Origin: Bacteriovoracaceae bacterium
GTDB taxonomy: Bacteria > Bdellovibrionota > Bacteriovoracia > Bacteriovoracales > Bacteriovoracaceae
DNA length: 64,000 nt
Assembly: GCA_021737405.1 (NCBI GenBank)
Contig: JAIPEG010000008.1
Coordinates: 38,936 to 102,935 of the forward strand
Direction: 5' to 3'
The notes below the pieces were generated by a model that saw only the letters and a list, made by a program, of their open reading frames with translations, had not been told where the DNA came from and did no database searches. This document shows, piece by piece, positions 1 through 64,000 of this stretch; the stretch's first letter is position 1; the number at the start of each line of letters is the position of its first letter. The position numbers and the translations under genes are program-made.

Positions 1-2316
1 AAAAACATCTTCGATATCATCTGAGGCCCTTCGGTCTTTTTCTTCTAGCTGAACATAGACATCAAAGCGCCTTCCTAATTTAGTGTATTGACCAACAACT
101 AAGCCGCCAGTGGATATGTTTATGGCCCTCGCGATTTCAGCGATCTCCACACCTCTGGCCCGGGCCTCGATACGATCAGGAATAATATGAACCTCTGGAA
201 GATCCCTCACATCATCAGAGCGAATCCCTTCCATCAGTTTCGTTTCTTCCATTTTTTTTAGCATGGCATAGTAGAATTCTTTTTGTTTTTCTGGATCTGG
301 TCCTCGAATGGTAAACTCAACAGGAGAGCCCCTTCGCCCACCGATGGCCGAGCCGAAGCGATCGCGGATAAAGACTTTTAAACCATCAATCACTTTCACT
401 TCTTCTCTTAATTTAGCTGCGACCTCGGCTTGGGTAAGATCACGCTCACTCTTAGGTTTTAGGACGACAACGCCATTACCACGGTTACCTTGCCCCCCAC
501 GCCCAAAGCCGCCAACGGCAACATAAGTTCTCTCGACATAGGGATTTTTAGAAACTATTTCTTCAAATTTTCGTACCTTTTCATTGGTATATTCCATCGA
601 ACGCCCATCGGGGGCCAAGAAGATACAAAAGAGCACGCCACTATCTTGAGCGGGAGTAAACTCTCGTGGGATTTTATTAAAAAATAGAAATGAACTTAAA
701 AAGACGACCAAGGAGAAAATGAGAACCTTAACCTTGTTATTAAGAGAAAACTCAAGCCCCCGAAGATAGCGACTACCAAGTACCTCGACAATTTTATCCA
801 CAAGGCGATGAATCCACAGTCCCTTTCCTAAAATATCGAGAAACTGAGAACAACGCATAGGAGTGAGAGTAAGCGCCTCAATGGATGAAAGTGAAACAGC
901 GATACATAAGGTAATGGCAAACTCATAGAAGAATCGGCCTTCAATACCACTCATAAAAGTAATCGGAGCAAAAATAGAGACGAGAGCAAGTGTGGTTGCA
1001 ATGACGGCAAAGGTAATCTCTTTACTACCAAGAAGGGAGGCCTTGAGCTTGTCATAACCATCAGTTGCATAGCGAACAATATTTTCAAGCATCACGATGG
1101 CATCATCTACCACAATTCCAATCGCAAGCGAGAGTCCTAATAAAGAGAAGGTATTAAGGGAGAAACCAAAGAGATACATGAAAGCAAATGCTCCCACGAT
1201 TGCAGTAGGAATCGCTAAAATAATATTAATGGTTGCACTCATGGATTTTAGAAAGAGCCAACACACCAGACTTGTTAAAAAAGCCGAGAGAAGGAGATTT
1301 AAAACCAACTCGTCAACACTGGCCCTAATAAATTGAGTCCTATCAAAGTTGGGCTTAATCGAAATCCCCGTGGGAAGATTTTCATTTATTTTATCAAGTT
1401 TTGCCAAAACCCTATCAGCAGTGGCAACGGCATTGACCCCCCGCTGTTTTTGAACGGCCATACCAATAGCAAAGACGCCATTGAAGCGAGAAATTCTTCT
1501 TAAATTCTCAATCCCTTCATAAACCTTGGCGACATCTTTGACCTGAAGGGGAACGAAGTTTGGAGCTCCTCCCCTGCGAGAGATGACCATATTTTTAAAT
1601 TCGTTCGTGTCAGTCGCCTCGCCCATAATACGAATGAGTAATTCATCGTCACCCTTTTCAAACTTGCCAGCAGGAAGCTCGAGGTGCTCTCTTTGGATAC
1701 TATTAAAGATATCAATTGGTGTGAGCTGAAAGCGGTTTAACTTATCGACTTCAAGGTCAATACGCATGATTGGTTCGTGATACCCAAAGGCCCTAACCTC
1801 GGCCACTCCTTCAACTGTGGAAATTTGATCCCTAATTTGATCTCTAAAGAGGATCATGACTTCTCTTTTTGAGAGGGTCTCCGTAAAAAGAGATAAATAC
1901 ATAATAGGATCGTCAGCCGCGTTGCTCTTTGTGACGACAGGGGGCTCTACTGTTCCTGGTAGCTCTCGCTGGGCCCTACCAAGCAAGGTTTGAACTTCTT
2001 GAAGAGCGAAGTCGACGTTCTTATCTAATTCAAACTCAAGAGTGACCGATCCGTTACCACGATCGGCCGTTGCAGAGAGACTACGAATCCCTTGCATGGA
2101 AACGAGAACACTCTCAACCGGTTCAAGAATGTCTTTTTCAATAACCTCAGGGGTGGCTCCGTCGTAAATATAATTTACAGTGATCGTCGGATAGTCGACA
2201 TCTGGATTTTCATTAATACCAAGTTGGAAAAAGCCAAGAAGACCAAAGAGGATCATGGCAAACATCAGCATCCAAGCGAAAACTGGTTTCTTTATGGAGA
2301 TTTCAGATAAAGTCAT
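1..2316 (-). CDS. RND-family efflux transporter (AcrB/HAE1-like), partial, runs off left edge
   Basis: Reverse complement from 2316 reads MTLSEISIKKPVFAWMLMFAMILFGLLGFFQLG..., the typical RND permease N-terminus. It stays open to the window edge and overlaps the stop of the TolC-like ORF (ATGA). Confidence 0.9.
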   Translation of the reverse strand, partial: MTLSEISIKKPVFAWMLMFAMILFGLLGFFQLGINENPDVDYPTITVNYIYDGATPEVIEKDILEPVESVLVSMQGIRSLSATADRGNGSVTLEFELDKNVDFALQEVQTLLGRAQRELPGTVEPPVVTKSNAADDPIMYLSLFTETLSKREVMILFRDQIRDQISTVEGVAEVRAFGYHEPIMRIDLEVDKLNRFQLTPIDIFNSIQREHLELPAGKFEKGDDELLIRIMGEATDTNEFKNMVISRRGGAPNFVPLQVKDVAKVYEGIENLRRISRFNGVFAIGMAVQKQRGVNAVATADRVLAKLDKINENLPTGISIKPNFDRTQFIRASVDELVLNLLLSAFLTSLVCWLFLKSMSATINIILAIPTAIVGAFAFMYLFGFSLNTFSLLGLSLAIGIVVDDAIVMLENIVRYATDGYDKLKASLLGSKEITFAVIATTLALVSIFAPITFMSGIEGRFFYEFAITLCIAVSLSSIEALTLTPMRCSQFLDILGKGLWIHRLVDKIVEVLGSRYLRGLEFSLNNKVKVLIFSLVVFLSSFLFFNKIPREFTPAQDSGVLFCIFLAPDGRSMEYTNEKVRKFEEIVSKNPYVERTYVAVGGFGRGGQGNRGNGVVVLKPKSERDLTQAEVAAKLREEVKVIDGLKVFIRDRFGSAIGGRRGSPVEFTIRGPDPEKQKEFYYAMLKKMEETKLMEGIRSDDVRDLPEVHIIPDRIEARARGVEIAEIARAINISTGGLVVGQYTKLGRRFDVYVQLEEKDRRASDDIEDVF

Positions 2317-3560
2317 AGCTCAATATCTCCATTGATCAGCTTTAAAGAATACCACTGTTCTGCCAGGGTGTACTTCATAGACTCATAAGAAATCTCTGCC
2401 TGAATAAGCTGTTCAAGGGCCCTATTTAAATCAAGAGCATCAATAAGCCCTTTCTTAAATTCTTTACTTTGCTCTTTATAATTTTGTTTAGAAACATCAT
2501 AAGAATCTTGAAGTAAGTCCTTTCGCTTTAACTGATTTTTAAACTGGGCCTCAACGACCTTGACCTCATTGGAGAGGTTTATCTGCGCCATTTTTAAATC
2601 ACTCTGAAATTGACGAAGCCTTACTCGCTCTTGTTCAACTCGAGAAGAAGTTGCTCCAAAATCAAAGAAGTTCCAGCTAAAAGAAATTGCGACGTCCCAA
2701 TCGTCCTGACGACCGAATTGACGTCTATTTAGGTAATAGTTTGAAATGAAATCGACTTGTGGTCTTAGAGATGCCTTTTGAATCGTTACATTTTGCAATT
2801 GATTTTCAATAGTCGTTTCAATTAACTGAAATTGCGGTCTTTGCGTTATGTCTTGGCCCCAGTTCCCTGGTAGACTTGAAAATTTTGAAAAATCTAATGA
2901 GATTTGCTCTGGATTTAGATCAATTCCTGTTAGGGCCAAAAGGTTTAAATGAGTCGTTTGCTGATTTTCCTTAAGTTCCTGCAAGCGCCCCTCAAGGGCC
3001 CTGAGCTGAGTCAAAGTGGATAGGTAATCAGCTTTTCTCACCCTCCCAATCGCACTCCACTTCTTTAAAAGCTTTGCCCGCTTTTCTAGACTCTCTACCT
3101 GACGACCAATCAGCCTCTCTTGATTAGCAAGATTAAGATAATCAAAATATAAGGCGCTTAATTGAAGAAAGAAGCTAAAGAGTTCACTGTCTTTTTGATT
3201 CTTTGCCAAGGCAGGAAGAATATCTTTGTATTTAAAGTAAGTGTACTCAGCCCCACCATTATAAAGAGTCGTGCGTAAACTAACCGCATTTTGACTATCG
3301 ATGCGATCAAACCCACTTTTTCCACGCTCTGCATTTAGAGGAACATTCCCGTAAAAATAGACACCTTGAACAGAAAGCTGAGGCATAAATGCCGACTTAA
3401 GCTCACGAATTCTTGCTTTTTGGAAATCTACTTCAAGCTCAACTCTTTTTATATTTGGATTATTTTTCTTGGCGGCTTGATATAGATCTACAATCGTATT
3501 TGCCGAGAGAATACTTCGAGATGTGACAATAAATAGCAATGCCAAGACAATACGTTGCAT
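2313..3560 (-). CDS. TolC-like outer membrane efflux protein
   Basis: 415 aa, signal peptide, long helical OEP-type sequence, directly upstream of and overlapping the RND gene. Confidence 0.85.
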   Translation of the reverse strand: MQRIVLALLFIVTSRSILSANTIVDLYQAAKKNNPNIKRVELEVDFQKARIRELKSAFMPQLSVQGVYFYGNVPLNAERGKSGFDRIDSQNAVSLRTTLYNGGAEYTYFKYKDILPALAKNQKDSELFSFFLQLSALYFDYLNLANQERLIGRQVESLEKRAKLLKKWSAIGRVRKADYLSTLTQLRALEGRLQELKENQQTTHLNLLALTGIDLNPEQISLDFSKFSSLPGNWGQDITQRPQFQLIETTIENQLQNVTIQKASLRPQVDFISNYYLNRRQFGRQDDWDVAISFSWNFFDFGATSSRVEQERVRLRQFQSDLKMAQINLSNEVKVVEAQFKNQLKRKDLLQDSYDVSKQNYKEQSKEFKKGLIDALDLNRALEQLIQAEISYESMKYTLAEQWYSLKLINGDIEL

Positions 3561-3664
3561 AAATCCCCTAAAAGAATGGGAATTATGTCATGCCATAATC
3601 TCAAAGACTAGTTGGATTTATTCTTAAAACCTTTTACAGGCGCCTTAAATCGATTAAAGAAATA

Positions 3665-6600
3665 TTACTGTTGCTGCTGAGTGCCCTGCCAAAAATCATT
3701 CAGTCGTAAGGTATAAAGATCTTCCTTATTCATCGTTGATTCAAAAAGCTCTTTAATGCTCTCGCCAAAACCCAAAGATGAGAAATTCCTATAACTTATG
3801 TCACTAAAGACAATCTCAAATAGGCTTCTCTCTTTGAGATAACTAAGCTTTTGGTGGGCCTCTAGATCCTCACCTTGAGAGTTTTTCAAGGCCCGCTCTA
3901 ACCTTAGAATCATTTGATCTCTTTCATAGCGAGCCGTTTCAATGATTTTCGTGGCCTCATCTCTGAGTAACGGAGTAACCTCACCACCACTTTCAATGAG
4001 TTGCTTCTTCAAAGACTCTACTTTCGGATAAAGAACCCTATGGATAAAGCGTATACTATTTTTGGACTGGGCAAACTCTCCTCTCACTCGATTAAAAGGT
4101 GAGACCACGTTTTCCTCTGAGAATAATTCGGCCTCTACTGCGCGCGCCTCACTATTTTCAACGTTTGTAAGGTCCATCACCTTTTCTCTGGCCAGCTTTC
4201 TAGACTGCGCCTTGGATTTTCCTTCCTTTCTAAAGAGAAGATAAGCTTCTCTCCAATCTTTGAAATGCTGAAACTCATGGGCCAAAGAAGAAAGAGCACT
4301 AGGAGATCTCATATTGACCCCGAGAACTGGACGATTTAGACCATCAAACCGAAAATAGTTTTGACCGAGAAGGGACTCTACAAGACTTCCCTTTGAATCA
4401 GATACTCCAATATGTCGCAACTCTCCTTCAAACTCACCTAATTCCTTTATCATTTCAAAAACATATTCATCTGAACTCTCTGTGACTTTAAAGAGCTCTT
4501 TTTGAGTGGCTCCTTCAAAGACGTAATCCATTTTGATTTTATGAATTTTTCCTTTTATTTCACTGGTCCCGACAAGGGCGCTTAGCTCACTGAGCTCCAT
4601 AACTTTACTATTTGTAAGACCTATATCTCTTGATTTTCGAAGTGAGAGAGAAAGTATTTCTTTAACCTCTAAAGAGAGTTCACCTCTTGCCTCCAAAGCT
4701 CTTCTTAAATCTAATAAAATGTCATGAAATTCAATCGTAGAAATTTTCTTATCTAGAAACGCTCGATATTTTTGAATGAAAGGAGAAAAATTAAGTCCCA
4801 ATAAATCTAAAATGTCCCTGTGAAGAGCAACCAGTGATTCAACACCAAATTTTTGAACCAATTCACCTTGCCCCTCTGAAGTTACATTGATGAGGTAATT
4901 AATTTGTCTTCCAAAGTTTTCTAATTGTACTTGGCGAGAAATACCAATATTTTTAATTTCAGGACTTATTGGTAGAACCTCTTCCCCTTTGGCGAATGTT
5001 TTCAATGCGCCAGTATCATCAACAATGAATAAAAGACCGTAGCCAGCTCCTTTAGAAGTATTAGTTGATCCACTCAAGGGCGAAGCAACCCTTACTAAAA
5101 AAGCATCTGGATCAATGACTAATTTGTCTTCTCCATCGAGCATTGCATAATACCTAGCATCCATTGCGGTCGTTTCAAAACCAACTTGTCCAGAGTCTCC
5201 TCGATTGGTTGTCACAACTAAACTTTGATCCGCAAATTCTTGAATTGTGTAATACGTTGGGTTCTTACGTACCTTTGCAACCACTTCCCTTCTTACGCTA
5301 TCAGGCTCATTTGCTAAGATATAGACGCCCTTTCCCCCACTACCATCTGGTTCTTTGATGACAAACTTCCCAAGTTTATCGATAGGAGTCTCAAATAATT
5401 CGTTAAGATTATCCAGCCCAAGAGTTCTTGTAGGACCCACACCCCTTAATCCTTCTGGTAAATAACGACTCGAGAGATAATCGGCGATGAGCTGAAAGAT
5501 TCTCTTATCATCTAAAGTGCGCCCACCAATATTACTGATGTAAATTTTTCTGTTTAAAAGAGCATCAACGAGTTCTTCTCCTTGCTCGCTTTCGGCGCGC
5601 GTGGGATCGACTCCAAGTTTATAAGAAGACTCCATAAGTAAGGGTTTTCCATCATCTCCAAACTCAATTCCATTGATAAGACCAGTCTTTGAGTAAGTGT
5701 ATTTGTAACCCACATGAGGCTCAAGCGTTACACCATACTTTCTTGCTAATTTCTTATTTGTCTCTTCATAAAAGGCAGGGTCACGAATAGGTATATCTTT
5801 TTTACTAGACTGCAAAAGAAATGATTCATCGGCCCTACTATAAACTCCTGTGACCACAGGGTTTTTAGACCCTTTCCCAGTATTAAGTCTTACAAATCCT
5901 GAAGCATCAATATATAAGTCTTTTGGTTCAACTAATGGCATTCCAGAAAATTCTGCAATAGAAGCGACATCTGGGTGAGCAGCATTTCCAGATCCCGGAC
6001 CAATAATGACAGAAATCCCCTCTTCTTTATTTGTCCACTTCAAAGCGTTATCTTCAATTGTCTTTTTTAGTGATTTAAATGGATTCCCTTGCACCATTCT
6101 TTCCGAGATTTTATCGAAAAGCTCCTTATCTCCTAACTGTAGAGCATGCTTTAAAAGGAGATTATTACTTAAGCCACTAGGTGTTGATCCGTTGGCCTCA
6201 TAAGAAATTGGTTTAGGATTTAAAATATTATCAATTGCAAAATCAAAGCCCACAACGGCAGAGAAAGGATAGTCCTTCATCACTTTTTTATTAAGCTTTG
6301 GTTCATAATAAATATTTGTCCGAAGCACATCAAGAAAGACATTTTGAAGACCCTTGGGCAAGGAATCGATCGTTAAATACTTTGCCGTATGCTCTCCTGA
6401 GTAAACCCTTTGCAAAACTTCTCTAAAAGTTCTCATGAAAGCTTCAGTTGACCCTGTTAATTTCTCATAAGTACTATGAGGCATTGGAACAAAACCTCTA
6501 AAAGGAACCTTTGACACTTTTGTGTATTGACCCGTCTTTGCATCTTTTGTCATAAAGGTCATTTCATTATCCGCATGAATCAAAGTCATGCGATTATTGA

Positions 6601-6934
6601 GTTCTTCAATTCCTTCTGCTCCCCTAGAGAAATATTCATCAACGAAGCCCGAGGCATATGAGTGAGGCCGTCCGGCAGAACTCAAAAGGAAATTATTTGC
6701 TTCTTGCTCGATAATTTCACTACCGTCCTCTGATTTTAGCCTTAACTTAAAAGCACCTAAAATCTCCCTATCGTATCTTGGGTTTACGATTGGGGCTCGT
6801 CTAAACAGTTCATAGCAGGACAATTGGTCTGCTAGTGAGGCAATTTCTCTTGTTCTTTCCTGTTGAGAGGTCGAACACGCACTAATGAAAAGACAAAGGA
6901 CTAAAATTGCTGAAAGATAATTCTTAGTTTTCAT
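3665..6934 (-). CDS. Large lipoprotein with circularly permuted ATP-grasp-like domain and C-terminal HExxH motif
   Basis: Lipobox LFISAC. YEANGSTPSGLSNN, IGPGSGNAAHPDVASIAEFSGMPLVEPKDLYID and KFVIKEPDGSGGKGVYIL resemble CP-ATP-grasp signatures. SSLAHEFQHFKDW near the C-terminal region. Confidence 0.75.
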   Translation of the reverse strand: MKTKNYLSAILVLCLFISACSTSQQERTREIASLADQLSCYELFRRAPIVNPRYDREILGAFKLRLKSEDGSEIIEQEANNFLLSSAGRPHSYASGFVDEYFSRGAEGIEELNNRMTLIHADNEMTFMTKDAKTGQYTKVSKVPFRGFVPMPHSTYEKLTGSTEAFMRTFREVLQRVYSGEHTAKYLTIDSLPKGLQNVFLDVLRTNIYYEPKLNKKVMKDYPFSAVVGFDFAIDNILNPKPISYEANGSTPSGLSNNLLLKHALQLGDKELFDKISERMVQGNPFKSLKKTIEDNALKWTNKEEGISVIIGPGSGNAAHPDVASIAEFSGMPLVEPKDLYIDASGFVRLNTGKGSKNPVVTGVYSRADESFLLQSSKKDIPIRDPAFYEETNKKLARKYGVTLEPHVGYKYTYSKTGLINGIEFGDDGKPLLMESSYKLGVDPTRAESEQGEELVDALLNRKIYISNIGGRTLDDKRIFQLIADYLSSRYLPEGLRGVGPTRTLGLDNLNELFETPIDKLGKFVIKEPDGSGGKGVYILANEPDSVRREVVAKVRKNPTYYTIQEFADQSLVVTTNRGDSGQVGFETTAMDARYYAMLDGEDKLVIDPDAFLVRVASPLSGSTNTSKGAGYGLLFIVDDTGALKTFAKGEEVLPISPEIKNIGISRQVQLENFGRQINYLINVTSEGQGELVQKFGVESLVALHRDILDLLGLNFSPFIQKYRAFLDKKISTIEFHDILLDLRRALEARGELSLEVKEILSLSLRKSRDIGLTNSKVMELSELSALVGTSEIKGKIHKIKMDYVFEGATQKELFKVTESSDEYVFEMIKELGEFEGELRHIGVSDSKGSLVESLLGQNYFRFDGLNRPVLGVNMRSPSALSSLAHEFQHFKDWREAYLLFRKEGKSKAQSRKLAREKVMDLTNVENSEARAVEAELFSEENVVSPFNRVRGEFAQSKNSIRFIHRVLYPKVESLKKQLIESGGEVTPLLRDEATKIIETARYERDQMILRLERALKNSQGEDLEAHQKLSYLKERSLFEIVFSDISYRNFSSLGFGESIKELFESTMNKEDLYTLRLNDFWQGTQQQQ

Positions 6935-7025
6935 ATCTTTCTTTTCGGAACATTGACTTCAAATTCAACGGTTTAGATAATTTTATTCTAAATAATAAGA
7001 GACCCTAAACAAAATCCCTCAAGTA

Positions 7026-7766
7026 TTATTCTACCTTTTTAAAATCCCCATTTACTAAGAGTGACCTTTTCTTGTTCAACACGAGTTTACCAGAATCTGC
7101 TAAATTAGATTTTGGCAAATAGAAGCGACTGATGGCAATTCTTCGATTTTGAGATTTATTGGGTGCACTACCATGAACCATCAGGCAGTCGTGAATCAAA
7201 AGATCTCCAGCAGCTGCCTCAGGTAATAGCTTTTCAAGTCCTTTCATTGTTAATGACTTAAGATCACAAGAAAAATCATTAAAGTTGTGTGCCTTATGAG
7301 GTAATTCACCTAAGAGATGACTACCTGGTATATACCAAATACCACCATTACCTAGCCCACTTGCTTCAAGCGGAGTCCAAGTGTTAAGCCCTCTATTCTC
7401 TTTCGAACAAAAATAAACAGCATCTTGGTGAGGACGATAACCAAAACCCGTTTCAGCTCTTTTAAACAATACTTCACTAGTGAATAAACTTGCACTCTCC
7501 TCTAAAAGAAAATCGACAAGGTCATTTAAGGAATCAATATTAAAAAGATTGTTGAAATCACTACTCAAATGTTTCTGTGCTTGAGCAATAAACTCTACCT
7601 TCCCGCCGGAAAATTTTTTATCTGCTCCGGGAATATTTCTGAGGTTCTTCTTCACCTCTTGAACTAAAGAATTTTTAATTTTAGATATTAAATCTAGACT
7701 ATAGAACCCTTTAACATGGAGGTAGCCATTTTCTTTAAAGTCAGATAAAATCCTAGAGTCTTTCAT
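7026..7766 (-). CDS. Phytanoyl-CoA dioxygenase (PhyH) family protein
   Basis: RPHQDAVYF...TWTPLEASGLGNGGIWYIPGSH and a later LMVHGSAPNKSQNRR fit the Fe(II)/2OG HxD...H pattern of PhyH. Confidence 0.85.
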   Translation of the reverse strand: MKDSRILSDFKENGYLHVKGFYSLDLISKIKNSLVQEVKKNLRNIPGADKKFSGGKVEFIAQAQKHLSSDFNNLFNIDSLNDLVDFLLEESASLFTSEVLFKRAETGFGYRPHQDAVYFCSKENRGLNTWTPLEASGLGNGGIWYIPGSHLLGELPHKAHNFNDFSCDLKSLTMKGLEKLLPEAAAGDLLIHDCLMVHGSAPNKSQNRRIAISRFYLPKSNLADSGKLVLNKKRSLLVNGDFKKVE

Positions 7767-7794
7767 TAAGAAACTTTATCATAAGTTAATTACT

Positions 7795-9180
7795 ATGAAA
7801 ATAACTCTTGCCTTCCTACCAGCATGGCTACCATTAACACCACCACTTGGAATAACGGCCCTAGGTTCCTTCCTAAAGCTTCAAAAAGTAGACATTGATC
7901 TTTTAGACTTAAATAGTGAAATTCATAAAAACAGTCATGTACCAAGTCTATGGGACATGGAAAAAGCAATCCTATGGATGAAAGAAAAATCTTACAAAAA
8001 CCAAGTCCATCCCCATATTGAAGATGAATTAAAGAAAAGTGCATTAAAGCTAGCCTTTAGTGAAAGTCGAGTCATAGGCTTTTCCATTTACTCAAGTAAC
8101 TACAGACCAACTCGTATTTTCATAAAGTTATTAAGAAATTTAAATAAGGATTTAAAAATTATTTTAGGCGGACCTGGAATAAATAAAGCACAGGTCAAAA
8201 GAGATATTGAAGAAGGTTTAATAGATGCCGCCATTTTTGGAGAGGGCGAAGTTGCAACATTAAATCTTTTAAAATTTTGGGAGGGAAATCTAGAAAAGAA
8301 AGAACTCGGCAATGTCATGCTAAAAGTAGACGATGATATATATGAGAGCTCAACATATCCTCTTATGAAAATGAAAGAGATACCTATTCCTAATTTTCAT
8401 CAATTTAATCTCGCGAACTATTATAGTGAAGTCTTACCTATCGAATTTTCTAGAGGCTGTGTTGCAAGCTGTACCTTTTGTTCTGAAACCAACTATTGGG
8501 TAAGTTTTAGAACAAAGAGCGTAGACCAAATCATTGAAGAACTTAAGTCTGGAATTCAAAATCATCAGGTTAAATCATTCCGTGTCGTTGACTCCCTTAT
8601 GAATGGAAATATGAATCTTCTCGTAAGTTTGGCCGAGAGAATTATCGAAGAAAAACTTAATATCGGCTGGTACGGTTATTGTAGAATTAATCCTAAAATG
8701 ACACCAGAGGTACTTAATCTTTTAAAGCGCGCAGGCTGCGTTAATATCATGTATGGTCTAGAAACAGGATCACAAAAGATACTTGATCTCATGAACAAAA
8801 AAGTGAATGTACTTGATAATTATAAAGTTGTTATAGATACACACAAGTCTGGAATAGGGGCAGAAGCTGAGATTTTAGTAGGCTTTCCTGGCGAAAATAT
8901 TATCGATTATTTTAAGACCCTTTATATGCTCTTTCGTTTAAGAAATCACTTAAATTCTGTTTCAACAGGTTCTCCAATGGAAGTTGTTCGAAATTCTGAG
9001 GTTTTTGATAATTCTGAAAAATTTGGTGTCCGATTTTTAAAAAGTGGCTGGGCTTCCAAGACTTATTTGAATAATCATTACACGAGACAAATACTCTTTC
9101 ATTTCTTGAATTTTTATCTAACTCTTATCGGTATCAAACAACCTTACACACTTGAAAATATCTCTAAAGGAAGAGCTTAA
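7795..9180 (+). CDS. B12-binding-domain-type radical SAM protein
   Basis: N-terminal FLPAWLPLTPPLGITALGSFLK...GGPGINK; SRGCVASCTFCSETNYW (CxxxCxxC). Confidence 0.88.
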   Translation: MKITLAFLPAWLPLTPPLGITALGSFLKLQKVDIDLLDLNSEIHKNSHVPSLWDMEKAILWMKEKSYKNQVHPHIEDELKKSALKLAFSESRVIGFSIYSSNYRPTRIFIKLLRNLNKDLKIILGGPGINKAQVKRDIEEGLIDAAIFGEGEVATLNLLKFWEGNLEKKELGNVMLKVDDDIYESSTYPLMKMKEIPIPNFHQFNLANYYSEVLPIEFSRGCVASCTFCSETNYWVSFRTKSVDQIIEELKSGIQNHQVKSFRVVDSLMNGNMNLLVSLAERIIEEKLNIGWYGYCRINPKMTPEVLNLLKRAGCVNIMYGLETGSQKILDLMNKKVNVLDNYKVVIDTHKSGIGAEAEILVGFPGENIIDYFKTLYMLFRLRNHLNSVSTGSPMEVVRNSEVFDNSEKFGVRFLKSGWASKTYLNNHYTRQILFHFLNFYLTLIGIKQPYTLENISKGRA

Positions 9181-9260
9181 TACGCTCCTGAAATCTATTA
9201 GAGGAGTACTTTAAAACTTTTAATAGATAACTCGTAAGTTCAAAGCACTCCTAAGAAAGC

Positions 9261-10595
9261 TTATTTGCTCTTTACAACTATATCAACCCTACGATTTAAA
9301 GACCTACCCTTTGCCGTTTCATTATTGGCAATTGGCATTGATTCGCCATATCCACGGGCCTCCACTTCATAAGGAACATCTAAGGACAATAAGTATTTCT
9401 TCACCGCTTCTGCTCGCTTATTTGAAAGCAAGAGATTTCTTGATTCTCGTCCTGCCGAGTCTGTGTGTCCTTCCACTTCAACTCCCTTAGGATTTAACCT
9501 CGTAATAATGGAGTTGACCTTCGCCAAAAGGTCCATTGAATTAGAGGGAATCCTAGCAGATCCTGAATTAAAATTTATTTTCTTTAAACGGATAATGAGA
9601 TTATCCCCCTGCTGATAAACATTTGCTTCACTTTCTTTAAAGCTTTTACGGGCCTCATCCATAGCTTCTTGAAGACTAAGCTTGCTTTTAGTGTTTTTAA
9701 GTTCGCCTTCTTTGTATTTAAGATCTTCAGATATCTCTTCTACTTCTGCACTCGTTTTCGTCAATGAGCTTTGGAGAAGATTCACTTTATCCGATAAGTT
9801 TCCAAGTTTTCGATCCTGATAGACTAAGTTTAAAGCTGTATCCTCAGAAGAGCCTTTCGCGCTGCTGGTTAACTTACCCATGACATCGTCAAGAAGTTTG
9901 ACTGACTTATTTGCTTCTACAACACTTTCCTTATACAGAGACGAACCTTGTGGGTTTTGACCGATTAAGTTTTCAGCTAGATTCACTTTATTCTTTGCCT
10001 CTCGTAAGGTTTTTGGCGCAAGCCTCTTTGCATTATTAATTTCAGAGGCCTTTATCATTCTTTTAAAAGCACCTAATTTTGAATCTTGTATTGATTCAAC
10101 CTCAAGCTTTTGATATTTCTTTTGAAACTTAGAAATCTTTTTAGGTGATATAGGTTTAGAGAAATCATTTGATTCATAGATTAATGAATCATCAAGCTTT
10201 GAGAGTTCTTCTTTTAAGTCCTTTTTATTGTAAATGCCTTTTTCTATAGCTCCTCTTCTCATTTCCAATATATTTTCAGGCACGGCCTTTCTTGATTCAC
10301 TTATTTTTTTCGCTTCTAAGAAATAGCCTTTAGATTTCGAGAGAGTATCTAGGACGTCTTTTCTGGGTTTCATTTTTTTTAAATCACTCATGCCCTCTTT
10401 CAATTCATGATCTCCTTTTTTAAAGGCATTTTTTGCTAGAACATCTGAGTTGTTCTTTATCAACTCATCTTTAAGTACCTGGATATTTTGAACGACTTGT
10501 TGAGGATCATTGCTCTCTAATGGTGCCTTCTTTACAGTAGAACAGCCCAAAAGAGTGATCAGAATGACCGCTATCCATCCTTTAATTAGTTTCAT
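9261..10595 (-). CDS. OmpA-family lipoprotein with coiled-coil middle
   Basis: Lipobox ITLLGC; C-terminal VEVEGHTDSAGRESRNLLLSNKRAEAVKKYL...GYGESMPIANNETAKGRSLNRRVDIVV. Confidence 0.9.
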   Translation of the reverse strand: MKLIKGWIAVILITLLGCSTVKKAPLESNDPQQVVQNIQVLKDELIKNNSDVLAKNAFKKGDHELKEGMSDLKKMKPRKDVLDTLSKSKGYFLEAKKISESRKAVPENILEMRRGAIEKGIYNKKDLKEELSKLDDSLIYESNDFSKPISPKKISKFQKKYQKLEVESIQDSKLGAFKRMIKASEINNAKRLAPKTLREAKNKVNLAENLIGQNPQGSSLYKESVVEANKSVKLLDDVMGKLTSSAKGSSEDTALNLVYQDRKLGNLSDKVNLLQSSLTKTSAEVEEISEDLKYKEGELKNTKSKLSLQEAMDEARKSFKESEANVYQQGDNLIIRLKKINFNSGSARIPSNSMDLLAKVNSIITRLNPKGVEVEGHTDSAGRESRNLLLSNKRAEAVKKYLLSLDVPYEVEARGYGESMPIANNETAKGRSLNRRVDIVVKSK

Positions 10596-10739
10596 AAATA
10601 ATTCTCCTTAAATATCGTTGTTAGATAAATCATTATCTTCCATGCTCCCAATAGGTTGGAGACTAGAGTATTTCAATGGGATATTTACTGAATACAGATT
10701 TGATTCTAAAAAAAGATGATCTTGATTAGAAATAAAAGG

Positions 10740-11447
10740 TTACTTGGGTAAATAATCTTCTATTTGTTTAAAGAACGCTGTTGCCCCAGTAGAGCTTAAG
10801 TGAATTAAATCATTGAGATAATTTTCTCTATTCTTTGAAAAGATTTTATAATTATCGTCACTCATTCCTCTGATGACTTTACAACGATCTTTTATGGCCT
10901 CGAGAAAGTAACTTTCAGTTTCCTTTCGTAATGCATTCTTATCTTTAAGTGTGTAATAGTAAGGAGGCGATGTGATAAAGAGACAATCCTGATTACCAAG
11001 ATCATTTAATAATCTAGTTATCTTCTCTGATATATAGGCTCCATTAAAACCCATTGAATTACCTAAAAATTGAAAGATTACAAATTCAGATTTTTCTCGA
11101 TTAAGGTGTGAGAAGATCATGCTTTGATCTTCTCCCGCGCAAACTTTCTTACCCAGCGGGATATTGGTTGTTCCGTTAAAACGCCCCTTACGAGAACATA
11201 GCCACTCACCATTCTTGTCATTCTTAGTGGCGCTCCAGTGCCTAGGAGAACTAGAACCTATTCCATAAATAAAGATCTCTTTTTCATTAAATGACTTTAA
11301 GAGATGCTGATGAATAATTCCCCCTAATGCCCCTGCCGTTTGGGAGTCTCCTATATACAAAACGGAAGGCTTTGATGCGGGAGTTCTAATTACAGAACTA
11401 CAAGAGCCAATAAAAAGAATGAGAAAAACAGTTAGTAACTTATTCAT
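10740..11447 (-). CDS. SGNH/GDSL hydrolase-like lipoprotein
   Basis: Lipobox LFIGSC; VLYIGDSQTAGALG block I, late DLIHLSSTGA block V-like. Confidence 0.75.
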   Translation of the reverse strand: MNKLLTVFLILFIGSCSSVIRTPASKPSVLYIGDSQTAGALGGIIHQHLLKSFNEKEIFIYGIGSSSPRHWSATKNDKNGEWLCSRKGRFNGTTNIPLGKKVCAGEDQSMIFSHLNREKSEFVIFQFLGNSMGFNGAYISEKITRLLNDLGNQDCLFITSPPYYYTLKDKNALRKETESYFLEAIKDRCKVIRGMSDDNYKIFSKNRENYLNDLIHLSSTGATAFFKQIEDYLPK

Positions 11448-11563
11448 TTTTCAATTACCTAGAATAACAATTAAATTTTATCCGCCTTCTAAGAGTTTAG
11501 ACTAAATCTCCTATTCAAAGTAATATTATACAATATAAGGGATTCATTTAAAGGGAATAGGCA

Positions 11564-12610
11564 ATGGCGTACTCTGATAAAAGTTATAAGTTATATGACA
11601 CTTTAAATCCTGAGGCACTTGAGGGAAAACTTGATCGCTACAAACACCTATTGCCTATATTCTCAAACCAAACAAAGGACATACTGACATTACCGGCTCT
11701 TAAAGATACCGAGCTAGTCGATCGCGCACAAGGCTGCTTCCTTGGTCTGGCCATTGGTGAGGCAATCGGCTCTACAGCAGAACTTCTCCCTAGAGATAGT
11801 TTTGAAGAAATTAGAGATATGACAGGTGGTGGCCCCTTAAACTTAGAATTAGGGGAATGGACAGATGGCACGGCCATGTCGATTTGTCTGGCAAAAAACT
11901 TGCTAGCATCAGAGACTGTAGAACAATATGACTTCATGGAACGGCTACAGGCTTGGCTCAAAAATGGTGAAAACTCTGCACGGGGATCTGCCAAGGCAGT
12001 CGGTAGTACCACTCTTGCTGCAATAGAGAGTTTTATAAAAGACGAAAACCCCTCTGCTGGCTCCCAAGATCAAGATAGTGCCGGAAATGGCTCACTCATT
12101 CGCCTAGCACCTCTGGCCATTTTTTCAAGAGAGCATCGCAGTGATGCCCATCACTTATCGAGCAAGCAGTCTCGCGCCACTCATGCTAGCTACGAGTGCC
12201 TAGATGCTTGCCAATTATTTATTGACCAATTGATTGATGCACTCAATGGTGCCGACAAAAGCACTACTCTTCGCCCCAGAATCATGCACTTGGCCCCAAA
12301 CACGTTAGCTATCAATGGAGGGGACTGGAGAGAGAAATCCCGTGATGATATTCGTTCTAGTGCTTATGTGATCGACACCTTAGATGCTGCTCTTTGGTCT
12401 GTATGGCAAACTGATAACTTCCGTGATGCCATTCTTTTGGCCGTAAACCTTGGAGGTGATGCGGCTTCAGTGGCAGCTGTCACTGGTCAATTAGCTGGAG
12501 CCCTTTATGGATTAAAATCCATCCCTTATAAGTGGCAAACTTCTATCGCAAAGGCCGATGAGATTAAAACGCTAGCAAATAAACTACTTAGATTTAGAAA
12601 AGATATATAA
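11564..12610 (+). CDS. ADP-ribosylglycohydrolase family protein with divergent metal motifs
   Basis: GCFLGLAIGEAIGSTAELL, GEWTDGTAMSICLAKNLL, GNGSLIRLAPLAIF, NLGGDAASVAAVTGQLAGALYG align with ARH/DraG motifs. Confidence 0.85.
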   Translation: MAYSDKSYKLYDTLNPEALEGKLDRYKHLLPIFSNQTKDILTLPALKDTELVDRAQGCFLGLAIGEAIGSTAELLPRDSFEEIRDMTGGGPLNLELGEWTDGTAMSICLAKNLLASETVEQYDFMERLQAWLKNGENSARGSAKAVGSTTLAAIESFIKDENPSAGSQDQDSAGNGSLIRLAPLAIFSREHRSDAHHLSSKQSRATHASYECLDACQLFIDQLIDALNGADKSTTLRPRIMHLAPNTLAINGGDWREKSRDDIRSSAYVIDTLDAALWSVWQTDNFRDAILLAVNLGGDAASVAAVTGQLAGALYGLKSIPYKWQTSIAKADEIKTLANKLLRFRKDI

Positions 12611-12663
12611 ATACGGTTACTTACCCTTTTAAGTTTCAACCAGTTTAGTCCGTAAAGTTGGTT

Positions 12664-13665
12664 ATGAAATATAAAATTTTAAGGTTTTTTCGACCCATAT
12701 CAAAAGAGCAATTCAAAAAGGACCTATGGCCGCTTATCGTGGTCTTACTTCTTATCAATGGTATTGCGATTAGTCTTTTTAACCCACTTGATATGGCAAT
12801 TCACTGGAATATTGCTTTGTTCTTACTAAACTTCCCTATTGGAATCTATATAGGCACTCGTATCATAAAGAGAGTCCTCTATTTTATCGATGGTAAGAAT
12901 CGCTTATCCAAAGCGGTGGCCATTTTACTTGTAGGCCAAATGCTTCCTTTGTATCAGATATATCTGCTTGTAAAATGTATGCAATCAATTCCCAAAAAGT
13001 CCTCTCACTTAAAAACTCTTATGCTTAAACCAGTTTCTTATTGCCTCACTATGCTCGTGATAACCTTGGCCATAAGCTTTCCCCATGTTCCCCGTCACAT
13101 CTCTCTTCAGCTAGGCCCTGAGGCCAGCTATATTACCTATATCACCATGGATGCTTATAGATCATTCAAAGCTAAAGGTGAGTTTTCAGAGGAATGTATA
13201 AAATCAGCGAGCCCCGACTGCTTTAGAGAAAAAATAAAGAGTGAGGTGTTACCTGGAACCAGTACTAGCATTATTTTGAGCGTATCTATTGATATGCTGA
13301 TTCTCTTCAAAAGAAAGTCAGCATTAATTAGTCAGAATGAAACTCAGAAAAAAGAACAAACCTTCAAAATTGCCAAAGAAATGCTAGAATCAAATGCTTT
13401 TTATCTCAAAGAAAATGCCTGCAACAGAATCACCCCTCTTCAATTAGCGGGTCCAGTAAATCTTTCCCTTGGAATGGGATCGGCTTATGTCCTACAGGCT
13501 ATCGATTCCCATATAAGCACTCGCTTCTATAAAATGGCAAGCCTAAGGATGAGGTCTATTTTGAAGAAATTAAAAAAATATAATAAGTCAAAAGAGCAAG
13601 CACGGAATATCGCAAGTCTTGATGAGTTTTTTGAGAAAGATCTGGGGAAAATTTGTCTTCAATAG
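12664..13665 (+). CDS. Integral membrane protein of unknown function
   Basis: Several hydrophobic segments in the N-terminal half; ATG at 12664 preferred over TTG at 12658. Confidence 0.6.
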   Translation: MKYKILRFFRPISKEQFKKDLWPLIVVLLLINGIAISLFNPLDMAIHWNIALFLLNFPIGIYIGTRIIKRVLYFIDGKNRLSKAVAILLVGQMLPLYQIYLLVKCMQSIPKKSSHLKTLMLKPVSYCLTMLVITLAISFPHVPRHISLQLGPEASYITYITMDAYRSFKAKGEFSEECIKSASPDCFREKIKSEVLPGTSTSIILSVSIDMLILFKRKSALISQNETQKKEQTFKIAKEMLESNAFYLKENACNRITPLQLAGPVNLSLGMGSAYVLQAIDSHISTRFYKMASLRMRSILKKLKKYNKSKEQARNIASLDEFFEKDLGKICLQ

Positions 13666-13763
13666 CCAATCATTTTCATCAACTAAAGCACTGAAGTCAT
13701 AAGAGAGACCTTTTTCCTCTATATTTTGCTAATAATGAGACCTTATCTTACCGAAAAGGCAAC

Positions 13764-15614
13764 ATGTGGATAAAGCCCCTCATTTTTGTAATCATATTCA
13801 GCTTAAATTTGACCAGCCACGCCTTTGAAATTCCGGGTTTTAGGCGAGTCCTTGGATTTTTTGGATCACAGGAATCAGAAGAGACCCTAGTAGGGCCCTT
13901 AACTTGTTACAGAGAAGAGCTTGCCCCAAATCTAGAAAGTCATGCTCAATGCTCTGAGTCCCTTTGCGCAGAAAGTAAAACAAATAGCCTCTACCTAACT
14001 AACGAGACGATTGAGAAAAATCTAACTCCTGAATTGCTAAGACCCTTTCAAAATATTAAAGAAAACCTCAAAAGCAATCTCGAAGGACTTATCGTTAATA
14101 GAAGAGCCCTTCTTAATCTTGCAAGAGAAAGAAGAGCTAATATTCTTTCTGAATTTGATAAAATGGAGGAAGGAAACTTCCAGCGCTCAGCACGTCGCTT
14201 GCTAGATGATTATGTAGGGAATTTCAGATGGAGTACCAATCAAAGTAATGAAAATCTTTTTTTTGCGCCACCAACCTTTTCAAATACCCAAATCAGAGGT
14301 GTCGAAAGCTACGCCAATGCAGCCTTTGCCAAACGAAATCTCTTCCCCACTGTTGTAAGACCAGAGCAAAGTCTTGAACAGCAAAGAACATTAGTGAGCT
14401 CTCAAATTAGAGATTTAATTTCGAGAATCCAAAATCCAGAACAAAGGATGACAGATATAACTCGTAGGAATACTCTAGAATATCTTCAACTGCAGCTTAC
14501 ACATGTTAACCAATTCGAAAACCAAGGTCTGGAACACTTTGTCATATCCATCGATAATGAATTGAGAGATTTTCTTCAAATAGGATTTAACCCAGAACTT
14601 ATTAATGAAGAAGCTTTAGAATTTTGTAGTGAGCGAGTCTGTAAAGACACTGTTAAAGATTTAGCTTCTCAAAGGCTTGACACTATTTTTGAGGATGAAT
14701 TAGACAAGGGTCAAAGTAGATTCCTACAGGAAAAACTATCCTACTGTCGATCCCTTTATGCCTCAGCAGTATTAGCGAAAAGAGAAAGGCAAGCTCATAA
14801 TCAATTACTCACATCAACTCTTAATGATTTCATTAATTCTGGCTTGAGTTCTTATAGTGAGAATACTAAGCAACAGTTTCGAACCTTTGCTCTAGAATCT
14901 TTACAAGAGGAACAATTAATGGAGGAAGAATCGCCAGAGGAATTAATTAGACGTTTTGCTAGTCAAACCCGGCCACCTGAATTTAAGCCAGATCGTTTCT
15001 TTGATGATTTAGGGCTTCTAAACGAATCACTTGGATTTACGAGAACATCCTTCAGTGGACGATTTAACCCTCATTACTTATGTCCAAGTGATTTCATTGC
15101 AGGCGTTCAAGCACCACTAACTAGTGAAGGAACCCTAAACAGGTATAATTGTCATCACTTTCTTATGGATAGAAATATCGCTGCCCATGAATTAGGTCAT
15201 CTTTTATCAAAATCATATAACACCATCAATTGGAGTTTTGAAAGCAGAGAAATATTTGATGTTACCAGAGCTTGTGCTCAAAATCATTATCTTGAAGGTA
15301 ACCAAAACTTTGCCTATGATGCTCCATTTGACGGTGACTTGATAACCACTGAAGAAGACTTTGCTGACTTGATAGCCTTTAAAACTTATGAAGGCCCTAA
15401 TGATCTGCTTTCATGTCGTTTTTTTAAAAATGTATCAAATAACCCAACTCCGGATGATTACAGGTTAATTTCTCAAGAGAGCATAAGTAAACATTCCACA
15501 CCATTTTTCAGACTTATTCAAGAGGCCCTTCATAAACAACTTGAACTTCCTAGCAGCTGCCAAGGTATTTTGAATTCTGCGAAGAAAAAGATTCGGACAG
15601 AACCATGCTTCTAA
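13764..15614 (+). CDS. Exported protein with HELGH metalloprotease motif
   Basis: Signal peptide MWIKPLIFVIIFSLNLTSHA; NIAAHELGHLL followed by TEEDFADLIAF. Confidence 0.65.
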   Translation: MWIKPLIFVIIFSLNLTSHAFEIPGFRRVLGFFGSQESEETLVGPLTCYREELAPNLESHAQCSESLCAESKTNSLYLTNETIEKNLTPELLRPFQNIKENLKSNLEGLIVNRRALLNLARERRANILSEFDKMEEGNFQRSARRLLDDYVGNFRWSTNQSNENLFFAPPTFSNTQIRGVESYANAAFAKRNLFPTVVRPEQSLEQQRTLVSSQIRDLISRIQNPEQRMTDITRRNTLEYLQLQLTHVNQFENQGLEHFVISIDNELRDFLQIGFNPELINEEALEFCSERVCKDTVKDLASQRLDTIFEDELDKGQSRFLQEKLSYCRSLYASAVLAKRERQAHNQLLTSTLNDFINSGLSSYSENTKQQFRTFALESLQEEQLMEEESPEELIRRFASQTRPPEFKPDRFFDDLGLLNESLGFTRTSFSGRFNPHYLCPSDFIAGVQAPLTSEGTLNRYNCHHFLMDRNIAAHELGHLLSKSYNTINWSFESREIFDVTRACAQNHYLEGNQNFAYDAPFDGDLITTEEDFADLIAFKTYEGPNDLLSCRFFKNVSNNPTPDDYRLISQESISKHSTPFFRLIQEALHKQLELPSSCQGILNSAKKKIRTEPCF

Positions 15615-15979
15615 TTTTCACAACTATCATTGCTTTCTCATATAGCGTTCAGGCTCAAGTATTCTTCTATGAAACCAATGTGGATAAGCTTAATTATAAA
15701 TACAAAATTGAGGAAAATAAAAAAATCATATTAAATGAAAAGACAATACAACTGGTCATAGAGAAGAACAAATGTAACGAAAACCTTTACAATGAACTAG
15801 AGCGTCCTTTGCATAAAAAACTAACTCTCTTTAAAGAATACCAAAAAAAGAAAGGAAGTGATCAGATTTCCTGCGAGGGAAACAATCTTGAACGACAAAT
15901 ATGTTCATTTAACAAAAACTTTCCAAAAGAATTTCAACGAGTTTTAATACAGGAAAAGTTTCTTTGCGAAGAAAAATAA
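15605..15979 (+). CDS. Small exported protein, unknown
   Basis: 124 aa, signal peptide LLIFTTIIAFSYSVQAQ, overlaps stop of upstream gene. Confidence 0.55.
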   Translation: MLLIFTTIIAFSYSVQAQVFFYETNVDKLNYKYKIEENKKIILNEKTIQLVIEKNKCNENLYNELERPLHKKLTLFKEYQKKKGSDQISCEGNNLERQICSFNKNFPKEFQRVLIQEKFLCEEK

Positions 15980-15984
15980 GGACA

Positions 15985-18795
15985 TTACTCCTTAGATTGC
16001 CAAATCAAGTATCGCTTAGAGATTTGCTCAAATATATTCGTATTTTTATCAGGATTTAAGCCAAAATTTTTATTATTGTTCATATTACTTTCAAGACCTT
16101 TTGAGAATTCGATTTTTTCTGCTTCTTTAATATTTAAATTATCCTGAACTTCTCGACCTTTTCCTTTTCCTATTCCTATATTTAGCCCTTCGGGAAAATC
16201 TTGAATCTTTTGATCAATATAATGATTAAAACTTGCCGATGACCTTGGTTTTGGGCCAAAAAGACTCGCTAGCTCAATCTTCCCGCTTACCTTTTTGGAA
16301 GCATTATTAGCAATTTCATAGAACTTATTGATTAAGGACTTCTCATATTTTTCAAATTGAATAGGCTCTTCTTTATATTTTTTTGCCTTTTGTAAGTTAA
16401 TAATTTTCTTTGTGAGTAGAAATTCTTTTTCTAGGGAAGGTTTTAGAGAGTTTAGTCTTTGAGCTTCCTCTAAGAATTCGGGTCCTAAGGTGTCTCTATT
16501 CTGTAAGGTGTCTCCCATCTTTGTTATAGATGTCAAAAATGAAGTATTTACTTTAGTGTACTTTACTCCAGGAATCATTGCTCTTTTTATAAATTTTTTA
16601 GATGAAAGACATTTACCTCTCATCGGTGCTAGACATGGTATTTCCCGTGGTAGTTGACCTATGGGATTGTTAGCGGCAAATGATTCCGTAATGATTGCCC
16701 CTAGTATGCGATCTAGGCCTTTGTAACCAGAAGGATAAAATGAGCTTTGATCTGGATTCACAGGAATTGTATCATTATTTAGGACTGGTATTTTTTCTTT
16801 TACTTCACTTCCCTCAATATCAACCTCACGGGCTTTCTCAAATTCAACGCTATTAGTACCAAGCTCTTCCTGATTATCAATAATATTTTGAATTTCTTTT
16901 ATATCCTCCTGAAGCTGTGACTTCATTTTATTGGTATTAAATGTAATGAAACCAGTAATTACAGAAATAGCGCCATAGAGAATCATTCTTCCTTTTGGAT
17001 TAAACATCCATCGATCCGTCTCCTCTTCAGCTTCCGTCATCACCTGATCAAGGACTTCTCCTGCAGCATTTGAAATACCCGGAACCACAGCAAATGCCTC
17101 CGGTAAAAGAACATCAACTATCTTTTCTAAGAATTCTTTTGGTTTAATTTGCTTATTAAAATCATTTGAAGCACTGCAATTTCCTGTTCGAGAATACTGC
17201 CTCATCTTTCCAGCGGCACGACACCGCTCTCTAGCATCTTGTCTTCTCTCACGCCCTTCCTGGTAAGCAGAAGTTTTAGTGTATGCGTCATAGGCTTCAT
17301 AAGCCTGCCAAGCGGCCATCCCAATACCAAGAATAAGAAAGCCACCACTTACAAAAGATACGACCGTTACAGCTCCTGCCCCAAGTGCGGCAGCACCACT
17401 AACAATGACTGCGTGCCGAGCGACATTAGTTGCAACAACTCGAGTCACTTGCTGAGCAACTGCTTGGCGGCCAATAAGCTCTGTACCACCAACCACAAGC
17501 CGAGTTGTCCCTGCATCAATTAACATACCACCTGGAACGCTAGCCGCAGAAACAACCGCTTCTCTCATCTGCATAAAGTATTGAACCTCTTCTTGATTAC
17601 ACTGGCGAATTCGTTCATCAGATTGGCACATAAGCATGGCCTCATCCTCTGTCAAGTTGAGCTGTTCTAAAATGCTTTCTGGGCTTGAGTCATATGCAAG
17701 AAAACCTTTAAATGCAGAACTTGTAACTTGGGCATTAGCGGTCGGGAAGAGAAGATTTAGCCAAATAGAGAAATCTGAAAGATCTATCCTTGGGGTTGGT
17801 GGTAATGATCTCGAAATCAATTCATGGGGATCAAGATCAATTCCAAGTTCCTTAAATTTTATGTCCAGTTTTGGAATCAGTTTTGGATCATAAACGCTAA
17901 ATACCCCAGGTCCTTGTTGCACCCTTCTTGGGACGTTTGTACCAAGACATCCCATTAAAGCACCTGATGAGATTTCAATTTGTTGCTGATTTTTAGCTTC
18001 GAGTCCTTCAGAATTAGAAGGACTCCTTACGGCCTCATTAATTTGCGCTATCCTTGTTTGAGCACCTTGTGCCTTCAATAAACATTGGCTCAAATGAGCA
18101 GCCTGTCTTTCACACACAACTCTCATCGGCACCTGTGTATTGGCATCAAGTAAAGGAGGAACGACATTTAATTCAGGCATTGAAGCACACTTCGATCTAA
18201 CCTCATTTATCATTCGCGTCATTCTTTCTTGGGAAGAGGATAATTGAGCCTTCTCTTTAGAATAAGCGATACCAGCCAAAGCACCGGCACCCAAAAAGGC
18301 TGCTGAGGCCGCCCCTTGTAACATAAGACGTCTATCAACCATCTTAAGGACTTCTTCGTAAGAGCTTTTTTGTGCTTTTAGAGTTTCAATTTGAGTATTT
18401 TTATCGATTGAGTTAGGTAACTCTTCAAATTTCTTTTTCTCTGAGGCCCAACTAGTCACAACACTGGCAAAATAAATAATTGCCCCGACCAAAAAGGCGT
18501 AAAAATCTACTGATTTTCTTTTAAGTATTGGAATCATAGATACAGCCATAACACCAATACCTATCATCACAAGTGAAGGAAGGTAGTAATTTGAAAAGTT
18601 TGAATTATTTGATTTAGCCTTAGAGACCAATGCATCGGTTTGTGCATGAGAGCGATCAATAAAAAAAGAAGCTTTTATTTCAAATTTTGATATCCGATTT
18701 GTTTGATAGTAGCCATTTTGTAAGAAATTATTTGCGACACTTAATATAAGACTATGACAAATCGTTAATATAAAAAGCTTTTTCAGAAATTTCAC
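15985..18795 (-). CDS. Large membrane/exported protein, unknown
   Basis: 936 aa long ORF with several hydrophobic segments. Confidence 0.65.
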   Translation of the reverse strand: MKFLKKLFILTICHSLILSVANNFLQNGYYQTNRISKFEIKASFFIDRSHAQTDALVSKAKSNNSNFSNYYLPSLVMIGIGVMAVSMIPILKRKSVDFYAFLVGAIIYFASVVTSWASEKKKFEELPNSIDKNTQIETLKAQKSSYEEVLKMVDRRLMLQGAASAAFLGAGALAGIAYSKEKAQLSSSQERMTRMINEVRSKCASMPELNVVPPLLDANTQVPMRVVCERQAAHLSQCLLKAQGAQTRIAQINEAVRSPSNSEGLEAKNQQQIEISSGALMGCLGTNVPRRVQQGPGVFSVYDPKLIPKLDIKFKELGIDLDPHELISRSLPPTPRIDLSDFSIWLNLLFPTANAQVTSSAFKGFLAYDSSPESILEQLNLTEDEAMLMCQSDERIRQCNQEEVQYFMQMREAVVSAASVPGGMLIDAGTTRLVVGGTELIGRQAVAQQVTRVVATNVARHAVIVSGAAALGAGAVTVVSFVSGGFLILGIGMAAWQAYEAYDAYTKTSAYQEGRERRQDARERCRAAGKMRQYSRTGNCSASNDFNKQIKPKEFLEKIVDVLLPEAFAVVPGISNAAGEVLDQVMTEAEEETDRWMFNPKGRMILYGAISVITGFITFNTNKMKSQLQEDIKEIQNIIDNQEELGTNSVEFEKAREVDIEGSEVKEKIPVLNNDTIPVNPDQSSFYPSGYKGLDRILGAIITESFAANNPIGQLPREIPCLAPMRGKCLSSKKFIKRAMIPGVKYTKVNTSFLTSITKMGDTLQNRDTLGPEFLEEAQRLNSLKPSLEKEFLLTKKIINLQKAKKYKEEPIQFEKYEKSLINKFYEIANNASKKVSGKIELASLFGPKPRSSASFNHYIDQKIQDFPEGLNIGIGKGKGREVQDNLNIKEAEKIEFSKGLESNMNNNKNFGLNPDKNTNIFEQISKRYLIWQSKE

Positions 18796-18866
18796 ATAAA
18801 AATTTTAGCACAATTTAAAAATTAAATAACAAAGATAGAAAGCTTTACCGCCTAACTTAAAAGCAT

Positions 18867-19574
18867 TTACATGGTATTCTGAAACTCTCTCATTTTAAAA
18901 TTAACGAGGGAATCAAGTGAGCTGGTTGAGGTCACTTTAAAGTGATCAATCCAAATGGCCTTTAAATATTGAATGGAGTGATTTGGGTGGGTATTCATAT
19001 CACTTAGTAAATAATCAAGGCGCTCTTTTAGTTCAGGTGAGCGAATATCAGCGAAATGACCTTCATCATAGAGAGAGAGCAATTTACGGTTTAAGTCTAC
19101 TTGCTCGTCATGAAAGTAATCAAAAAACTGAACAGCATGCTCGAGATCATGAACAAGAAAATGAAGTGCATTTTCCTTATTTAACTTTGGCCCATTCCAC
19201 CGATCTGGATCGCAATATAGGGTCACGCATCTACGAGAACTCGCCTGCAGACTAAGAACCTCATATACACTAGGGACATGTTGAAGGAGTTCAAGTTGCC
19301 ACTCACCCAGAGTCCACTTTGCAAGAGCGCGAGAAACCTTAGACTTAATGCGCTTAAAGCGAGTAAATTCTAAATAATTAGCGAGCTCAAGAGAACTTAG
19401 CCTCGTAATTTCATCTAAACCCAATCTTGCCTTTTTTGATTGTACGAAGCCCTTTCCATGAAAATACTCTCCAAGGCATAAGAATGCGACAACTCCCATT
19501 CGTGCAGGAGCTAATTTATTTTGATTGTAGCAACGCAGGGCCTCATCAAATGTCGCCAAAATTTCCATGGTCAT
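18867..19574 (-). CDS. Hypothetical protein with HDLEH motif
   Basis: 235 aa ORF; LHFLVHDLEHAVQFFDYFHDEQ. Confidence 0.5.
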   Translation of the reverse strand: MTMEILATFDEALRCYNQNKLAPARMGVVAFLCLGEYFHGKGFVQSKKARLGLDEITRLSSLELANYLEFTRFKRIKSKVSRALAKWTLGEWQLELLQHVPSVYEVLSLQASSRRCVTLYCDPDRWNGPKLNKENALHFLVHDLEHAVQFFDYFHDEQVDLNRKLLSLYDEGHFADIRSPELKERLDYLLSDMNTHPNHSIQYLKAIWIDHFKVTSTSSLDSLVNFKMREFQNTM

Positions 19575-19603
19575 TTTTAGCTCAAAAAGTAGGCCAATGA
19601 CAA

Positions 19604-20245
19604 TTAGCCCTTCAGATTTGTGATCAGATTGGTAAGTTGGGATGAAACTTCGGATAGAATTAGGGATTTGCTATGAAAGCTCTCTCGTAACTCTTCAATA
19701 CTCATCTCTTCTACTTTCATTGAGCTAGAGACTAATTCATCTATCACAAATTCAAGAACATGAATGTGACTTTTAAAATCGTGAATAAGTTTTTCTGCGA
19801 AGAAATCAAAGCTGTGAAGAGCAATTTTACCAAGCTCTTTAAAATCAATATTATTGGTCTGTGAATCATCAAAGGTAAAATTTAGAATATCTTTGACTTG
19901 ATTCTTGTCATCAAGGGAATAGGCCCGACCACGAGTATGCACAGAAACCCAATGACCTTCCTTATGTTTTAAGCGGTATTTAAAATCTGCCCAATAAATC
20001 TTAATCAGTTCGGGATTTTTTTGAATATATTCGGCCTCTTTTGCATTTTCTTCCTGTAACCTTGCAAGATCATCTGGATGTACGAGAGAGAACACAAAGT
20101 TCAGCCCACCGTCTTTAATTTCTTCTGGAGAATGGCCAATAAGCATCTCCATCTCTTTACTTACAAAGTAATATTGTCCTGTTTGGAGGTTATAAACGGC
20201 GACGGCGAGGGGTAGAGATTCTGCAAAGTTTTCAAATTGGCTCAA
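19604..20245 (-). CDS. PAS-domain protein without a kinase domain
   Basis: SKEMEMLIGHSPEEIKDGGLNFVFSLVHPDDLARL...KHKEGHWVSVHTRGRAY. Confidence 0.75.
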   Translation of the reverse strand: MSQFENFAESLPLAVAVYNLQTGQYYFVSKEMEMLIGHSPEEIKDGGLNFVFSLVHPDDLARLQEENAKEAEYIQKNPELIKIYWADFKYRLKHKEGHWVSVHTRGRAYSLDDKNQVKDILNFTFDDSQTNNIDFKELGKIALHSFDFFAEKLIHDFKSHIHVLEFVIDELVSSSMKVEEMSIEELRESFHSKSLILSEVSSQLTNLITNLKG

Positions 20246-20385
20246 TCATTCTTCTCCATAAGTAAGTAGTGAAAGATCAAGGTAACACAGCACAGTCCCA
20301 TACGGATTATTTAAAACAACTTTTCTTACTAATAAATCAATAATTTAGATTAAAGCATGAATTTAAAGAACGAAAGTGATGTTGC

Positions 20386-22167
20386 CTAAAGATGTTTTGT
20401 TGTAATCTTGGAAATCCTTTTAATTTTAAATAGTGTGTGAAAGGAAAATGCCGGTACAAATCTATTGAAAAATTTATTTAATAGAAGGAAATTCTTTGTG
20501 AGAGAGAATCTTTTCAACAGAAATAAGGAAAGGATATTTATAGGCTCAGAGTAAACATTGTACTGATCTCTATCAATTTTTTTATTCAAATAATGAAAGA
20601 CTTTAAATTTCTCTTCCCTTCCACGAGACAGTAATTTATTAATTGAAGTTGGAGCACTCGTCACAAATACTCCATTTGAATAATCATATTTAAAGAATGA
20701 ATCAGCTTCGTCTAGCGTTGGAAAAACTAATTCCTTAGCATCATTATTGTCAAAGTAGCCTTTATATAGTTTTAAAATTTTTTCAAACGGATTAAGTTTA
20801 CTGAATTCCTCCCTACCGATACTTTTCTCTAATGCTTGATTGTCGATCACTTTCGCTAAATCATCTACCTGATAAATATAAAAAGTTTTTCCACAGGCTA
20901 CCATCAGATCACGAAGTCTTTTAAGGCGCTTTAAACGGATAGCAGGGGTTGACTCTTTTGTGGCCCAATCGTTAATACCTCTATTCCAGGAAAAACCTCC
21001 TGCATCATCCATTTTTTTAAAGTCTTTTAGATCTAGGTTTATTAAGGCGGGGTTAATTGAGACTTCTGATATAATGTCAGAGTTAACTTTCAAAAAGTAA
21101 TACGTTTTATTAAAATCAATTTCACTTTCAGTTGGATAGCCCGCAATAATATTAAGTTTGACCGTCATGAACTTGCCAGCTTTATTTAGAAGTCTTATCT
21201 TTTCGAATATTTCGTAAATTTGCTTTTCATCATGAAACTTTTTCATGTGTTTTAAAACTGAGGATGATGCTGACTCAAGGCCAAAGCTAATGACCCGGCA
21301 GCCCGAATCATATAATAGCGTCAATAATTCAAGGTTATTCATTTGGCGACTAACTCTAAACCAACATTGCCACTGAATATTTAGTTTTTCTTCGATGAGC
21401 CGATGGCAGAATTTCTCAAGCCATTTATGATTATTATTAATTAAAGCATCTGTAAAAAAGGCTTTTTTATTTTTATGAGGTCTAAGCTCGTTAATACAAT
21501 CTTCCACATCGGATCTGATAAAATTGGGATAGTGAAAATGCTGACTACAAAAGCTACAGCGATAGGGACAACCAACAGAAAAAGACGTCTCAATATAATC
21601 AGGTCTATTACCATAAGGAATATAGCTAAAGGGGCGATAACTTTCAAAAACAGACTGACCTTCGCTATATGTATAGCCATTCTCTGTAATAAAATTAAAG
21701 CCCAATAGCGGAGTAAATAAGGAAGGATTAAAACCCCACGAAACTAAGTGTCCTAAAATCTCATCACTTTTTCCCTTAATGAAAAAATCAAAACCTTCCA
21801 TTTTCTTTTTATAATATTCATCAAAAGAGCTTGTTCCAAAAAATGCCCCGCCAAATCCGACTGTAATTTGAGGATAATACTTCTTTATAAATTCTCCGCA
21901 TTCAATAGAGATGTCAGCATTAGCAGTCAAAATGGAGAAGCCTATAAATTTCGTATTTTCATTAATAAGATCACCTAATGCCTTAAAAACAACACCTTTA
22001 AACTCTTCTTTTGAGAAATCAAAGCCTAAAGACGAGTTATCAAAATAATCGGTGCTCACCCCTAAATCCGTAAGGGTTCGAACAACAGAAAAAGGGCCGA
22101 CGGTATAGGACTCTTCTGGGAAGGTACTAAGATTGACAATGATGGCATGTTTTTCTTTAGAGATCAC
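20386..22167 (-). CDS. B12-binding-type radical SAM protein
   Basis: SVGCPYRCSFCSQHFHYP (CxxxCxxC); N-terminal region like the cobalamin-binding fold. Confidence 0.85.
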   Translation of the reverse strand: MISKEKHAIIVNLSTFPEESYTVGPFSVVRTLTDLGVSTDYFDNSSLGFDFSKEEFKGVVFKALGDLINENTKFIGFSILTANADISIECGEFIKKYYPQITVGFGGAFFGTSSFDEYYKKKMEGFDFFIKGKSDEILGHLVSWGFNPSLFTPLLGFNFITENGYTYSEGQSVFESYRPFSYIPYGNRPDYIETSFSVGCPYRCSFCSQHFHYPNFIRSDVEDCINELRPHKNKKAFFTDALINNNHKWLEKFCHRLIEEKLNIQWQCWFRVSRQMNNLELLTLLYDSGCRVISFGLESASSSVLKHMKKFHDEKQIYEIFEKIRLLNKAGKFMTVKLNIIAGYPTESEIDFNKTYYFLKVNSDIISEVSINPALINLDLKDFKKMDDAGGFSWNRGINDWATKESTPAIRLKRLKRLRDLMVACGKTFYIYQVDDLAKVIDNQALEKSIGREEFSKLNPFEKILKLYKGYFDNNDAKELVFPTLDEADSFFKYDYSNGVFVTSAPTSINKLLSRGREEKFKVFHYLNKKIDRDQYNVYSEPINILSLFLLKRFSLTKNFLLLNKFFNRFVPAFSFHTLFKIKRISKITTKHL

Positions 22168-22221
22168 ATTTAATCATAACCTAAAGAGATAAAACTTCAA
22201 TGATTTAGGGGCAATTAGGCT

Positions 22222-22719
22222 TTAGTTACAACGTATTCTTAAATCTTTAATCCAGTCACTCTTGTTATCATATAAATATTTAATGATAAAAAGACGCTTT
22301 GTTTTTTTACAATAGAGAATATTGTAGTTCGTTTTCAATAACTTATTACTTTCAAAGCATTGCCCTAGTGTATTGGCGCCAGATGAGAGAAAGTAGAGAG
22401 TGGATAAGTAGTTATCGTTGTCCTCCTTTATAGTACCAACAGGTTGGTTTTCAGGGAGGCACTCATTTAAACCCAATAGCTCCCCAGTATAAGGATCAAG
22501 TTTGGGTTTTATATGTTCCCTTACGCCATCAATTCTTTTAAGAATAAATGACTTCGCGTCCTCTATAGAATCAAAATCATTGACCTTTGTCCAACGGATG
22601 CTATTCTCCTCTGAAAAAGAGTGAATAGACCAACCTGCATAAATCTTACGATTTGATACTTTACTAATTGAACAGGAGGTTAAGAGAAGAAGGAATAGGA
22701 GCGAAACAATTTTCATCAT
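22222..22719 (-). CDS. Lipoprotein, unknown
   Basis: MMKIVSLLFLLLLTSCSISK lipobox; overlaps the end of the P460 ORF. Confidence 0.6.
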   Translation of the reverse strand: MMKIVSLLFLLLLTSCSISKVSNRKIYAGWSIHSFSEENSIRWTKVNDFDSIEDAKSFILKRIDGVREHIKPKLDPYTGELLGLNECLPENQPVGTIKEDNDNYLSTLYFLSSGANTLGQCFESNKLLKTNYNILYCKKTKRLFIIKYLYDNKSDWIKDLRIRCN

Positions 22720-23591
22720 TTGTCACCAACGCAAACTTTAATCTCAATAACTTTCCTCTTTGGCTTTGGTCCGGTGTGAAAGCTCATTATTTCGGTTTCA
22801 CCCTTACTGCAATGTCCTGACTTATTTATAAATACCAATGAGAACGACTTCTTATCATCCCCAATCAGAATAGAGGGTTTTCTAGTTCTCAAGGACTCTT
22901 TGATAAGAGTAGGTCTTATTTCATCAAAAGTTCCATAGAAGAAATGCTTTTTAAGCACTCCTTGGAGATCGTTAATATTCTTATCTGCCGATGGTAGAAG
23001 CTTTTGAATATTACGAGGTAGATCACTCACTTTAGAAGTCGTAAAATAAACTTTTTTAGTTTTTAGTGACTCTAGCGCATTAAACTTTGAAGTCTTAATA
23101 AAACCGATTGGTTTAGAAAAAACATGTCCAGATTCTTCGACGATGCTATGGCAAGCAACACATGACTCGGTCTTCTCTTTTATGTCACCTGGCATAAGTT
23201 TACCGTCAGGTGTGAAAAGAGCATAACCCCATCCATTTGAATTTTTATACTTTATCTTATCCCTTACCATAAGCTGCACACGACTAGGTGCCATAGGCAT
23301 AACGGAGCTTAAATAGCTTGGATCTTCTCCTGTTACAAAACTCACCTTTCCAAAGATGGCCCCATTGGGATAATCACTACTTTCGTTTTTTAAGGCCGAA
23401 AAGGCCTCTCGATTGGCGTAGGTAAAACGCATTTCCCCAGAATCCTTACGGTATCTAACAGTTACTAAATTCCAATCCTGGGTAAAATCTTTGTACATCT
23501 CATAAGAAATTCCATTCATTTCAGGAAATTTTGACTGTGCACAGACAGTAGTTGACCAAAATGCCAGACTAAGAAACAGATTCGTAATCAC
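22716..23591 (-). CDS. Cytochrome P460 family protein
   Basis: Signal peptide, NGWGYALFTPDGKLMPGDIKEKTESCVACHSIVEESGHVFSKP with CxxCH. Confidence 0.8.
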   Translation of the reverse strand: MITNLFLSLAFWSTTVCAQSKFPEMNGISYEMYKDFTQDWNLVTVRYRKDSGEMRFTYANREAFSALKNESSDYPNGAIFGKVSFVTGEDPSYLSSVMPMAPSRVQLMVRDKIKYKNSNGWGYALFTPDGKLMPGDIKEKTESCVACHSIVEESGHVFSKPIGFIKTSKFNALESLKTKKVYFTTSKVSDLPRNIQKLLPSADKNINDLQGVLKKHFFYGTFDEIRPTLIKESLRTRKPSILIGDDKKSFSLVFINKSGHCSKGETEIMSFHTGPKPKRKVIEIKVCVGDK

Positions 23592-23639
23592 TAATTAAAC
23601 CGCACCCTTCAGAAAAACTTAACGATTACATATAATAAT

Positions 23640-24740
23640 CTAATTCATAAAATTAGCAATGAGCTGGATCAACTTTAGTGCCTGTGGATAAAGAAAAGGA
23701 ATAACTTCAATAGCAATAAGAATAATAATGATGATCTCCATATAGTGGCCACGTCGATTATGAAGTTCGGCCATATACATTTGAGAAATATCTAAGAGGT
23801 TCTTTAGTTTTTGGTCCACAGTCGCTTGCCATTGAGGTACTTGTAACCTTTTTAGACCTAAACGATATAAACGAGCAAAGTAAATATCTCCGACGACTTT
23901 TAAAGAGTTTTCAATACGCTCAACAACTTCACTTGTTTCAATATAAATCTGACCTGCATCTCTTGAAAGAAGAGAGATCGTACTATTAAAGATACTAGGC
24001 TTTCGCTCTATAACTTGTCGATAAAGCCCACTGAGTTTTTTGTCTAAGAGATCATCAAAGTAGCGCAGCTCTAATAACTGAACATTCGCTAGTTCAAGGA
24101 CATCACAAATGTCCTCTTCGTCCCCGGACGAAAAGACAAAGGCATTGTCCCAGTCTATAACAACAATATCGTTAGGCCCATAGCTAAGTGAACACTCTTT
24201 GATAGGCGAAATCATGGCCTCACTTAAAGGAACCTCCCCTTCCATACTTAAGAGCTGGTAAACAAAATTATCTTCTAACCAGAAACTCTTTTGGGAGGAT
24301 TCTGTCGAGGCGACAAATATATTGTATTCCTCACTTTGATCCCAAACTCCAGGTTTCTTCAAGCTTTTTCCGAGAAGACTCATTAATTCTTGAACTTTAG
24401 ACTTACAATAATCGTCGACGGCCTCATTATTAGACCAATTCTTAAGCCAGTTCAAAATCTGAGGTTTATCTATCCCAGAAGGACAGTCTATTGTTAGAGC
24501 AAAAGAAATTGCCCCATAACTCCATATTTTCGCCGTTAACTCCACCGGAACGTCATTAAGATGATCAAGCCCCAGAGTCAGAACAATCGGAGGATGGCCA
24601 AGAAAGAAATCCTTCGAAGGTTTTTTTAAACTATATTTATGAGTAGGACCCAGATTTTTTAACTTCTCAAAGGCCTCTTCTAGAATAATTTCATGGGCCA
24701 TATCAAATATGCGGTAAATTTTAAGTCTTCCTGTTTTCAT
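23640..24740 (-). CDS. RMD1/RMND1/DUF155-like protein
   Basis: DIVVIDWDNAFVFSSGDEEDICDVLELANVQLLELRYFDDLLDK and C-terminal RRGHYMEIIIIILIAIEVIPFLY. Confidence 0.75.
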   Translation of the reverse strand: MKTGRLKIYRIFDMAHEIILEEAFEKLKNLGPTHKYSLKKPSKDFFLGHPPIVLTLGLDHLNDVPVELTAKIWSYGAISFALTIDCPSGIDKPQILNWLKNWSNNEAVDDYCKSKVQELMSLLGKSLKKPGVWDQSEEYNIFVASTESSQKSFWLEDNFVYQLLSMEGEVPLSEAMISPIKECSLSYGPNDIVVIDWDNAFVFSSGDEEDICDVLELANVQLLELRYFDDLLDKKLSGLYRQVIERKPSIFNSTISLLSRDAGQIYIETSEVVERIENSLKVVGDIYFARLYRLGLKRLQVPQWQATVDQKLKNLLDISQMYMAELHNRRGHYMEIIIIILIAIEVIPFLYPQALKLIQLIANFMN

Positions 24741-24742
24741 TA

Positions 24743-26362
24743 CTATTTATCCGTTAAGTATTTGTTATGCAAACTACTAAAGCATGAACTTTTATCGTAA
24801 GTATATACAGTGAAATTTGAAAAATTCTTATAATGCTTTAAATTAGAACTTGGATCGATTAGATTATTTATTTTGCCTAAACAAGCTTTTTGATCGGATT
24901 CTTTCATAACCAAAAAACAGGTTCTATTCAATAAGGAATTATCAAGAACATCTTCACCTAAAAGTAAATAATCAATGCCGCCGCTATCATATGTGAGATC
25001 ATCGACGAGAAGATGACAGTCCAATATGTGGTTGTCAAACTTAGAAATAACAATATTAGTTTTTATCATTGAATTATTTAGATGCAAGTCTCTCTTCGCT
25101 ATTTTTATTACCGATTTGTAATCCGAGAAAATACTAAAAGAAGGCATTTCTCTAAATCTAAAATTCAACAAATTCAATCCTAGACACATTAGGATGAGAA
25201 ATAGCATCACATTTTTGACTATAGTTGTTGGTGATTTATCAATCACTATTTTAATGGAAACAGCAATAAAAGTAAGGATATAGGGAATCAATGGATATAT
25301 CCTTCTAAAATTCAAAGCGTAGTCGCCATATAAGCTAAGGACTAAGAAGTAAGTAAAAAAGGAGAACATCAAAAGAGTAAAGAGAAGAATATGCCAACTC
25401 CTCCTCTCTAGTTTTAATAGCTGTGGTTTAAAAATGGAGAGATATAGAGAATAGAAACATACAAATAAAAGTCCTCTACTCATATAATTCAAAAGAGTTG
25501 GATTTAAATAGGCAGCAAGTCCTTTAGAAAATATCCAACGAGGGTATTCTCGAAGCCCATTATCAAAATAACCTAGCCCACTAAAAGAATAATCCATAAT
25601 CCTTAAAATAAGCTGATAACTACTTATAGGGTCATTTTCTTTGGAGGTTAAGACATCGACTGCAGCATTATAAGCCGAACCATATTCACCGAGCCCTATC
25701 AGCAAGGGTGCATAACATATTAATAAAGCACCCACTGAAGATAATATTACCTTAAGGGGAATAGGGTTTCTCTGATAAATTATAAAAAATAAAAAAATAG
25801 GAATATGAAGAAGGCCTGATAAATGTAACTGCGTCGTTAAGCCAATAAGTAAAAAGCTTAAAACAATTTTCCAACTAACATTCAAAGGACTCGTGAAATA
25901 AGAAATTAACAAATAGGCAATTAGGAAATGAAATGGAAGTGTAAGTGTTGGATTCCAAAAAGTAAGACTATAGTCCAACATAAATCCCACTGAAGTAAAC
26001 ATCGCCAAAAAAACTGCGTTATTTTTAATGTTTAAAACTTCTAAAATTTTGTGAAATATAGTGAGAGAAAGTAAAAAGCTTACAGAGTTAGAGAATAAAT
26101 AGATTAAGTAAGTTTTATTAAAACTTATTAACTCAATAAATTTCAAGATATAGTAGTAAAATCCACCGGGAGTTCTTCCTGTAATAGATAATTCTGGCCC
26201 GTAGATATAGTTTTGCCCAGGGATTTTAAATGCTCGCATTAAATCACGATCAATATATGTCCCATATAGGAAATTTTCTCCTATAAGAATGCGTTCTATT
26301 AAGCTCATCACAAAAATGATCACGAAAGCGATTGAAAAAAGTCGATTAACTGTTTGATTCAC
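24743..26362 (-). CDS. Multi-pass membrane glycosyltransferase (GT39/ArnT-like)
   Basis: About 10 hydrophobic segments; early YIDRDLMRAF and TGRTPGGFYYYIL fit the GT-C fold. Confidence 0.6.
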   Translation of the reverse strand: MNQTVNRLFSIAFVIIFVMSLIERILIGENFLYGTYIDRDLMRAFKIPGQNYIYGPELSITGRTPGGFYYYILKFIELISFNKTYLIYLFSNSVSFLLSLTIFHKILEVLNIKNNAVFLAMFTSVGFMLDYSLTFWNPTLTLPFHFLIAYLLISYFTSPLNVSWKIVLSFLLIGLTTQLHLSGLLHIPIFLFFIIYQRNPIPLKVILSSVGALLICYAPLLIGLGEYGSAYNAAVDVLTSKENDPISSYQLILRIMDYSFSGLGYFDNGLREYPRWIFSKGLAAYLNPTLLNYMSRGLLFVCFYSLYLSIFKPQLLKLERRSWHILLFTLLMFSFFTYFLVLSLYGDYALNFRRIYPLIPYILTFIAVSIKIVIDKSPTTIVKNVMLFLILMCLGLNLLNFRFREMPSFSIFSDYKSVIKIAKRDLHLNNSMIKTNIVISKFDNHILDCHLLVDDLTYDSGGIDYLLLGEDVLDNSLLNRTCFLVMKESDQKACLGKINNLIDPSSNLKHYKNFSNFTVYTYDKSSCFSSLHNKYLTDK

Positions 26363-26970
26363 ACATTGCTCATATTCGTAATAAAGTGAACCAAGTAGGG
26401 ACCTTTTATAATTTTTGTGTTCGACTCAATCGCCGAAAACTTTTGTGATATCTCTTCCACTTTATATAAAGAAGGTACAGGATATCTTAAAAATAAATTG
26501 AGTAAGAATCGATATGTTATATAGACAACGAATTTTAGATTAAATTTTCTAATGGTAAAAGAATGTAAAAAAAGCCGATCTTTAGAGAGGGAGACAATTT
26601 TTTCCAGCTCAGAATCAGTTAGCCAATCAATTAATCCAAGAGATAAGACACAATCCGTTGGTAAGACGTCATTATTGTTTAAAGATGAAATATCACGTTG
26701 GTGATAAATAAAATTTTCATCCTCTATGTCAATAAGTTCTGGTGAAAAGACATCATAACCCGCATATTGACACTCTCTTCTATAAGTAACCGGAAGAAAT
26801 TTAAAGACATGCCCTAAGCCACAACCAATATCGACAATACTATGAATATTATTATCAATTAGAAGTTTTGCCGCTAATTGGGCCCTCAAAGAAATAGCAG
26901 AATTTTTTCTATTGTAATTTTTTAGGGACCAAGACTTAATGTTTAATTTCCAAAATTCCGTCGTATTCAT
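26359..26970 (-). CDS. Class I SAM-dependent methyltransferase
   Basis: IVDIGCGLGHVFKFL; 4-bp overlap with the GT ORF. Confidence 0.75.
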   Translation of the reverse strand: MNTTEFWKLNIKSWSLKNYNRKNSAISLRAQLAAKLLIDNNIHSIVDIGCGLGHVFKFLPVTYRRECQYAGYDVFSPELIDIEDENFIYHQRDISSLNNNDVLPTDCVLSLGLIDWLTDSELEKIVSLSKDRLFLHSFTIRKFNLKFVVYITYRFLLNLFLRYPVPSLYKVEEISQKFSAIESNTKIIKGPYLVHFITNMSNV

Positions 26971-27119
26971 ATATGGCCATGAAGGGTATTAATTCCTCAT
27001 AATTGTAACAGATCAATTGGATAAAACGAATTTCAAGAATACAATGAAAATGAAGAGATGCCAAAGTATACTCTTCCAGTCTGGTATCTTATGACCAGAA
27101 TTTAACGAGGAAATAAAAG

Positions 27120-27716
27120 TTGTCCAGACAATTTGAGTTCTTTGATCATCATGCTGCCAATTATGATTTAAAGATGAAGTTTAACCCATTCTGGCGCCTT
27201 ATAAAATATAAAGAAAAAAAGGCGTTTCTCTTGTTATCCATAAGCCTTCTAGACAAATCAGTATTAGATTTAGGAAGTGGCACTGGTTTCTATGCCAACA
27301 TATGTAAGGACAGTGGCGCCAATGTTTTGGCAGTAGATAAGTCAGCTCAAATGATCAATATTTTAGAAGAAAAAAAATTAAAAACAAAACATACTTCGAT
27401 AGAAGACCTAAATCTTTCAGAAGATTTTGACTTTATCCTCGCCATGGGAAGCTTTGAATTTATGCCTAACTTAAAAATAGGTTTTAACAAAGTTTTTAAG
27501 CATCTCAAAAAAAATGGTTATTTTATACTTATGTATCCTCGTTCTGGATTTACGGGATGGCTATACTCACTTATTCACACATTTTGGAAATGCCCTTCTA
27601 AAATTATCTCTACCCAAGAATTGATAAAAGTCGCTAACGATCATAAACTAATCCTTCATTCTAATTATAGTGCTGGAGCGATTAACAACCTCTATGTCTT
27701 TAAGAAAAAAGCATGA
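27120..27716 (+). CDS. Class I SAM-dependent methyltransferase
   Basis: VLDLGSGTGFYANICKDSGANVLAVDKS. Confidence 0.85.
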   Translation: MSRQFEFFDHHAANYDLKMKFNPFWRLIKYKEKKAFLLLSISLLDKSVLDLGSGTGFYANICKDSGANVLAVDKSAQMINILEEKKLKTKHTSIEDLNLSEDFDFILAMGSFEFMPNLKIGFNKVFKHLKKNGYFILMYPRSGFTGWLYSLIHTFWKCPSKIISTQELIKVANDHKLILHSNYSAGAINNLYVFKKKA

Positions 27717-28777
27717 ATAATAAAAGAGCGCTCTTCTATTTAATGGCCGGTTCAGGTTTGGGTAATGCAGCCCGCTTTGAAGCACTATACGAAGAAGAAC
27801 TTCATCATAAAAATTACGAATTACATATATATTGTTGGGGTAGATCTCTTCAATATTTAAAGAAAAAGTACGAAGACAAGCCCTCCATAAATCTTCACCC
27901 CTTATCACCATATAACCTAGGCCATGATAAGGATGGACTCAGTTCTTATGATTTCTTTTTATCCATTCCTAAATACATAAAAACCTTTTTAATTAATTCA
28001 AGATATATTTACTCACAGGCGATTACCCATAGGCCTAAACTTTCAATCCATGACTCTGACTATCACTATTTTGCCCTGATGTTTGCAAAAGTGCCACGAT
28101 TTGCCATAAGCCAATCTTGGATGATTATTTCAAGATGGAATTACTTAAAAGGTTCAAACTTAAAAACCAAGGTGAATTTCATTCTCTATGAAGTTTTAGA
28201 GCTTTTGTTCAGCTATATGTTTTCAAGTAAAATTCTTTGTCCCTCCTTTTCAAAGAGGCCAATTTCATCCACAGAAAAAATCTTGGTAGTTGGCCCTATC
28301 GTTAGAAAAGCTTTTCAATCGACCTATCCAAAACCAAGTAAATTTTTAGCCGTACTGTCTGGGGGCTCGGGCATACAAAGGGAGAAGCTACTCGCCTTGG
28401 CAACTAAGCTAAAGGCCGATGATTTTCTCTCAAATATAGATTCACCAAAGACCAATTATTATGAATCAATTGACCCTTCTGGCGTTCCCATCCTTTCAAA
28501 GTACCAAGGTGTCATCATCCAAGCTGGTCACGTTTTAATCAGTGAATGCCTAGCACTAGGAGTTCACTTCTTAGCAGTCCCCATAGATAATCATCCCGAA
28601 CAGTTTATCAACACATTGATTTTACAAATTGAGTACAATAAAATCGATGACAAGCTGGCCGGGGCACAAGAGGAATTTACAAAGAGCATCAATTCCCAAA
28701 TCATCGGTCAGACTAAGTGTGAGGGTGCGCAAGAAGTTGCACTCCTATTAAAAAATTTTCTGGATACAAATTCCTAG
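27713..28777 (+). CDS. GT-B/GT28-like (MurG-like) glycosyltransferase
   Basis: GSGLGNAARFEAL and C-terminal QAGHVLISECLALGVHFLAVPIDNHPEQFINT. Confidence 0.7.
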   Translation: MNNKRALFYLMAGSGLGNAARFEALYEEELHHKNYELHIYCWGRSLQYLKKKYEDKPSINLHPLSPYNLGHDKDGLSSYDFFLSIPKYIKTFLINSRYIYSQAITHRPKLSIHDSDYHYFALMFAKVPRFAISQSWMIISRWNYLKGSNLKTKVNFILYEVLELLFSYMFSSKILCPSFSKRPISSTEKILVVGPIVRKAFQSTYPKPSKFLAVLSGGSGIQREKLLALATKLKADDFLSNIDSPKTNYYESIDPSGVPILSKYQGVIIQAGHVLISECLALGVHFLAVPIDNHPEQFINTLILQIEYNKIDDKLAGAQEEFTKSINSQIIGQTKCEGAQEVALLLKNFLDTNS

Positions 28778-28883
28778 CTGACAAAGATTGCTAAACATCC
28801 ATTTTTTTCCTGACATTAGACCTACTCCTTTATAGTCACCTACTATAAGCTAATTTTGTGGCCCTTTTTAAAAGGAGTCTTTT

Positions 28884-29717
28884 ATTAGCTTCGGTCTGAC
28901 AAAAAACATTGCTAAAGAAAAGAAAATCATCATTTTGGTTTTATTACTCTCTCTATTAACTCATATCACCATCCTTTTACTTATTGAATTTAAAGAGTTC
29001 CATTTCTCAAAAAGATCTATTTCAAAAATTGAAGAAAAAAGATTAAGAGTCTTTTTAGTAGACGAAATCGATTTACCAAAACAGATCGTTGAAACAGAGA
29101 GAAGTAATAATAAATTAAGGGATCCTTTAACCAGGTTTTTGGGGAAAGATACTCAAAAAGTAGATAAACAAATGGTCTCTAAGAATATTGGTAAGTTTCG
29201 ATCTGCCACAAAAGGATCAGATCAAGAGAATTCAAATCAATCCAATAAAAGATTTAAACTTTCAGATTTATCCATTCAAAGAAATAAAATTTTTAAAAGA
29301 AAGAATTTCCCCAAAAAAGGGATCATGGGTGAATCAGCAAGTAACGACTATATCACAGATGTCTCTGTTGGAGACAAAACAGAGCTTAACACTGTCGAGT
29401 ATATTTATTATGGTTTCTATCACCGTATCAAACAAAAGTTAGATCAATACTGGGCCCACTCAGTTTCAACGAAGATTAATCATCTATGGAGGACCAATCG
29501 CTATACCTATGAAAAAAACAGAATGACTTATCTAATTGTCACATTGGATGATATGGGTAATTTAATTAAAATCAAAATTAAAGGCTCCAGTGGCCTAGAC
29601 GAAATCGATCAGGCCGCAATAGACAGCTTTAAGAGAGCGGAACCCTTTCCGAATCCTCCCAAAGGAATGGTGAAAAATGGCGAAGTCCAGATTAAGTGGG
29701 CCTTTGTTATCTTATGA
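28884..29717 (+). CDS. TonB-like energy transducer (proposed ATT start at 28884; track start TTG 28935)
   Basis: C-terminal TonB-like region YLIVTLDDMGNLIKIKIKGSSGLDEIDQAAIDSFKRAEPFPNPPKGM; N-terminal TM with SLLTH; GGAG at 28874-28877 spaced 6 nt from ATT. Confidence 0.7.
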   Translation: MSFGLTKNIAKEKKIIILVLLLSLLTHITILLLIEFKEFHFSKRSISKIEEKRLRVFLVDEIDLPKQIVETERSNNKLRDPLTRFLGKDTQKVDKQMVSKNIGKFRSATKGSDQENSNQSNKRFKLSDLSIQRNKIFKRKNFPKKGIMGESASNDYITDVSVGDKTELNTVEYIYYGFYHRIKQKLDQYWAHSVSTKINHLWRTNRYTYEKNRMTYLIVTLDDMGNLIKIKIKGSSGLDEIDQAAIDSFKRAEPFPNPPKGMVKNGEVQIKWAFVIL

Positions 29718-29854
29718 TCCAACCCATTAGAAATGTTTCTGAGCGATAATTCGTTCAGAATATAAGCAATATTTGTAATTGTACTAAACTTAGCCATCAT
29801 AACTATCTAGAAATACATAATATAAGTGGCAAGTTCTTTGCAGATTTGTTAAAT

Positions 29855-30337
29855 ATGAAAAAACAAATCTTATCCCTTATTTTTGCTCTGATTTCCTTCT
29901 CCTCTTTCGCTGGAGAACCTACTAACCAAATAACAGAGCAGAGTTACTCTTCGAACGAAAGAAATACTTTAACAAAAATTCCAGTAACAAATGAATCAAG
30001 TGAAAAATGGCTTAAGGATGAGACAAGAAGGAGAGATCCTCTCCACGTTACTAAAGAATTGACTAATTACTTAGAATCTCCTGAAAAAAGGGATATAAAT
30101 GCACGTAAAGGATCAACCGAATGCCACAGGACAATTGGAAGAGATGGCGTAAGTTCAAAAGCCTCTTTAAATGGTTTAAAGGGTGTTGATATTATGACAG
30201 ATTTTGGCTGTAATCCGAATATTATCACAACTAATAGAAAGTCTACTACCCTTAAAAGCACAATTGGCTTTGACCGTTCCTTGGAGATGTATTTAACAAT
30301 TCCACTCAACGGCAAGGGAAGAGAACTAGGGTTTTAA
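29855..30337 (+). CDS. Small exported protein, unknown
   Basis: Signal peptide MKKQILSLIFALISFSSFAGEP. Confidence 0.6.
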   Translation: MKKQILSLIFALISFSSFAGEPTNQITEQSYSSNERNTLTKIPVTNESSEKWLKDETRRRDPLHVTKELTNYLESPEKRDINARKGSTECHRTIGRDGVSSKASLNGLKGVDIMTDFGCNPNIITTNRKSTTLKSTIGFDRSLEMYLTIPLNGKGRELGF

Positions 30338-30355
30338 TCATATCCCCATCTCTAA

Positions 30356-31243
30356 TCAATTTCTCCTGCGTTTAATAACTCCACGCTTTTTCAATTTATT
30401 TTTAAAATTTTGTACCTTATTCTTTTTAAGTTTACTCTTACCTTGGGTCTGACTCTTCATGAATTTCTTTCGAGCAGACTTTCTGATCTGCGCCCGTTGG
30501 ATACGATTTTTAAATTTACCTTGAAAGTTCTGCTTTCTTCGTTGCCGAAGATTTTGAATCTTCTTGGCAATCTCGATATTTCTAAGAGCTCGAAGTTTTT
30601 TGCTACGAAAACCACTACTTTGACCAACTGTTCCCTCTTTTGAGCCCCAGTTCAGGTTTTTGGCCCACTCAAAGGATTCAGGTTTGGTTAGATCCTTTTT
30701 ATTTTCAATAACTAAGGCATTCCCAGCTTTAAGAGACTCGTAATCAAAGTCTCCTTTGTTTATCACAGCAATTTCCCCAGAGTTTACGGCTGCATAGGCT
30801 TCACCACCATCTTCTCCAAAAAAGAACTCTGTTCCCCGAACCGCAAGTGCCACATATTCGTTTTCAACGATAAGTTCTTTATCTTCTCCTTTAATAAACT
30901 TTGTAAGGATGGCCCCTCTTATCAATCTAAAGATACTCGTTGCAGATTTATCATCTCCTTCTTTTTCAATTTCATTTATTTCAACTATTGTATCTGGGTC
31001 GACTTTTAAGGTCGATCCAGAGGGAAAGGAAACAATAGCAAATGAGTCTAATCCCGTTTTAATGAAATCACCCAGTGCTAAGTTGTGCCCTTTCGTAACC
31101 GTGAGAAAGGGTCCCTCTTCTTTATTCGCCACGTTTACAGTCCCCTTAAGAAAAATAATTTTCTGAGACCAGATAGTTGTGGAAGAAAAAAACAAAAAGA
31201 AGAGAAAAAATACTTTCGCGCCAAATTTAGACATTTTCACCAA
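30356..31243 (-). CDS. FecR-domain exported protein with very basic C-terminal tail
   Basis: GHNLALGDFIKTGLDSFAIVSFPSGSTLKVDPDTIVEI...VALAVRGTEFFFG; K/R-rich last ~100 residues. Confidence 0.85.
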   Translation of the reverse strand: MVKMSKFGAKVFFLFFLFFSSTTIWSQKIIFLKGTVNVANKEEGPFLTVTKGHNLALGDFIKTGLDSFAIVSFPSGSTLKVDPDTIVEINEIEKEGDDKSATSIFRLIRGAILTKFIKGEDKELIVENEYVALAVRGTEFFFGEDGGEAYAAVNSGEIAVINKGDFDYESLKAGNALVIENKKDLTKPESFEWAKNLNWGSKEGTVGQSSGFRSKKLRALRNIEIAKKIQNLRQRRKQNFQGKFKNRIQRAQIRKSARKKFMKSQTQGKSKLKKNKVQNFKNKLKKRGVIKRRRN

Positions 31244-31314
31244 AGCCCTCCTAAAGTAAACATCTGTTCAGTTTAATCTAAGGAGAGGTGAAAAAGAAAC
31301 CGTTTTAAAGAGAA

Positions 31315-31635
31315 CTACTCTATCGTCGAGAATACTGATGAAAATGCTTCTGCAACAGATAGTGCACAAAAGGACTCAAATGATCGGTACATTGTTCCAG
31401 AGAGATTGGCGTATTTTTTATAACATTGATTTACTAAGCCATTATAAGTCGCTATTTCAAGTTCACTAATACTTACAAAATCCTTTTCACAAGTTTTAAG
31501 CGCAGAGCCTACAAATTGGACATCAATAGAACTTCCAAAAGCACAATCCTTCTCAATATCAGCTGCTTCATAACATGTACTTGCATTATCAATCGCTAAT
31601 TGAATTGAAGTGGCATCAAATCTATGATCGGACAT
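31315..31635 (-). CDS. Small Cys-containing protein; signal peptide lies in another frame upstream
   Basis: 106 aa ORF. MMKSFTLLFMLSFSGLILAEC begins at 31694 in a different frame. Confidence 0.45.
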   Translation of the reverse strand: MSDHRFDATSIQLAIDNASTCYEAADIEKDCAFGSSIDVQFVGSALKTCEKDFVSISELEIATYNGLVNQCYKKYANLSGTMYRSFESFCALSVAEAFSSVFSTIE

Positions 31636-31875
31636 TCAGCTAAAATGAGGCCAGAAAAACTTAGCATGAAGAGTAAAGTAAATGATTTCATCATTTATTC
31701 CTTGTTTTTAGGTTTGGGATTAAACTTCTTATCAATATGGTAATCCTAATAGAAATTTCTCTTGTAACAATTTCACACTTATATTTATGAATTACCCAGG
31801 TTAAGCAACAATAATAATAAAAGTAAGGTAACATATAGCTTCAATGCTAAACTATGATGAAAATCAGAGAGGAAT

Positions 31876-32304
31876 ATGAAGAAATTAAACGTGGAGAACT
31901 TCGAAGAAGTTGTAACTAACGAGAAAGGTTTTTTTATCATTAAGTTCTCTTCTCCAACTTGTGGCCCTTGTAAAACCATGAATCCCGTCTTTGAAGCCCT
32001 CTCCAATAATAATCCTGATTTAAATATTTATGAAATTGATACGATGGAGAGCCCAGAACTAGCTGATCACTTTGGTGTTAGAGGTGTTCCCTATATTACC
32101 TTCTGCGAAAACAGAGAAGTGATCTATAGTTTCACAGGTACCACTCCTCTTGGAAACCTTCAGTATGTCATCAATAATATTAATGATCCCTACTTTCGTG
32201 AACATGGAGAATTTCATAAGGAAAGGCCAAAGACATCGCCTTGGTTTGCCCTTTCTGTTGTGGCCGTAATCATCTTTTTCATCACGGTTTATTACTTGGC
32301 TTAA
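31876..32304 (+). CDS. Thioredoxin-like protein with C-terminal membrane anchor
   Basis: FSSPTCGPCKTMNPVF; VRGVPYITFC; C-terminal TM. Confidence 0.88.
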   Translation: MKKLNVENFEEVVTNEKGFFIIKFSSPTCGPCKTMNPVFEALSNNNPDLNIYEIDTMESPELADHFGVRGVPYITFCENREVIYSFTGTTPLGNLQYVINNINDPYFREHGEFHKERPKTSPWFALSVVAVIIFFITVYYLA

Positions 32305-32328
32305 GTGTCTTTCAATAGATTTAGTCTT

Positions 32329-32499
32329 TTATTTACCGCAACACTTTTTAAATTTTTTCTCACTACCACAAGAGCAGGGATCATTTCTGCCAATTTTCTC
32401 TGCTGTTCTTTTAATTGGTTGTAGTGGTTCATGACCATGATTACAATTTGGTCCATGCACATGCCCTACTTCAATTTCTTCTTTTTTATCATCTGTCAT
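32329..32499 (-). CDS. 56-aa SEC-C motif protein (not in ORF track)
   Basis: Reverse complement reads [56 protein letters not shown]; NDPCxCGSxKKFKxCCG is the SEC-C signature. Confidence 0.85.
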
Positions 32500-32538
32500 A
32501 AAGTTCCCTTAATTTTGAAAGCTCATACTTAGCTTTTG

Positions 32539-33153
32539 TTAAAATAAATAACCTATACCCACAAATAAGACATCCACAAAATTCTGTCGCTCAGCTGCTG
32601 AATTTGTGACCTGCCCTTCAAACTCTATTGCTGAGTGAGAAAGACCAACTCTTGTATAGAATGAATCAAACTGGAAGCCCACAAAAATCTGTGAATTAAG
32701 AGTGCCTTTGTCATTTTCTCCCCCTCTCAAAAGGTTAAACGAGGAGTTAGAAATTTCTTTATTCGTATTTTGAATTCTGGAGGTTCCTTTAAGGGAAAAA
32801 CCTATAAAATCGATGTTTAGTCCAACGAACACCTTCTCCCATTTAACAAGAGATTCAAACATTAGGTTAAAGGCGGTAACACTCACCTTTTCTATGACCT
32901 CAATATGATCAGTTTGGGTTTGATAAAGATTAGAGCGGTAATTAGTCGCTCTAATCCCTCCTCCTAAAAGAATGTCTCCCTCAAAAAGCTTTTTCTCTAT
33001 TTGGTAGTTTCTATTAACCTTGGCACTTATTGCTGTTAATAATTCTTTATTCGGATCAACTGATCCCAAACCAAAAGAGAGATCAGCATAATTTGTAGCG
33101 GCGTTCGAATTTAAAGAGATTAAATATAGAACTACTTTTATTAAAGTTTTCAT
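32539..33153 (-). CDS. Exported, probable outer-membrane beta-barrel protein
   Basis: Signal peptide; alternating amphipathic strands ending in VDVLFVGIGYLF (terminal aromatic). Confidence 0.55.
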   Translation of the reverse strand: MKTLIKVVLYLISLNSNAATNYADLSFGLGSVDPNKELLTAISAKVNRNYQIEKKLFEGDILLGGGIRATNYRSNLYQTQTDHIEVIEKVSVTAFNLMFESLVKWEKVFVGLNIDFIGFSLKGTSRIQNTNKEISNSSFNLLRGGENDKGTLNSQIFVGFQFDSFYTRVGLSHSAIEFEGQVTNSAAERQNFVDVLFVGIGYLF

Positions 33154-33513
33154 AACGTTAACCTTTCTAAAAAATTATTACAGCAATCAGTTATTTTGTT
33201 TATCAAAACGAGCTCATTATCTCTGAACAATTTAGAGATCTACATGGGTTCTTTTACTGTAATTTGCCAACAATCGCACCTTCGAAAGCCGAGAGGCACT
33301 TTAAGCCTGTAAACTTTGGAAAAATTACACCTTCAAACTCGTTAAAATGTTGAAATCTTTAGAGCTGGATCTCAAATAATAATATTAAATACAAAAATTT
33401 CCGTCCAAAGCAGTTGGTTAAACAAGTAATTTAAGAAATTTGGATTAAAAATTTGGATTAAGAATTAACAAGAATTACAATAAAAAATATTAAACCAATG
33501 GATAATAACAACA

Positions 33514-35946
33514 ATGAAGAACTCAAGCATAAAGTTAAATGATCTCGTTAATCAAACACCTTCTTGCCTTAAGATTATTGATTGTCAAGGCCGCTTGATT
33601 CATATGAATGAAAAAGGCCTATCCCTCATTGAGGCCGATAATATGCAGTCGGTTTTTCTAGCTGAAGTTTATTCTATCGTTCATCCAGACGACCAAGAAA
33701 AATTCATTGAATTTAATAAGAAAATTTGTTCTGGAGACACTGGACGATTAATCTTTAAAATCGTTGGTCTTAAGGGAACTATTCGATGTGTAGAAACCTA
33801 TGCTTCTCCCATCGAGCTTGACGATGGCAGCATTGGTCACATCGCTATAACGAATGACATCACAGCAATTGAGAAAGTAAGAAATCTTAATCACTCGATT
33901 TCACTCCTTCGTGAAAGCTATTTTAAGAATTTAGAAAATCCCCAAGTAATCTTCAACTGTATTTTGGATGAATTAATCAAAATAACGGGCAGCGAGTATG
34001 GCTTTATTGGTGACATTAAGAGAGACAGCTCAGGGCTTTTTCTACGAACTTATGCCATTACTGATATTTCTTGGAATGACGAAACAAGACAATTTTATGA
34101 AAAATACAAATTAGAAGGAATTGAATTTAGAAATTTGAAAACACTCTTTGGGGAAGTGATGCTTTCTAATAAGACTCTACTTACCAATGATCCCAAAAAC
34201 CATCCGGCTTCAGGTGGACTTCCGCCAGGGCATCCAGACCTAAATTCTTTTCTAGGAGTCCCCCTCTTTTATGGAAAAGAGATGATTGCCATGTTTGGAT
34301 TGGCGAATTGTCCAGGTGGGTTCCAAGAGTCCATAATTGAAGAGCTAAGACCTTACTTTGAAGCTACTGCGGAAATAGTCGCCAATTTTCAACTAAATCG
34401 ATCTAACAAAAGGAAGGAACAACTGTTATTAACGACAACAGAAAGATTAGAGTTGGCCCTTGAAGGTTCAAAGTTAGGGATATGGGATTGGGATCTTCGT
34501 GACGATACAGTTCAGTTTGATAAGCGCTGGGGAGAGATGATCGGCATTCCTTTTGAAGAGCTAGAAATGAACCTCGATACGTGGAAAAGTCGAGTTCATC
34601 CAGACGATCTTGAGAAGTGTCATCAAGATATTACTCATTATCTGGAAGGAAAAACAGACCAATATATTAATATTCATCGTATGAAGCACAGTGCAGGTCA
34701 CTGGGTTTATATAATGGATCAAGGAAAAGTTTCCCAATTTGATAGTTTTGGTAAACCTATTCGCTTCACAGGAAGCCACCTTGATATAAGTTATCAAAAA
34801 GATCAAGAAAATCAAATTGTTGAGGCAAGAAACAAGGCCATATTAGCAGAGAGAAGTAAGGATGAATTTTTAGCGACTATGAGTCATGAAATACGCACAC
34901 CTCTTAACGGTGTCCTTGGAATGGTGGAACTTTTAAAAGACACTACACTTAACCCTGAACAAGAGGAAATGCTTCAAACAATTGAAAGCTCTGGTGATGC
35001 CCTCATGAGTCTTTTAAGTGACATCCTAGACATTAGTAAAATAAACTCTGGAAAAATGGTTCTGGAGTTCAAAGACTTCTCTCTCGAAAAACTTCTTTCA
35101 GACACGACCTCTTTAATGAAATTTAAGGCCCTAGAAAAGAATATAGACCTTAAAATTAAAGATCTAACAAAAGCTCCCCTACTTTTAAATGGAGATATAG
35201 TAAGGATCAAACAAGTTCTTATAAATCTCATCTCTAATTCAATAAAGTTCACCTCAGAGGGTTATGTTGAGTTAGAGGCTGACTATAGTGAAGGAAACAT
35301 TTACTTTACTGTCAGTGATACAGGAATAGGTATTTCGACCAAAAATCAACAAAGACTCTTTGATGAATTTGTGCAAGCAGATAGCAGTACAACGAGAGTT
35401 TTTGGTGGAACAGGGCTCGGATTGTCGATCTGTAAAAAGATTATAAACCTGATGAAAGGAGAAATATCCCTTAAAAGTGAAGAAGGGCTAGGAACAAAGA
35501 TAAAGGTAAGCATTCCGATAAAACAGAGAATTTCCCCTGTCGGTAATCTTATCAACGAAAGTACTTCTTTAATGAAGGAACATACTATTCTTGTAGTAGA
35601 AGATAATTCGACTAACCTTATCATAATCTGTCGTTTACTTGAAAAGCACGGTCAAAAAATCTTAACGGCAACCAATGGTCAAGAAGCTATCGATATCTTT
35701 GATAACAAACATGAAGAAATAGATCTTATCTTTATGGATATGCAAATGCCTATTCTAGATGGACTTGAGTCCACAAGAGAGATTCGTAAAAAATCTTACG
35801 GTAAGAAAGTCCCTATTGTGGCACTAACAGCTAATGTTTTTGATTCTGACAGAGATAATTGTTTTTCTGTAGGAATGAATGATTTCCTTGGAAAACCCAT
35901 TCAACGAAAACTTCTTCATGAAATCCTCTTAAAATACCTAGAGTAG
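33514..35946 (+). CDS. Hybrid sensor histidine kinase (PAS-GAF-PAS-HisKA-HATPase-REC)
   Basis: MSHEIRTPLNGVLGMVELL; DTGIGIS; GGTGLGLSICKKI; FMDMQMPILDG; GKPIQ. Confidence 0.95.
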   Translation: MKNSSIKLNDLVNQTPSCLKIIDCQGRLIHMNEKGLSLIEADNMQSVFLAEVYSIVHPDDQEKFIEFNKKICSGDTGRLIFKIVGLKGTIRCVETYASPIELDDGSIGHIAITNDITAIEKVRNLNHSISLLRESYFKNLENPQVIFNCILDELIKITGSEYGFIGDIKRDSSGLFLRTYAITDISWNDETRQFYEKYKLEGIEFRNLKTLFGEVMLSNKTLLTNDPKNHPASGGLPPGHPDLNSFLGVPLFYGKEMIAMFGLANCPGGFQESIIEELRPYFEATAEIVANFQLNRSNKRKEQLLLTTTERLELALEGSKLGIWDWDLRDDTVQFDKRWGEMIGIPFEELEMNLDTWKSRVHPDDLEKCHQDITHYLEGKTDQYINIHRMKHSAGHWVYIMDQGKVSQFDSFGKPIRFTGSHLDISYQKDQENQIVEARNKAILAERSKDEFLATMSHEIRTPLNGVLGMVELLKDTTLNPEQEEMLQTIESSGDALMSLLSDILDISKINSGKMVLEFKDFSLEKLLSDTTSLMKFKALEKNIDLKIKDLTKAPLLLNGDIVRIKQVLINLISNSIKFTSEGYVELEADYSEGNIYFTVSDTGIGISTKNQQRLFDEFVQADSSTTRVFGGTGLGLSICKKIINLMKGEISLKSEEGLGTKIKVSIPIKQRISPVGNLINESTSLMKEHTILVVEDNSTNLIIICRLLEKHGQKILTATNGQEAIDIFDNKHEEIDLIFMDMQMPILDGLESTREIRKKSYGKKVPIVALTANVFDSDRDNCFSVGMNDFLGKPIQRKLLHEILLKYLE

Positions 35947-36002
35947 TTTTTTTAGGTTTAAATTGAGATCAACCTATTTTCAACATAATTTTTTTAAGGC
36001 CT

Positions 36003-37115
36003 CTAATAATAAACATGCATTAGTAAAAGAGACCTGTGCTCCGGATTATCCTTCGCCCTTTGGGCAATTCTGTATTGGTGCTCCAATTGAATTTCAAAAT
36101 GTGAGAGAGGAAAGAATTGAATACCTAGTCCTGGTGAATTAGTCATAGAGAGACGCCCTTTTTCTAAGTCATCTTGCTTGTGCTCATAAACAACATAGGG
36201 CAAGAGTCCATCGAAAAAACGGTGACCCCAAATGAGATAACCATAAATTCCTTTTTCTTCGTTATTATTACTTAATAAGTTCTTACTTACCTGATAATTA
36301 ATATCAAAGCGCAGGAAATCATGAGTTGAGAAGAGAGGGAGTATGCCATTAACCCCTAATAAACTCCTCCTGACCCTACTTGATTCCCCTAAGAGGACAT
36401 TGGCACTAAGTCGCCCTGATCCATCAATATACTTTGTCCACTGCCCCATTATATTTCTTTCACTAGGATCTTTTGGCAAGTCGATCCGTCCAAGACTAGT
36501 TGACAATAGGAACTCTCCAGACTCCAATACTTTAAAGTATTCCAGTTGATAATTTTCACTATAACTTCCAAAGCCTAATTCTCGTTTTACAAAGCGAGTG
36601 TGATTAGGATCATTCAATCCATAACTCTGGCGAAACTTGCCAACTCTTACCTTTGTTGTCGGGTCTGGACTGTACATGAGATAGTGCCTCTCACTTATAA
36701 ATTCTCCAATATCCACTGTCCTATTCTTTGGCCCCTCTTTACGCCCAAATGTTGCAACCGCTGTAAACTCATTTAAGTAAGCCGCCACCTCAATATTTTG
36801 CTGCATGACAAATAATGAACCTGTTTTAATTTGATTGTTTTCAAACCTCGTTTGAATGACCCTCATATCACCGCCCCATTTTATATGAGGACTATTTTTA
36901 ACTAATCCAAAAAATGGCCCATTGATATCTTTTGTCTTAATCGTAGACATCAACTCACTAGACAAGGCCCTGCCATAATCCGTAAGAAGTCCCCCTCCCG
37001 TTGGACTTACATGACAGGCCATGCAATTGGGATAGCCATGAGTTACGTTCTCAACAAATGCACCAGCACGAGAACAACTAATTAAAATAACTAACGTTAA
37101 CAAGGCCTTCATCAC
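36003..37115 (-). CDS. Exported barrel-like protein with one N-terminal CxxCH heme motif
   Basis: Signal peptide; GYPNCMACHVSPTGGGLLTDYGRAL; long beta-rich remainder ending in aromatic residues (LLLMHVYY). Confidence 0.65.
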   Translation of the reverse strand: MMKALLTLVILISCSRAGAFVENVTHGYPNCMACHVSPTGGGLLTDYGRALSSELMSTIKTKDINGPFFGLVKNSPHIKWGGDMRVIQTRFENNQIKTGSLFVMQQNIEVAAYLNEFTAVATFGRKEGPKNRTVDIGEFISERHYLMYSPDPTTKVRVGKFRQSYGLNDPNHTRFVKRELGFGSYSENYQLEYFKVLESGEFLLSTSLGRIDLPKDPSERNIMGQWTKYIDGSGRLSANVLLGESSRVRRSLLGVNGILPLFSTHDFLRFDINYQVSKNLLSNNNEEKGIYGYLIWGHRFFDGLLPYVVYEHKQDDLEKGRLSMTNSPGLGIQFFPLSHFEIQLEHQYRIAQRAKDNPEHRSLLLMHVYY

Positions 37116-37117
37116 GA

Positions 37118-37642
37118 TTACTTCCTCTCTTCGCTCAGATCAACTTTAACCAAAATCTCTTTTGCTACAGTGATTCCCTGAAATGAAGGTATTTCAATAC
37201 CAAAGTCCTCTAATAATATTTTAAAACTTGCTTTGATACTTAAAGGACCTGTGGACAGACGTTGATATTCCACCTTCACTTTACTCTCTTTATTATGAAG
37301 TTTTAAAACCCCTTCAATTTCTCCATCATCTTCCAAATTAAATGAGGGCAATTCTAAGAGAGCTAGCGGGTACTTATTTGTCTCTAGGTATTTCTCATGC
37401 ATGTGCTCATCTCTTAAATCCATTCCTGTTTTCAGACTTTTAAGTGGGAAAGTAAATTTTGAGCTAGCAACTTTACCATTTTCAGTCGTCAACTTACCTT
37501 CAACACCTTCGCCTTTTCCATTAATGGTAATAAAAGTAGGAAAACCTTTGGCAACAAACTCAACTCGACCAACCGACTTAAAGGTTGCTGCTTGAGAATT
37601 CAAAGTAAAAAGTAAAAATAGACAGCTTGTAATTTTCCTCAT
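37118..37642 (-). CDS. YceI-family exported protein
   Basis: KSVGRVEFVAKGFPTFITINGKGEGVEGKL...PLKSLKTGMDLRDEHMHEKYLETNKYP. Confidence 0.85.
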   Translation of the reverse strand: MRKITSCLFLLFTLNSQAATFKSVGRVEFVAKGFPTFITINGKGEGVEGKLTTENGKVASSKFTFPLKSLKTGMDLRDEHMHEKYLETNKYPLALLELPSFNLEDDGEIEGVLKLHNKESKVKVEYQRLSTGPLSIKASFKILLEDFGIEIPSFQGITVAKEILVKVDLSEERK

Positions 37643-37651
37643 TTCTTTCTC

Positions 37652-38596
37652 CTAATTTTTTGGGATACCTAATCGTATCCACTGAATTAATACGTTTATT
37701 TCTTCACGCGTAACTTGATCAAATGGACTTCCTAAAGGTGGCATAGGCTCTTCGTCGTCTAAAATCCCCTTTATGATGTCGGAGCGCTCTGGCCTTCTAA
37801 AGTCAAACAGACGACCTCCGTATGCACTCATCGCTTCATATGTAGAGAAATCTAAAAACCTAGCGCGTCCTTGCGGGTTGTGACAGGCAATACACTTTTG
37901 AGAAAGTACATGTGTTTTTAAACTCTCATATGTAGGTGACAAAGGCGCAGGAATGGGATCTGGTACAGGCAAAGGACCAGTCCCCACTTGAGGAGCCCCC
38001 GCTGCTGCCCAATCAAAGAGAATGGCCTTTAAGTTTGGTGCCAGGGTTGAACCCAAGGGCATCTGATTCGTTCTAACTTTATCGACAATAATGTTAATTT
38101 TACTTTTTACAACTGAGTAATCATTAAAACTTCCATGGCAATTGATACAATGTGGTTTAAAAACACTCGTTGATACTTTTGAAAAATCTAAGTCACCTGT
38201 CGGTGGGTCTCCCGGAATTGGGACAGGATTTGGATTAGGCCCGGGATTTGGGTTCGGTGCCTGAGCATCTCTTGGCGCTCCTGATTGAATCCAAGAAAAG
38301 AGAATGATCTTTTGATTATTTTCGAGAGGCCCATCTTTTGGCATAGCATCCGCTCTCACCATACCTAAAATGGCATTAACCTTACCTTTAACGACTTCAT
38401 AGTCGCTATAATTACCATGACACTTAAAACATCTTGGCCCTAGCACCTTGTCCCTAACCTCTGCAAAGGAAATGGCATTCCCAGGTACAAGCCCCGTGAA
38501 GGCACCACTTGGGTCCTCTTTAAACTCCTCATAATTGCCACAAGAATTAAGGGTAAAGACCAAACCAATAAACATGCTCAATTTAAATATATTCAT
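37652..38596 (-). CDS. Lipoprotein with three c-type CxxCH modules
   Basis: From MNIFKLSMFIGLVFTLNSC; CFKCH, CINCH, CIACH; Pro/Asn linkers. ATG at 38596 has an upstream GAAGGAG, preferred over 38650. Confidence 0.85.
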   Translation of the reverse strand: MNIFKLSMFIGLVFTLNSCGNYEEFKEDPSGAFTGLVPGNAISFAEVRDKVLGPRCFKCHGNYSDYEVVKGKVNAILGMVRADAMPKDGPLENNQKIILFSWIQSGAPRDAQAPNPNPGPNPNPVPIPGDPPTGDLDFSKVSTSVFKPHCINCHGSFNDYSVVKSKINIIVDKVRTNQMPLGSTLAPNLKAILFDWAAAGAPQVGTGPLPVPDPIPAPLSPTYESLKTHVLSQKCIACHNPQGRARFLDFSTYEAMSAYGGRLFDFRRPERSDIIKGILDDEEPMPPLGSPFDQVTREEINVLIQWIRLGIPKN

Positions 38597-38665
38597 ATTC
38601 TTACTCCTTCTCTTTTTCAGGATAGAAGTAAGTCCATATCTTTTACACAATCATCAGCTTACGAT

Positions 38666-38683
38666 AATGTTACGAATTGTTAC
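38666..38683 (-). promoter_or_regulatory. Candidate direct-repeat regulatory site (GTAACAATTC GTAACATT on minus strand)
   Basis: Two GTAACA half-sites at 10-bp spacing upstream of the triple-CxxCH lipoprotein; similar site at 41216-41233. Confidence 0.35.
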
Positions 38684-38765
38684 GTAAATAAAAAAGATAA
38701 GCCTTTGATATCATTTAATAAATGAAGGTTTGGCCTATGTAATGAAAGTTGGATCAATGGAAGAA

Positions 38766-38808
38766 GGCCCCCACTTATGAATAGATTAGATTCACCAAGT
38801 TGGGGGCC
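38766..38808. terminator. Strong GC hairpin, likely terminator
   Basis: GGCCCCCACTT...AAGTTGGGGGCC with one bulged T, T-rich sequence after it on +, between coding regions. Confidence 0.55.
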
Positions 38809-38830
38809 AGATTTTAAAATTTTTCGCTTC

Positions 38831-39283
38831 CTAATTAAAACAAGTTATTGAAGTGAGAGTGTGACAAAAAGGTATATTTGGATTTCCGTAAACCCAAATA
38901 TCATACATCAAACCATCCCAGCTAACTTGAGGTAATTCGCAAGAACCATTCGGTGTTTCTTTGGCCAAGTAATTTTTGGCCCCTTTCATTCCATAAAGTT
39001 CGCAAATTCTTTTTGCCTCAAGATCGACGTAATCGACAGTATTTATTAACCTAACGTTTCTCCAATCACTGGGTGTCGGATTTTTGTAAGCTGTGGCGAT
39101 AGGGCCTTCAAAGGTGCATGTCTTATCATTATTTTCTCTAACCCTTCTTGCAAAAAGAAACCTCACGGGACTTGCCTGATTACTCCCTTTGCCAAGCAGA
39201 CTTTGTTTGACAGGAGTAGTAGGGCATACCGCAAGGGTTTGAAAAAACGGCATTAATATCATCATTAAAATTATCATTTTCAT
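38831..39283 (-). CDS. Small exported Cys-containing protein
   Basis: Signal peptide MKMIILMMILMPFFQTLAVC; 150 aa. Confidence 0.6.
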   Translation of the reverse strand: MKMIILMMILMPFFQTLAVCPTTPVKQSLLGKGSNQASPVRFLFARRVRENNDKTCTFEGPIATAYKNPTPSDWRNVRLINTVDYVDLEAKRICELYGMKGAKNYLAKETPNGSCELPQVSWDGLMYDIWVYGNPNIPFCHTLTSITCFN

Positions 39284-39301
39284 TTTTCTTCCTTTTAAGT
39301 A

Positions 39302-41131
39302 TTAAAAACTCATTTGAATTGGGGCACCTGTTGCACCTCGATTATTATTTCCCCAACACTTAATTAATGTGCCTGTTCTTGCACAAATATGCTCTTTAGC
39401 AATCGTTACAGAGCTTACATTCTCAAGATCTTTCGGAATATTATTTTGACCAAATTCATTATCGCCCCAACACCGAAGACGACCATTGTTCTCTAAAGCA
39501 CATGTATTATTATCGCCTGCAAAAATCTTTTCAACAGGTTCTAAATTTAATGGGACGTCAATTTGCCCATAACGATTAGCACCCCAACATTTGACCTTTC
39601 CAAGATCGATTACGCAGGCATGATAGCCTCCTGATACTAAGTTTTCCGGCTTAGTAAGATTTTCAGGAATATTTTTAGCTATCGTATAATGTCCCCAGCA
39701 GACAACCTTTCCCATATCAATTACGCAAGCACTATAGTAACCAACATCAAAAGACTTAACCGAAGTAAGTTTAGGATAAAAGCTGTAGGGCACGACATAA
39801 CTCGGACTCCACAGCATTCCCCAGCAATCATATTCACTGTCTTTATAGAGGACACATCCATGATTTGCTCTTCCCCTCTTAAGTTTTTCAACAGGTCGAC
39901 TACTTTCCCTCGTTATGATTAATTTCTCGGTGGTCTGAGTAGGATATTTCCAACAAGAAAAACCTTCTGCTCCATATGCACAGTCCTCTCCATATCCTGT
40001 CGCAAAACCTTGGGCATCAGTTAAAATATCATTTAAATTAAGATTGTAAGAAGGGTATCCCCAACAATTTAAATTATTATTCTTGTCTACAGCACAGGAT
40101 TGCGAAAGATTCGCAGATAACACTTGTGCTCCTTGTGCTCCATCAGGATTAGTCGAAACATATGGATTAACATCTCCCCAACATTTAATTCCCTTGTCTG
40201 TGACGACACAAGTCTTGTAAAGACCTACTCTGAGTTTACGAGGATTTTCTAGGCCAAAAGGAATGTTTAGCTGACCAGTACTGTTGTCTCCCCAACACTC
40301 GACTTTATTATCAGAAATTGCACAGGAATGTTTTGCTCCAATAGCAAGTTCAGTAATATTTCTTAGGTTTTGGGGCACATCCGATTGTCCAAATTCGTTT
40401 CTTCCCCAGCATCGAAGTTCTTCATCGCTAAGGGCACATGTGTGGAAGGCACCAGCGGAGATTTCAAAAACATTCCCCCGAATGTCATGGGGAACATTTA
40501 TTCCACTATTAGAGGGGCTGCCCCAACATTTAATTTGATTAGAAATAACAGCGCACCCATGAGAGATGCCTATGGTAATTCGCGTGGCGGAACCAATATT
40601 TGCAATATTATTTATATAAGTGCCTCCTCGTGAATAGTTAAAACCATATTCCGGCATAAACTTTGGAATTGTCTCTGTACTCTCCCAACATATCGGTTTG
40701 GAATGATCCATTTTAAATACACAAAACTGGCCTAGCTTTCCTGAACTAACAAAAGAGGCATTAGTCACTCTTGATAAACGCTCACTTATATTTGTATTAG
40801 TAAAAGCAACACCCCAACAATTTACTTTATGGGCATCTCCCTTAACGCAAACTCCCCTCTTAGCAATAGAAAGACTCGTTTGGGATTTTGGAATGTTTGA
40901 TATTGGATTACCAGAAACATTGGCGGGCCTTGCCCCCTCAGTTAAACCCCAGCACCGAATTTTACTTTGTCCTAATTCCAAAATTTGAGCACAACCCATC
41001 TGATCATTTACTTGAATATCAATGATTTCTACCGGGGCCTTCCCCATAGAAGTGAAAGAATAGATGAGGACCACTAAGGGTAACATTCTCTTAAAACAAT
41101 TTATTGTTTTTCTGAAATAGATTAAATCCAC
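39302..41131 (-). CDS. Exported RCC1-like repeat protein (14 C...CWG repeats)
   Basis: Repeats such as HTCALSDEELRCWGRNEFGQSDVPQNLRNITELAIGAKHSCAISDNKVECWGDNSTGQLNIP. Confidence 0.85.
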   Translation of the reverse strand: MDLIYFRKTINCFKRMLPLVVLIYSFTSMGKAPVEIIDIQVNDQMGCAQILELGQSKIRCWGLTEGARPANVSGNPISNIPKSQTSLSIAKRGVCVKGDAHKVNCWGVAFTNTNISERLSRVTNASFVSSGKLGQFCVFKMDHSKPICWESTETIPKFMPEYGFNYSRGGTYINNIANIGSATRITIGISHGCAVISNQIKCWGSPSNSGINVPHDIRGNVFEISAGAFHTCALSDEELRCWGRNEFGQSDVPQNLRNITELAIGAKHSCAISDNKVECWGDNSTGQLNIPFGLENPRKLRVGLYKTCVVTDKGIKCWGDVNPYVSTNPDGAQGAQVLSANLSQSCAVDKNNNLNCWGYPSYNLNLNDILTDAQGFATGYGEDCAYGAEGFSCWKYPTQTTEKLIITRESSRPVEKLKRGRANHGCVLYKDSEYDCWGMLWSPSYVVPYSFYPKLTSVKSFDVGYYSACVIDMGKVVCWGHYTIAKNIPENLTKPENLVSGGYHACVIDLGKVKCWGANRYGQIDVPLNLEPVEKIFAGDNNTCALENNGRLRCWGDNEFGQNNIPKDLENVSSVTIAKEHICARTGTLIKCWGNNNRGATGAPIQMSF

Positions 41132-41215
41132 TGCTCCTCCTAAATAAGAACTTATTTTTTAAAGTTAAAGCTTAGGACCATGATGCTCTTGAACCTATGA
41201 ACATAACCTATCAAC

Positions 41216-41233
41216 AATGTTACCTAATGTTAC
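41216..41233 (-). promoter_or_regulatory. Candidate direct-repeat regulatory site (GTAACATTAG GTAACATT on minus strand)
   Basis: 15/18 identical to the 38666-38683 site and at similar distance from the start codon. Confidence 0.35.
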
Positions 41234-41269
41234 AAAAAAGTATTTAAAGAGAAGGCCCTTAATAGAGAC

Positions 41270-41300
41270 GGGGCCCATGTAAATGCTAGGGCCCCATTTT
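41270..41300. terminator. Hairpin GGGGCCC-12 nt-GGGCCCC followed by ATTTTT
   Basis: Perfect 7-bp GC stem in intergenic space followed by a T run on +. Confidence 0.6.
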
Positions 41301-41326
41301 TGAATATACTATTTAATTTCAAAAAA

Positions 41327-41905
41327 TTATTGAACTTCAACCTCAAAAAGAACCTCATTCCTCCTAAACACAGGTAAGGTCCAAGGAGGGTTGTGACCTG
41401 CGTATAAGGCACTGCTCACGATAAATAAGCCTTGAGCAGCAATCCATGATCTGAGCTCTTTTTCAAATGAGCCCGTTCTCTCCTGAGTTCTTTTTCCGTT
41501 AAAGCGAATTGTTGCCATTACCTTTGGCGCAACTTCACTTATGACGATACTCTTATTCACAGGCTTAGGAAGGGTTTCCATCGTGTAGCGGCTAGGCATC
41601 ACAAAAGTCATCGTCCACAACTTATTTTGACCCCCTGTGAATACAGGAGATGTCATCCCTATATCATCACCCTCAGTAAATACAGGTGAAGTCATAGAGA
41701 TGTTATTGCCGAAAATATAATCAGCAAGAATATTGAATCCTTTTTCTTCGAGCTCTTCTTGGCCGTCAAAGCTTACAGATGCCGTGATGAATGATTCATA
41801 TTGACGTAACTCTATGCTTCCATCTTTTTGAATAACTGAATAACTTAGCTCTGGACTTCCAAAAGCTGAACCGATGAATAAAAGAAAAGTAAGTAGAACC
41901 TTCAT
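41327..41905 (-). CDS. SOUL family heme-binding-like protein, exported
   Basis: YSVIQKDGSIELRQYESFITASVSFDG...MTSPVFT...MPSRYTMETLPKPVN. Confidence 0.85.
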   Translation of the reverse strand: MKVLLTFLLFIGSAFGSPELSYSVIQKDGSIELRQYESFITASVSFDGQEELEEKGFNILADYIFGNNISMTSPVFTEGDDIGMTSPVFTGGQNKLWTMTFVMPSRYTMETLPKPVNKSIVISEVAPKVMATIRFNGKRTQERTGSFEKELRSWIAAQGLFIVSSALYAGHNPPWTLPVFRRNEVLFEVEVQ

Positions 41906-42073
41906 AAATTGCCCCTTCGATTAATAGTTTTCAATCATTAGGAGCTTATGAAAGGTCAGAAGACTTGGAAACAAACAAGGCCTAGACAACTCTACGAAAA
42001 AAATCTTGAGTGGTGAAAGGTTTGGATTTAGTGAATATTAAGTACCGAAAAAATCTTTGCCAGACATCGATTC

Positions 42074-42664
42074 CTAGCTGACTAAGAACCAACGATCTTT
42101 GTTCCAATTAATACTTTCGCCACGCTCTTTGATAATTTTTCTAATATTATAAATATGAACATCAACGCTTTTTGGATCAACGGCCTCATTTGGCCATACC
42201 TTCTCAAGAAGGCCATGCCTAGTCGCTCCTGTCGTTCTGCAACTTTTAAGAACTTCAATGATCATCTGCTGCTTTAGACTCAATCCTAATTTAGAGTTTT
42301 TAAAAATAAGCTTTTGCTCATGATCCATAAAACGCATTATTTTAGCCGATAGCTCAATACCATTCACAGGACTTGAGTAAAAGTCTTCTATACCTAATTC
42401 TATAAGCTCACGAGGACTTAAAAAATTACTACCATTAAGCCTAATGAAGCACCGGTCTTCTATGCCTTCCTTTTTCACTTCAACAATAATTTCACTTATA
42501 GCTTTATGGGTGTCTATAAGAAGTAAATCAAAGCTATTTCGGCAGGGTAGGCCCTCAATTTGGGGATCAATTATATTCACCATAGTGAAAGGAAGATTAG
42601 TCTTTAAGAAACTGTATTCACCTTCACTATTTTTAACGTTGTCAGAAATAATGGTAATTTTCAT
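42074..42664 (-). CDS. Winged-helix regulator with degenerate receiver-like domain
   Basis: C-terminal VWPNEAVDPKSVDVHIYNIRKII resembles OmpR/PhoB wHTH; N-terminal domain lacks the conserved KP. Confidence 0.7.
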   Translation of the reverse strand: MKITIISDNVKNSEGEYSFLKTNLPFTMVNIIDPQIEGLPCRNSFDLLLIDTHKAISEIIVEVKKEGIEDRCFIRLNGSNFLSPRELIELGIEDFYSSPVNGIELSAKIMRFMDHEQKLIFKNSKLGLSLKQQMIIEVLKSCRTTGATRHGLLEKVWPNEAVDPKSVDVHIYNIRKIIKERGESINWNKDRWFLVS

Positions 42665-42834
42665 AAATTCTCGTTTTTTTATGAGATTTTCTCATAAACA
42701 TGATCTTTGTCACTTAATCTTTAAAGAAAACAAGACTTCTATATAAAATCAAGCACTTATGAAACAGTGAGGTCTGGTCTAAATAGATCTTTTGTGATTA
42801 TTTGTTTGATCAGTCACTAAAAAATGAGAAAATC

Positions 42835-43623
42835 ATGTTAAATATATTTATTCATGGAAATTCCGGCTCCCCTTCAAACTTTCAAAACATAGCAGATCGC
42901 GGAGACTTAATGCTGACAATTCCAGGTCACCAAGGCCAGGAAGCCCCTTTTGCATGTGACCTGATTTCCCTTGGACAGATCTTAGGGGACGAAATAAGAA
43001 GTCATCTCCCTATCAATACTCCCTATCAATTAGTTGCCCACAGTCTTGGATGTAATATAAGTGTCCATGCCATAAATTTTTTAAAAGAGTCAGGTTTTAA
43101 CCTTCCTGAAAAACTCATTCTTATTGCTGGTCCCCTTCTGACAACTCTAAATAACCTTGGAAGCCTTTTTTCAAGTGAACCCTCTGGAGTCATCTTTACA
43201 GAATCGAATCCACTAAAAGTACATATAGAGCGCGCCATTATTCTTAATAACTTAAAAAATATCGGTCTTAATCAATTTATTGATGGTTTTAAAAATACCG
43301 ATCCTAATTTCAGAGAGCGCTTCATAGGCTCTATTGGGAAGGGCGAATTTTTAAATGAGTTAGAAGTGTTAGAAAAGCAAGGTATCCCAACCCACTTTCT
43401 CTTAGGCTCAAAAGACCCTTTTATTAATAGAGAAAACTTTATTAAACAGGCCTCTCAATCTCCAAATTTTCGATTTACCCTTCTAGAGGGACTCGCTCAC
43501 TATCCGCATCTAGAAAACCCCAAACTAGTTAAGAAAACTTTACTTGCCTTAAACAAAGAAACTTTCCATCATCAAAACTTAAAAACTACTGATAGTATCA
43601 TTGGACATCAAGATAGAAATTAA
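42835..43623 (+). CDS. Alpha/beta hydrolase
   Basis: MLNIFIHGNSGSPSNFQ, VAHSLGCN, LLGSKDPFI, LEGLAHYPHLE. Confidence 0.8.
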   Translation: MLNIFIHGNSGSPSNFQNIADRGDLMLTIPGHQGQEAPFACDLISLGQILGDEIRSHLPINTPYQLVAHSLGCNISVHAINFLKESGFNLPEKLILIAGPLLTTLNNLGSLFSSEPSGVIFTESNPLKVHIERAIILNNLKNIGLNQFIDGFKNTDPNFRERFIGSIGKGEFLNELEVLEKQGIPTHFLLGSKDPFINRENFIKQASQSPNFRFTLLEGLAHYPHLENPKLVKKTLLALNKETFHHQNLKTTDSIIGHQDRN

Positions 43624-44446
43624 AATCGAAGACACATTAAAGAAACTTCGAAAAACCTGTAAGGTTTCTCAGCATAAACTTGCAAGCTATCTGCAGATAG
43701 ATCAAGCTGGCGTGAGCCGCTTAGAAAAGGGCTGTCAAAATATACAAATAGACACACTTATTAAACTTTCAAAATTTTACCAATTAGACATTGAACAAAT
43801 TATCAAAGGCACAATCAATTACTACGCCCTTGCAAAAAACTTTGGAATAGACTCTCCCTTACCAAAACGTTATCAAGGCGTACAAGAGCTTCATATGAAA
43901 GAGCTTATGCCAATTATTGCTCATTTAAGAAAATTCCAAGGTGACACCTTTATTTATGAAGTCCTTAATAAGCTAGGCCTTGATGATCTATTATTCTTAC
44001 CTCCTGATCAAAAATGTAATAGTCTTGTCATGAGCGACATCATTGCTTTATCAATGGAAAAAGGAGCTCTCTCGGCAACGGATATTCCTTTTATAACAAG
44101 TCTTTCTTTTGATTCTCAATACCTTGGTCATTTCAACACAAGCTTTTCAAAGTTAGAGAAATCAAAGGACCTTATTCATTCATGGGTCTTAAATTCGGAC
44201 TTTTTTGAGGGTATTTTTAAATTTAGTATTTTTTCTGAAAAGATTTCTTCACTTACCCTTAATATGGATTTCAATAATATAGAAATCAGGGATGAGTTTA
44301 AAAAGAAGGGACTCGAAAACTTTATTCTTCTTCTCAAACAAAGTTATCTCAAGCAACTTCCCCATCGTTTCAACCTCCCCTCCCTTGAGGTTGGCCTGCT
44401 AAAAGACCCATTTATTGGCAGGGGCCGACTTGAGGTCTCTTTTTAG
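43601..44446 (+). CDS. XRE-family HTH regulator (TTG start)
   Basis: LKKLRKTCKVSQHKLASYLQIDQAGVSRLEKGCQNIQIDTLIKLSKFYQLDIEQII. Confidence 0.8.
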   Translation: MDIKIEIKIEDTLKKLRKTCKVSQHKLASYLQIDQAGVSRLEKGCQNIQIDTLIKLSKFYQLDIEQIIKGTINYYALAKNFGIDSPLPKRYQGVQELHMKELMPIIAHLRKFQGDTFIYEVLNKLGLDDLLFLPPDQKCNSLVMSDIIALSMEKGALSATDIPFITSLSFDSQYLGHFNTSFSKLEKSKDLIHSWVLNSDFFEGIFKFSIFSEKISSLTLNMDFNNIEIRDEFKKKGLENFILLLKQSYLKQLPHRFNLPSLEVGLLKDPFIGRGRLEVSF

Positions 44447-44448
44447 TC

Positions 44449-45339
44449 ATGATGAATCTAACCAATCTTGACCATAATTTGACCCTACTCAGTCATCTCC
44501 TTTCTGAACAGAAAAATTTAAATGAAAAAAACCTCGAAAATCTCATCAGCGAGTATCTCTCATTGAGATATGAGAATAATAATAAATCTCTTTCTAAGTT
44601 AATTCAAATTAGTGATTACCTTGTTCTTCCTATCGAAGACTTAATTAAAGACGAATTTCAAAGCGAAAAGATTATAGCAAATCTAAAAAAAGAAAATATC
44701 CTTCCCGATATTTATCGAGATCCCAACACTCACTTCAGTACCTATAGAGGTATGAGGAATGTTATTGGTTACCTAGAAAAAGTTCTTGATCAGAGTACTA
44801 TCAATTGGATATTCAAAAAATCATCTTTTCAGCCTCGTTTTTTTAAAAATAGTGATCAAAGTTATCTATCAAGCCACATACCCATCGACATTTTTTCTCA
44901 TTTAAGTTCTTTTGGCTTTCTTAAAGAGCATTTTATTCAGATGGGTTCAGAAACAACTAATGGCTATGATGATGTCTATAAAAATAAAATCAAATCTCAA
45001 AAAGGACCTAAAGAAATCATGGAAGTCGTTATCCATGAAATTATTCCCTTCAGTTATGATCGCCTTATCAACTATGAACTCATCAACATCAGTAAAAATA
45101 AATGTAGAATTAAACTGGCCCCAAAAAATGAAGTTTTAGATAGCTTTTTAGGAAAACCCCCAGTTAGTGAAGATCTCTATTATTATCTTCTCGGTGCCTT
45201 TAAGGGTTCTATTGATTTAACTGATCATAAAGTTACTAAAACAGTTCAAGTGAGCTCTTCTCAAAGAAATGGTACACAATTTGATATTTACTGGAGCAAG
45301 GCCATTAAGAAGCAAGTTTGGTTGCATGATCTTCATTAA
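44449..45339 (+). CDS. Paralogue of the upstream XRE protein with a degenerated HTH
   Basis: RGMRNVIGYLEKVLDQSTINWIFKKSSFQPRFFKNSDQSYLSSHIPIDIFS parallels QGVQELHMKELMPIIAHLRKFQGDTFIYEVLNKLGLDDLLFLPPDQKCNSLVMSDIIA. Confidence 0.6.
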   Translation: MMNLTNLDHNLTLLSHLLSEQKNLNEKNLENLISEYLSLRYENNNKSLSKLIQISDYLVLPIEDLIKDEFQSEKIIANLKKENILPDIYRDPNTHFSTYRGMRNVIGYLEKVLDQSTINWIFKKSSFQPRFFKNSDQSYLSSHIPIDIFSHLSSFGFLKEHFIQMGSETTNGYDDVYKNKIKSQKGPKEIMEVVIHEIIPFSYDRLINYELINISKNKCRIKLAPKNEVLDSFLGKPPVSEDLYYYLLGAFKGSIDLTDHKVTKTVQVSSSQRNGTQFDIYWSKAIKKQVWLHDLH

Positions 45340-45494
45340 ATAGACCCTCATACTTATTAAAACTTTCTTTGCAAAGAGAAGATAAGGAGTTAGTTAAAAA
45401 AACTTAACTCTTTAACGAACTAATTTGCTTGGGATTTGGTACAGTTAATTTCTTTTAACTTCGTTTTCGTTTGGCCTCTTGTTAGATTAATGAC

Positions 45495-46175
45495 ATGCCA
45501 AATCTTCTCTATATAGATAATGATACAAATTCCCTAAAATTTTACCAGGACATACTCAAGCCTCATATTACAGTTGAAACTTGTGAAAAACCCGATGAGA
45601 TGCTTGGAATGGCAAAGAATAATCGCTTCGATGCGATTATGCTAGAAGTTAACTTATCTAATGCTTGTAGTTTTGAACTTTTTAAAACTTTGAGAACTTA
45701 TTCCAATACTAGAGAAATCCCGATTTTCTTTATTTCAAATGATAATAATACAAATTTTCTTTTGAAGGCCTTTGCTCTTGGAACTGCTGACTACATCTTA
45801 AGAGACATGGTGCCAGACGAAGTTCTGGCCCGCATTCATTCACGATTAAAAAAGGCTGGAAAAGAAACCCTATCTTTTGGCGATATTATAATCAACCAAG
45901 ATAGTTTAATTGTTTATTGTCAAAAAAAATTGATCGAACTTACGCAAATCGAATACAAAATCCTTCTTTTTTTTACAAGACGAACTTTAAATGGAAGACG
46001 AAAAATCTTTAATCTAAATGAGATTATTGAATTTGTATGGCCCTTAAATTCACAAAATGTTCTTCCTAGTACTCTATCTACCCATATTACCAACTTGAGG
46101 AAAAAACTGAATTCAAAGGAAGTAGAGTTTTCTTCAATTCGTAATGAGGGATATTATCTCAAAATTCGAAACTAA
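45495..46175 (+). CDS. Response-regulator-like protein (pseudo-receiver + wHTH)
   Basis: LLYIDNDTNSLKFYQDILK...DAIMLEVNLS (Glu at phospho-acceptor site); C-terminal wHTH VLPSTLSTHITNLRKKL. Confidence 0.8.
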   Translation: MPNLLYIDNDTNSLKFYQDILKPHITVETCEKPDEMLGMAKNNRFDAIMLEVNLSNACSFELFKTLRTYSNTREIPIFFISNDNNTNFLLKAFALGTADYILRDMVPDEVLARIHSRLKKAGKETLSFGDIIINQDSLIVYCQKKLIELTQIEYKILLFFTRRTLNGRRKIFNLNEIIEFVWPLNSQNVLPSTLSTHITNLRKKLNSKEVEFSSIRNEGYYLKIRN

Positions 46176-46281
46176 GACCAAAATTTTGCGTCTTAACTTC
46201 TAAGATATATAATTGTATTTACAGATCATTACCTAATATAATTAATATTCAATTCATCTCAAAAAGTAATATTATCAAAGG

Positions 46282-47028
46282 ATGATAATGTTTAATAAAT
46301 ATCTTACTATTACATTTTTATTACTGATTTCAAGTGAATCCTACTCTCAACGTGCTGAAACTATTAGAACGGGAAGGCCTGGCCAGTCTATAGGTGCGAA
46401 CGTGGTCGGAACGGATGTTTTTCAACTGCAAAGTGGTCTTGAATTGAATGTTGTCGAAGCTAGTAGTAATACCACAAATATCATTAATAATAATGTCGTA
46501 AGATTCGGTCTAAATGAAAAGATTGAAGTTAGCGGTGTTTTTGATTTAGCACGGAACAATAAATCGTTAAGCGGTATAGATAACCTTCAAATAGGAGGTC
46601 GTTATAATATTATTGAAAAATCAAATGGATTGCTTCCTGCGCTTTGCTTTCAGGGAAGATTGCGTTTAAAAGGTTTCGACGATTACAAAAGAGCAGACAC
46701 GAGACCTTTACTAGTAGTTAGTGCCGTCCATTCTCTTGGAGAGGTAAGTAGCCTTACCACTAATTTAACCATGAGTTATGACGGATTTAATCCTCGCGCG
46801 ATTTATGGCTACACTATCGCCTATGGGATAAGTCTAAGTGAGAAATGGGGAGCCTTTTTAGAAGAATATGCTAGTTACCAAAATGACAATTGGTCTCACG
46901 CTATTGATGGAGGTTTTTCCTATCTCTACAATAATAACACTCAATATGATTTGGCCTTTGGTACTGACATTGAAGAGAATTTGAGTCAGGTTTACCTTTC
47001 ATTTGGTATTTCTTGGCGTACATTTTAG
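46282..47028 (+). CDS. Exported outer-membrane-like protein, transporter/MetA-like
   Basis: Signal peptide; RPGQSIGANVVGTDVFQLQSGLELN; terminal YLSFGISWRTF. Confidence 0.6.
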   Translation: MIMFNKYLTITFLLLISSESYSQRAETIRTGRPGQSIGANVVGTDVFQLQSGLELNVVEASSNTTNIINNNVVRFGLNEKIEVSGVFDLARNNKSLSGIDNLQIGGRYNIIEKSNGLLPALCFQGRLRLKGFDDYKRADTRPLLVVSAVHSLGEVSSLTTNLTMSYDGFNPRAIYGYTIAYGISLSEKWGAFLEEYASYQNDNWSHAIDGGFSYLYNNNTQYDLAFGTDIEENLSQVYLSFGISWRTF

Positions 47029-47074
47029 GTAAGTTAAGAATGGCCTTTCTAAAGTTGTCAGCTTAAGTAAAACG

Positions 47075-47083
47075 CCCCCCCCC
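47075..47083. repeat. C9 homopolymer in intergenic region
   Basis: aaaacg ccccccccc tgaagg, between 47028 and the 47215 gene start. Confidence 0.8.
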
Positions 47084-47214
47084 TGAAGGAATATGCGAAG
47101 TTAGGTTGTGCTAATAGAGGGATTTCCTTTATTATTTAAGGAAGCAGCCTTTATAAGACCATATAAAAAATTTGTGAAGAAGGCCTAATATTCATACAAG
47201 AAAGGTAATTATTA

Positions 47215-48642
47215 ATGACCTGGTTAAAGAAAATATTTGAAGATTCTTCTAATGCCAGCAGTTCACATAAGAAGCTTGTGGACTCAAAGTACTTCTGTCC
47301 TCTGCCATGGAAGATGATGGCCGTGAGAAATAATGGCGATATGAGAGTCTGCTGTCAGGCGAACACAGCGGAATCGAGAGGGCTCTATTGTAAACCTGAT
47401 GGCGTTCCTTACAATGTCGAAAGAGACTCAATGTCTGAAGCTCGCAATTCGACACTCGCAAAAGAACTCCGAAAAAGCATGCTTGAGGGAAATCCTCACG
47501 AAGCTTGTGTTCGTTGTGACCAAGAAGAAAGCAGTAAGATCAGATCTCGTCGGATTCTTGAAGTTAATAGGAGCAAAGATTATTTTAACTTTCACGATGC
47601 CCTTGAAGTAACAGAGAGCGATGGAAGCATTGACCCTTCCCAAATCCCTCTTCAATACTTAGACCTTCGATTTGGAAATAAGTGTAATATTCGCTGTCGA
47701 ATGTGTGGCCCCACCGATAGTAATGCTTGGTATAATGACTTTGTTAAGCTTTGGAATACAAATCAATACGAAGAAAGTGTCGGAATTGTTAAACTCGTTG
47801 AAAATGACAAGGGAGACTGGACCCCAGAGCAAAACCTCTATGACTGGGTTGATCGGGATCATTTCTGGAGTGACGTCGAAGCAAACATGGATAAGCTCAC
47901 TTACATTCATACCGTAGGGGGTGAGCCCTTACTCATCGATAGACAATTTGATCTTCTCCAAAAATGCATCGAAAAAGGAATCGCCAAGAATATTGAACTT
48001 GAATACAACACTAACGGTACGGTCATTCCTAAAAAAGCATGGGAATACTGGAAGCATTTTAAAACTGTTAAAATTGGTTTGAGTCTGGATGGTACCGGAG
48101 CACTAAATGATTACATTCGTTTTCCTTCAAAGTGGTCAACGATTGAAGAAAATATTAATAAACTAGAGAACTACCAAGGAAATCTTGAATTATGGTTTGC
48201 TTATACCGTTCAAGTTTTAAATGTTTTCTATCTCGATGATATCCTTAAGTGGAAAATCTCTAACGAATTTAAGAACTTTGGGTCATGGCACAAGCAACCC
48301 TTTATCTCGGCACACCCCCTTCATAACCCGAAACACTTTAATATAAAAATACTCCCACCTCCAGTAAAAGAGCAGGTTGCGGAAAAACTCCGTGGATTAT
48401 ATCCATGGCTAGAAACATACTTTGAAGAGAATAAATACTCTCAAAAGCGCCAAGAGATGTTTAGGATTTCAGCAAAGAGTATCATTGAAGGTTATATTAA
48501 CTTTATGAATGAAGAGGACCTATCGGATATTTTTCCTAAGTTTTGGAAAGTCACTACAGACCTTGATAAAATCAGGGGGCAAAGTTTTAAAGAAAGCTTT
48601 CCTGAATACTATGAATTGCTAAGGCCTTATGTTGAATCTTAG
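47215..48642 (+). CDS. N-twitch radical SAM protein (copy A)
   Basis: YFCPLPWKMMAVRNNGDMRVCCQAN...ACVRCDQEE, then LDLRFGNKCNIRCRMCGPTDSNAW. Confidence 0.88.
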   Translation: MTWLKKIFEDSSNASSSHKKLVDSKYFCPLPWKMMAVRNNGDMRVCCQANTAESRGLYCKPDGVPYNVERDSMSEARNSTLAKELRKSMLEGNPHEACVRCDQEESSKIRSRRILEVNRSKDYFNFHDALEVTESDGSIDPSQIPLQYLDLRFGNKCNIRCRMCGPTDSNAWYNDFVKLWNTNQYEESVGIVKLVENDKGDWTPEQNLYDWVDRDHFWSDVEANMDKLTYIHTVGGEPLLIDRQFDLLQKCIEKGIAKNIELEYNTNGTVIPKKAWEYWKHFKTVKIGLSLDGTGALNDYIRFPSKWSTIEENINKLENYQGNLELWFAYTVQVLNVFYLDDILKWKISNEFKNFGSWHKQPFISAHPLHNPKHFNIKILPPPVKEQVAEKLRGLYPWLETYFEENKYSQKRQEMFRISAKSIIEGYINFMNEEDLSDIFPKFWKVTTDLDKIRGQSFKESFPEYYELLRPYVES

Positions 48643-49513
48643 AGAATATATCAATCACAAAACATTTGCAGTCTATGATTATCAGTTCCTTCTTCACTTG
48701 AAGGCTGCTCCTCTCTCTGAATGGCTAGAGACTTCCCCACCCTTTGATTGCCAAGATGAATACCTAGAAAAATTTCATCAGCTTATAATCAACTCAAAAC
48801 TTAATGCTCTAAAAGGACTTGAACGTTTTTCTAAACGCCATCTCATTAATGGAACAACCCAAAGCTTTGATGAGTGTTACCTTAGAAATAAAGGGAAAAG
48901 GCTTCGCATCTTCAGAGGTGAATATGCTTATCACAAGCGGGTTAACCCAAACTTTACATATATTGAGGATGCTCCACTAGAAAAAGAAGATCACATCATT
49001 ATTTCTCTTCCCTTTTGTAGTAGCGGAGATATCCATCCTCTAATGGATCAAATTATTCGGGAGGCAGAAAAACAAAATATTTCTGTTGAAATAGATTGTG
49101 CTTATTTTGGAACTTGTCATAGCTTATCCTATGACCTTTCTTCCTCTTCCATAAAGGCCGTAAGCTTCTCACTTTCAAAAGGTATGGGATTAGGGGATAT
49201 CCGCTCAGGGATTCGCTATAGTGACTACGATGATGGACTTCCCATTGCTCAACAGAATAACTTTCACCATACGGTGAAATTTGCGGCAAAAATTGGCCTT
49301 CATATGATGGAACGCTTTGATTTTGATTACATTCCAAATACCTATAGAGTCCACCAGGAGTCTTTTTGTAAAGACCTAGGACTGAGCCCCACGAAATGCA
49401 TGCATTTGGCCCTTGGTGATTCTCAGAATTACTCAGAGTATCTAATCGATGATAAGTATTATCGAGTTGGTATTCGCGAGGGTGTCAAAAAAAGAAAACA
49501 AGGCCGTATTTAA
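48629..49513 (+). CDS. Compact PLP-dependent (fold type I) aminotransferase-like protein (copy A)
   Basis: NGTTQSFDE, GEYAYHKRV, VEIDCAYFGTC, AVSFSLSKGMGLGDIRSGIRYS, YYRVGIREG; overlaps stop of upstream radical SAM gene. Confidence 0.65.
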   Translation: MLNLREYINHKTFAVYDYQFLLHLKAAPLSEWLETSPPFDCQDEYLEKFHQLIINSKLNALKGLERFSKRHLINGTTQSFDECYLRNKGKRLRIFRGEYAYHKRVNPNFTYIEDAPLEKEDHIIISLPFCSSGDIHPLMDQIIREAEKQNISVEIDCAYFGTCHSLSYDLSSSSIKAVSFSLSKGMGLGDIRSGIRYSDYDDGLPIAQQNNFHHTVKFAAKIGLHMMERFDFDYIPNTYRVHQESFCKDLGLSPTKCMHLALGDSQNYSEYLIDDKYYRVGIREGVKKRKQGRI

Positions 49514-49514
49514 A

Positions 49515-51086
49515 TTACTTAAATAGCTTCAAAAAATAAAGAAACCACTGTCTTAGTGGATATATCGGAAATAAATAATCCCCCAATTCGCCATAGATAT
49601 CTACATCTAAATGATTATGGAAAAAAACAGGAGCAGTTTTAGAAAGAACACGGCTTCTTTTATATCGTGAATTTCCAAATTCGGAGCGATTTTGAAGGTG
49701 AGGCTGATGATAGGCCAAAACTTTAGAAAGGCCCACCTTTGCCTTATTCTTAAACAACTGATAACCAAGGTCTGTGTCTTCAAAGCCATAGAATATATAA
49801 TTATGACAAATTAAACCCGCTTTTTCTAAAACTTCCCTTCTCACAGATAGCCCATAGGTACAAATATACTTCCAAGGACATGTTAAAGAATTCCAGTCTT
49901 TAGTGTTTTTAAAAAAATCATACCAGTATGGATTCGCTTTTAAGTCAACATCACGCTCAAATAAGACATCGCTCCAGACTTCGATTTCGAGTCCCTTTCC
50001 AAAGTCACTGAGATCATAGCGCTTGATCTGGATGACATCTTTATCCTCGAGCTCATTAATGATCGTAGTTAAGTAATCTGGAGGAACAAGTATATCTGCA
50101 TCTAGAAAATGAATCCTTTGTCCCCGAGCATAGCTTAGGCCGATATTACGAGAGATACCGGCCCGAAATCTTGCATCACCCATTGATCGAGGAAAAACTC
50201 GAGGATTTCGAATATATAGAAAATCAATATTCTCAGATGGACCAAATTGTGCCAGAATTTTTTTAATCTCACTTTGAAGACCATCATAGCTTCCATCATC
50301 GATAATAATAATTTCAAAGCTAGCGCTAAAGTTTTGTTTCGCTAACATTCCAAGGGTGCGCTGAAGCTCCTTTTTTTGGTTAAAAACAGGAATGATAATA
50401 CTATCGATTGGATCAATTAATGTTCTTTTTTCAAAGAGTGGTCGAAGTATTGGAAAAAACTCAATATCAGAGCTTGCCCTTGATTCAAAAAGATAGATGC
50501 CCTCATGGGCCCTAAATTCAATGCCCATCTGAATCAAAGACTGCCCATAATTTTTAATTTGCCTAGTACTTAAAAACTCATCGTACAAGAAGTTCTTTAA
50601 GGGACAATAAAAAGATAATTTATTCTTATAGGAGGATAATTTCTGGGCAGATGGTCTAAACTTTCTAGAAGGAACAATTAATAAATGAAAATTACTATTT
50701 TCTAATGTTCTAATATTTTCCAATTCAAAGGCATTACTGACAATTAGAATAATTTCTCCATCAGTTGCATACAAATCTTTTTCTGCACGAAAAAATTGGG
50801 AAGGAGTTGATAAGTAACAAATATCTCGTCCTTTTTCTTTTAAAAACAACGCCACTTTTTTATCATAAGGACTCTGAGGAAGTAGCATCAAAAGTCTATT
50901 CATTCCATAATGATTCATCTTCTCATATTGTTTAAGAATATCTTCCCAAGCTATCTTAAAGTCATCAAAACCAAGGAAGGAAGCTTCCTTAAAGAAAGAA
51001 TCAGGTCCTGTGCGAAAGTAGAATAAGTTTTTATTTTTCAAGAGGTTTAATGGATTTTGGGATTTTACTATCGACACTTGAAACAC
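49515..51086 (-). CDS. Family 2 glycosyltransferase with ~230-aa N-terminal extension
   Basis: DSIIIPVFNQKKELQRTLGMLAKQNFSASFEIIIIDDGSYDGL...GQRIHFLDADILVP. Confidence 0.85.
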   Translation of the reverse strand: MFQVSIVKSQNPLNLLKNKNLFYFRTGPDSFFKEASFLGFDDFKIAWEDILKQYEKMNHYGMNRLLMLLPQSPYDKKVALFLKEKGRDICYLSTPSQFFRAEKDLYATDGEIILIVSNAFELENIRTLENSNFHLLIVPSRKFRPSAQKLSSYKNKLSFYCPLKNFLYDEFLSTRQIKNYGQSLIQMGIEFRAHEGIYLFESRASSDIEFFPILRPLFEKRTLIDPIDSIIIPVFNQKKELQRTLGMLAKQNFSASFEIIIIDDGSYDGLQSEIKKILAQFGPSENIDFLYIRNPRVFPRSMGDARFRAGISRNIGLSYARGQRIHFLDADILVPPDYLTTIINELEDKDVIQIKRYDLSDFGKGLEIEVWSDVLFERDVDLKANPYWYDFFKNTKDWNSLTCPWKYICTYGLSVRREVLEKAGLICHNYIFYGFEDTDLGYQLFKNKAKVGLSKVLAYHQPHLQNRSEFGNSRYKRSRVLSKTAPVFFHNHLDVDIYGELGDYLFPIYPLRQWFLYFLKLFK

Positions 51087-52167
51087 AACTGGGTGTCACA
51101 CAAGGCATAGGTCGATCAAAGATACTAAATCCTTCTTCAATTGTCCCGAGGGGGGCATCGTGACAAGAATAACTACGCTTAACTTCCCCCCCAGGTTCTC
51201 GAATAACGATCCCCTGAAAGCCCGCGCGACAATACCAACCAATAAATTGATTAAAATTAAAGGCGTTGAACCTTTCAGCCTGATCCATGTACCAAATCTT
51301 ACCTTTAGAATCGACCAATTCTACTTGCATATTTTGTTGAATATCCCCATCACCTTCAATTTCAATTTGAGGAAGCATGAAACTTTCAGGAGGAGCCGGT
51401 CGTGAAGCTTTCTTCTTTTTTTCTAATAAACGAAATTTCGTGTAATTTCTTTGAGGCATACCATTGTGCAGTCTATCTAACTGTTCATCAGTGTATCCAT
51501 CAACAACTCGTGAAGCGCTAGGATCAGATTGGGGCTTTAAAGTGACATTTATGCCCGCTTCGTGAAAAAACAATGCCTCCTGATAATAGTCTTCAAACAT
51601 ACCAGGGACCATAACCATATTGATCGTTACATGAACGTCATTTTCTTGCAGAAAGAGAATCTTATCCCTAAACGCTTCTTTTTGGGCCATTTCTCTGTGC
51701 CATGAAGCAGTGATGCTCACTCGATGAAGATTCTTTGTTGCACCAACATATTTCTCAAACCAATCGAGATGGCGAGAAAGATTTGTGGTCATGTGGGTGG
51801 ATTGATAATGGGGCTGCATTTCATCTTGAGAGTAATATTCTAAGAGATCTAAAAAGCCAGGGTGAACAGTAGGCTCTCCTCCCGAAAATGAGAAATGAAA
51901 ACTATTAAAGCCATTTTCTCTTGCTTGGGATTTAATTTTATCCATTGTTGAAATAAGGACTTCGAGAGGACGATGATCTTTCTGATCTGAACGAGCATAA
52001 GGCCAGCAGTAACTGCAGTTATAATTGCAATAACGACCTAAAAGCCATGACACATTAAATAAATCGCGATAAAGCAAGGTTCTCTGACCTAGAGAGACAA
52101 TATCGTCAAAAGGGATTTTCGAAAAATCATAGCGAGACCACTTTAAGTCATTGTCTTTAGGATCCAC
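51031..52167 (-). CDS. Radical SAM protein with C-terminal SPASM-like region
   Basis: LGRYCNYNCSYCWPYARSD; YCRAGFQGIVIREPGGEVKRSYSCHDAPLGTIEEGF. Confidence 0.85.
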   Translation of the reverse strand: MDPKDNDLKWSRYDFSKIPFDDIVSLGQRTLLYRDLFNVSWLLGRYCNYNCSYCWPYARSDQKDHRPLEVLISTMDKIKSQARENGFNSFHFSFSGGEPTVHPGFLDLLEYYSQDEMQPHYQSTHMTTNLSRHLDWFEKYVGATKNLHRVSITASWHREMAQKEAFRDKILFLQENDVHVTINMVMVPGMFEDYYQEALFFHEAGINVTLKPQSDPSASRVVDGYTDEQLDRLHNGMPQRNYTKFRLLEKKKKASRPAPPESFMLPQIEIEGDGDIQQNMQVELVDSKGKIWYMDQAERFNAFNFNQFIGWYCRAGFQGIVIREPGGEVKRSYSCHDAPLGTIEEGFSIFDRPMPCVTPSCVSSVDSKIPKSIKPLEK

Positions 52168-53596
52168 TTTTAAAATCCATTAGTTCTTTCATCTCAGGAA
52201 AGACTTTTTCAAACTGCGTGCCTCTAATTTGATCCATCAATTGAATGTATTCAATGAATTCAGGCATTCTATTAGACCAATCCTCAGAATTCATGAACTG
52301 AACCATGCCTTTTAATCTCTTTATGCCGTAAGGAGCATCCATAAAAGTCTGTTTACTTACAGGAATATTAAATGATTCAAAATTATCTTCTAACCATTGG
52401 TAGAATTCTTCATATTTCTTTTCAACCTTTTGTTTAAAGGCAGGTGGTAATACCTTCACATTTAAATGAGCTGGGTGATAAACAAAATGAAAGTTCAGCA
52501 TTCCAGCACCAAAGGGCCACTCATGTATCTTTTTAAAACCTTGTTTTAGCTTCCATTTGATAAAATCAGGTATGTAATAGATGTTTAAAATTTGAACAGC
52601 ACAAGCAATAGTCACTTCAATATGATCATCAGTTTCATCCAATAACCGAAAGCTGCTTAAGACTTGCTCCCAAGTCGATGGGAAACGAATATAAGAGTTC
52701 ATCTCTTCAATAGAATCAATCGAATAATGAAAGCGAACTTCTCTAAATTGTTTCCAGAGATCTAAAAGACGCTGTGGAATCTCCATTCCATTTGAATTAT
52801 ATCGCAATTGAATAGCGGGGGCATAGCCCTGGGCCACGCATTGCTCCAGTAACTTGTAGTGCTCTTCAATTATTGTGGCCTCTCCCCCTGCAAAGTAGAG
52901 TTGTTTCATATGCGGTATTTGAGAATAGAGCTGATCCCAAAATTTTGGATTATTAAGGTGCCAATTATAGCTCGCACCATCAACTCGTCCGCGATTATTC
53001 CATTGCATGATTTCTTTCAAACTTTCATTGGCGATATTGGGATAAAGTTTATTCCAGTCTTCAACCCATAACGAAGAATCATGGGGGGAGCACATGACGC
53101 ATTTCAGATTGCACTTTGTACCTAATCGTAAATCGATATAATAAATTTTTGGATCAATACTTCCATCTTCTGCTGTTTCTTGAAGCAATTCATCTAGATT
53201 AATTTGATCATCCCAATAACGAGTTTCCCAGTTACGTTTGGATAAGTGGCCTGCAGCTTCCTCTTTAAAACATTTAGTACACGAGGGAGGAACTTCGCCA
53301 TTCATCATCATCCGGCGAACATTTTTCATGTATTCGTTATTCCACGCCTCAAAAAGGTCTGTGTGATTAAAGTTGGCAGGTTTACCATCATCATTTTTAA
53401 GAATACCTACTTCTCCGCCATGTTCTTTATCATTTGTGGCCCCCACGGAACTAGCGTTTGCTGTGCAGCAGACACGCATATGACCATTAGGTCTCGTTGA
53501 GAGATGAATCCAAGGAAGCGCACAGTAGGTCGAACTTCTCTTACGAGAAACTGCTTTTGACTCTGCAACTTGTGATTTATTTTTTTTAAAGAACAT
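52157..53596 (-). CDS. N-twitch radical SAM protein (copy B)
   Basis: YCALPWIHLSTRPNGHMRVCCTANA...SCTKCFKEEAAG; DLRLGTKCNLKCVMCSPHDSSLW. Confidence 0.9.
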   Translation of the reverse strand: MFFKKNKSQVAESKAVSRKRSSTYCALPWIHLSTRPNGHMRVCCTANASSVGATNDKEHGGEVGILKNDDGKPANFNHTDLFEAWNNEYMKNVRRMMMNGEVPPSCTKCFKEEAAGHLSKRNWETRYWDDQINLDELLQETAEDGSIDPKIYYIDLRLGTKCNLKCVMCSPHDSSLWVEDWNKLYPNIANESLKEIMQWNNRGRVDGASYNWHLNNPKFWDQLYSQIPHMKQLYFAGGEATIIEEHYKLLEQCVAQGYAPAIQLRYNSNGMEIPQRLLDLWKQFREVRFHYSIDSIEEMNSYIRFPSTWEQVLSSFRLLDETDDHIEVTIACAVQILNIYYIPDFIKWKLKQGFKKIHEWPFGAGMLNFHFVYHPAHLNVKVLPPAFKQKVEKKYEEFYQWLEDNFESFNIPVSKQTFMDAPYGIKRLKGMVQFMNSEDWSNRMPEFIEYIQLMDQIRGTQFEKVFPEMKELMDFKSGS

Positions 53597-53598
53597 TT

Positions 53599-54678
53599 TT
53601 AATACTGATCCTTAAATTGATTAAATGATTGTCCACAAGTTTTTGAGCACACTTTTAGCTTTCCCGTGGCAAGCGAAGAACAGTTCCAACTTTTTTGAAT
53701 ATTTTCAAAGAACTTTCCCTTTAATATATTTTCTAGTTTTTCTTTTTTGGCGTCAATGAACTCTTCCCCGCCACTCTCTTTAATGACCTTCCATATTTCA
53801 GAACTTCGAGGACGATTATACCACAGATATAATTGATTCCCCGTCCAACAACATGGAAAAACATAACCTTGAGAGGAGATATAAATACTCCCCTCTTCAA
53901 GGGTCTTACATTGGATTTGGGTCTGATTAAGATATTCTTCAAGGGAACCAAACTCATTAATAATCGCTCCTTCCTTTTGAAGAGAGGTATTTTGATAATC
54001 TGGATTCTTTGGTTTTTCTAGAAAGTATTCAATCTCTCCTTGGGAGTCATGAACTTCTTGGCGCTCTCTTCCTTTAAGGCGAGTATTAGAAAAAAATCGG
54101 CCTGTTTTTTTTATGGTGAATTTTTCAAAGCCCATTCTTTGTGAAAGAGCGCGAGCTTCTTCAACTTGGTGTTCGTTGTGGGCAAAAACAATGTACTCCC
54201 AAACGGCCCTTCCGCCATGATCAATAAAGCTTTGTATATTATCCATGGCCTTATGAAAGTCCACATTCTTGCGATAGAGTTTATTCGTATCCTCGAGACC
54301 ATCAAGACCAAACTTAACATCACCCTTTCTTTGTATAGTTTCTGCAAGAGATGCCCACCAGTTTGGAGAGCGCATCCCTCCATTGGTATTCATTCCAAGA
54401 TTCATTTCTGGATTAGTCTCTCTTAGATATTGGAAAACTTCCAACGTATCCTTACCTACTCCCGGATCTCCATAGTTTCCACACAAAAAAACTCGTTTTA
54501 GTTGATGGACAATATGGGGTGGCAGAATTTTTTTTACGTCGGCCAGACTTAGCTCTGTTTTAGATAAGTGAGGATTTTCTTTGCCTCCTAAAATATTTCG
54601 CGCACATTGGGGGCAACTAGCATTACAGCGGTCTGTAATCTCAAGGTGAATCTGTTTGATATTTTCAAATCTATACAT
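53599..54678 (-). CDS. Radical SAM/SPASM-like protein (paralogue of 60960..61982)
   Basis: EITDRCNASCPQCARN; FLCGNYGDPG; FGLDGLEDTNKLYRKNV; GSIYISSQGYVFPCCW. Confidence 0.9.
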   Translation of the reverse strand: MYRFENIKQIHLEITDRCNASCPQCARNILGGKENPHLSKTELSLADVKKILPPHIVHQLKRVFLCGNYGDPGVGKDTLEVFQYLRETNPEMNLGMNTNGGMRSPNWWASLAETIQRKGDVKFGLDGLEDTNKLYRKNVDFHKAMDNIQSFIDHGGRAVWEYIVFAHNEHQVEEARALSQRMGFEKFTIKKTGRFFSNTRLKGRERQEVHDSQGEIEYFLEKPKNPDYQNTSLQKEGAIINEFGSLEEYLNQTQIQCKTLEEGSIYISSQGYVFPCCWTGNQLYLWYNRPRSSEIWKVIKESGGEEFIDAKKEKLENILKGKFFENIQKSWNCSSLATGKLKVCSKTCGQSFNQFKDQY

Positions 54679-54818
54679 GGATTCCCAATTTAACTAACTT
54701 TTAAACTCTGATATGTATTAAAAATGTTAATGGTTTTAAGATATAATGTGAAGGAATAGTACTCTTATGGCCTCTTGGCCCAGTGCTTCTCCAATGTCAG
54801 TTATCGAGAAAATCAAGA

Positions 54819-55925
54819 CTATTTTCGTCTCTTAAATTTCATGGCACTAGGAATTAGGTCCCAAAAGTAAGACGACTTTTCTTTAGAAGACACTGAAGTC
54901 ACTTGTTGGTAGAAATGCCTAGGTCTAAGAGAAATAGGTGCCTCTAATAGCTCAAAATTACTCCACTCTTGGGCAAAATACTTTGATCTTTTTAAAGAGG
55001 TTTCAAAAGTAGATATTTCCTTTAAATGATAATGGGCAGTCATTTTTGGTCTTTCAGAGAGCTCTGGAAAACTTTTATAAAGAAGTTCTTTTTGACGAAT
55101 AAGGGCGCGACCGGACTCGTCTCCCCGCATAAATAAGCATTCCTTCTCATTCATTTCTGAGCGAAATTTTAACGAAAAAAGATCACGTCCTCCCAAGGCC
55201 AAATGGTTGGCCAAGGTATACCAAAGTCTACCAAACTGATAAGGAAAAGCTGTCGAAACACCTAAATGTTCGGCGTAGATTTGCCTTTCCACTCGATCCG
55301 TTTCTCGCGACATGTGATAAAAAGATTGGTCCGTTTCACACCATAGGACCTGAGGCATGTGAGAACCAAAGAGAGCGTATTCTGTACTTGGATCTACACT
55401 ATTAAGACCAAAGGAGGAAAAAGATCCCGGAGAGATATTATGAAGCAGGTCATACTCTGTCTTCAACCAGGATGTCATATAGAATTCACTTGTTAGGTTT
55501 ACAACATCAAGATCAATTCCTTCTCTTTGACAAAATTTTTGGGCCCAATAAAGTTCATCTTGATTGCGTCCCATTACATTCACAAATACGGCCCGTGGCC
55601 TCAAACCGAGCTGATGTGCAGCAAAGAGAATCACTTCACTATCGATTCCACCACTATAAAGCACAACAGGACGCTTTCCGATAAAGAGTTGATCAACTTC
55701 ACTTAAAACTTCTTCAAGCATCTTACGAAAAGATAATGGATGATAGAAATCTGGGTCTATTTGAGGAAAGTTACAGACAAAAGAAAAGTCAGTTCCTCCA
55801 TGACGCCAAGCACTTTTAAAAGCATCCTTCTTAGAAGTAAAAATCTTATTCTCATAAGGATTTATAAAATGAAAAGAATTAGCATAATCCTTAAATTGCA
55901 ATTCAATGGGGTCGTTCATGGCCAA
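54819..55925 (-). CDS. PP-loop ATP-pyrophosphatase-like protein
   Basis: RPVVLYSGGIDSEVILFAAHQLGLRPRAVFVNVMG with SGGxDS PP-loop. Confidence 0.75.
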   Translation of the reverse strand: MAMNDPIELQFKDYANSFHFINPYENKIFTSKKDAFKSAWRHGGTDFSFVCNFPQIDPDFYHPLSFRKMLEEVLSEVDQLFIGKRPVVLYSGGIDSEVILFAAHQLGLRPRAVFVNVMGRNQDELYWAQKFCQREGIDLDVVNLTSEFYMTSWLKTEYDLLHNISPGSFSSFGLNSVDPSTEYALFGSHMPQVLWCETDQSFYHMSRETDRVERQIYAEHLGVSTAFPYQFGRLWYTLANHLALGGRDLFSLKFRSEMNEKECLFMRGDESGRALIRQKELLYKSFPELSERPKMTAHYHLKEISTFETSLKRSKYFAQEWSNFELLEAPISLRPRHFYQQVTSVSSKEKSSYFWDLIPSAMKFKRRK

Positions 55926-55993
55926 CAGATTACCACAAGTCTAGGTTATAAGGTATAATCAATTCAAAATTAGAATTACAGAGAGTAACTCCT

Positions 55994-56953
55994 ATGAGCA
56001 ATCAACGACTTCCTTTTGATATTGTCTATATATCCTACGATGAGCCGAATGCATCAGAAAACTACCAAGATCTTATTTCAAAAGCACCAGAGGGGTCACA
56101 AGTATTAAGGGTCCATGGAGTCAAAGGCCTAGATGAATCTCATCGCAAGGCCGCAGAGCTAGCGACAACTAAACATGTGCTCATTGTTGATGGTGATAAC
56201 ATTGTCACAAGAGACTTTTTCAAAATAGATTTTAATAGCTTGCTTTCGAAAATCCCAGAAAAGTTAGTACTATCATGGGCCTCTAAAAATATCATCAATG
56301 GGCTTATTTATGGAAATGGTGGTTTGAAGTTATGGCCAACTGAATTTTTAAAAGAAGTAAACTGCCATAATAATGGAAAAAGTACAGACTGGTGCCAGCA
56401 GTTTCCCTACTTACAATTAAACAATTGGTTCAGTTACTGCATGTGTAATGGTAGCCCCTACCAAGCTTTTCGAGCAGGTTTTCGCGAAGGAGTGAAACTT
56501 TGTCTCAATGCCGATGGAACGCGCAACCCTAATCTGAAATTTTCAAAGGACCTAATGTTCGAAGGTAATCGCCAAAGACTCCTGCAATGGATGAGTATTG
56601 GCGCCGATGTTACCAATGGTCATTATGCGATGTTTGGTGCGCGACTTGGATGCATTAGGATTATCTGTGAAGATAACTTTGATCTTAGCCAAATCAATAA
56701 CTATGATTGGTTTAATGAATATTGGAATGGTGAATTCTCATATGTTCGCGATGGTAACTACCTAGAACATTTTAATCGTTTGGTTTTTGAATTAGAAGAA
56801 TTTACAGGCCTTCATATCGCCAACTTTAATAGTGATCAAAGTCGGGCCATCAAAAGTATGATTCCAAGACCAAAACGTTCTGGTTTGCTTTCTCCACAGC
56901 CCAGTGACGAAGAGGCGTTTATACCTGAAGGCAATCAGGAGAAAGAAGTTTGA
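55994..56953 (+). CDS. Glycosyltransferase-like protein (GT-A, DGDN motif)
   Basis: FDIVYISYDEPNASENY...AAELATTKHVLIVDGDNIVTRDFF. Confidence 0.6.
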   Translation: MSNQRLPFDIVYISYDEPNASENYQDLISKAPEGSQVLRVHGVKGLDESHRKAAELATTKHVLIVDGDNIVTRDFFKIDFNSLLSKIPEKLVLSWASKNIINGLIYGNGGLKLWPTEFLKEVNCHNNGKSTDWCQQFPYLQLNNWFSYCMCNGSPYQAFRAGFREGVKLCLNADGTRNPNLKFSKDLMFEGNRQRLLQWMSIGADVTNGHYAMFGARLGCIRIICEDNFDLSQINNYDWFNEYWNGEFSYVRDGNYLEHFNRLVFELEEFTGLHIANFNSDQSRAIKSMIPRPKRSGLLSPQPSDEEAFIPEGNQEKEV

Positions 56954-57756
56954 CAATTTTTGAGAATCTAGAAAATCAAGAATACTTTCTTCGCCGCTAT
57001 AATAAGATCGTTTTACAATGGTCAAAAAACATACAAGTCCGAGATGCCCAAAATCTTCTCACATCAGTTATACTTCGCTTTATCCAAGCCTGCGGTGATG
57101 AAAAGGAATTGATTTCAAAATATTTTAACTTTCTAGAAGTTGCTCCTCTTAACGTTGTAAACGATGCTCTTTCCGAGGGACAATTTAAGAGCAAGATTTG
57201 GTTAAGAGATCAGTTGAAAGAGCATCTCGGTAAGAGAGAACTAGGACAGACGATAGTCCTTGGTGGTTGGATCGGGCTCTTAGGGCCAATTCTTCTTTGT
57301 GAAAACCTTTTTAGGATTGAAAAACTCTTTTCAATTGATCGAGATCCCGAATGTTTAGATTTAGCAGATCTATTAAATACGCTATGGCTTACTAATGAAT
57401 GGCAATTTAAGGCGATAACGGGAGATGCTAGTCAATTTGATTTCAACGATTTCAGAGCGACGACAACACAACTTATAAACAATACAAATATCTCCATCGA
57501 TTTTACTATTGATCCTGTACAGACAATTATTAATACTTCTTGTGAGCACTTTGCCCTTGAAAGCTGGCTTCCAAAAGTTCCGAAAGGCACACTTCTTATA
57601 CTTCAGTCTAATAATAATGAATCTCTAAAAGAACACAAATTCTGCCATAGTAGCGCTGTCGAATTCCTAAAGGAATTAGACTTATCGGAGGTCATTTATA
57701 GTGGTACAATGGAACTGGATCATTATCAACGTTTTCTTGTGATTGGCTTAAAGTAA
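56950..57756 (+). CDS. Methyltransferase-like (Rossmann) protein
   Basis: TIVLGGWIGLLGPILL...KLFSIDRDPECLDLADLLNTL; 4-bp overlap with preceding ORF. Confidence 0.5.
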   Translation: MTIFENLENQEYFLRRYNKIVLQWSKNIQVRDAQNLLTSVILRFIQACGDEKELISKYFNFLEVAPLNVVNDALSEGQFKSKIWLRDQLKEHLGKRELGQTIVLGGWIGLLGPILLCENLFRIEKLFSIDRDPECLDLADLLNTLWLTNEWQFKAITGDASQFDFNDFRATTTQLINNTNISIDFTIDPVQTIINTSCEHFALESWLPKVPKGTLLILQSNNNESLKEHKFCHSSAVEFLKELDLSEVIYSGTMELDHYQRFLVIGLK

Positions 57757-57767
57757 TTTTTAATCTT

Positions 57768-58844
57768 TTATTTGAAGATTTTTTTTAAGTAGTAAAAAAT
57801 CGGTCGTATATATACTCGCCAATGGTACTCACTCATGAAATAGATTTTGTAATAAATCTTATGCAACATTATTCGATAAATTCTGTGGTATAGAAAAAGG
57901 CCCGTCATCACAAAAACATGACGAATCTTAAAGGTGTATTTTTGAATAATTGGTGGAAAGAAGATAAACTCGATATTCTCTCGAAGGATTTTATATACAT
58001 ACCCAGGATTTTTTTCGCGCTTTGAGTTAAAACCTAGTTGAAAAAAGTAATCATATAAAAAAGCATAGAAATCCCTTTTTTCGTTGTTATCCTTAAGTAT
58101 AGGTCTAGAAACACGTTTTAGATCATTGTGGATAAAGTTATGAGCTTTTCCTTTACCTTGTAAGTAAGCCTTCCTAATAAATTGATAGTGACTTAGTTTA
58201 AAGCGATGGGTAACGGCGAATTCAGGTCGATAAACAAGCTTTTTTTTCCAGTGAGTTAATTGTGAATTCAATGAACTTTCAGTCCCCCCAAATGCTAAGA
58301 GAGGGTCAAAAGAAAACCCTTGTTCAAATAAACACCGCCGATAACAACAGTTGCCGCCGATTAAAGAATGGGTTTCACCTCTGGAGGAAAATGTAGACTC
58401 TTGAAGCCAAAATTTTGAAATATCAGCATACTTTCGGTCAATCCTTCGCTGTGAATAGGTTTCATCAAAGCTATAACCTCCCCCAAGACCATCAACATCA
58501 GGGTTAATCATCATATAAGTAACCATATTCTCTAAATAGTTAGGATCATCAACTGTACAATCATCATCAATAAAGAAAATGATTTCTCCGCGAGATTTTC
58601 TGACTCCAAGATTACGGGCAATGTTGGCACTTTTTACTCCGCTACATAATACTTCTAAGCGTTTAAAAGCCCCCTTATACCTAAGTGCTATTTTTTCTAA
58701 ATATCGCTTATCCTTTGAGAAATTGGCAACGACTAGGACTTCCAGTTTATGAAGGGGACTTAGTACAGAATGAGTAAGGCCTTCTAATAATGCCTCTACA
58801 TTTTTCTTCGGGTATAAGGTGGGAATAACAACAGAAATCAGCAC
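57768..58844 (-). CDS. Family 2 glycosyltransferase
   Basis: ISVVIPTLYPKKNVEALLEGL...NIARNLGVRKSRGEIIFFIDDDCTVDD. Confidence 0.9.
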   Translation of the reverse strand: MLISVVIPTLYPKKNVEALLEGLTHSVLSPLHKLEVLVVANFSKDKRYLEKIALRYKGAFKRLEVLCSGVKSANIARNLGVRKSRGEIIFFIDDDCTVDDPNYLENMVTYMMINPDVDGLGGGYSFDETYSQRRIDRKYADISKFWLQESTFSSRGETHSLIGGNCCYRRCLFEQGFSFDPLLAFGGTESSLNSQLTHWKKKLVYRPEFAVTHRFKLSHYQFIRKAYLQGKGKAHNFIHNDLKRVSRPILKDNNEKRDFYAFLYDYFFQLGFNSKREKNPGYVYKILRENIEFIFFPPIIQKYTFKIRHVFVMTGLFLYHRIYRIMLHKIYYKIYFMSEYHWRVYIRPIFYYLKKIFK

Positions 58845-58874
58845 AGGACCCCTTGGCCAATAGAACGCTCAAAC

Positions 58875-60053
58875 CTATATGCCCAAACCATCATTTCCTC
58901 CCGTCATCCATTTTTCAAAGTCAGAAAACTTTCGAGATGGTATTGCGCCTCTCTTTTCTTCAAGAAATCTAATCCAATTTCTTGCAATATTTTGAGCGGA
59001 ACTATTTAGTTGCTCAGTTGTGATTACTTTTAAAAGGACTTCTGGCGCTTCTGTAGAAAATTGATTTTCTAATATAATTGACGATAAGGGCTGCCTTACA
59101 AAGAGGGGAAGATTACGAAGATCATTTTCGACTTGCCTAGCAATTGAGACCAGACTTAGATGAGAAATCCCCTCATTTTGAGCGACTAAATCTCCAAGTT
59201 CTTCACAAGTGGACTTTAGGTCCATTGTATTAAAGAGGCTTGAAGTATAATCTAATGAAACACAATGATCTGTATTTAACGCTGCAAACTTCAATATATT
59301 TTCTCTGACTTTTAAATAAGGAAAGCCTCTAATCCACTCATAAGTATCAAAAACCCCGTCAATCGAAATTCCAATTTCAATATTTAGTTCTTCGATTAAG
59401 GACATTATCCTTTTGTTTATCAAGGTACCATTTGTTTGAATGAAAATATGTGGTTTTTTTGAAGAAGACCGAAGGCCATCTAAAAAAACAAAAACTTCCT
59501 CATTAAAGAAAGGCTCCCCTCCTTTTATGAAAATATCACTGGCTTCACTTGCAATAACTAATAGTTCGCTCAAGTTTTCTTTACTTAAATTAAATGAAGG
59601 ATAGGTGTTCCGCTTGAGAAGTCCCCTCTCCTTTGCAATGGCCTCATCCTCGCCCCACATTGACGAATATTTTGAAGAGCACATTGTACATTGGAGATTA
59701 CACTTATTACTAAAACCTACGGACAAATGAAGCGGCTTTTTTTCTCTAGCTATAAGAATCTCTTCAATTCTCTCCTCTCCCCATTTGTTTTTTCTTTTTT
59801 CATTAAAAATCTCTCTTTTGCTAGGCACTCCTAATTTCTCTACCTTTTCGCAAGAGCGGCAAGTACGAGGAAAAACACCATCATCAAAGCTTTTATTAAT
59901 GGCCTTAAATGACCCGGTATTAAGTATATTTTTAAGAGAGACTTTTTCAATGTTCAGATCAAACAAAGGCTCCATACTTGATGTGCATACACGAACCTCA
60001 CCAAAGGCCTCAATTGTGAGCGCCATATTAGGATATAGGCAGTAGAGACTCAC
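58875..60053 (-). CDS. N-twitch radical SAM protein (copy C, GTG start)
   Basis: LYCLYPNMALTIEAFGEVRVCTSS...TCRSCEKVE; VGFSNKCNLQCTMCSSKYSSMWGED. Confidence 0.88.
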   Translation of the reverse strand: MSLYCLYPNMALTIEAFGEVRVCTSSMEPLFDLNIEKVSLKNILNTGSFKAINKSFDDGVFPRTCRSCEKVEKLGVPSKREIFNEKRKNKWGEERIEEILIAREKKPLHLSVGFSNKCNLQCTMCSSKYSSMWGEDEAIAKERGLLKRNTYPSFNLSKENLSELLVIASEASDIFIKGGEPFFNEEVFVFLDGLRSSSKKPHIFIQTNGTLINKRIMSLIEELNIEIGISIDGVFDTYEWIRGFPYLKVRENILKFAALNTDHCVSLDYTSSLFNTMDLKSTCEELGDLVAQNEGISHLSLVSIARQVENDLRNLPLFVRQPLSSIILENQFSTEAPEVLLKVITTEQLNSSAQNIARNWIRFLEEKRGAIPSRKFSDFEKWMTGGNDGLGI

Positions 60054-60922
60054 TTGAATTCACCATCCACTAGCAAACGGAGAAATCCTCTCACTCCGAT
60101 TTGATTCCATCCACCCAATTCATTTTTTTCTAAAGCAATATGGATAGCAGGAGACGGAGTAAGTCCAAACTGATTAATCACCAGTTCATAAGCTTTTCCA
60201 TACTTTTGATGAAAGTAGTTAATTGGAAAGATAGACATAAGCTCCATTCCAACGTGGGCAAGCAATGGAGTACCATAATTAAAATCATTCACAACCGAAA
60301 CTGGTCCCTCTTCTCTTTCTCTCGAATAACGAACACCTATTTGGTAGGAACCCAAGCCCAGAGGCTTTGAAAGAGAGAAAGAAATAGACTTAATAATTTC
60401 TGGCTCTAATCTTAAATGGATTCCTTTACAGATACCAAACCAAGCAGCATCGATATGAATAGGAACCTCATTCTTTTGTGCATGTGCAATAATCTCATTC
60501 CAGTTATCCGGAAGCATTCCTGTGTGTGAAAAAGGCACACTAATAATTGCTACGTCACCTTTTTTCCAATTTAAATAATTCTCAACTCTTGTATTTGATT
60601 TAATCCGCACGTGATACTTATATTCATTAGGAAGTACGACGATTTGAGAACCAAAACGCACATGTAGATCATCGAGAGAATGAGTTACACCGCGAATGAT
60701 ATCTCTTCGCTCAAAACCAGTAAGTCCCTTAACCGACATATCATCAGTGCCATTAAGCCATTTACTAAACTTCTCAATAAACTCAGGAAAGACATCAGGC
60801 TCCCGTAAGTTGGCCTTCCCAAGGACTGCTTCAAGGGCATGATGAATTTTACCATCATACAAAGGCCTAGAGCGTCCACGCTGCAAGAGTTCAGGATCCC
60901 AATTTACTTTGTCCAAATTCAT
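60050..60922 (-). CDS. Compact PLP-dependent fold-type-I-like protein (copy B)
   Basis: From MNLDKVNWDPELL (ATG at 60922): GVTHSLDDLH, IHIDAAWFGICKG, SISFSLSKPLGLGSYQIGVRYSR; overlaps downstream radical SAM start. Confidence 0.65.
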   Translation of the reverse strand: MNLDKVNWDPELLQRGRSRPLYDGKIHHALEAVLGKANLREPDVFPEFIEKFSKWLNGTDDMSVKGLTGFERRDIIRGVTHSLDDLHVRFGSQIVVLPNEYKYHVRIKSNTRVENYLNWKKGDVAIISVPFSHTGMLPDNWNEIIAHAQKNEVPIHIDAAWFGICKGIHLRLEPEIIKSISFSLSKPLGLGSYQIGVRYSREREEGPVSVVNDFNYGTPLLAHVGMELMSIFPINYFHQKYGKAYELVINQFGLTPSPAIHIALEKNELGGWNQIGVRGFLRLLVDGEFK

Positions 60923-60959
60923 AGTAGGATTATATACTGAAAATCCTAAGAGGATAAAA

Positions 60960-61982
60960 ATGAACTTCGAAAGCTTCAAAAAGATTCATCTAGAGCTCTC
61001 ATCAGACTGTCAGGCGGCCTGTCCCGCTTGTTCTCGTGTCTATGACTACTCCCGTCATATAGTGAATCGTAAGCAAGACAGTGCCTGGGATTTAAAAACA
61101 CTTAAAAAGATTTTCTCTAAGGATCTTCTCGAAAATTTAGAGTCCCTCTATCTTTGCGGTAATTATGGTGACCCCATCGCCTTTCAAGATCTCAACCCTT
61201 GGCTTGAGGAAGTTTGTTCAATTAACCCAAATATATTTATCACCATTCATACCAATGGTGGCCTAGGTACAACAAGTTCATGGAAGAAATTGGCCACAAT
61301 ACTTAAAAACCGCGGTCACCTTATTAAGTTTAGCTTTGACGGTCTTGAAGATACCAATTCTATCTACAGAAGAGGAGTAAACTGGAATCAAGCCTTTAGT
61401 AATGCCAAGAGCTTTATTGAAAGTGGTGGTAAGGCCACTTGGAAGTTTATCGAGTTTTCTCATAATAAGCATCAAACAGAGAAAGCACGGCAAATGGCCG
61501 CTGAATTTAATTTTTATAAATTTGAGGTGAAAGAACCCTATGGTGATATTAGTGGACTCATTCAAACTCCAAATAGTAAAGATCTTAGCCCTGATCTCCA
61601 AATAGATTTCTCTGAGTTAAGTGTGGAGGAATTAAATGAAGAAATTTATAAGGGGAAGACTCAATTTAAAGAAATAAGATGTGAAGCATTGATAGATAGT
61701 ATGATTTACATCGATTGCGAGCAAAGAGTTTGGCCATGTTGCTGGCTCTCCCAAGATGGTGATCATCGCACTCGAACCTTAAAAAGAGAACATTTCCACC
61801 GCTTGGTCTATGACTCAGGTATCTCTATAGAATTTAACAACCTAAGGCATCACTCGCTTGTAGAAATTCTTAACCACGCTTTTTTTCAAAAAGTGCTTCC
61901 CCAAAGCTGGACCCTCGAAAGCCAAAATGCTCTTTCCAACTTTCCAACTTGCTATGAAACCTGCGGCGAGTGCACTTCCTAA
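60960..61982 (+). CDS. Radical SAM/SPASM-like protein (paralogue of 53599..54678)
   Basis: From MNFESFKKIHLELSSDCQAACPACSRV; LYLCGNYGDP; SFDGLEDTNSIYRRGV; VWPCCW; AGAGGA upstream of ATG at 60960. Confidence 0.88.
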   Translation: MNFESFKKIHLELSSDCQAACPACSRVYDYSRHIVNRKQDSAWDLKTLKKIFSKDLLENLESLYLCGNYGDPIAFQDLNPWLEEVCSINPNIFITIHTNGGLGTTSSWKKLATILKNRGHLIKFSFDGLEDTNSIYRRGVNWNQAFSNAKSFIESGGKATWKFIEFSHNKHQTEKARQMAAEFNFYKFEVKEPYGDISGLIQTPNSKDLSPDLQIDFSELSVEELNEEIYKGKTQFKEIRCEALIDSMIYIDCEQRVWPCCWLSQDGDHRTRTLKREHFHRLVYDSGISIEFNNLRHHSLVEILNHAFFQKVLPQSWTLESQNALSNFPTCYETCGECTS

Positions 61983-62199
61983 AATCCTCTTTTAAAACAA
62001 GCCCTCCATGACTACTTTTGGCCTCCTTTTCACCAAAATTATGGGCACTTTAATTTAATAAAAAGTTACAACGACCATTAATCAGCATGTAATTTCAGTC
62101 ACTTACGACATCCATTCACTCTAAAGATAATTCCATTAGCTTTGCTGTGATCGCGTGGTAAAATAATTGAGTTCACATAATTATTAGGAGTTTTTTGCC

Positions 62200-62607
62200 A
62201 TGAAAAGAAGACAAATATTGGCTGGTTTTACCGGAACATTAATGGGCACTTTCCTTTTCAATTTCACTTATGCCAAAAGAAAAGTGAGTGGAATTTTAGG
62301 AAATGAGAAAAGTCTAGGTCCCCATACTGTTTCTAAAAGGTACCAATCTGTTCTTTATCCAGCTAAAAACTTTTCAAGCACAGCTGACTTTTGGTCTCAT
62401 CACCCTGACCCGGCTTTTGGTGAGCTTAATAAACGATTTCAAGAGAAAGGTCTTCTACTAAGAACTAATTCAGAACTTCTTAAAGATGGGAAAACGGTCG
62501 AACTAACCAAAGTTTTTAAGGATTCAGAAGCACATGAGCTTTATAAGAGAGTTGCAGGGCTTTTTCACTCAAAAGCAAAAGATCAGCCGGATCTTAGACT
62601 TATTTAA
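62200..62607 (+). CDS. Small exported protein, possible Tat-like signal
   Basis: MKRRQILAGFTGTLMGTFLFNFTYA; SD-like AGGAG upstream. Confidence 0.6.
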   Translation: MKRRQILAGFTGTLMGTFLFNFTYAKRKVSGILGNEKSLGPHTVSKRYQSVLYPAKNFSSTADFWSHHPDPAFGELNKRFQEKGLLLRTNSELLKDGKTVELTKVFKDSEAHELYKRVAGLFHSKAKDQPDLRLI

Positions 62608-62619
62608 TTAGTAATATTT

Positions 62620-63111
62620 TTGAATAAGGATCGTTTAGCGACATTTGCCTTCCTAATTTTTCTTCTGATTTATCTTTTCCAACAATTTGGCCGTAGAGAA
62701 GACTGGCCTTTTACTTTTTTTGGAATGTATAAAGGCGGTCGCTTTGATACAAAGCCTTTTTATCACTTCAAAGTCTTATACAAAGACGATTCGCAATTTG
62801 AGCTCAATGCTTATTCATTCAAAGTCGATTTTTTCTTCTTAGATGAAAAAATAAGATCAATTCTACTTGGTTTTAAAGAGGACTTTAATAACGACGTCAT
62901 CGCAGTTAATGAAAGAATAAGTGAAGACAAAGAAAATGAAGTCAAAGAGTTCTTATTAAAAAATGTTAAACCTCTACTCGATCAGCAGTGTGAGAATTGT
63001 AAGAAGGGTGAAATATCTCTTCATATTTCATATTGGGATGAGATGGTTTTCGAGAATTACCTAAAACCAGATCGTTCATGGGTTTACACGAGTGTGCCTT
63101 ATGGAAAATAA
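62620..63111 (+). CDS. Membrane-anchored protein, unknown
   Basis: N-terminal TM LATFAFLIFLLIYLFQQF; C-terminal CENC. Confidence 0.55.
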   Translation: MNKDRLATFAFLIFLLIYLFQQFGRREDWPFTFFGMYKGGRFDTKPFYHFKVLYKDDSQFELNAYSFKVDFFFLDEKIRSILLGFKEDFNNDVIAVNERISEDKENEVKEFLLKNVKPLLDQQCENCKKGEISLHISYWDEMVFENYLKPDRSWVYTSVPYGK

Positions 63112-63910
63112 TTCACTCAAACTAAAAACTGTAGAGTTTTGCATTCTCACACTAGGTACACTTTATGTCTGGTACAACTTCAACGTTTTTCCTCCAGACT
63201 TTTTTGCACAGTGGAGGCCAATAAGCTTCTATAAGCTTTTCTCTGAACCCTTCTCTCGTGATTTCTTGTTCATTCTTAAGTCTTGTTGGATATTCTTTCT
63301 CATCTTTGCCGGCCTTGGAATAGGAGGACGCTTATTCAGAATCGTTGGAGCACTTTGCGCTATTGTCCTTCTAGGGCACCACTATAATTTTGGTAATGTA
63401 TATCACGGTACTCATGTCTATATTGGTGCTGTAATTATTCTCTGCCTACTCCCTAGACCAAAGAGTAATGGGCTTTTAATTTCCTACATTAAGTACTTTG
63501 TTGTCTTTGTCATGGTTCTTACGGGCCTACAAAAGCTCTACTATGGAGGCGGTTTGGACTGGGCCTTTACTGATGCTTTCTTTGTACGTCTTGCTTCTCA
63601 TCCTTATCAGGCGAAAATTGGTCGCGCAGTTTTAGAAGGCCCTCTCATTCTTAGTCAAATTTTTGCAGGATGGGCACTAATCGTGGCAGAGCTTTTAGCC
63701 TTTATGGCCTTATTTCATAAAAATTTAGGAAGAGCGTATTTCTTTATATGGAGTTCTTTTCATCTTGGAGTGACACTCGTTTTCGGAAATCACTTTATGT
63801 TCTATAGCCAGATCTTCGTTTATTCCGCGTTCTTAGACCTTGAGTTTGCTTTTCTTTTAACCATTAAAGAAAGGCTTGAAGACTTATTCCCAAGACCCAA
63901 CAAAGCGTGA
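63092..63910 (+). CDS. Polytopic membrane protein, HTTM/DoxX-like
   Basis: Several TM segments; VMVLTGLQKLYYGGGLDWAF...FFIWSSFHLGVTLVFGNHFMFYSQIFVYSAFLD. Confidence 0.5.
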   Translation: MCLMENNSLKLKTVEFCILTLGTLYVWYNFNVFPPDFFAQWRPISFYKLFSEPFSRDFLFILKSCWIFFLIFAGLGIGGRLFRIVGALCAIVLLGHHYNFGNVYHGTHVYIGAVIILCLLPRPKSNGLLISYIKYFVVFVMVLTGLQKLYYGGGLDWAFTDAFFVRLASHPYQAKIGRAVLEGPLILSQIFAGWALIVAELLAFMALFHKNLGRAYFFIWSSFHLGVTLVFGNHFMFYSQIFVYSAFLDLEFAFLLTIKERLEDLFPRPNKA

Positions 63911-64000
63911 CTCCTTTATAGATGACTGCTGCCATGCAAGGACGGAGGCCTTTAGACTCACTGCGCATCAGAGATTTTATAGTTCTTTTACAATTAGGCC

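Follow-up and report, generated by a model that had tools for sequence, protein, structure and literature searches.

The gene and its product

An open reading frame encoding 1089 amino acids, with an ATG start, occupies 3665–6934 on the reverse strand of the window (the whole 64,000-nucleotide stretch of Bacteriovoracaceae DNA analysed here), in exact agreement with the initial annotation. The features of the gene are as follows, where CP denotes circularly permuted.

3665..6934 (-): coding sequence of a lipoprotein with CP-ATP-grasp domain, HExxH domain and Gln tail (open reading frame; PF14403, E = 3.7e-19; AlphaFold2 model, pLDDT 84)
6875..6934 (-): lipoprotein signal MKTKNYLSAILVLCLFISAC, residues 1–20, with Cys20 as the predicted lipidation site and Ser at +2 (sequence, hydrophobicity)
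5015..6748 (-): circularly permuted ATP-grasp domain, residues ~63–640 (Pfam; match to 3n6x, glutathione synthetase fold)
6191..6244 (-): predicted Mg-binding motifs D231 and E246-A-N248, then STPSG (invariant in exported members; aligned with GVD and LEDN-PSG of 3n6x)
5504..5506 (-): K477, an invariant Lys in LDDKRI (family alignment)
5327..5356 (-): K527-E-P-D-G-S-G-G-K-G536, ATP lysine and glycine-rich loop (K and GG invariant; aligned with VVKEVQGSGGYG of 3n6x)
5039..5161 (-): D592-x-R594, L613-V-R615-x-A and N625-T-S-K-G-A-G-Y632, the remaining conserved ATP-grasp motifs (alignments)
3710..4501 (-): HExxH domain, residues ~812–1075, without a Pfam or PDB family (homologue alignment; Pfam and PDB searches)
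4265..4279 (-): H886-E-F-Q-H890, predicted zinc site (invariant in 9 of 9 homologous domains)
4127..4150 (-): E929 and E936 in SEARAVEAE, candidates for the third zinc ligand on the same predicted helix, 922–942 (invariance; AlphaFold2 model)
3668..3679 (-): C-terminal tail Q1086–Q1089, encoded by CAG CAG CAA CAG, disordered in the model (sequence; AlphaFold2 model)

That a fused protein of this composition is real can be taken as practically certain. The gene is flanked by PhyH, radical SAM, TolC and RND genes; comparison with relatives revealed no conserved neighbours, and no alpha-E, transglutaminase-like or Anbu gene is adjacent. An operon with the RND/TolC or PhyH genes was considered, as these lie on the same strand with gaps of about 90–105 bases; however, the arrangement is not kept in relatives and is therefore given no weight. 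Promoter and terminator scans gave results at chance level. None of six genomes of the same genus contains an orthologue.

Two clades of the family and the export signal

When relatives and named genomes were searched, nearly the whole family proved to lie within Bdellovibrionota; one exception (L067) is classed as Myxococcota. A few contigs with titles naming other bacteria, among them Nonlabens (L106) and Nitrosovibrio (L075), carry Bdellovibrionota-type copies that branch inside Bdellovibrionota, and they are probably mislabelled metagenome-assembled genomes. We found no description of this family. In the tree of the ATP-grasp domain, a branch with 100/100 support cleanly separates an exported clade, to which the window protein belongs, from a larger sister clade of ~1250-aa proteins, which lack the signal, have a different HExxH region and are apparently cytoplasmic as judged from their sequences. 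In the nearest exported relative (43% identity; L056:7848-11350), the gene is split into two open reading frames of 879 and 208 aa, which reflects a real break, a frameshift or an assembly error.

The N-terminus of the window protein carries the basic and hydrophobic signal and the lipobox Cys of a bacterial lipoprotein, lipidation being predicted. The lipobox occupies residues 13–23 (LCLFISAC-STS), the hydrophobicity of the signal reaches 2.93 over 12 residues, and the LFISAC noted initially is part of a textbook-type signal within the first 20 residues. The export predicted from it is also supported by the clade: a hydrophobic N-terminal signal was found in 9 of 9 exported-clade members tested and in 1 of 52 sister-clade members, the latter probably owing to a miscalled start. 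Most exported relatives carry ordinary, SPase-I-type signal peptides; thus, export rather than lipidation is common to the clade, and the lipobox seems to be particular to the window copy.

With these signals, the window protein is very likely extracytoplasmic. If the N-terminus instead anchored the protein in the membrane and the enzyme faced the cytoplasm, or if it acted in the cytoplasm before export, the ATP chemistry would be ordinary and would accord with the larger, signal-less sister clade, which seems cytoplasmic. Such an arrangement is improbable, however: a short basic, hydrophobic and lipobox-bearing signal predicts that the body lies outside, the only TM-like stretch in the window protein is within the N-terminal signal with no second TM segment, signals of the SPase-I type are found in other exported members, and the HExxH domain also occurs downstream of signals in combination with different partners, as described below.

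The CP-ATP-grasp domain

Pfam models PF14403 (CP_ATPgrasp_2; E = 3.7e-19, 69.4 bits against a curated cut-off of 32) and PF04174 (E = 1.3e-12, 48 bits against 23) both matched the window protein, and all the CP-ATP-grasp-like segments quoted in the initial annotation are present; an NCBIfam search of the protein gave no match. An AlphaFold2 model built from 42 family sequences (mean pLDDT 84, pTM 0.73) had as its top Foldseek match the CP-ATP-grasp structure 3n6x (E = 1.6e-14, probability 1.00, TM 0.79 by target length); next came eukaryotic glutathione synthetases, also with probability 1.00, and then the secreted effectors of a plant-parasitic nematode that resemble glutathione synthetase. 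The model of a non-exported sister-clade member was better (pTM 0.87) and gave the same matches. Because the model matches a solved structure, the strong profile match is not a chance one, and the domain assignment is upheld by profile and fold alike.

Several features bear on the activity of this domain. One is that the profile alignment gives the permuted motif order of 3n6x: D231, ExN246–248, PSG, K527-GSGG, DxR, RVA and NTSxGxG. We take the D, E and N residues to be Mg ligands by analogy with glutathionylspermidine synthetase. Another is that the ATP-, Mg- and substrate-site residues, as well as K477, are retained throughout the sister clade and in 8 of the 9 exported relatives that were compared, so that the ligand conservation raised as a question in the initial annotation holds with one clear exception (L071). 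The last is that D231, E246, N248, K477, K527, GG, D592, R594, R615 and N625 are retained in exported members at only ~30% overall identity, which indicates selection for catalysis. L071, in which three G-loop or C-terminal positions are changed, is the only clear departure; L057, L059 and L060 have single substitutions at less critical sites. The domain therefore looks active, and from its sequence we consider it probable that it is.

These data also weigh on the suggestion of a repurposed domain, in which the ATP-grasp would be dead and its fold retained after export in a binding or structural role that serves the protease. The exported clade does evolve fast, with end branches of about 1–6 changes per site in the ATP-grasp tree, L071 has lost some G-loop and C-terminal motif positions, and ATP is usually in short supply beyond the cytoplasm. 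Nevertheless, nearly all of the 25 active-site positions inspected are unchanged in most exported members, which would be unexpected for a dead site, and the retention of the Mg, ATP and substrate-site residues in 8 of 9 relatives makes this suggestion an unlikely one.

The HExxH domain

The HExxH motif reported initially was confirmed within SSLAHEFQHFKDW at residues 882–894. Across nine homologous C-terminal domains with about 25% identity to one another, H886, E887, H890, E929, E936 and a YP..E motif do not vary; since HExxH and two downstream Glu residues are thus invariant, the motif is not a chance match. The combination of HExxH with a downstream Glu as the putative ligand is that of the gluzincin type. 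No peptidase match was obtained for the domain, whether as a Pfam family over cut-off, a PDB profile or a Foldseek peptidase fold, and the sister-clade model likewise gave no significant peptidase-fold match. A weak DUF6782 match was confined to the sister clade. Homology between the clades in their C-terminal halves was considered and is not claimed, because the HExxH motifs do not align in register (hhalign probability, 34%).

The domain is present in only 7 of 291 Bdellovibrionota genomes and is mobile, occurring in several partner architectures. In one genome (G120; L133:2670-5441), a signal peptide is followed by the HExxH domain and then by a MutS-like ATPase whose Walker A motif is intact; in another (G025), the domain stands behind a signal without an ATP-grasp. 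Given this mobility and its occurrence behind signals with varied partners, the region seems to represent a putative metallopeptidase domain that is mostly exported and has not been described before. We hold it to be rather likely that the peptidase is active.

Two other proteins were noticed elsewhere in the window: a 616-aa exported protein with a HELGH motif, which scores over the cut-off of no Pfam family and is another putative metallopeptidase (13764-15614), and a 235-aa protein with HDLEH and without a Pfam family (18867-19574).

The C-terminal glutamine tail

The window protein ends in QQQQ, a feature absent from the initial annotation. Endings in QQ (2–8 Q) occur in 54 of 63 distinct family open reading frames with a real stop, as compared with 7 of 1715 other open reading frames in the same neighbourhoods, one of the seven being a fragment of a family member itself. 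Sister-clade proteins almost always end in YNQTQQ followed by 0–6 additional Q. Another complete member of the exported clade (G263; L203:9973-13437) has the ending SQQ, and the tail is missing in two exported members, L057 and L060. Repeat slippage was considered as the origin and ruled out, because the codons are mixed (CAA 133, CAG 132) and only two open reading frames of at least 60 aa in the whole 3.36-Mb genome end in QQQ. The other of these (L164:1501-3012) encodes an outer-membrane-like protein that resembles LptD.

It is highly probable that the tail is functional. In the model, the last 14 residues, including the tail, are disordered, and the tail is docked in neither active site. 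It is conceivable, though doubtful, that the tail is a chemical substrate. A comparably tentative view is that it serves solely in sorting, stability or protection from proteolysis, to which its variable length (2–8 Q) and its disorder in the window model would be suited. However, the tail is common to the exported and non-exported clades, and a single sorting route is thus unlikely; a stability role may exist. This view is compatible with an active extracytoplasmic ligase/peptidase.

Gene neighbourhoods of the relatives

Flanking sequences were fetched for 57 sister-clade loci. A neighbour of 600–800 aa was found in 52 of them (e.g., L078:4774-6921, L072:11702-13924 and about 50 others), and the remaining five reach a contig edge. 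This protein (cluster 1) has 48 invariant columns in 20 sequences and no relative in Pfam, NCBIfam or PDB; a role as membrane anchor was rejected, its hydrophobicity being at most 1.05. The flanks also contain a barrel-like exported protein (42 loci), TGase_elicitor (24 loci) and Gln_deamidase_2 (14 loci), and the exported member L063 has a transglutaminase lipoprotein directly downstream. Among 115 genomes of the bacterial family, TGase_elicitor occurs in 33 of 33 with the long form versus 46 of 82 without it (p about 3e-7, uncorrected for kinship). It is strongly expanded there (79 of 115 genomes, up to 18 copies per genome), and the window genome has a single copy (L130:6104-7714), on a different contig beside a clostripain-like gene. 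As TGase_elicitor is so common and is not near the gene here, the functional link is weak for the window copy.

Supply of ATP outside the cytoplasm

ATP should be scarce at the predicted location, and an intact ATP-dependent domain on an exported lipoprotein is therefore surprising. The literature search found no exported ATP-grasp in bacteria. The window genome encodes a second, distinct CP-ATP-grasp lipoprotein (589 aa; L131:7270-9039, contig C22:31269-33038; PF14403, 1.9e-37), with the lipobox FTGC, the EDN and K-GRGGD motifs retained and no Gln tail; signal-bearing relatives of it occur in G001, G002 and G043. The gene of the exported member L060 is flanked by those of two AAA and peptidase M41 (FtsH-like) proteins with Walker A motifs (L060:3678-7652 and 10994-14821). 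A clear signal peptide is present in the protein at 10994-14821, and no other TM-like stretch occurs in either, so that the pair are possible exported ATP-dependent proteases. Together with the signal-bearing fusion of the HExxH domain to a MutS-like ATPase, these proteins suggest that the lineage exports several enzymes that use ATP.

An intact ATP site implies that the protein encounters a nucleotide. ATP uptake has been reported for Bdellovibrio 109J (Ruby and McCabe 1986, cited in PMC4834554), and cultured relatives are typically intraperiplasmic predators (PMC11656739). By analogy with these, ATP from prey would be the likeliest supply, an assignment that we make tentatively for a source organism that belongs to a predatory lineage and may itself be a predator. 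The window genome has a weak, partial TLC match as its sole candidate for an ATP/ADP translocase, which might have been a sign of nucleotide exchange.

The initial annotation also allowed for periplasmic use of another donor. With polyphosphate, another NTP or an acyl phosphate in that role, the exported enzyme would be active with no connection to predation. Although this would remove the problem of ATP supply, the ATP-contact residues match those of 3n6x, and nothing in the neighbourhood suggests an alternative donor; we know of no ATP-grasp of this fold that uses one. We regard such a donor as very unlikely.

Proposed mode of action

From the computational observations on both domains, their conserved active-site residues, the clade-wide export signal and the conserved tail, we infer the catalysis, substrate, tail role and ATP source as follows. 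The reading that best explains the whole, with a probability of about 0.5, is that the protein is an active amide ligase/peptidase acting outside the cytoplasm, with a functional Gln tail and possibly with prey ATP. Secreted to the cell envelope, it would be an enzyme with two domains: the CP-ATP-grasp half would activate a carboxylate as an acyl phosphate and then join it to an amine, and the HExxH half would cleave a peptide or isopeptide bond in what is plausibly the same target. The flexible tail would be a functional element under protein-level selection and would most plausibly serve as a handle or substrate for Gln amide chemistry, performed either by the ligase of the protein itself or by transglutaminase/glutaminase-type enzymes such as those that adjoin its relatives. 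The nucleotide would be met outside the cytoplasm, most likely as ATP released from attacked prey cells. Of the "unusual peptide or peptidoglycan ligase/hydrolase" proposed initially, the peptide ligase/hydrolase thus remains the best reading, and nothing points specifically to peptidoglycan.

A more speculative extension, with little likelihood at present, is a self-contained extracytoplasmic protein-conjugation module: the ligase would use prey ATP to build or elongate amide bonds at its own Gln tail or to join the tail to proteins, and the fused metallopeptidase and the transglutaminase/glutaminase-type enzymes would edit or release the products.

If active at its predicted site, the protein would be an ATP-dependent ligase outside the bacterial cytoplasm and would provide a testable case for predators that use prey energy to power ATP-driven protein chemistry outside their own cells. 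The Gln tail and the adjoining Gln-acting enzymes in the sister clade point to an undescribed protein-modification system, for which the 600–800-aa partner without a known family (52 of 57 sister-clade loci) is a ready target.

Comparison with known systems

To our knowledge, the known CP-ATP-grasps of the glutathionylspermidine-synthetase type (PF14403/PF04174; 3n6x; Anbu operon) are cytoplasmic single-domain proteins. The window protein shares with them the permuted domain, the Mg/ATP motifs and their order, and the fold; it differs in having an export signal, a fused HExxH domain and a Gln tail, and in lacking an Anbu or alpha-E neighbour. In Anbu operons, the ATP-grasp is also accompanied by a transglutaminase-like gene, and the Y. 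bercovieri ATP-grasp enzyme releases phosphate from ATP (PMC6376114).

An amide ligase is likewise paired with a peptidase in RimK/RimB and in the Pseudomonas rlo operon, the latter also containing a transglutaminase-like membrane protein. RimK and RimB both act on a C-terminal tail (PMC12239564). Their peptidase is, however, retropepsin-like and unrelated, the two are separate proteins with a cytosolic RimK-type ATP-grasp, and poly-Glu is added onto another protein, whereas the Gln tail of the window protein is encoded.

Pup-PafA-Dop combines an amide ligase, an opposing peptidase/deamidase and a chemically used C-terminal Gln. The Pup ligases have the glutamine-synthetase fold (PafA/Dop), the modifier is a separate small protein and there is no sequence relation, whereas the ligase half of the window protein is a CP-ATP-grasp of the glutathione-synthetase fold.

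Finally, the secreted glutathione-synthetase-like effectors of Globodera (PDB 5oeu, 5oev, 5oet) are related at the level of the fold only, being eukaryotic and without a metallopeptidase or a Gln tail. Nevertheless, they too are secreted ATP-grasp proteins of the glutathione-synthetase fold, and they act where ATP comes from the cell of another organism (PMC5919673).
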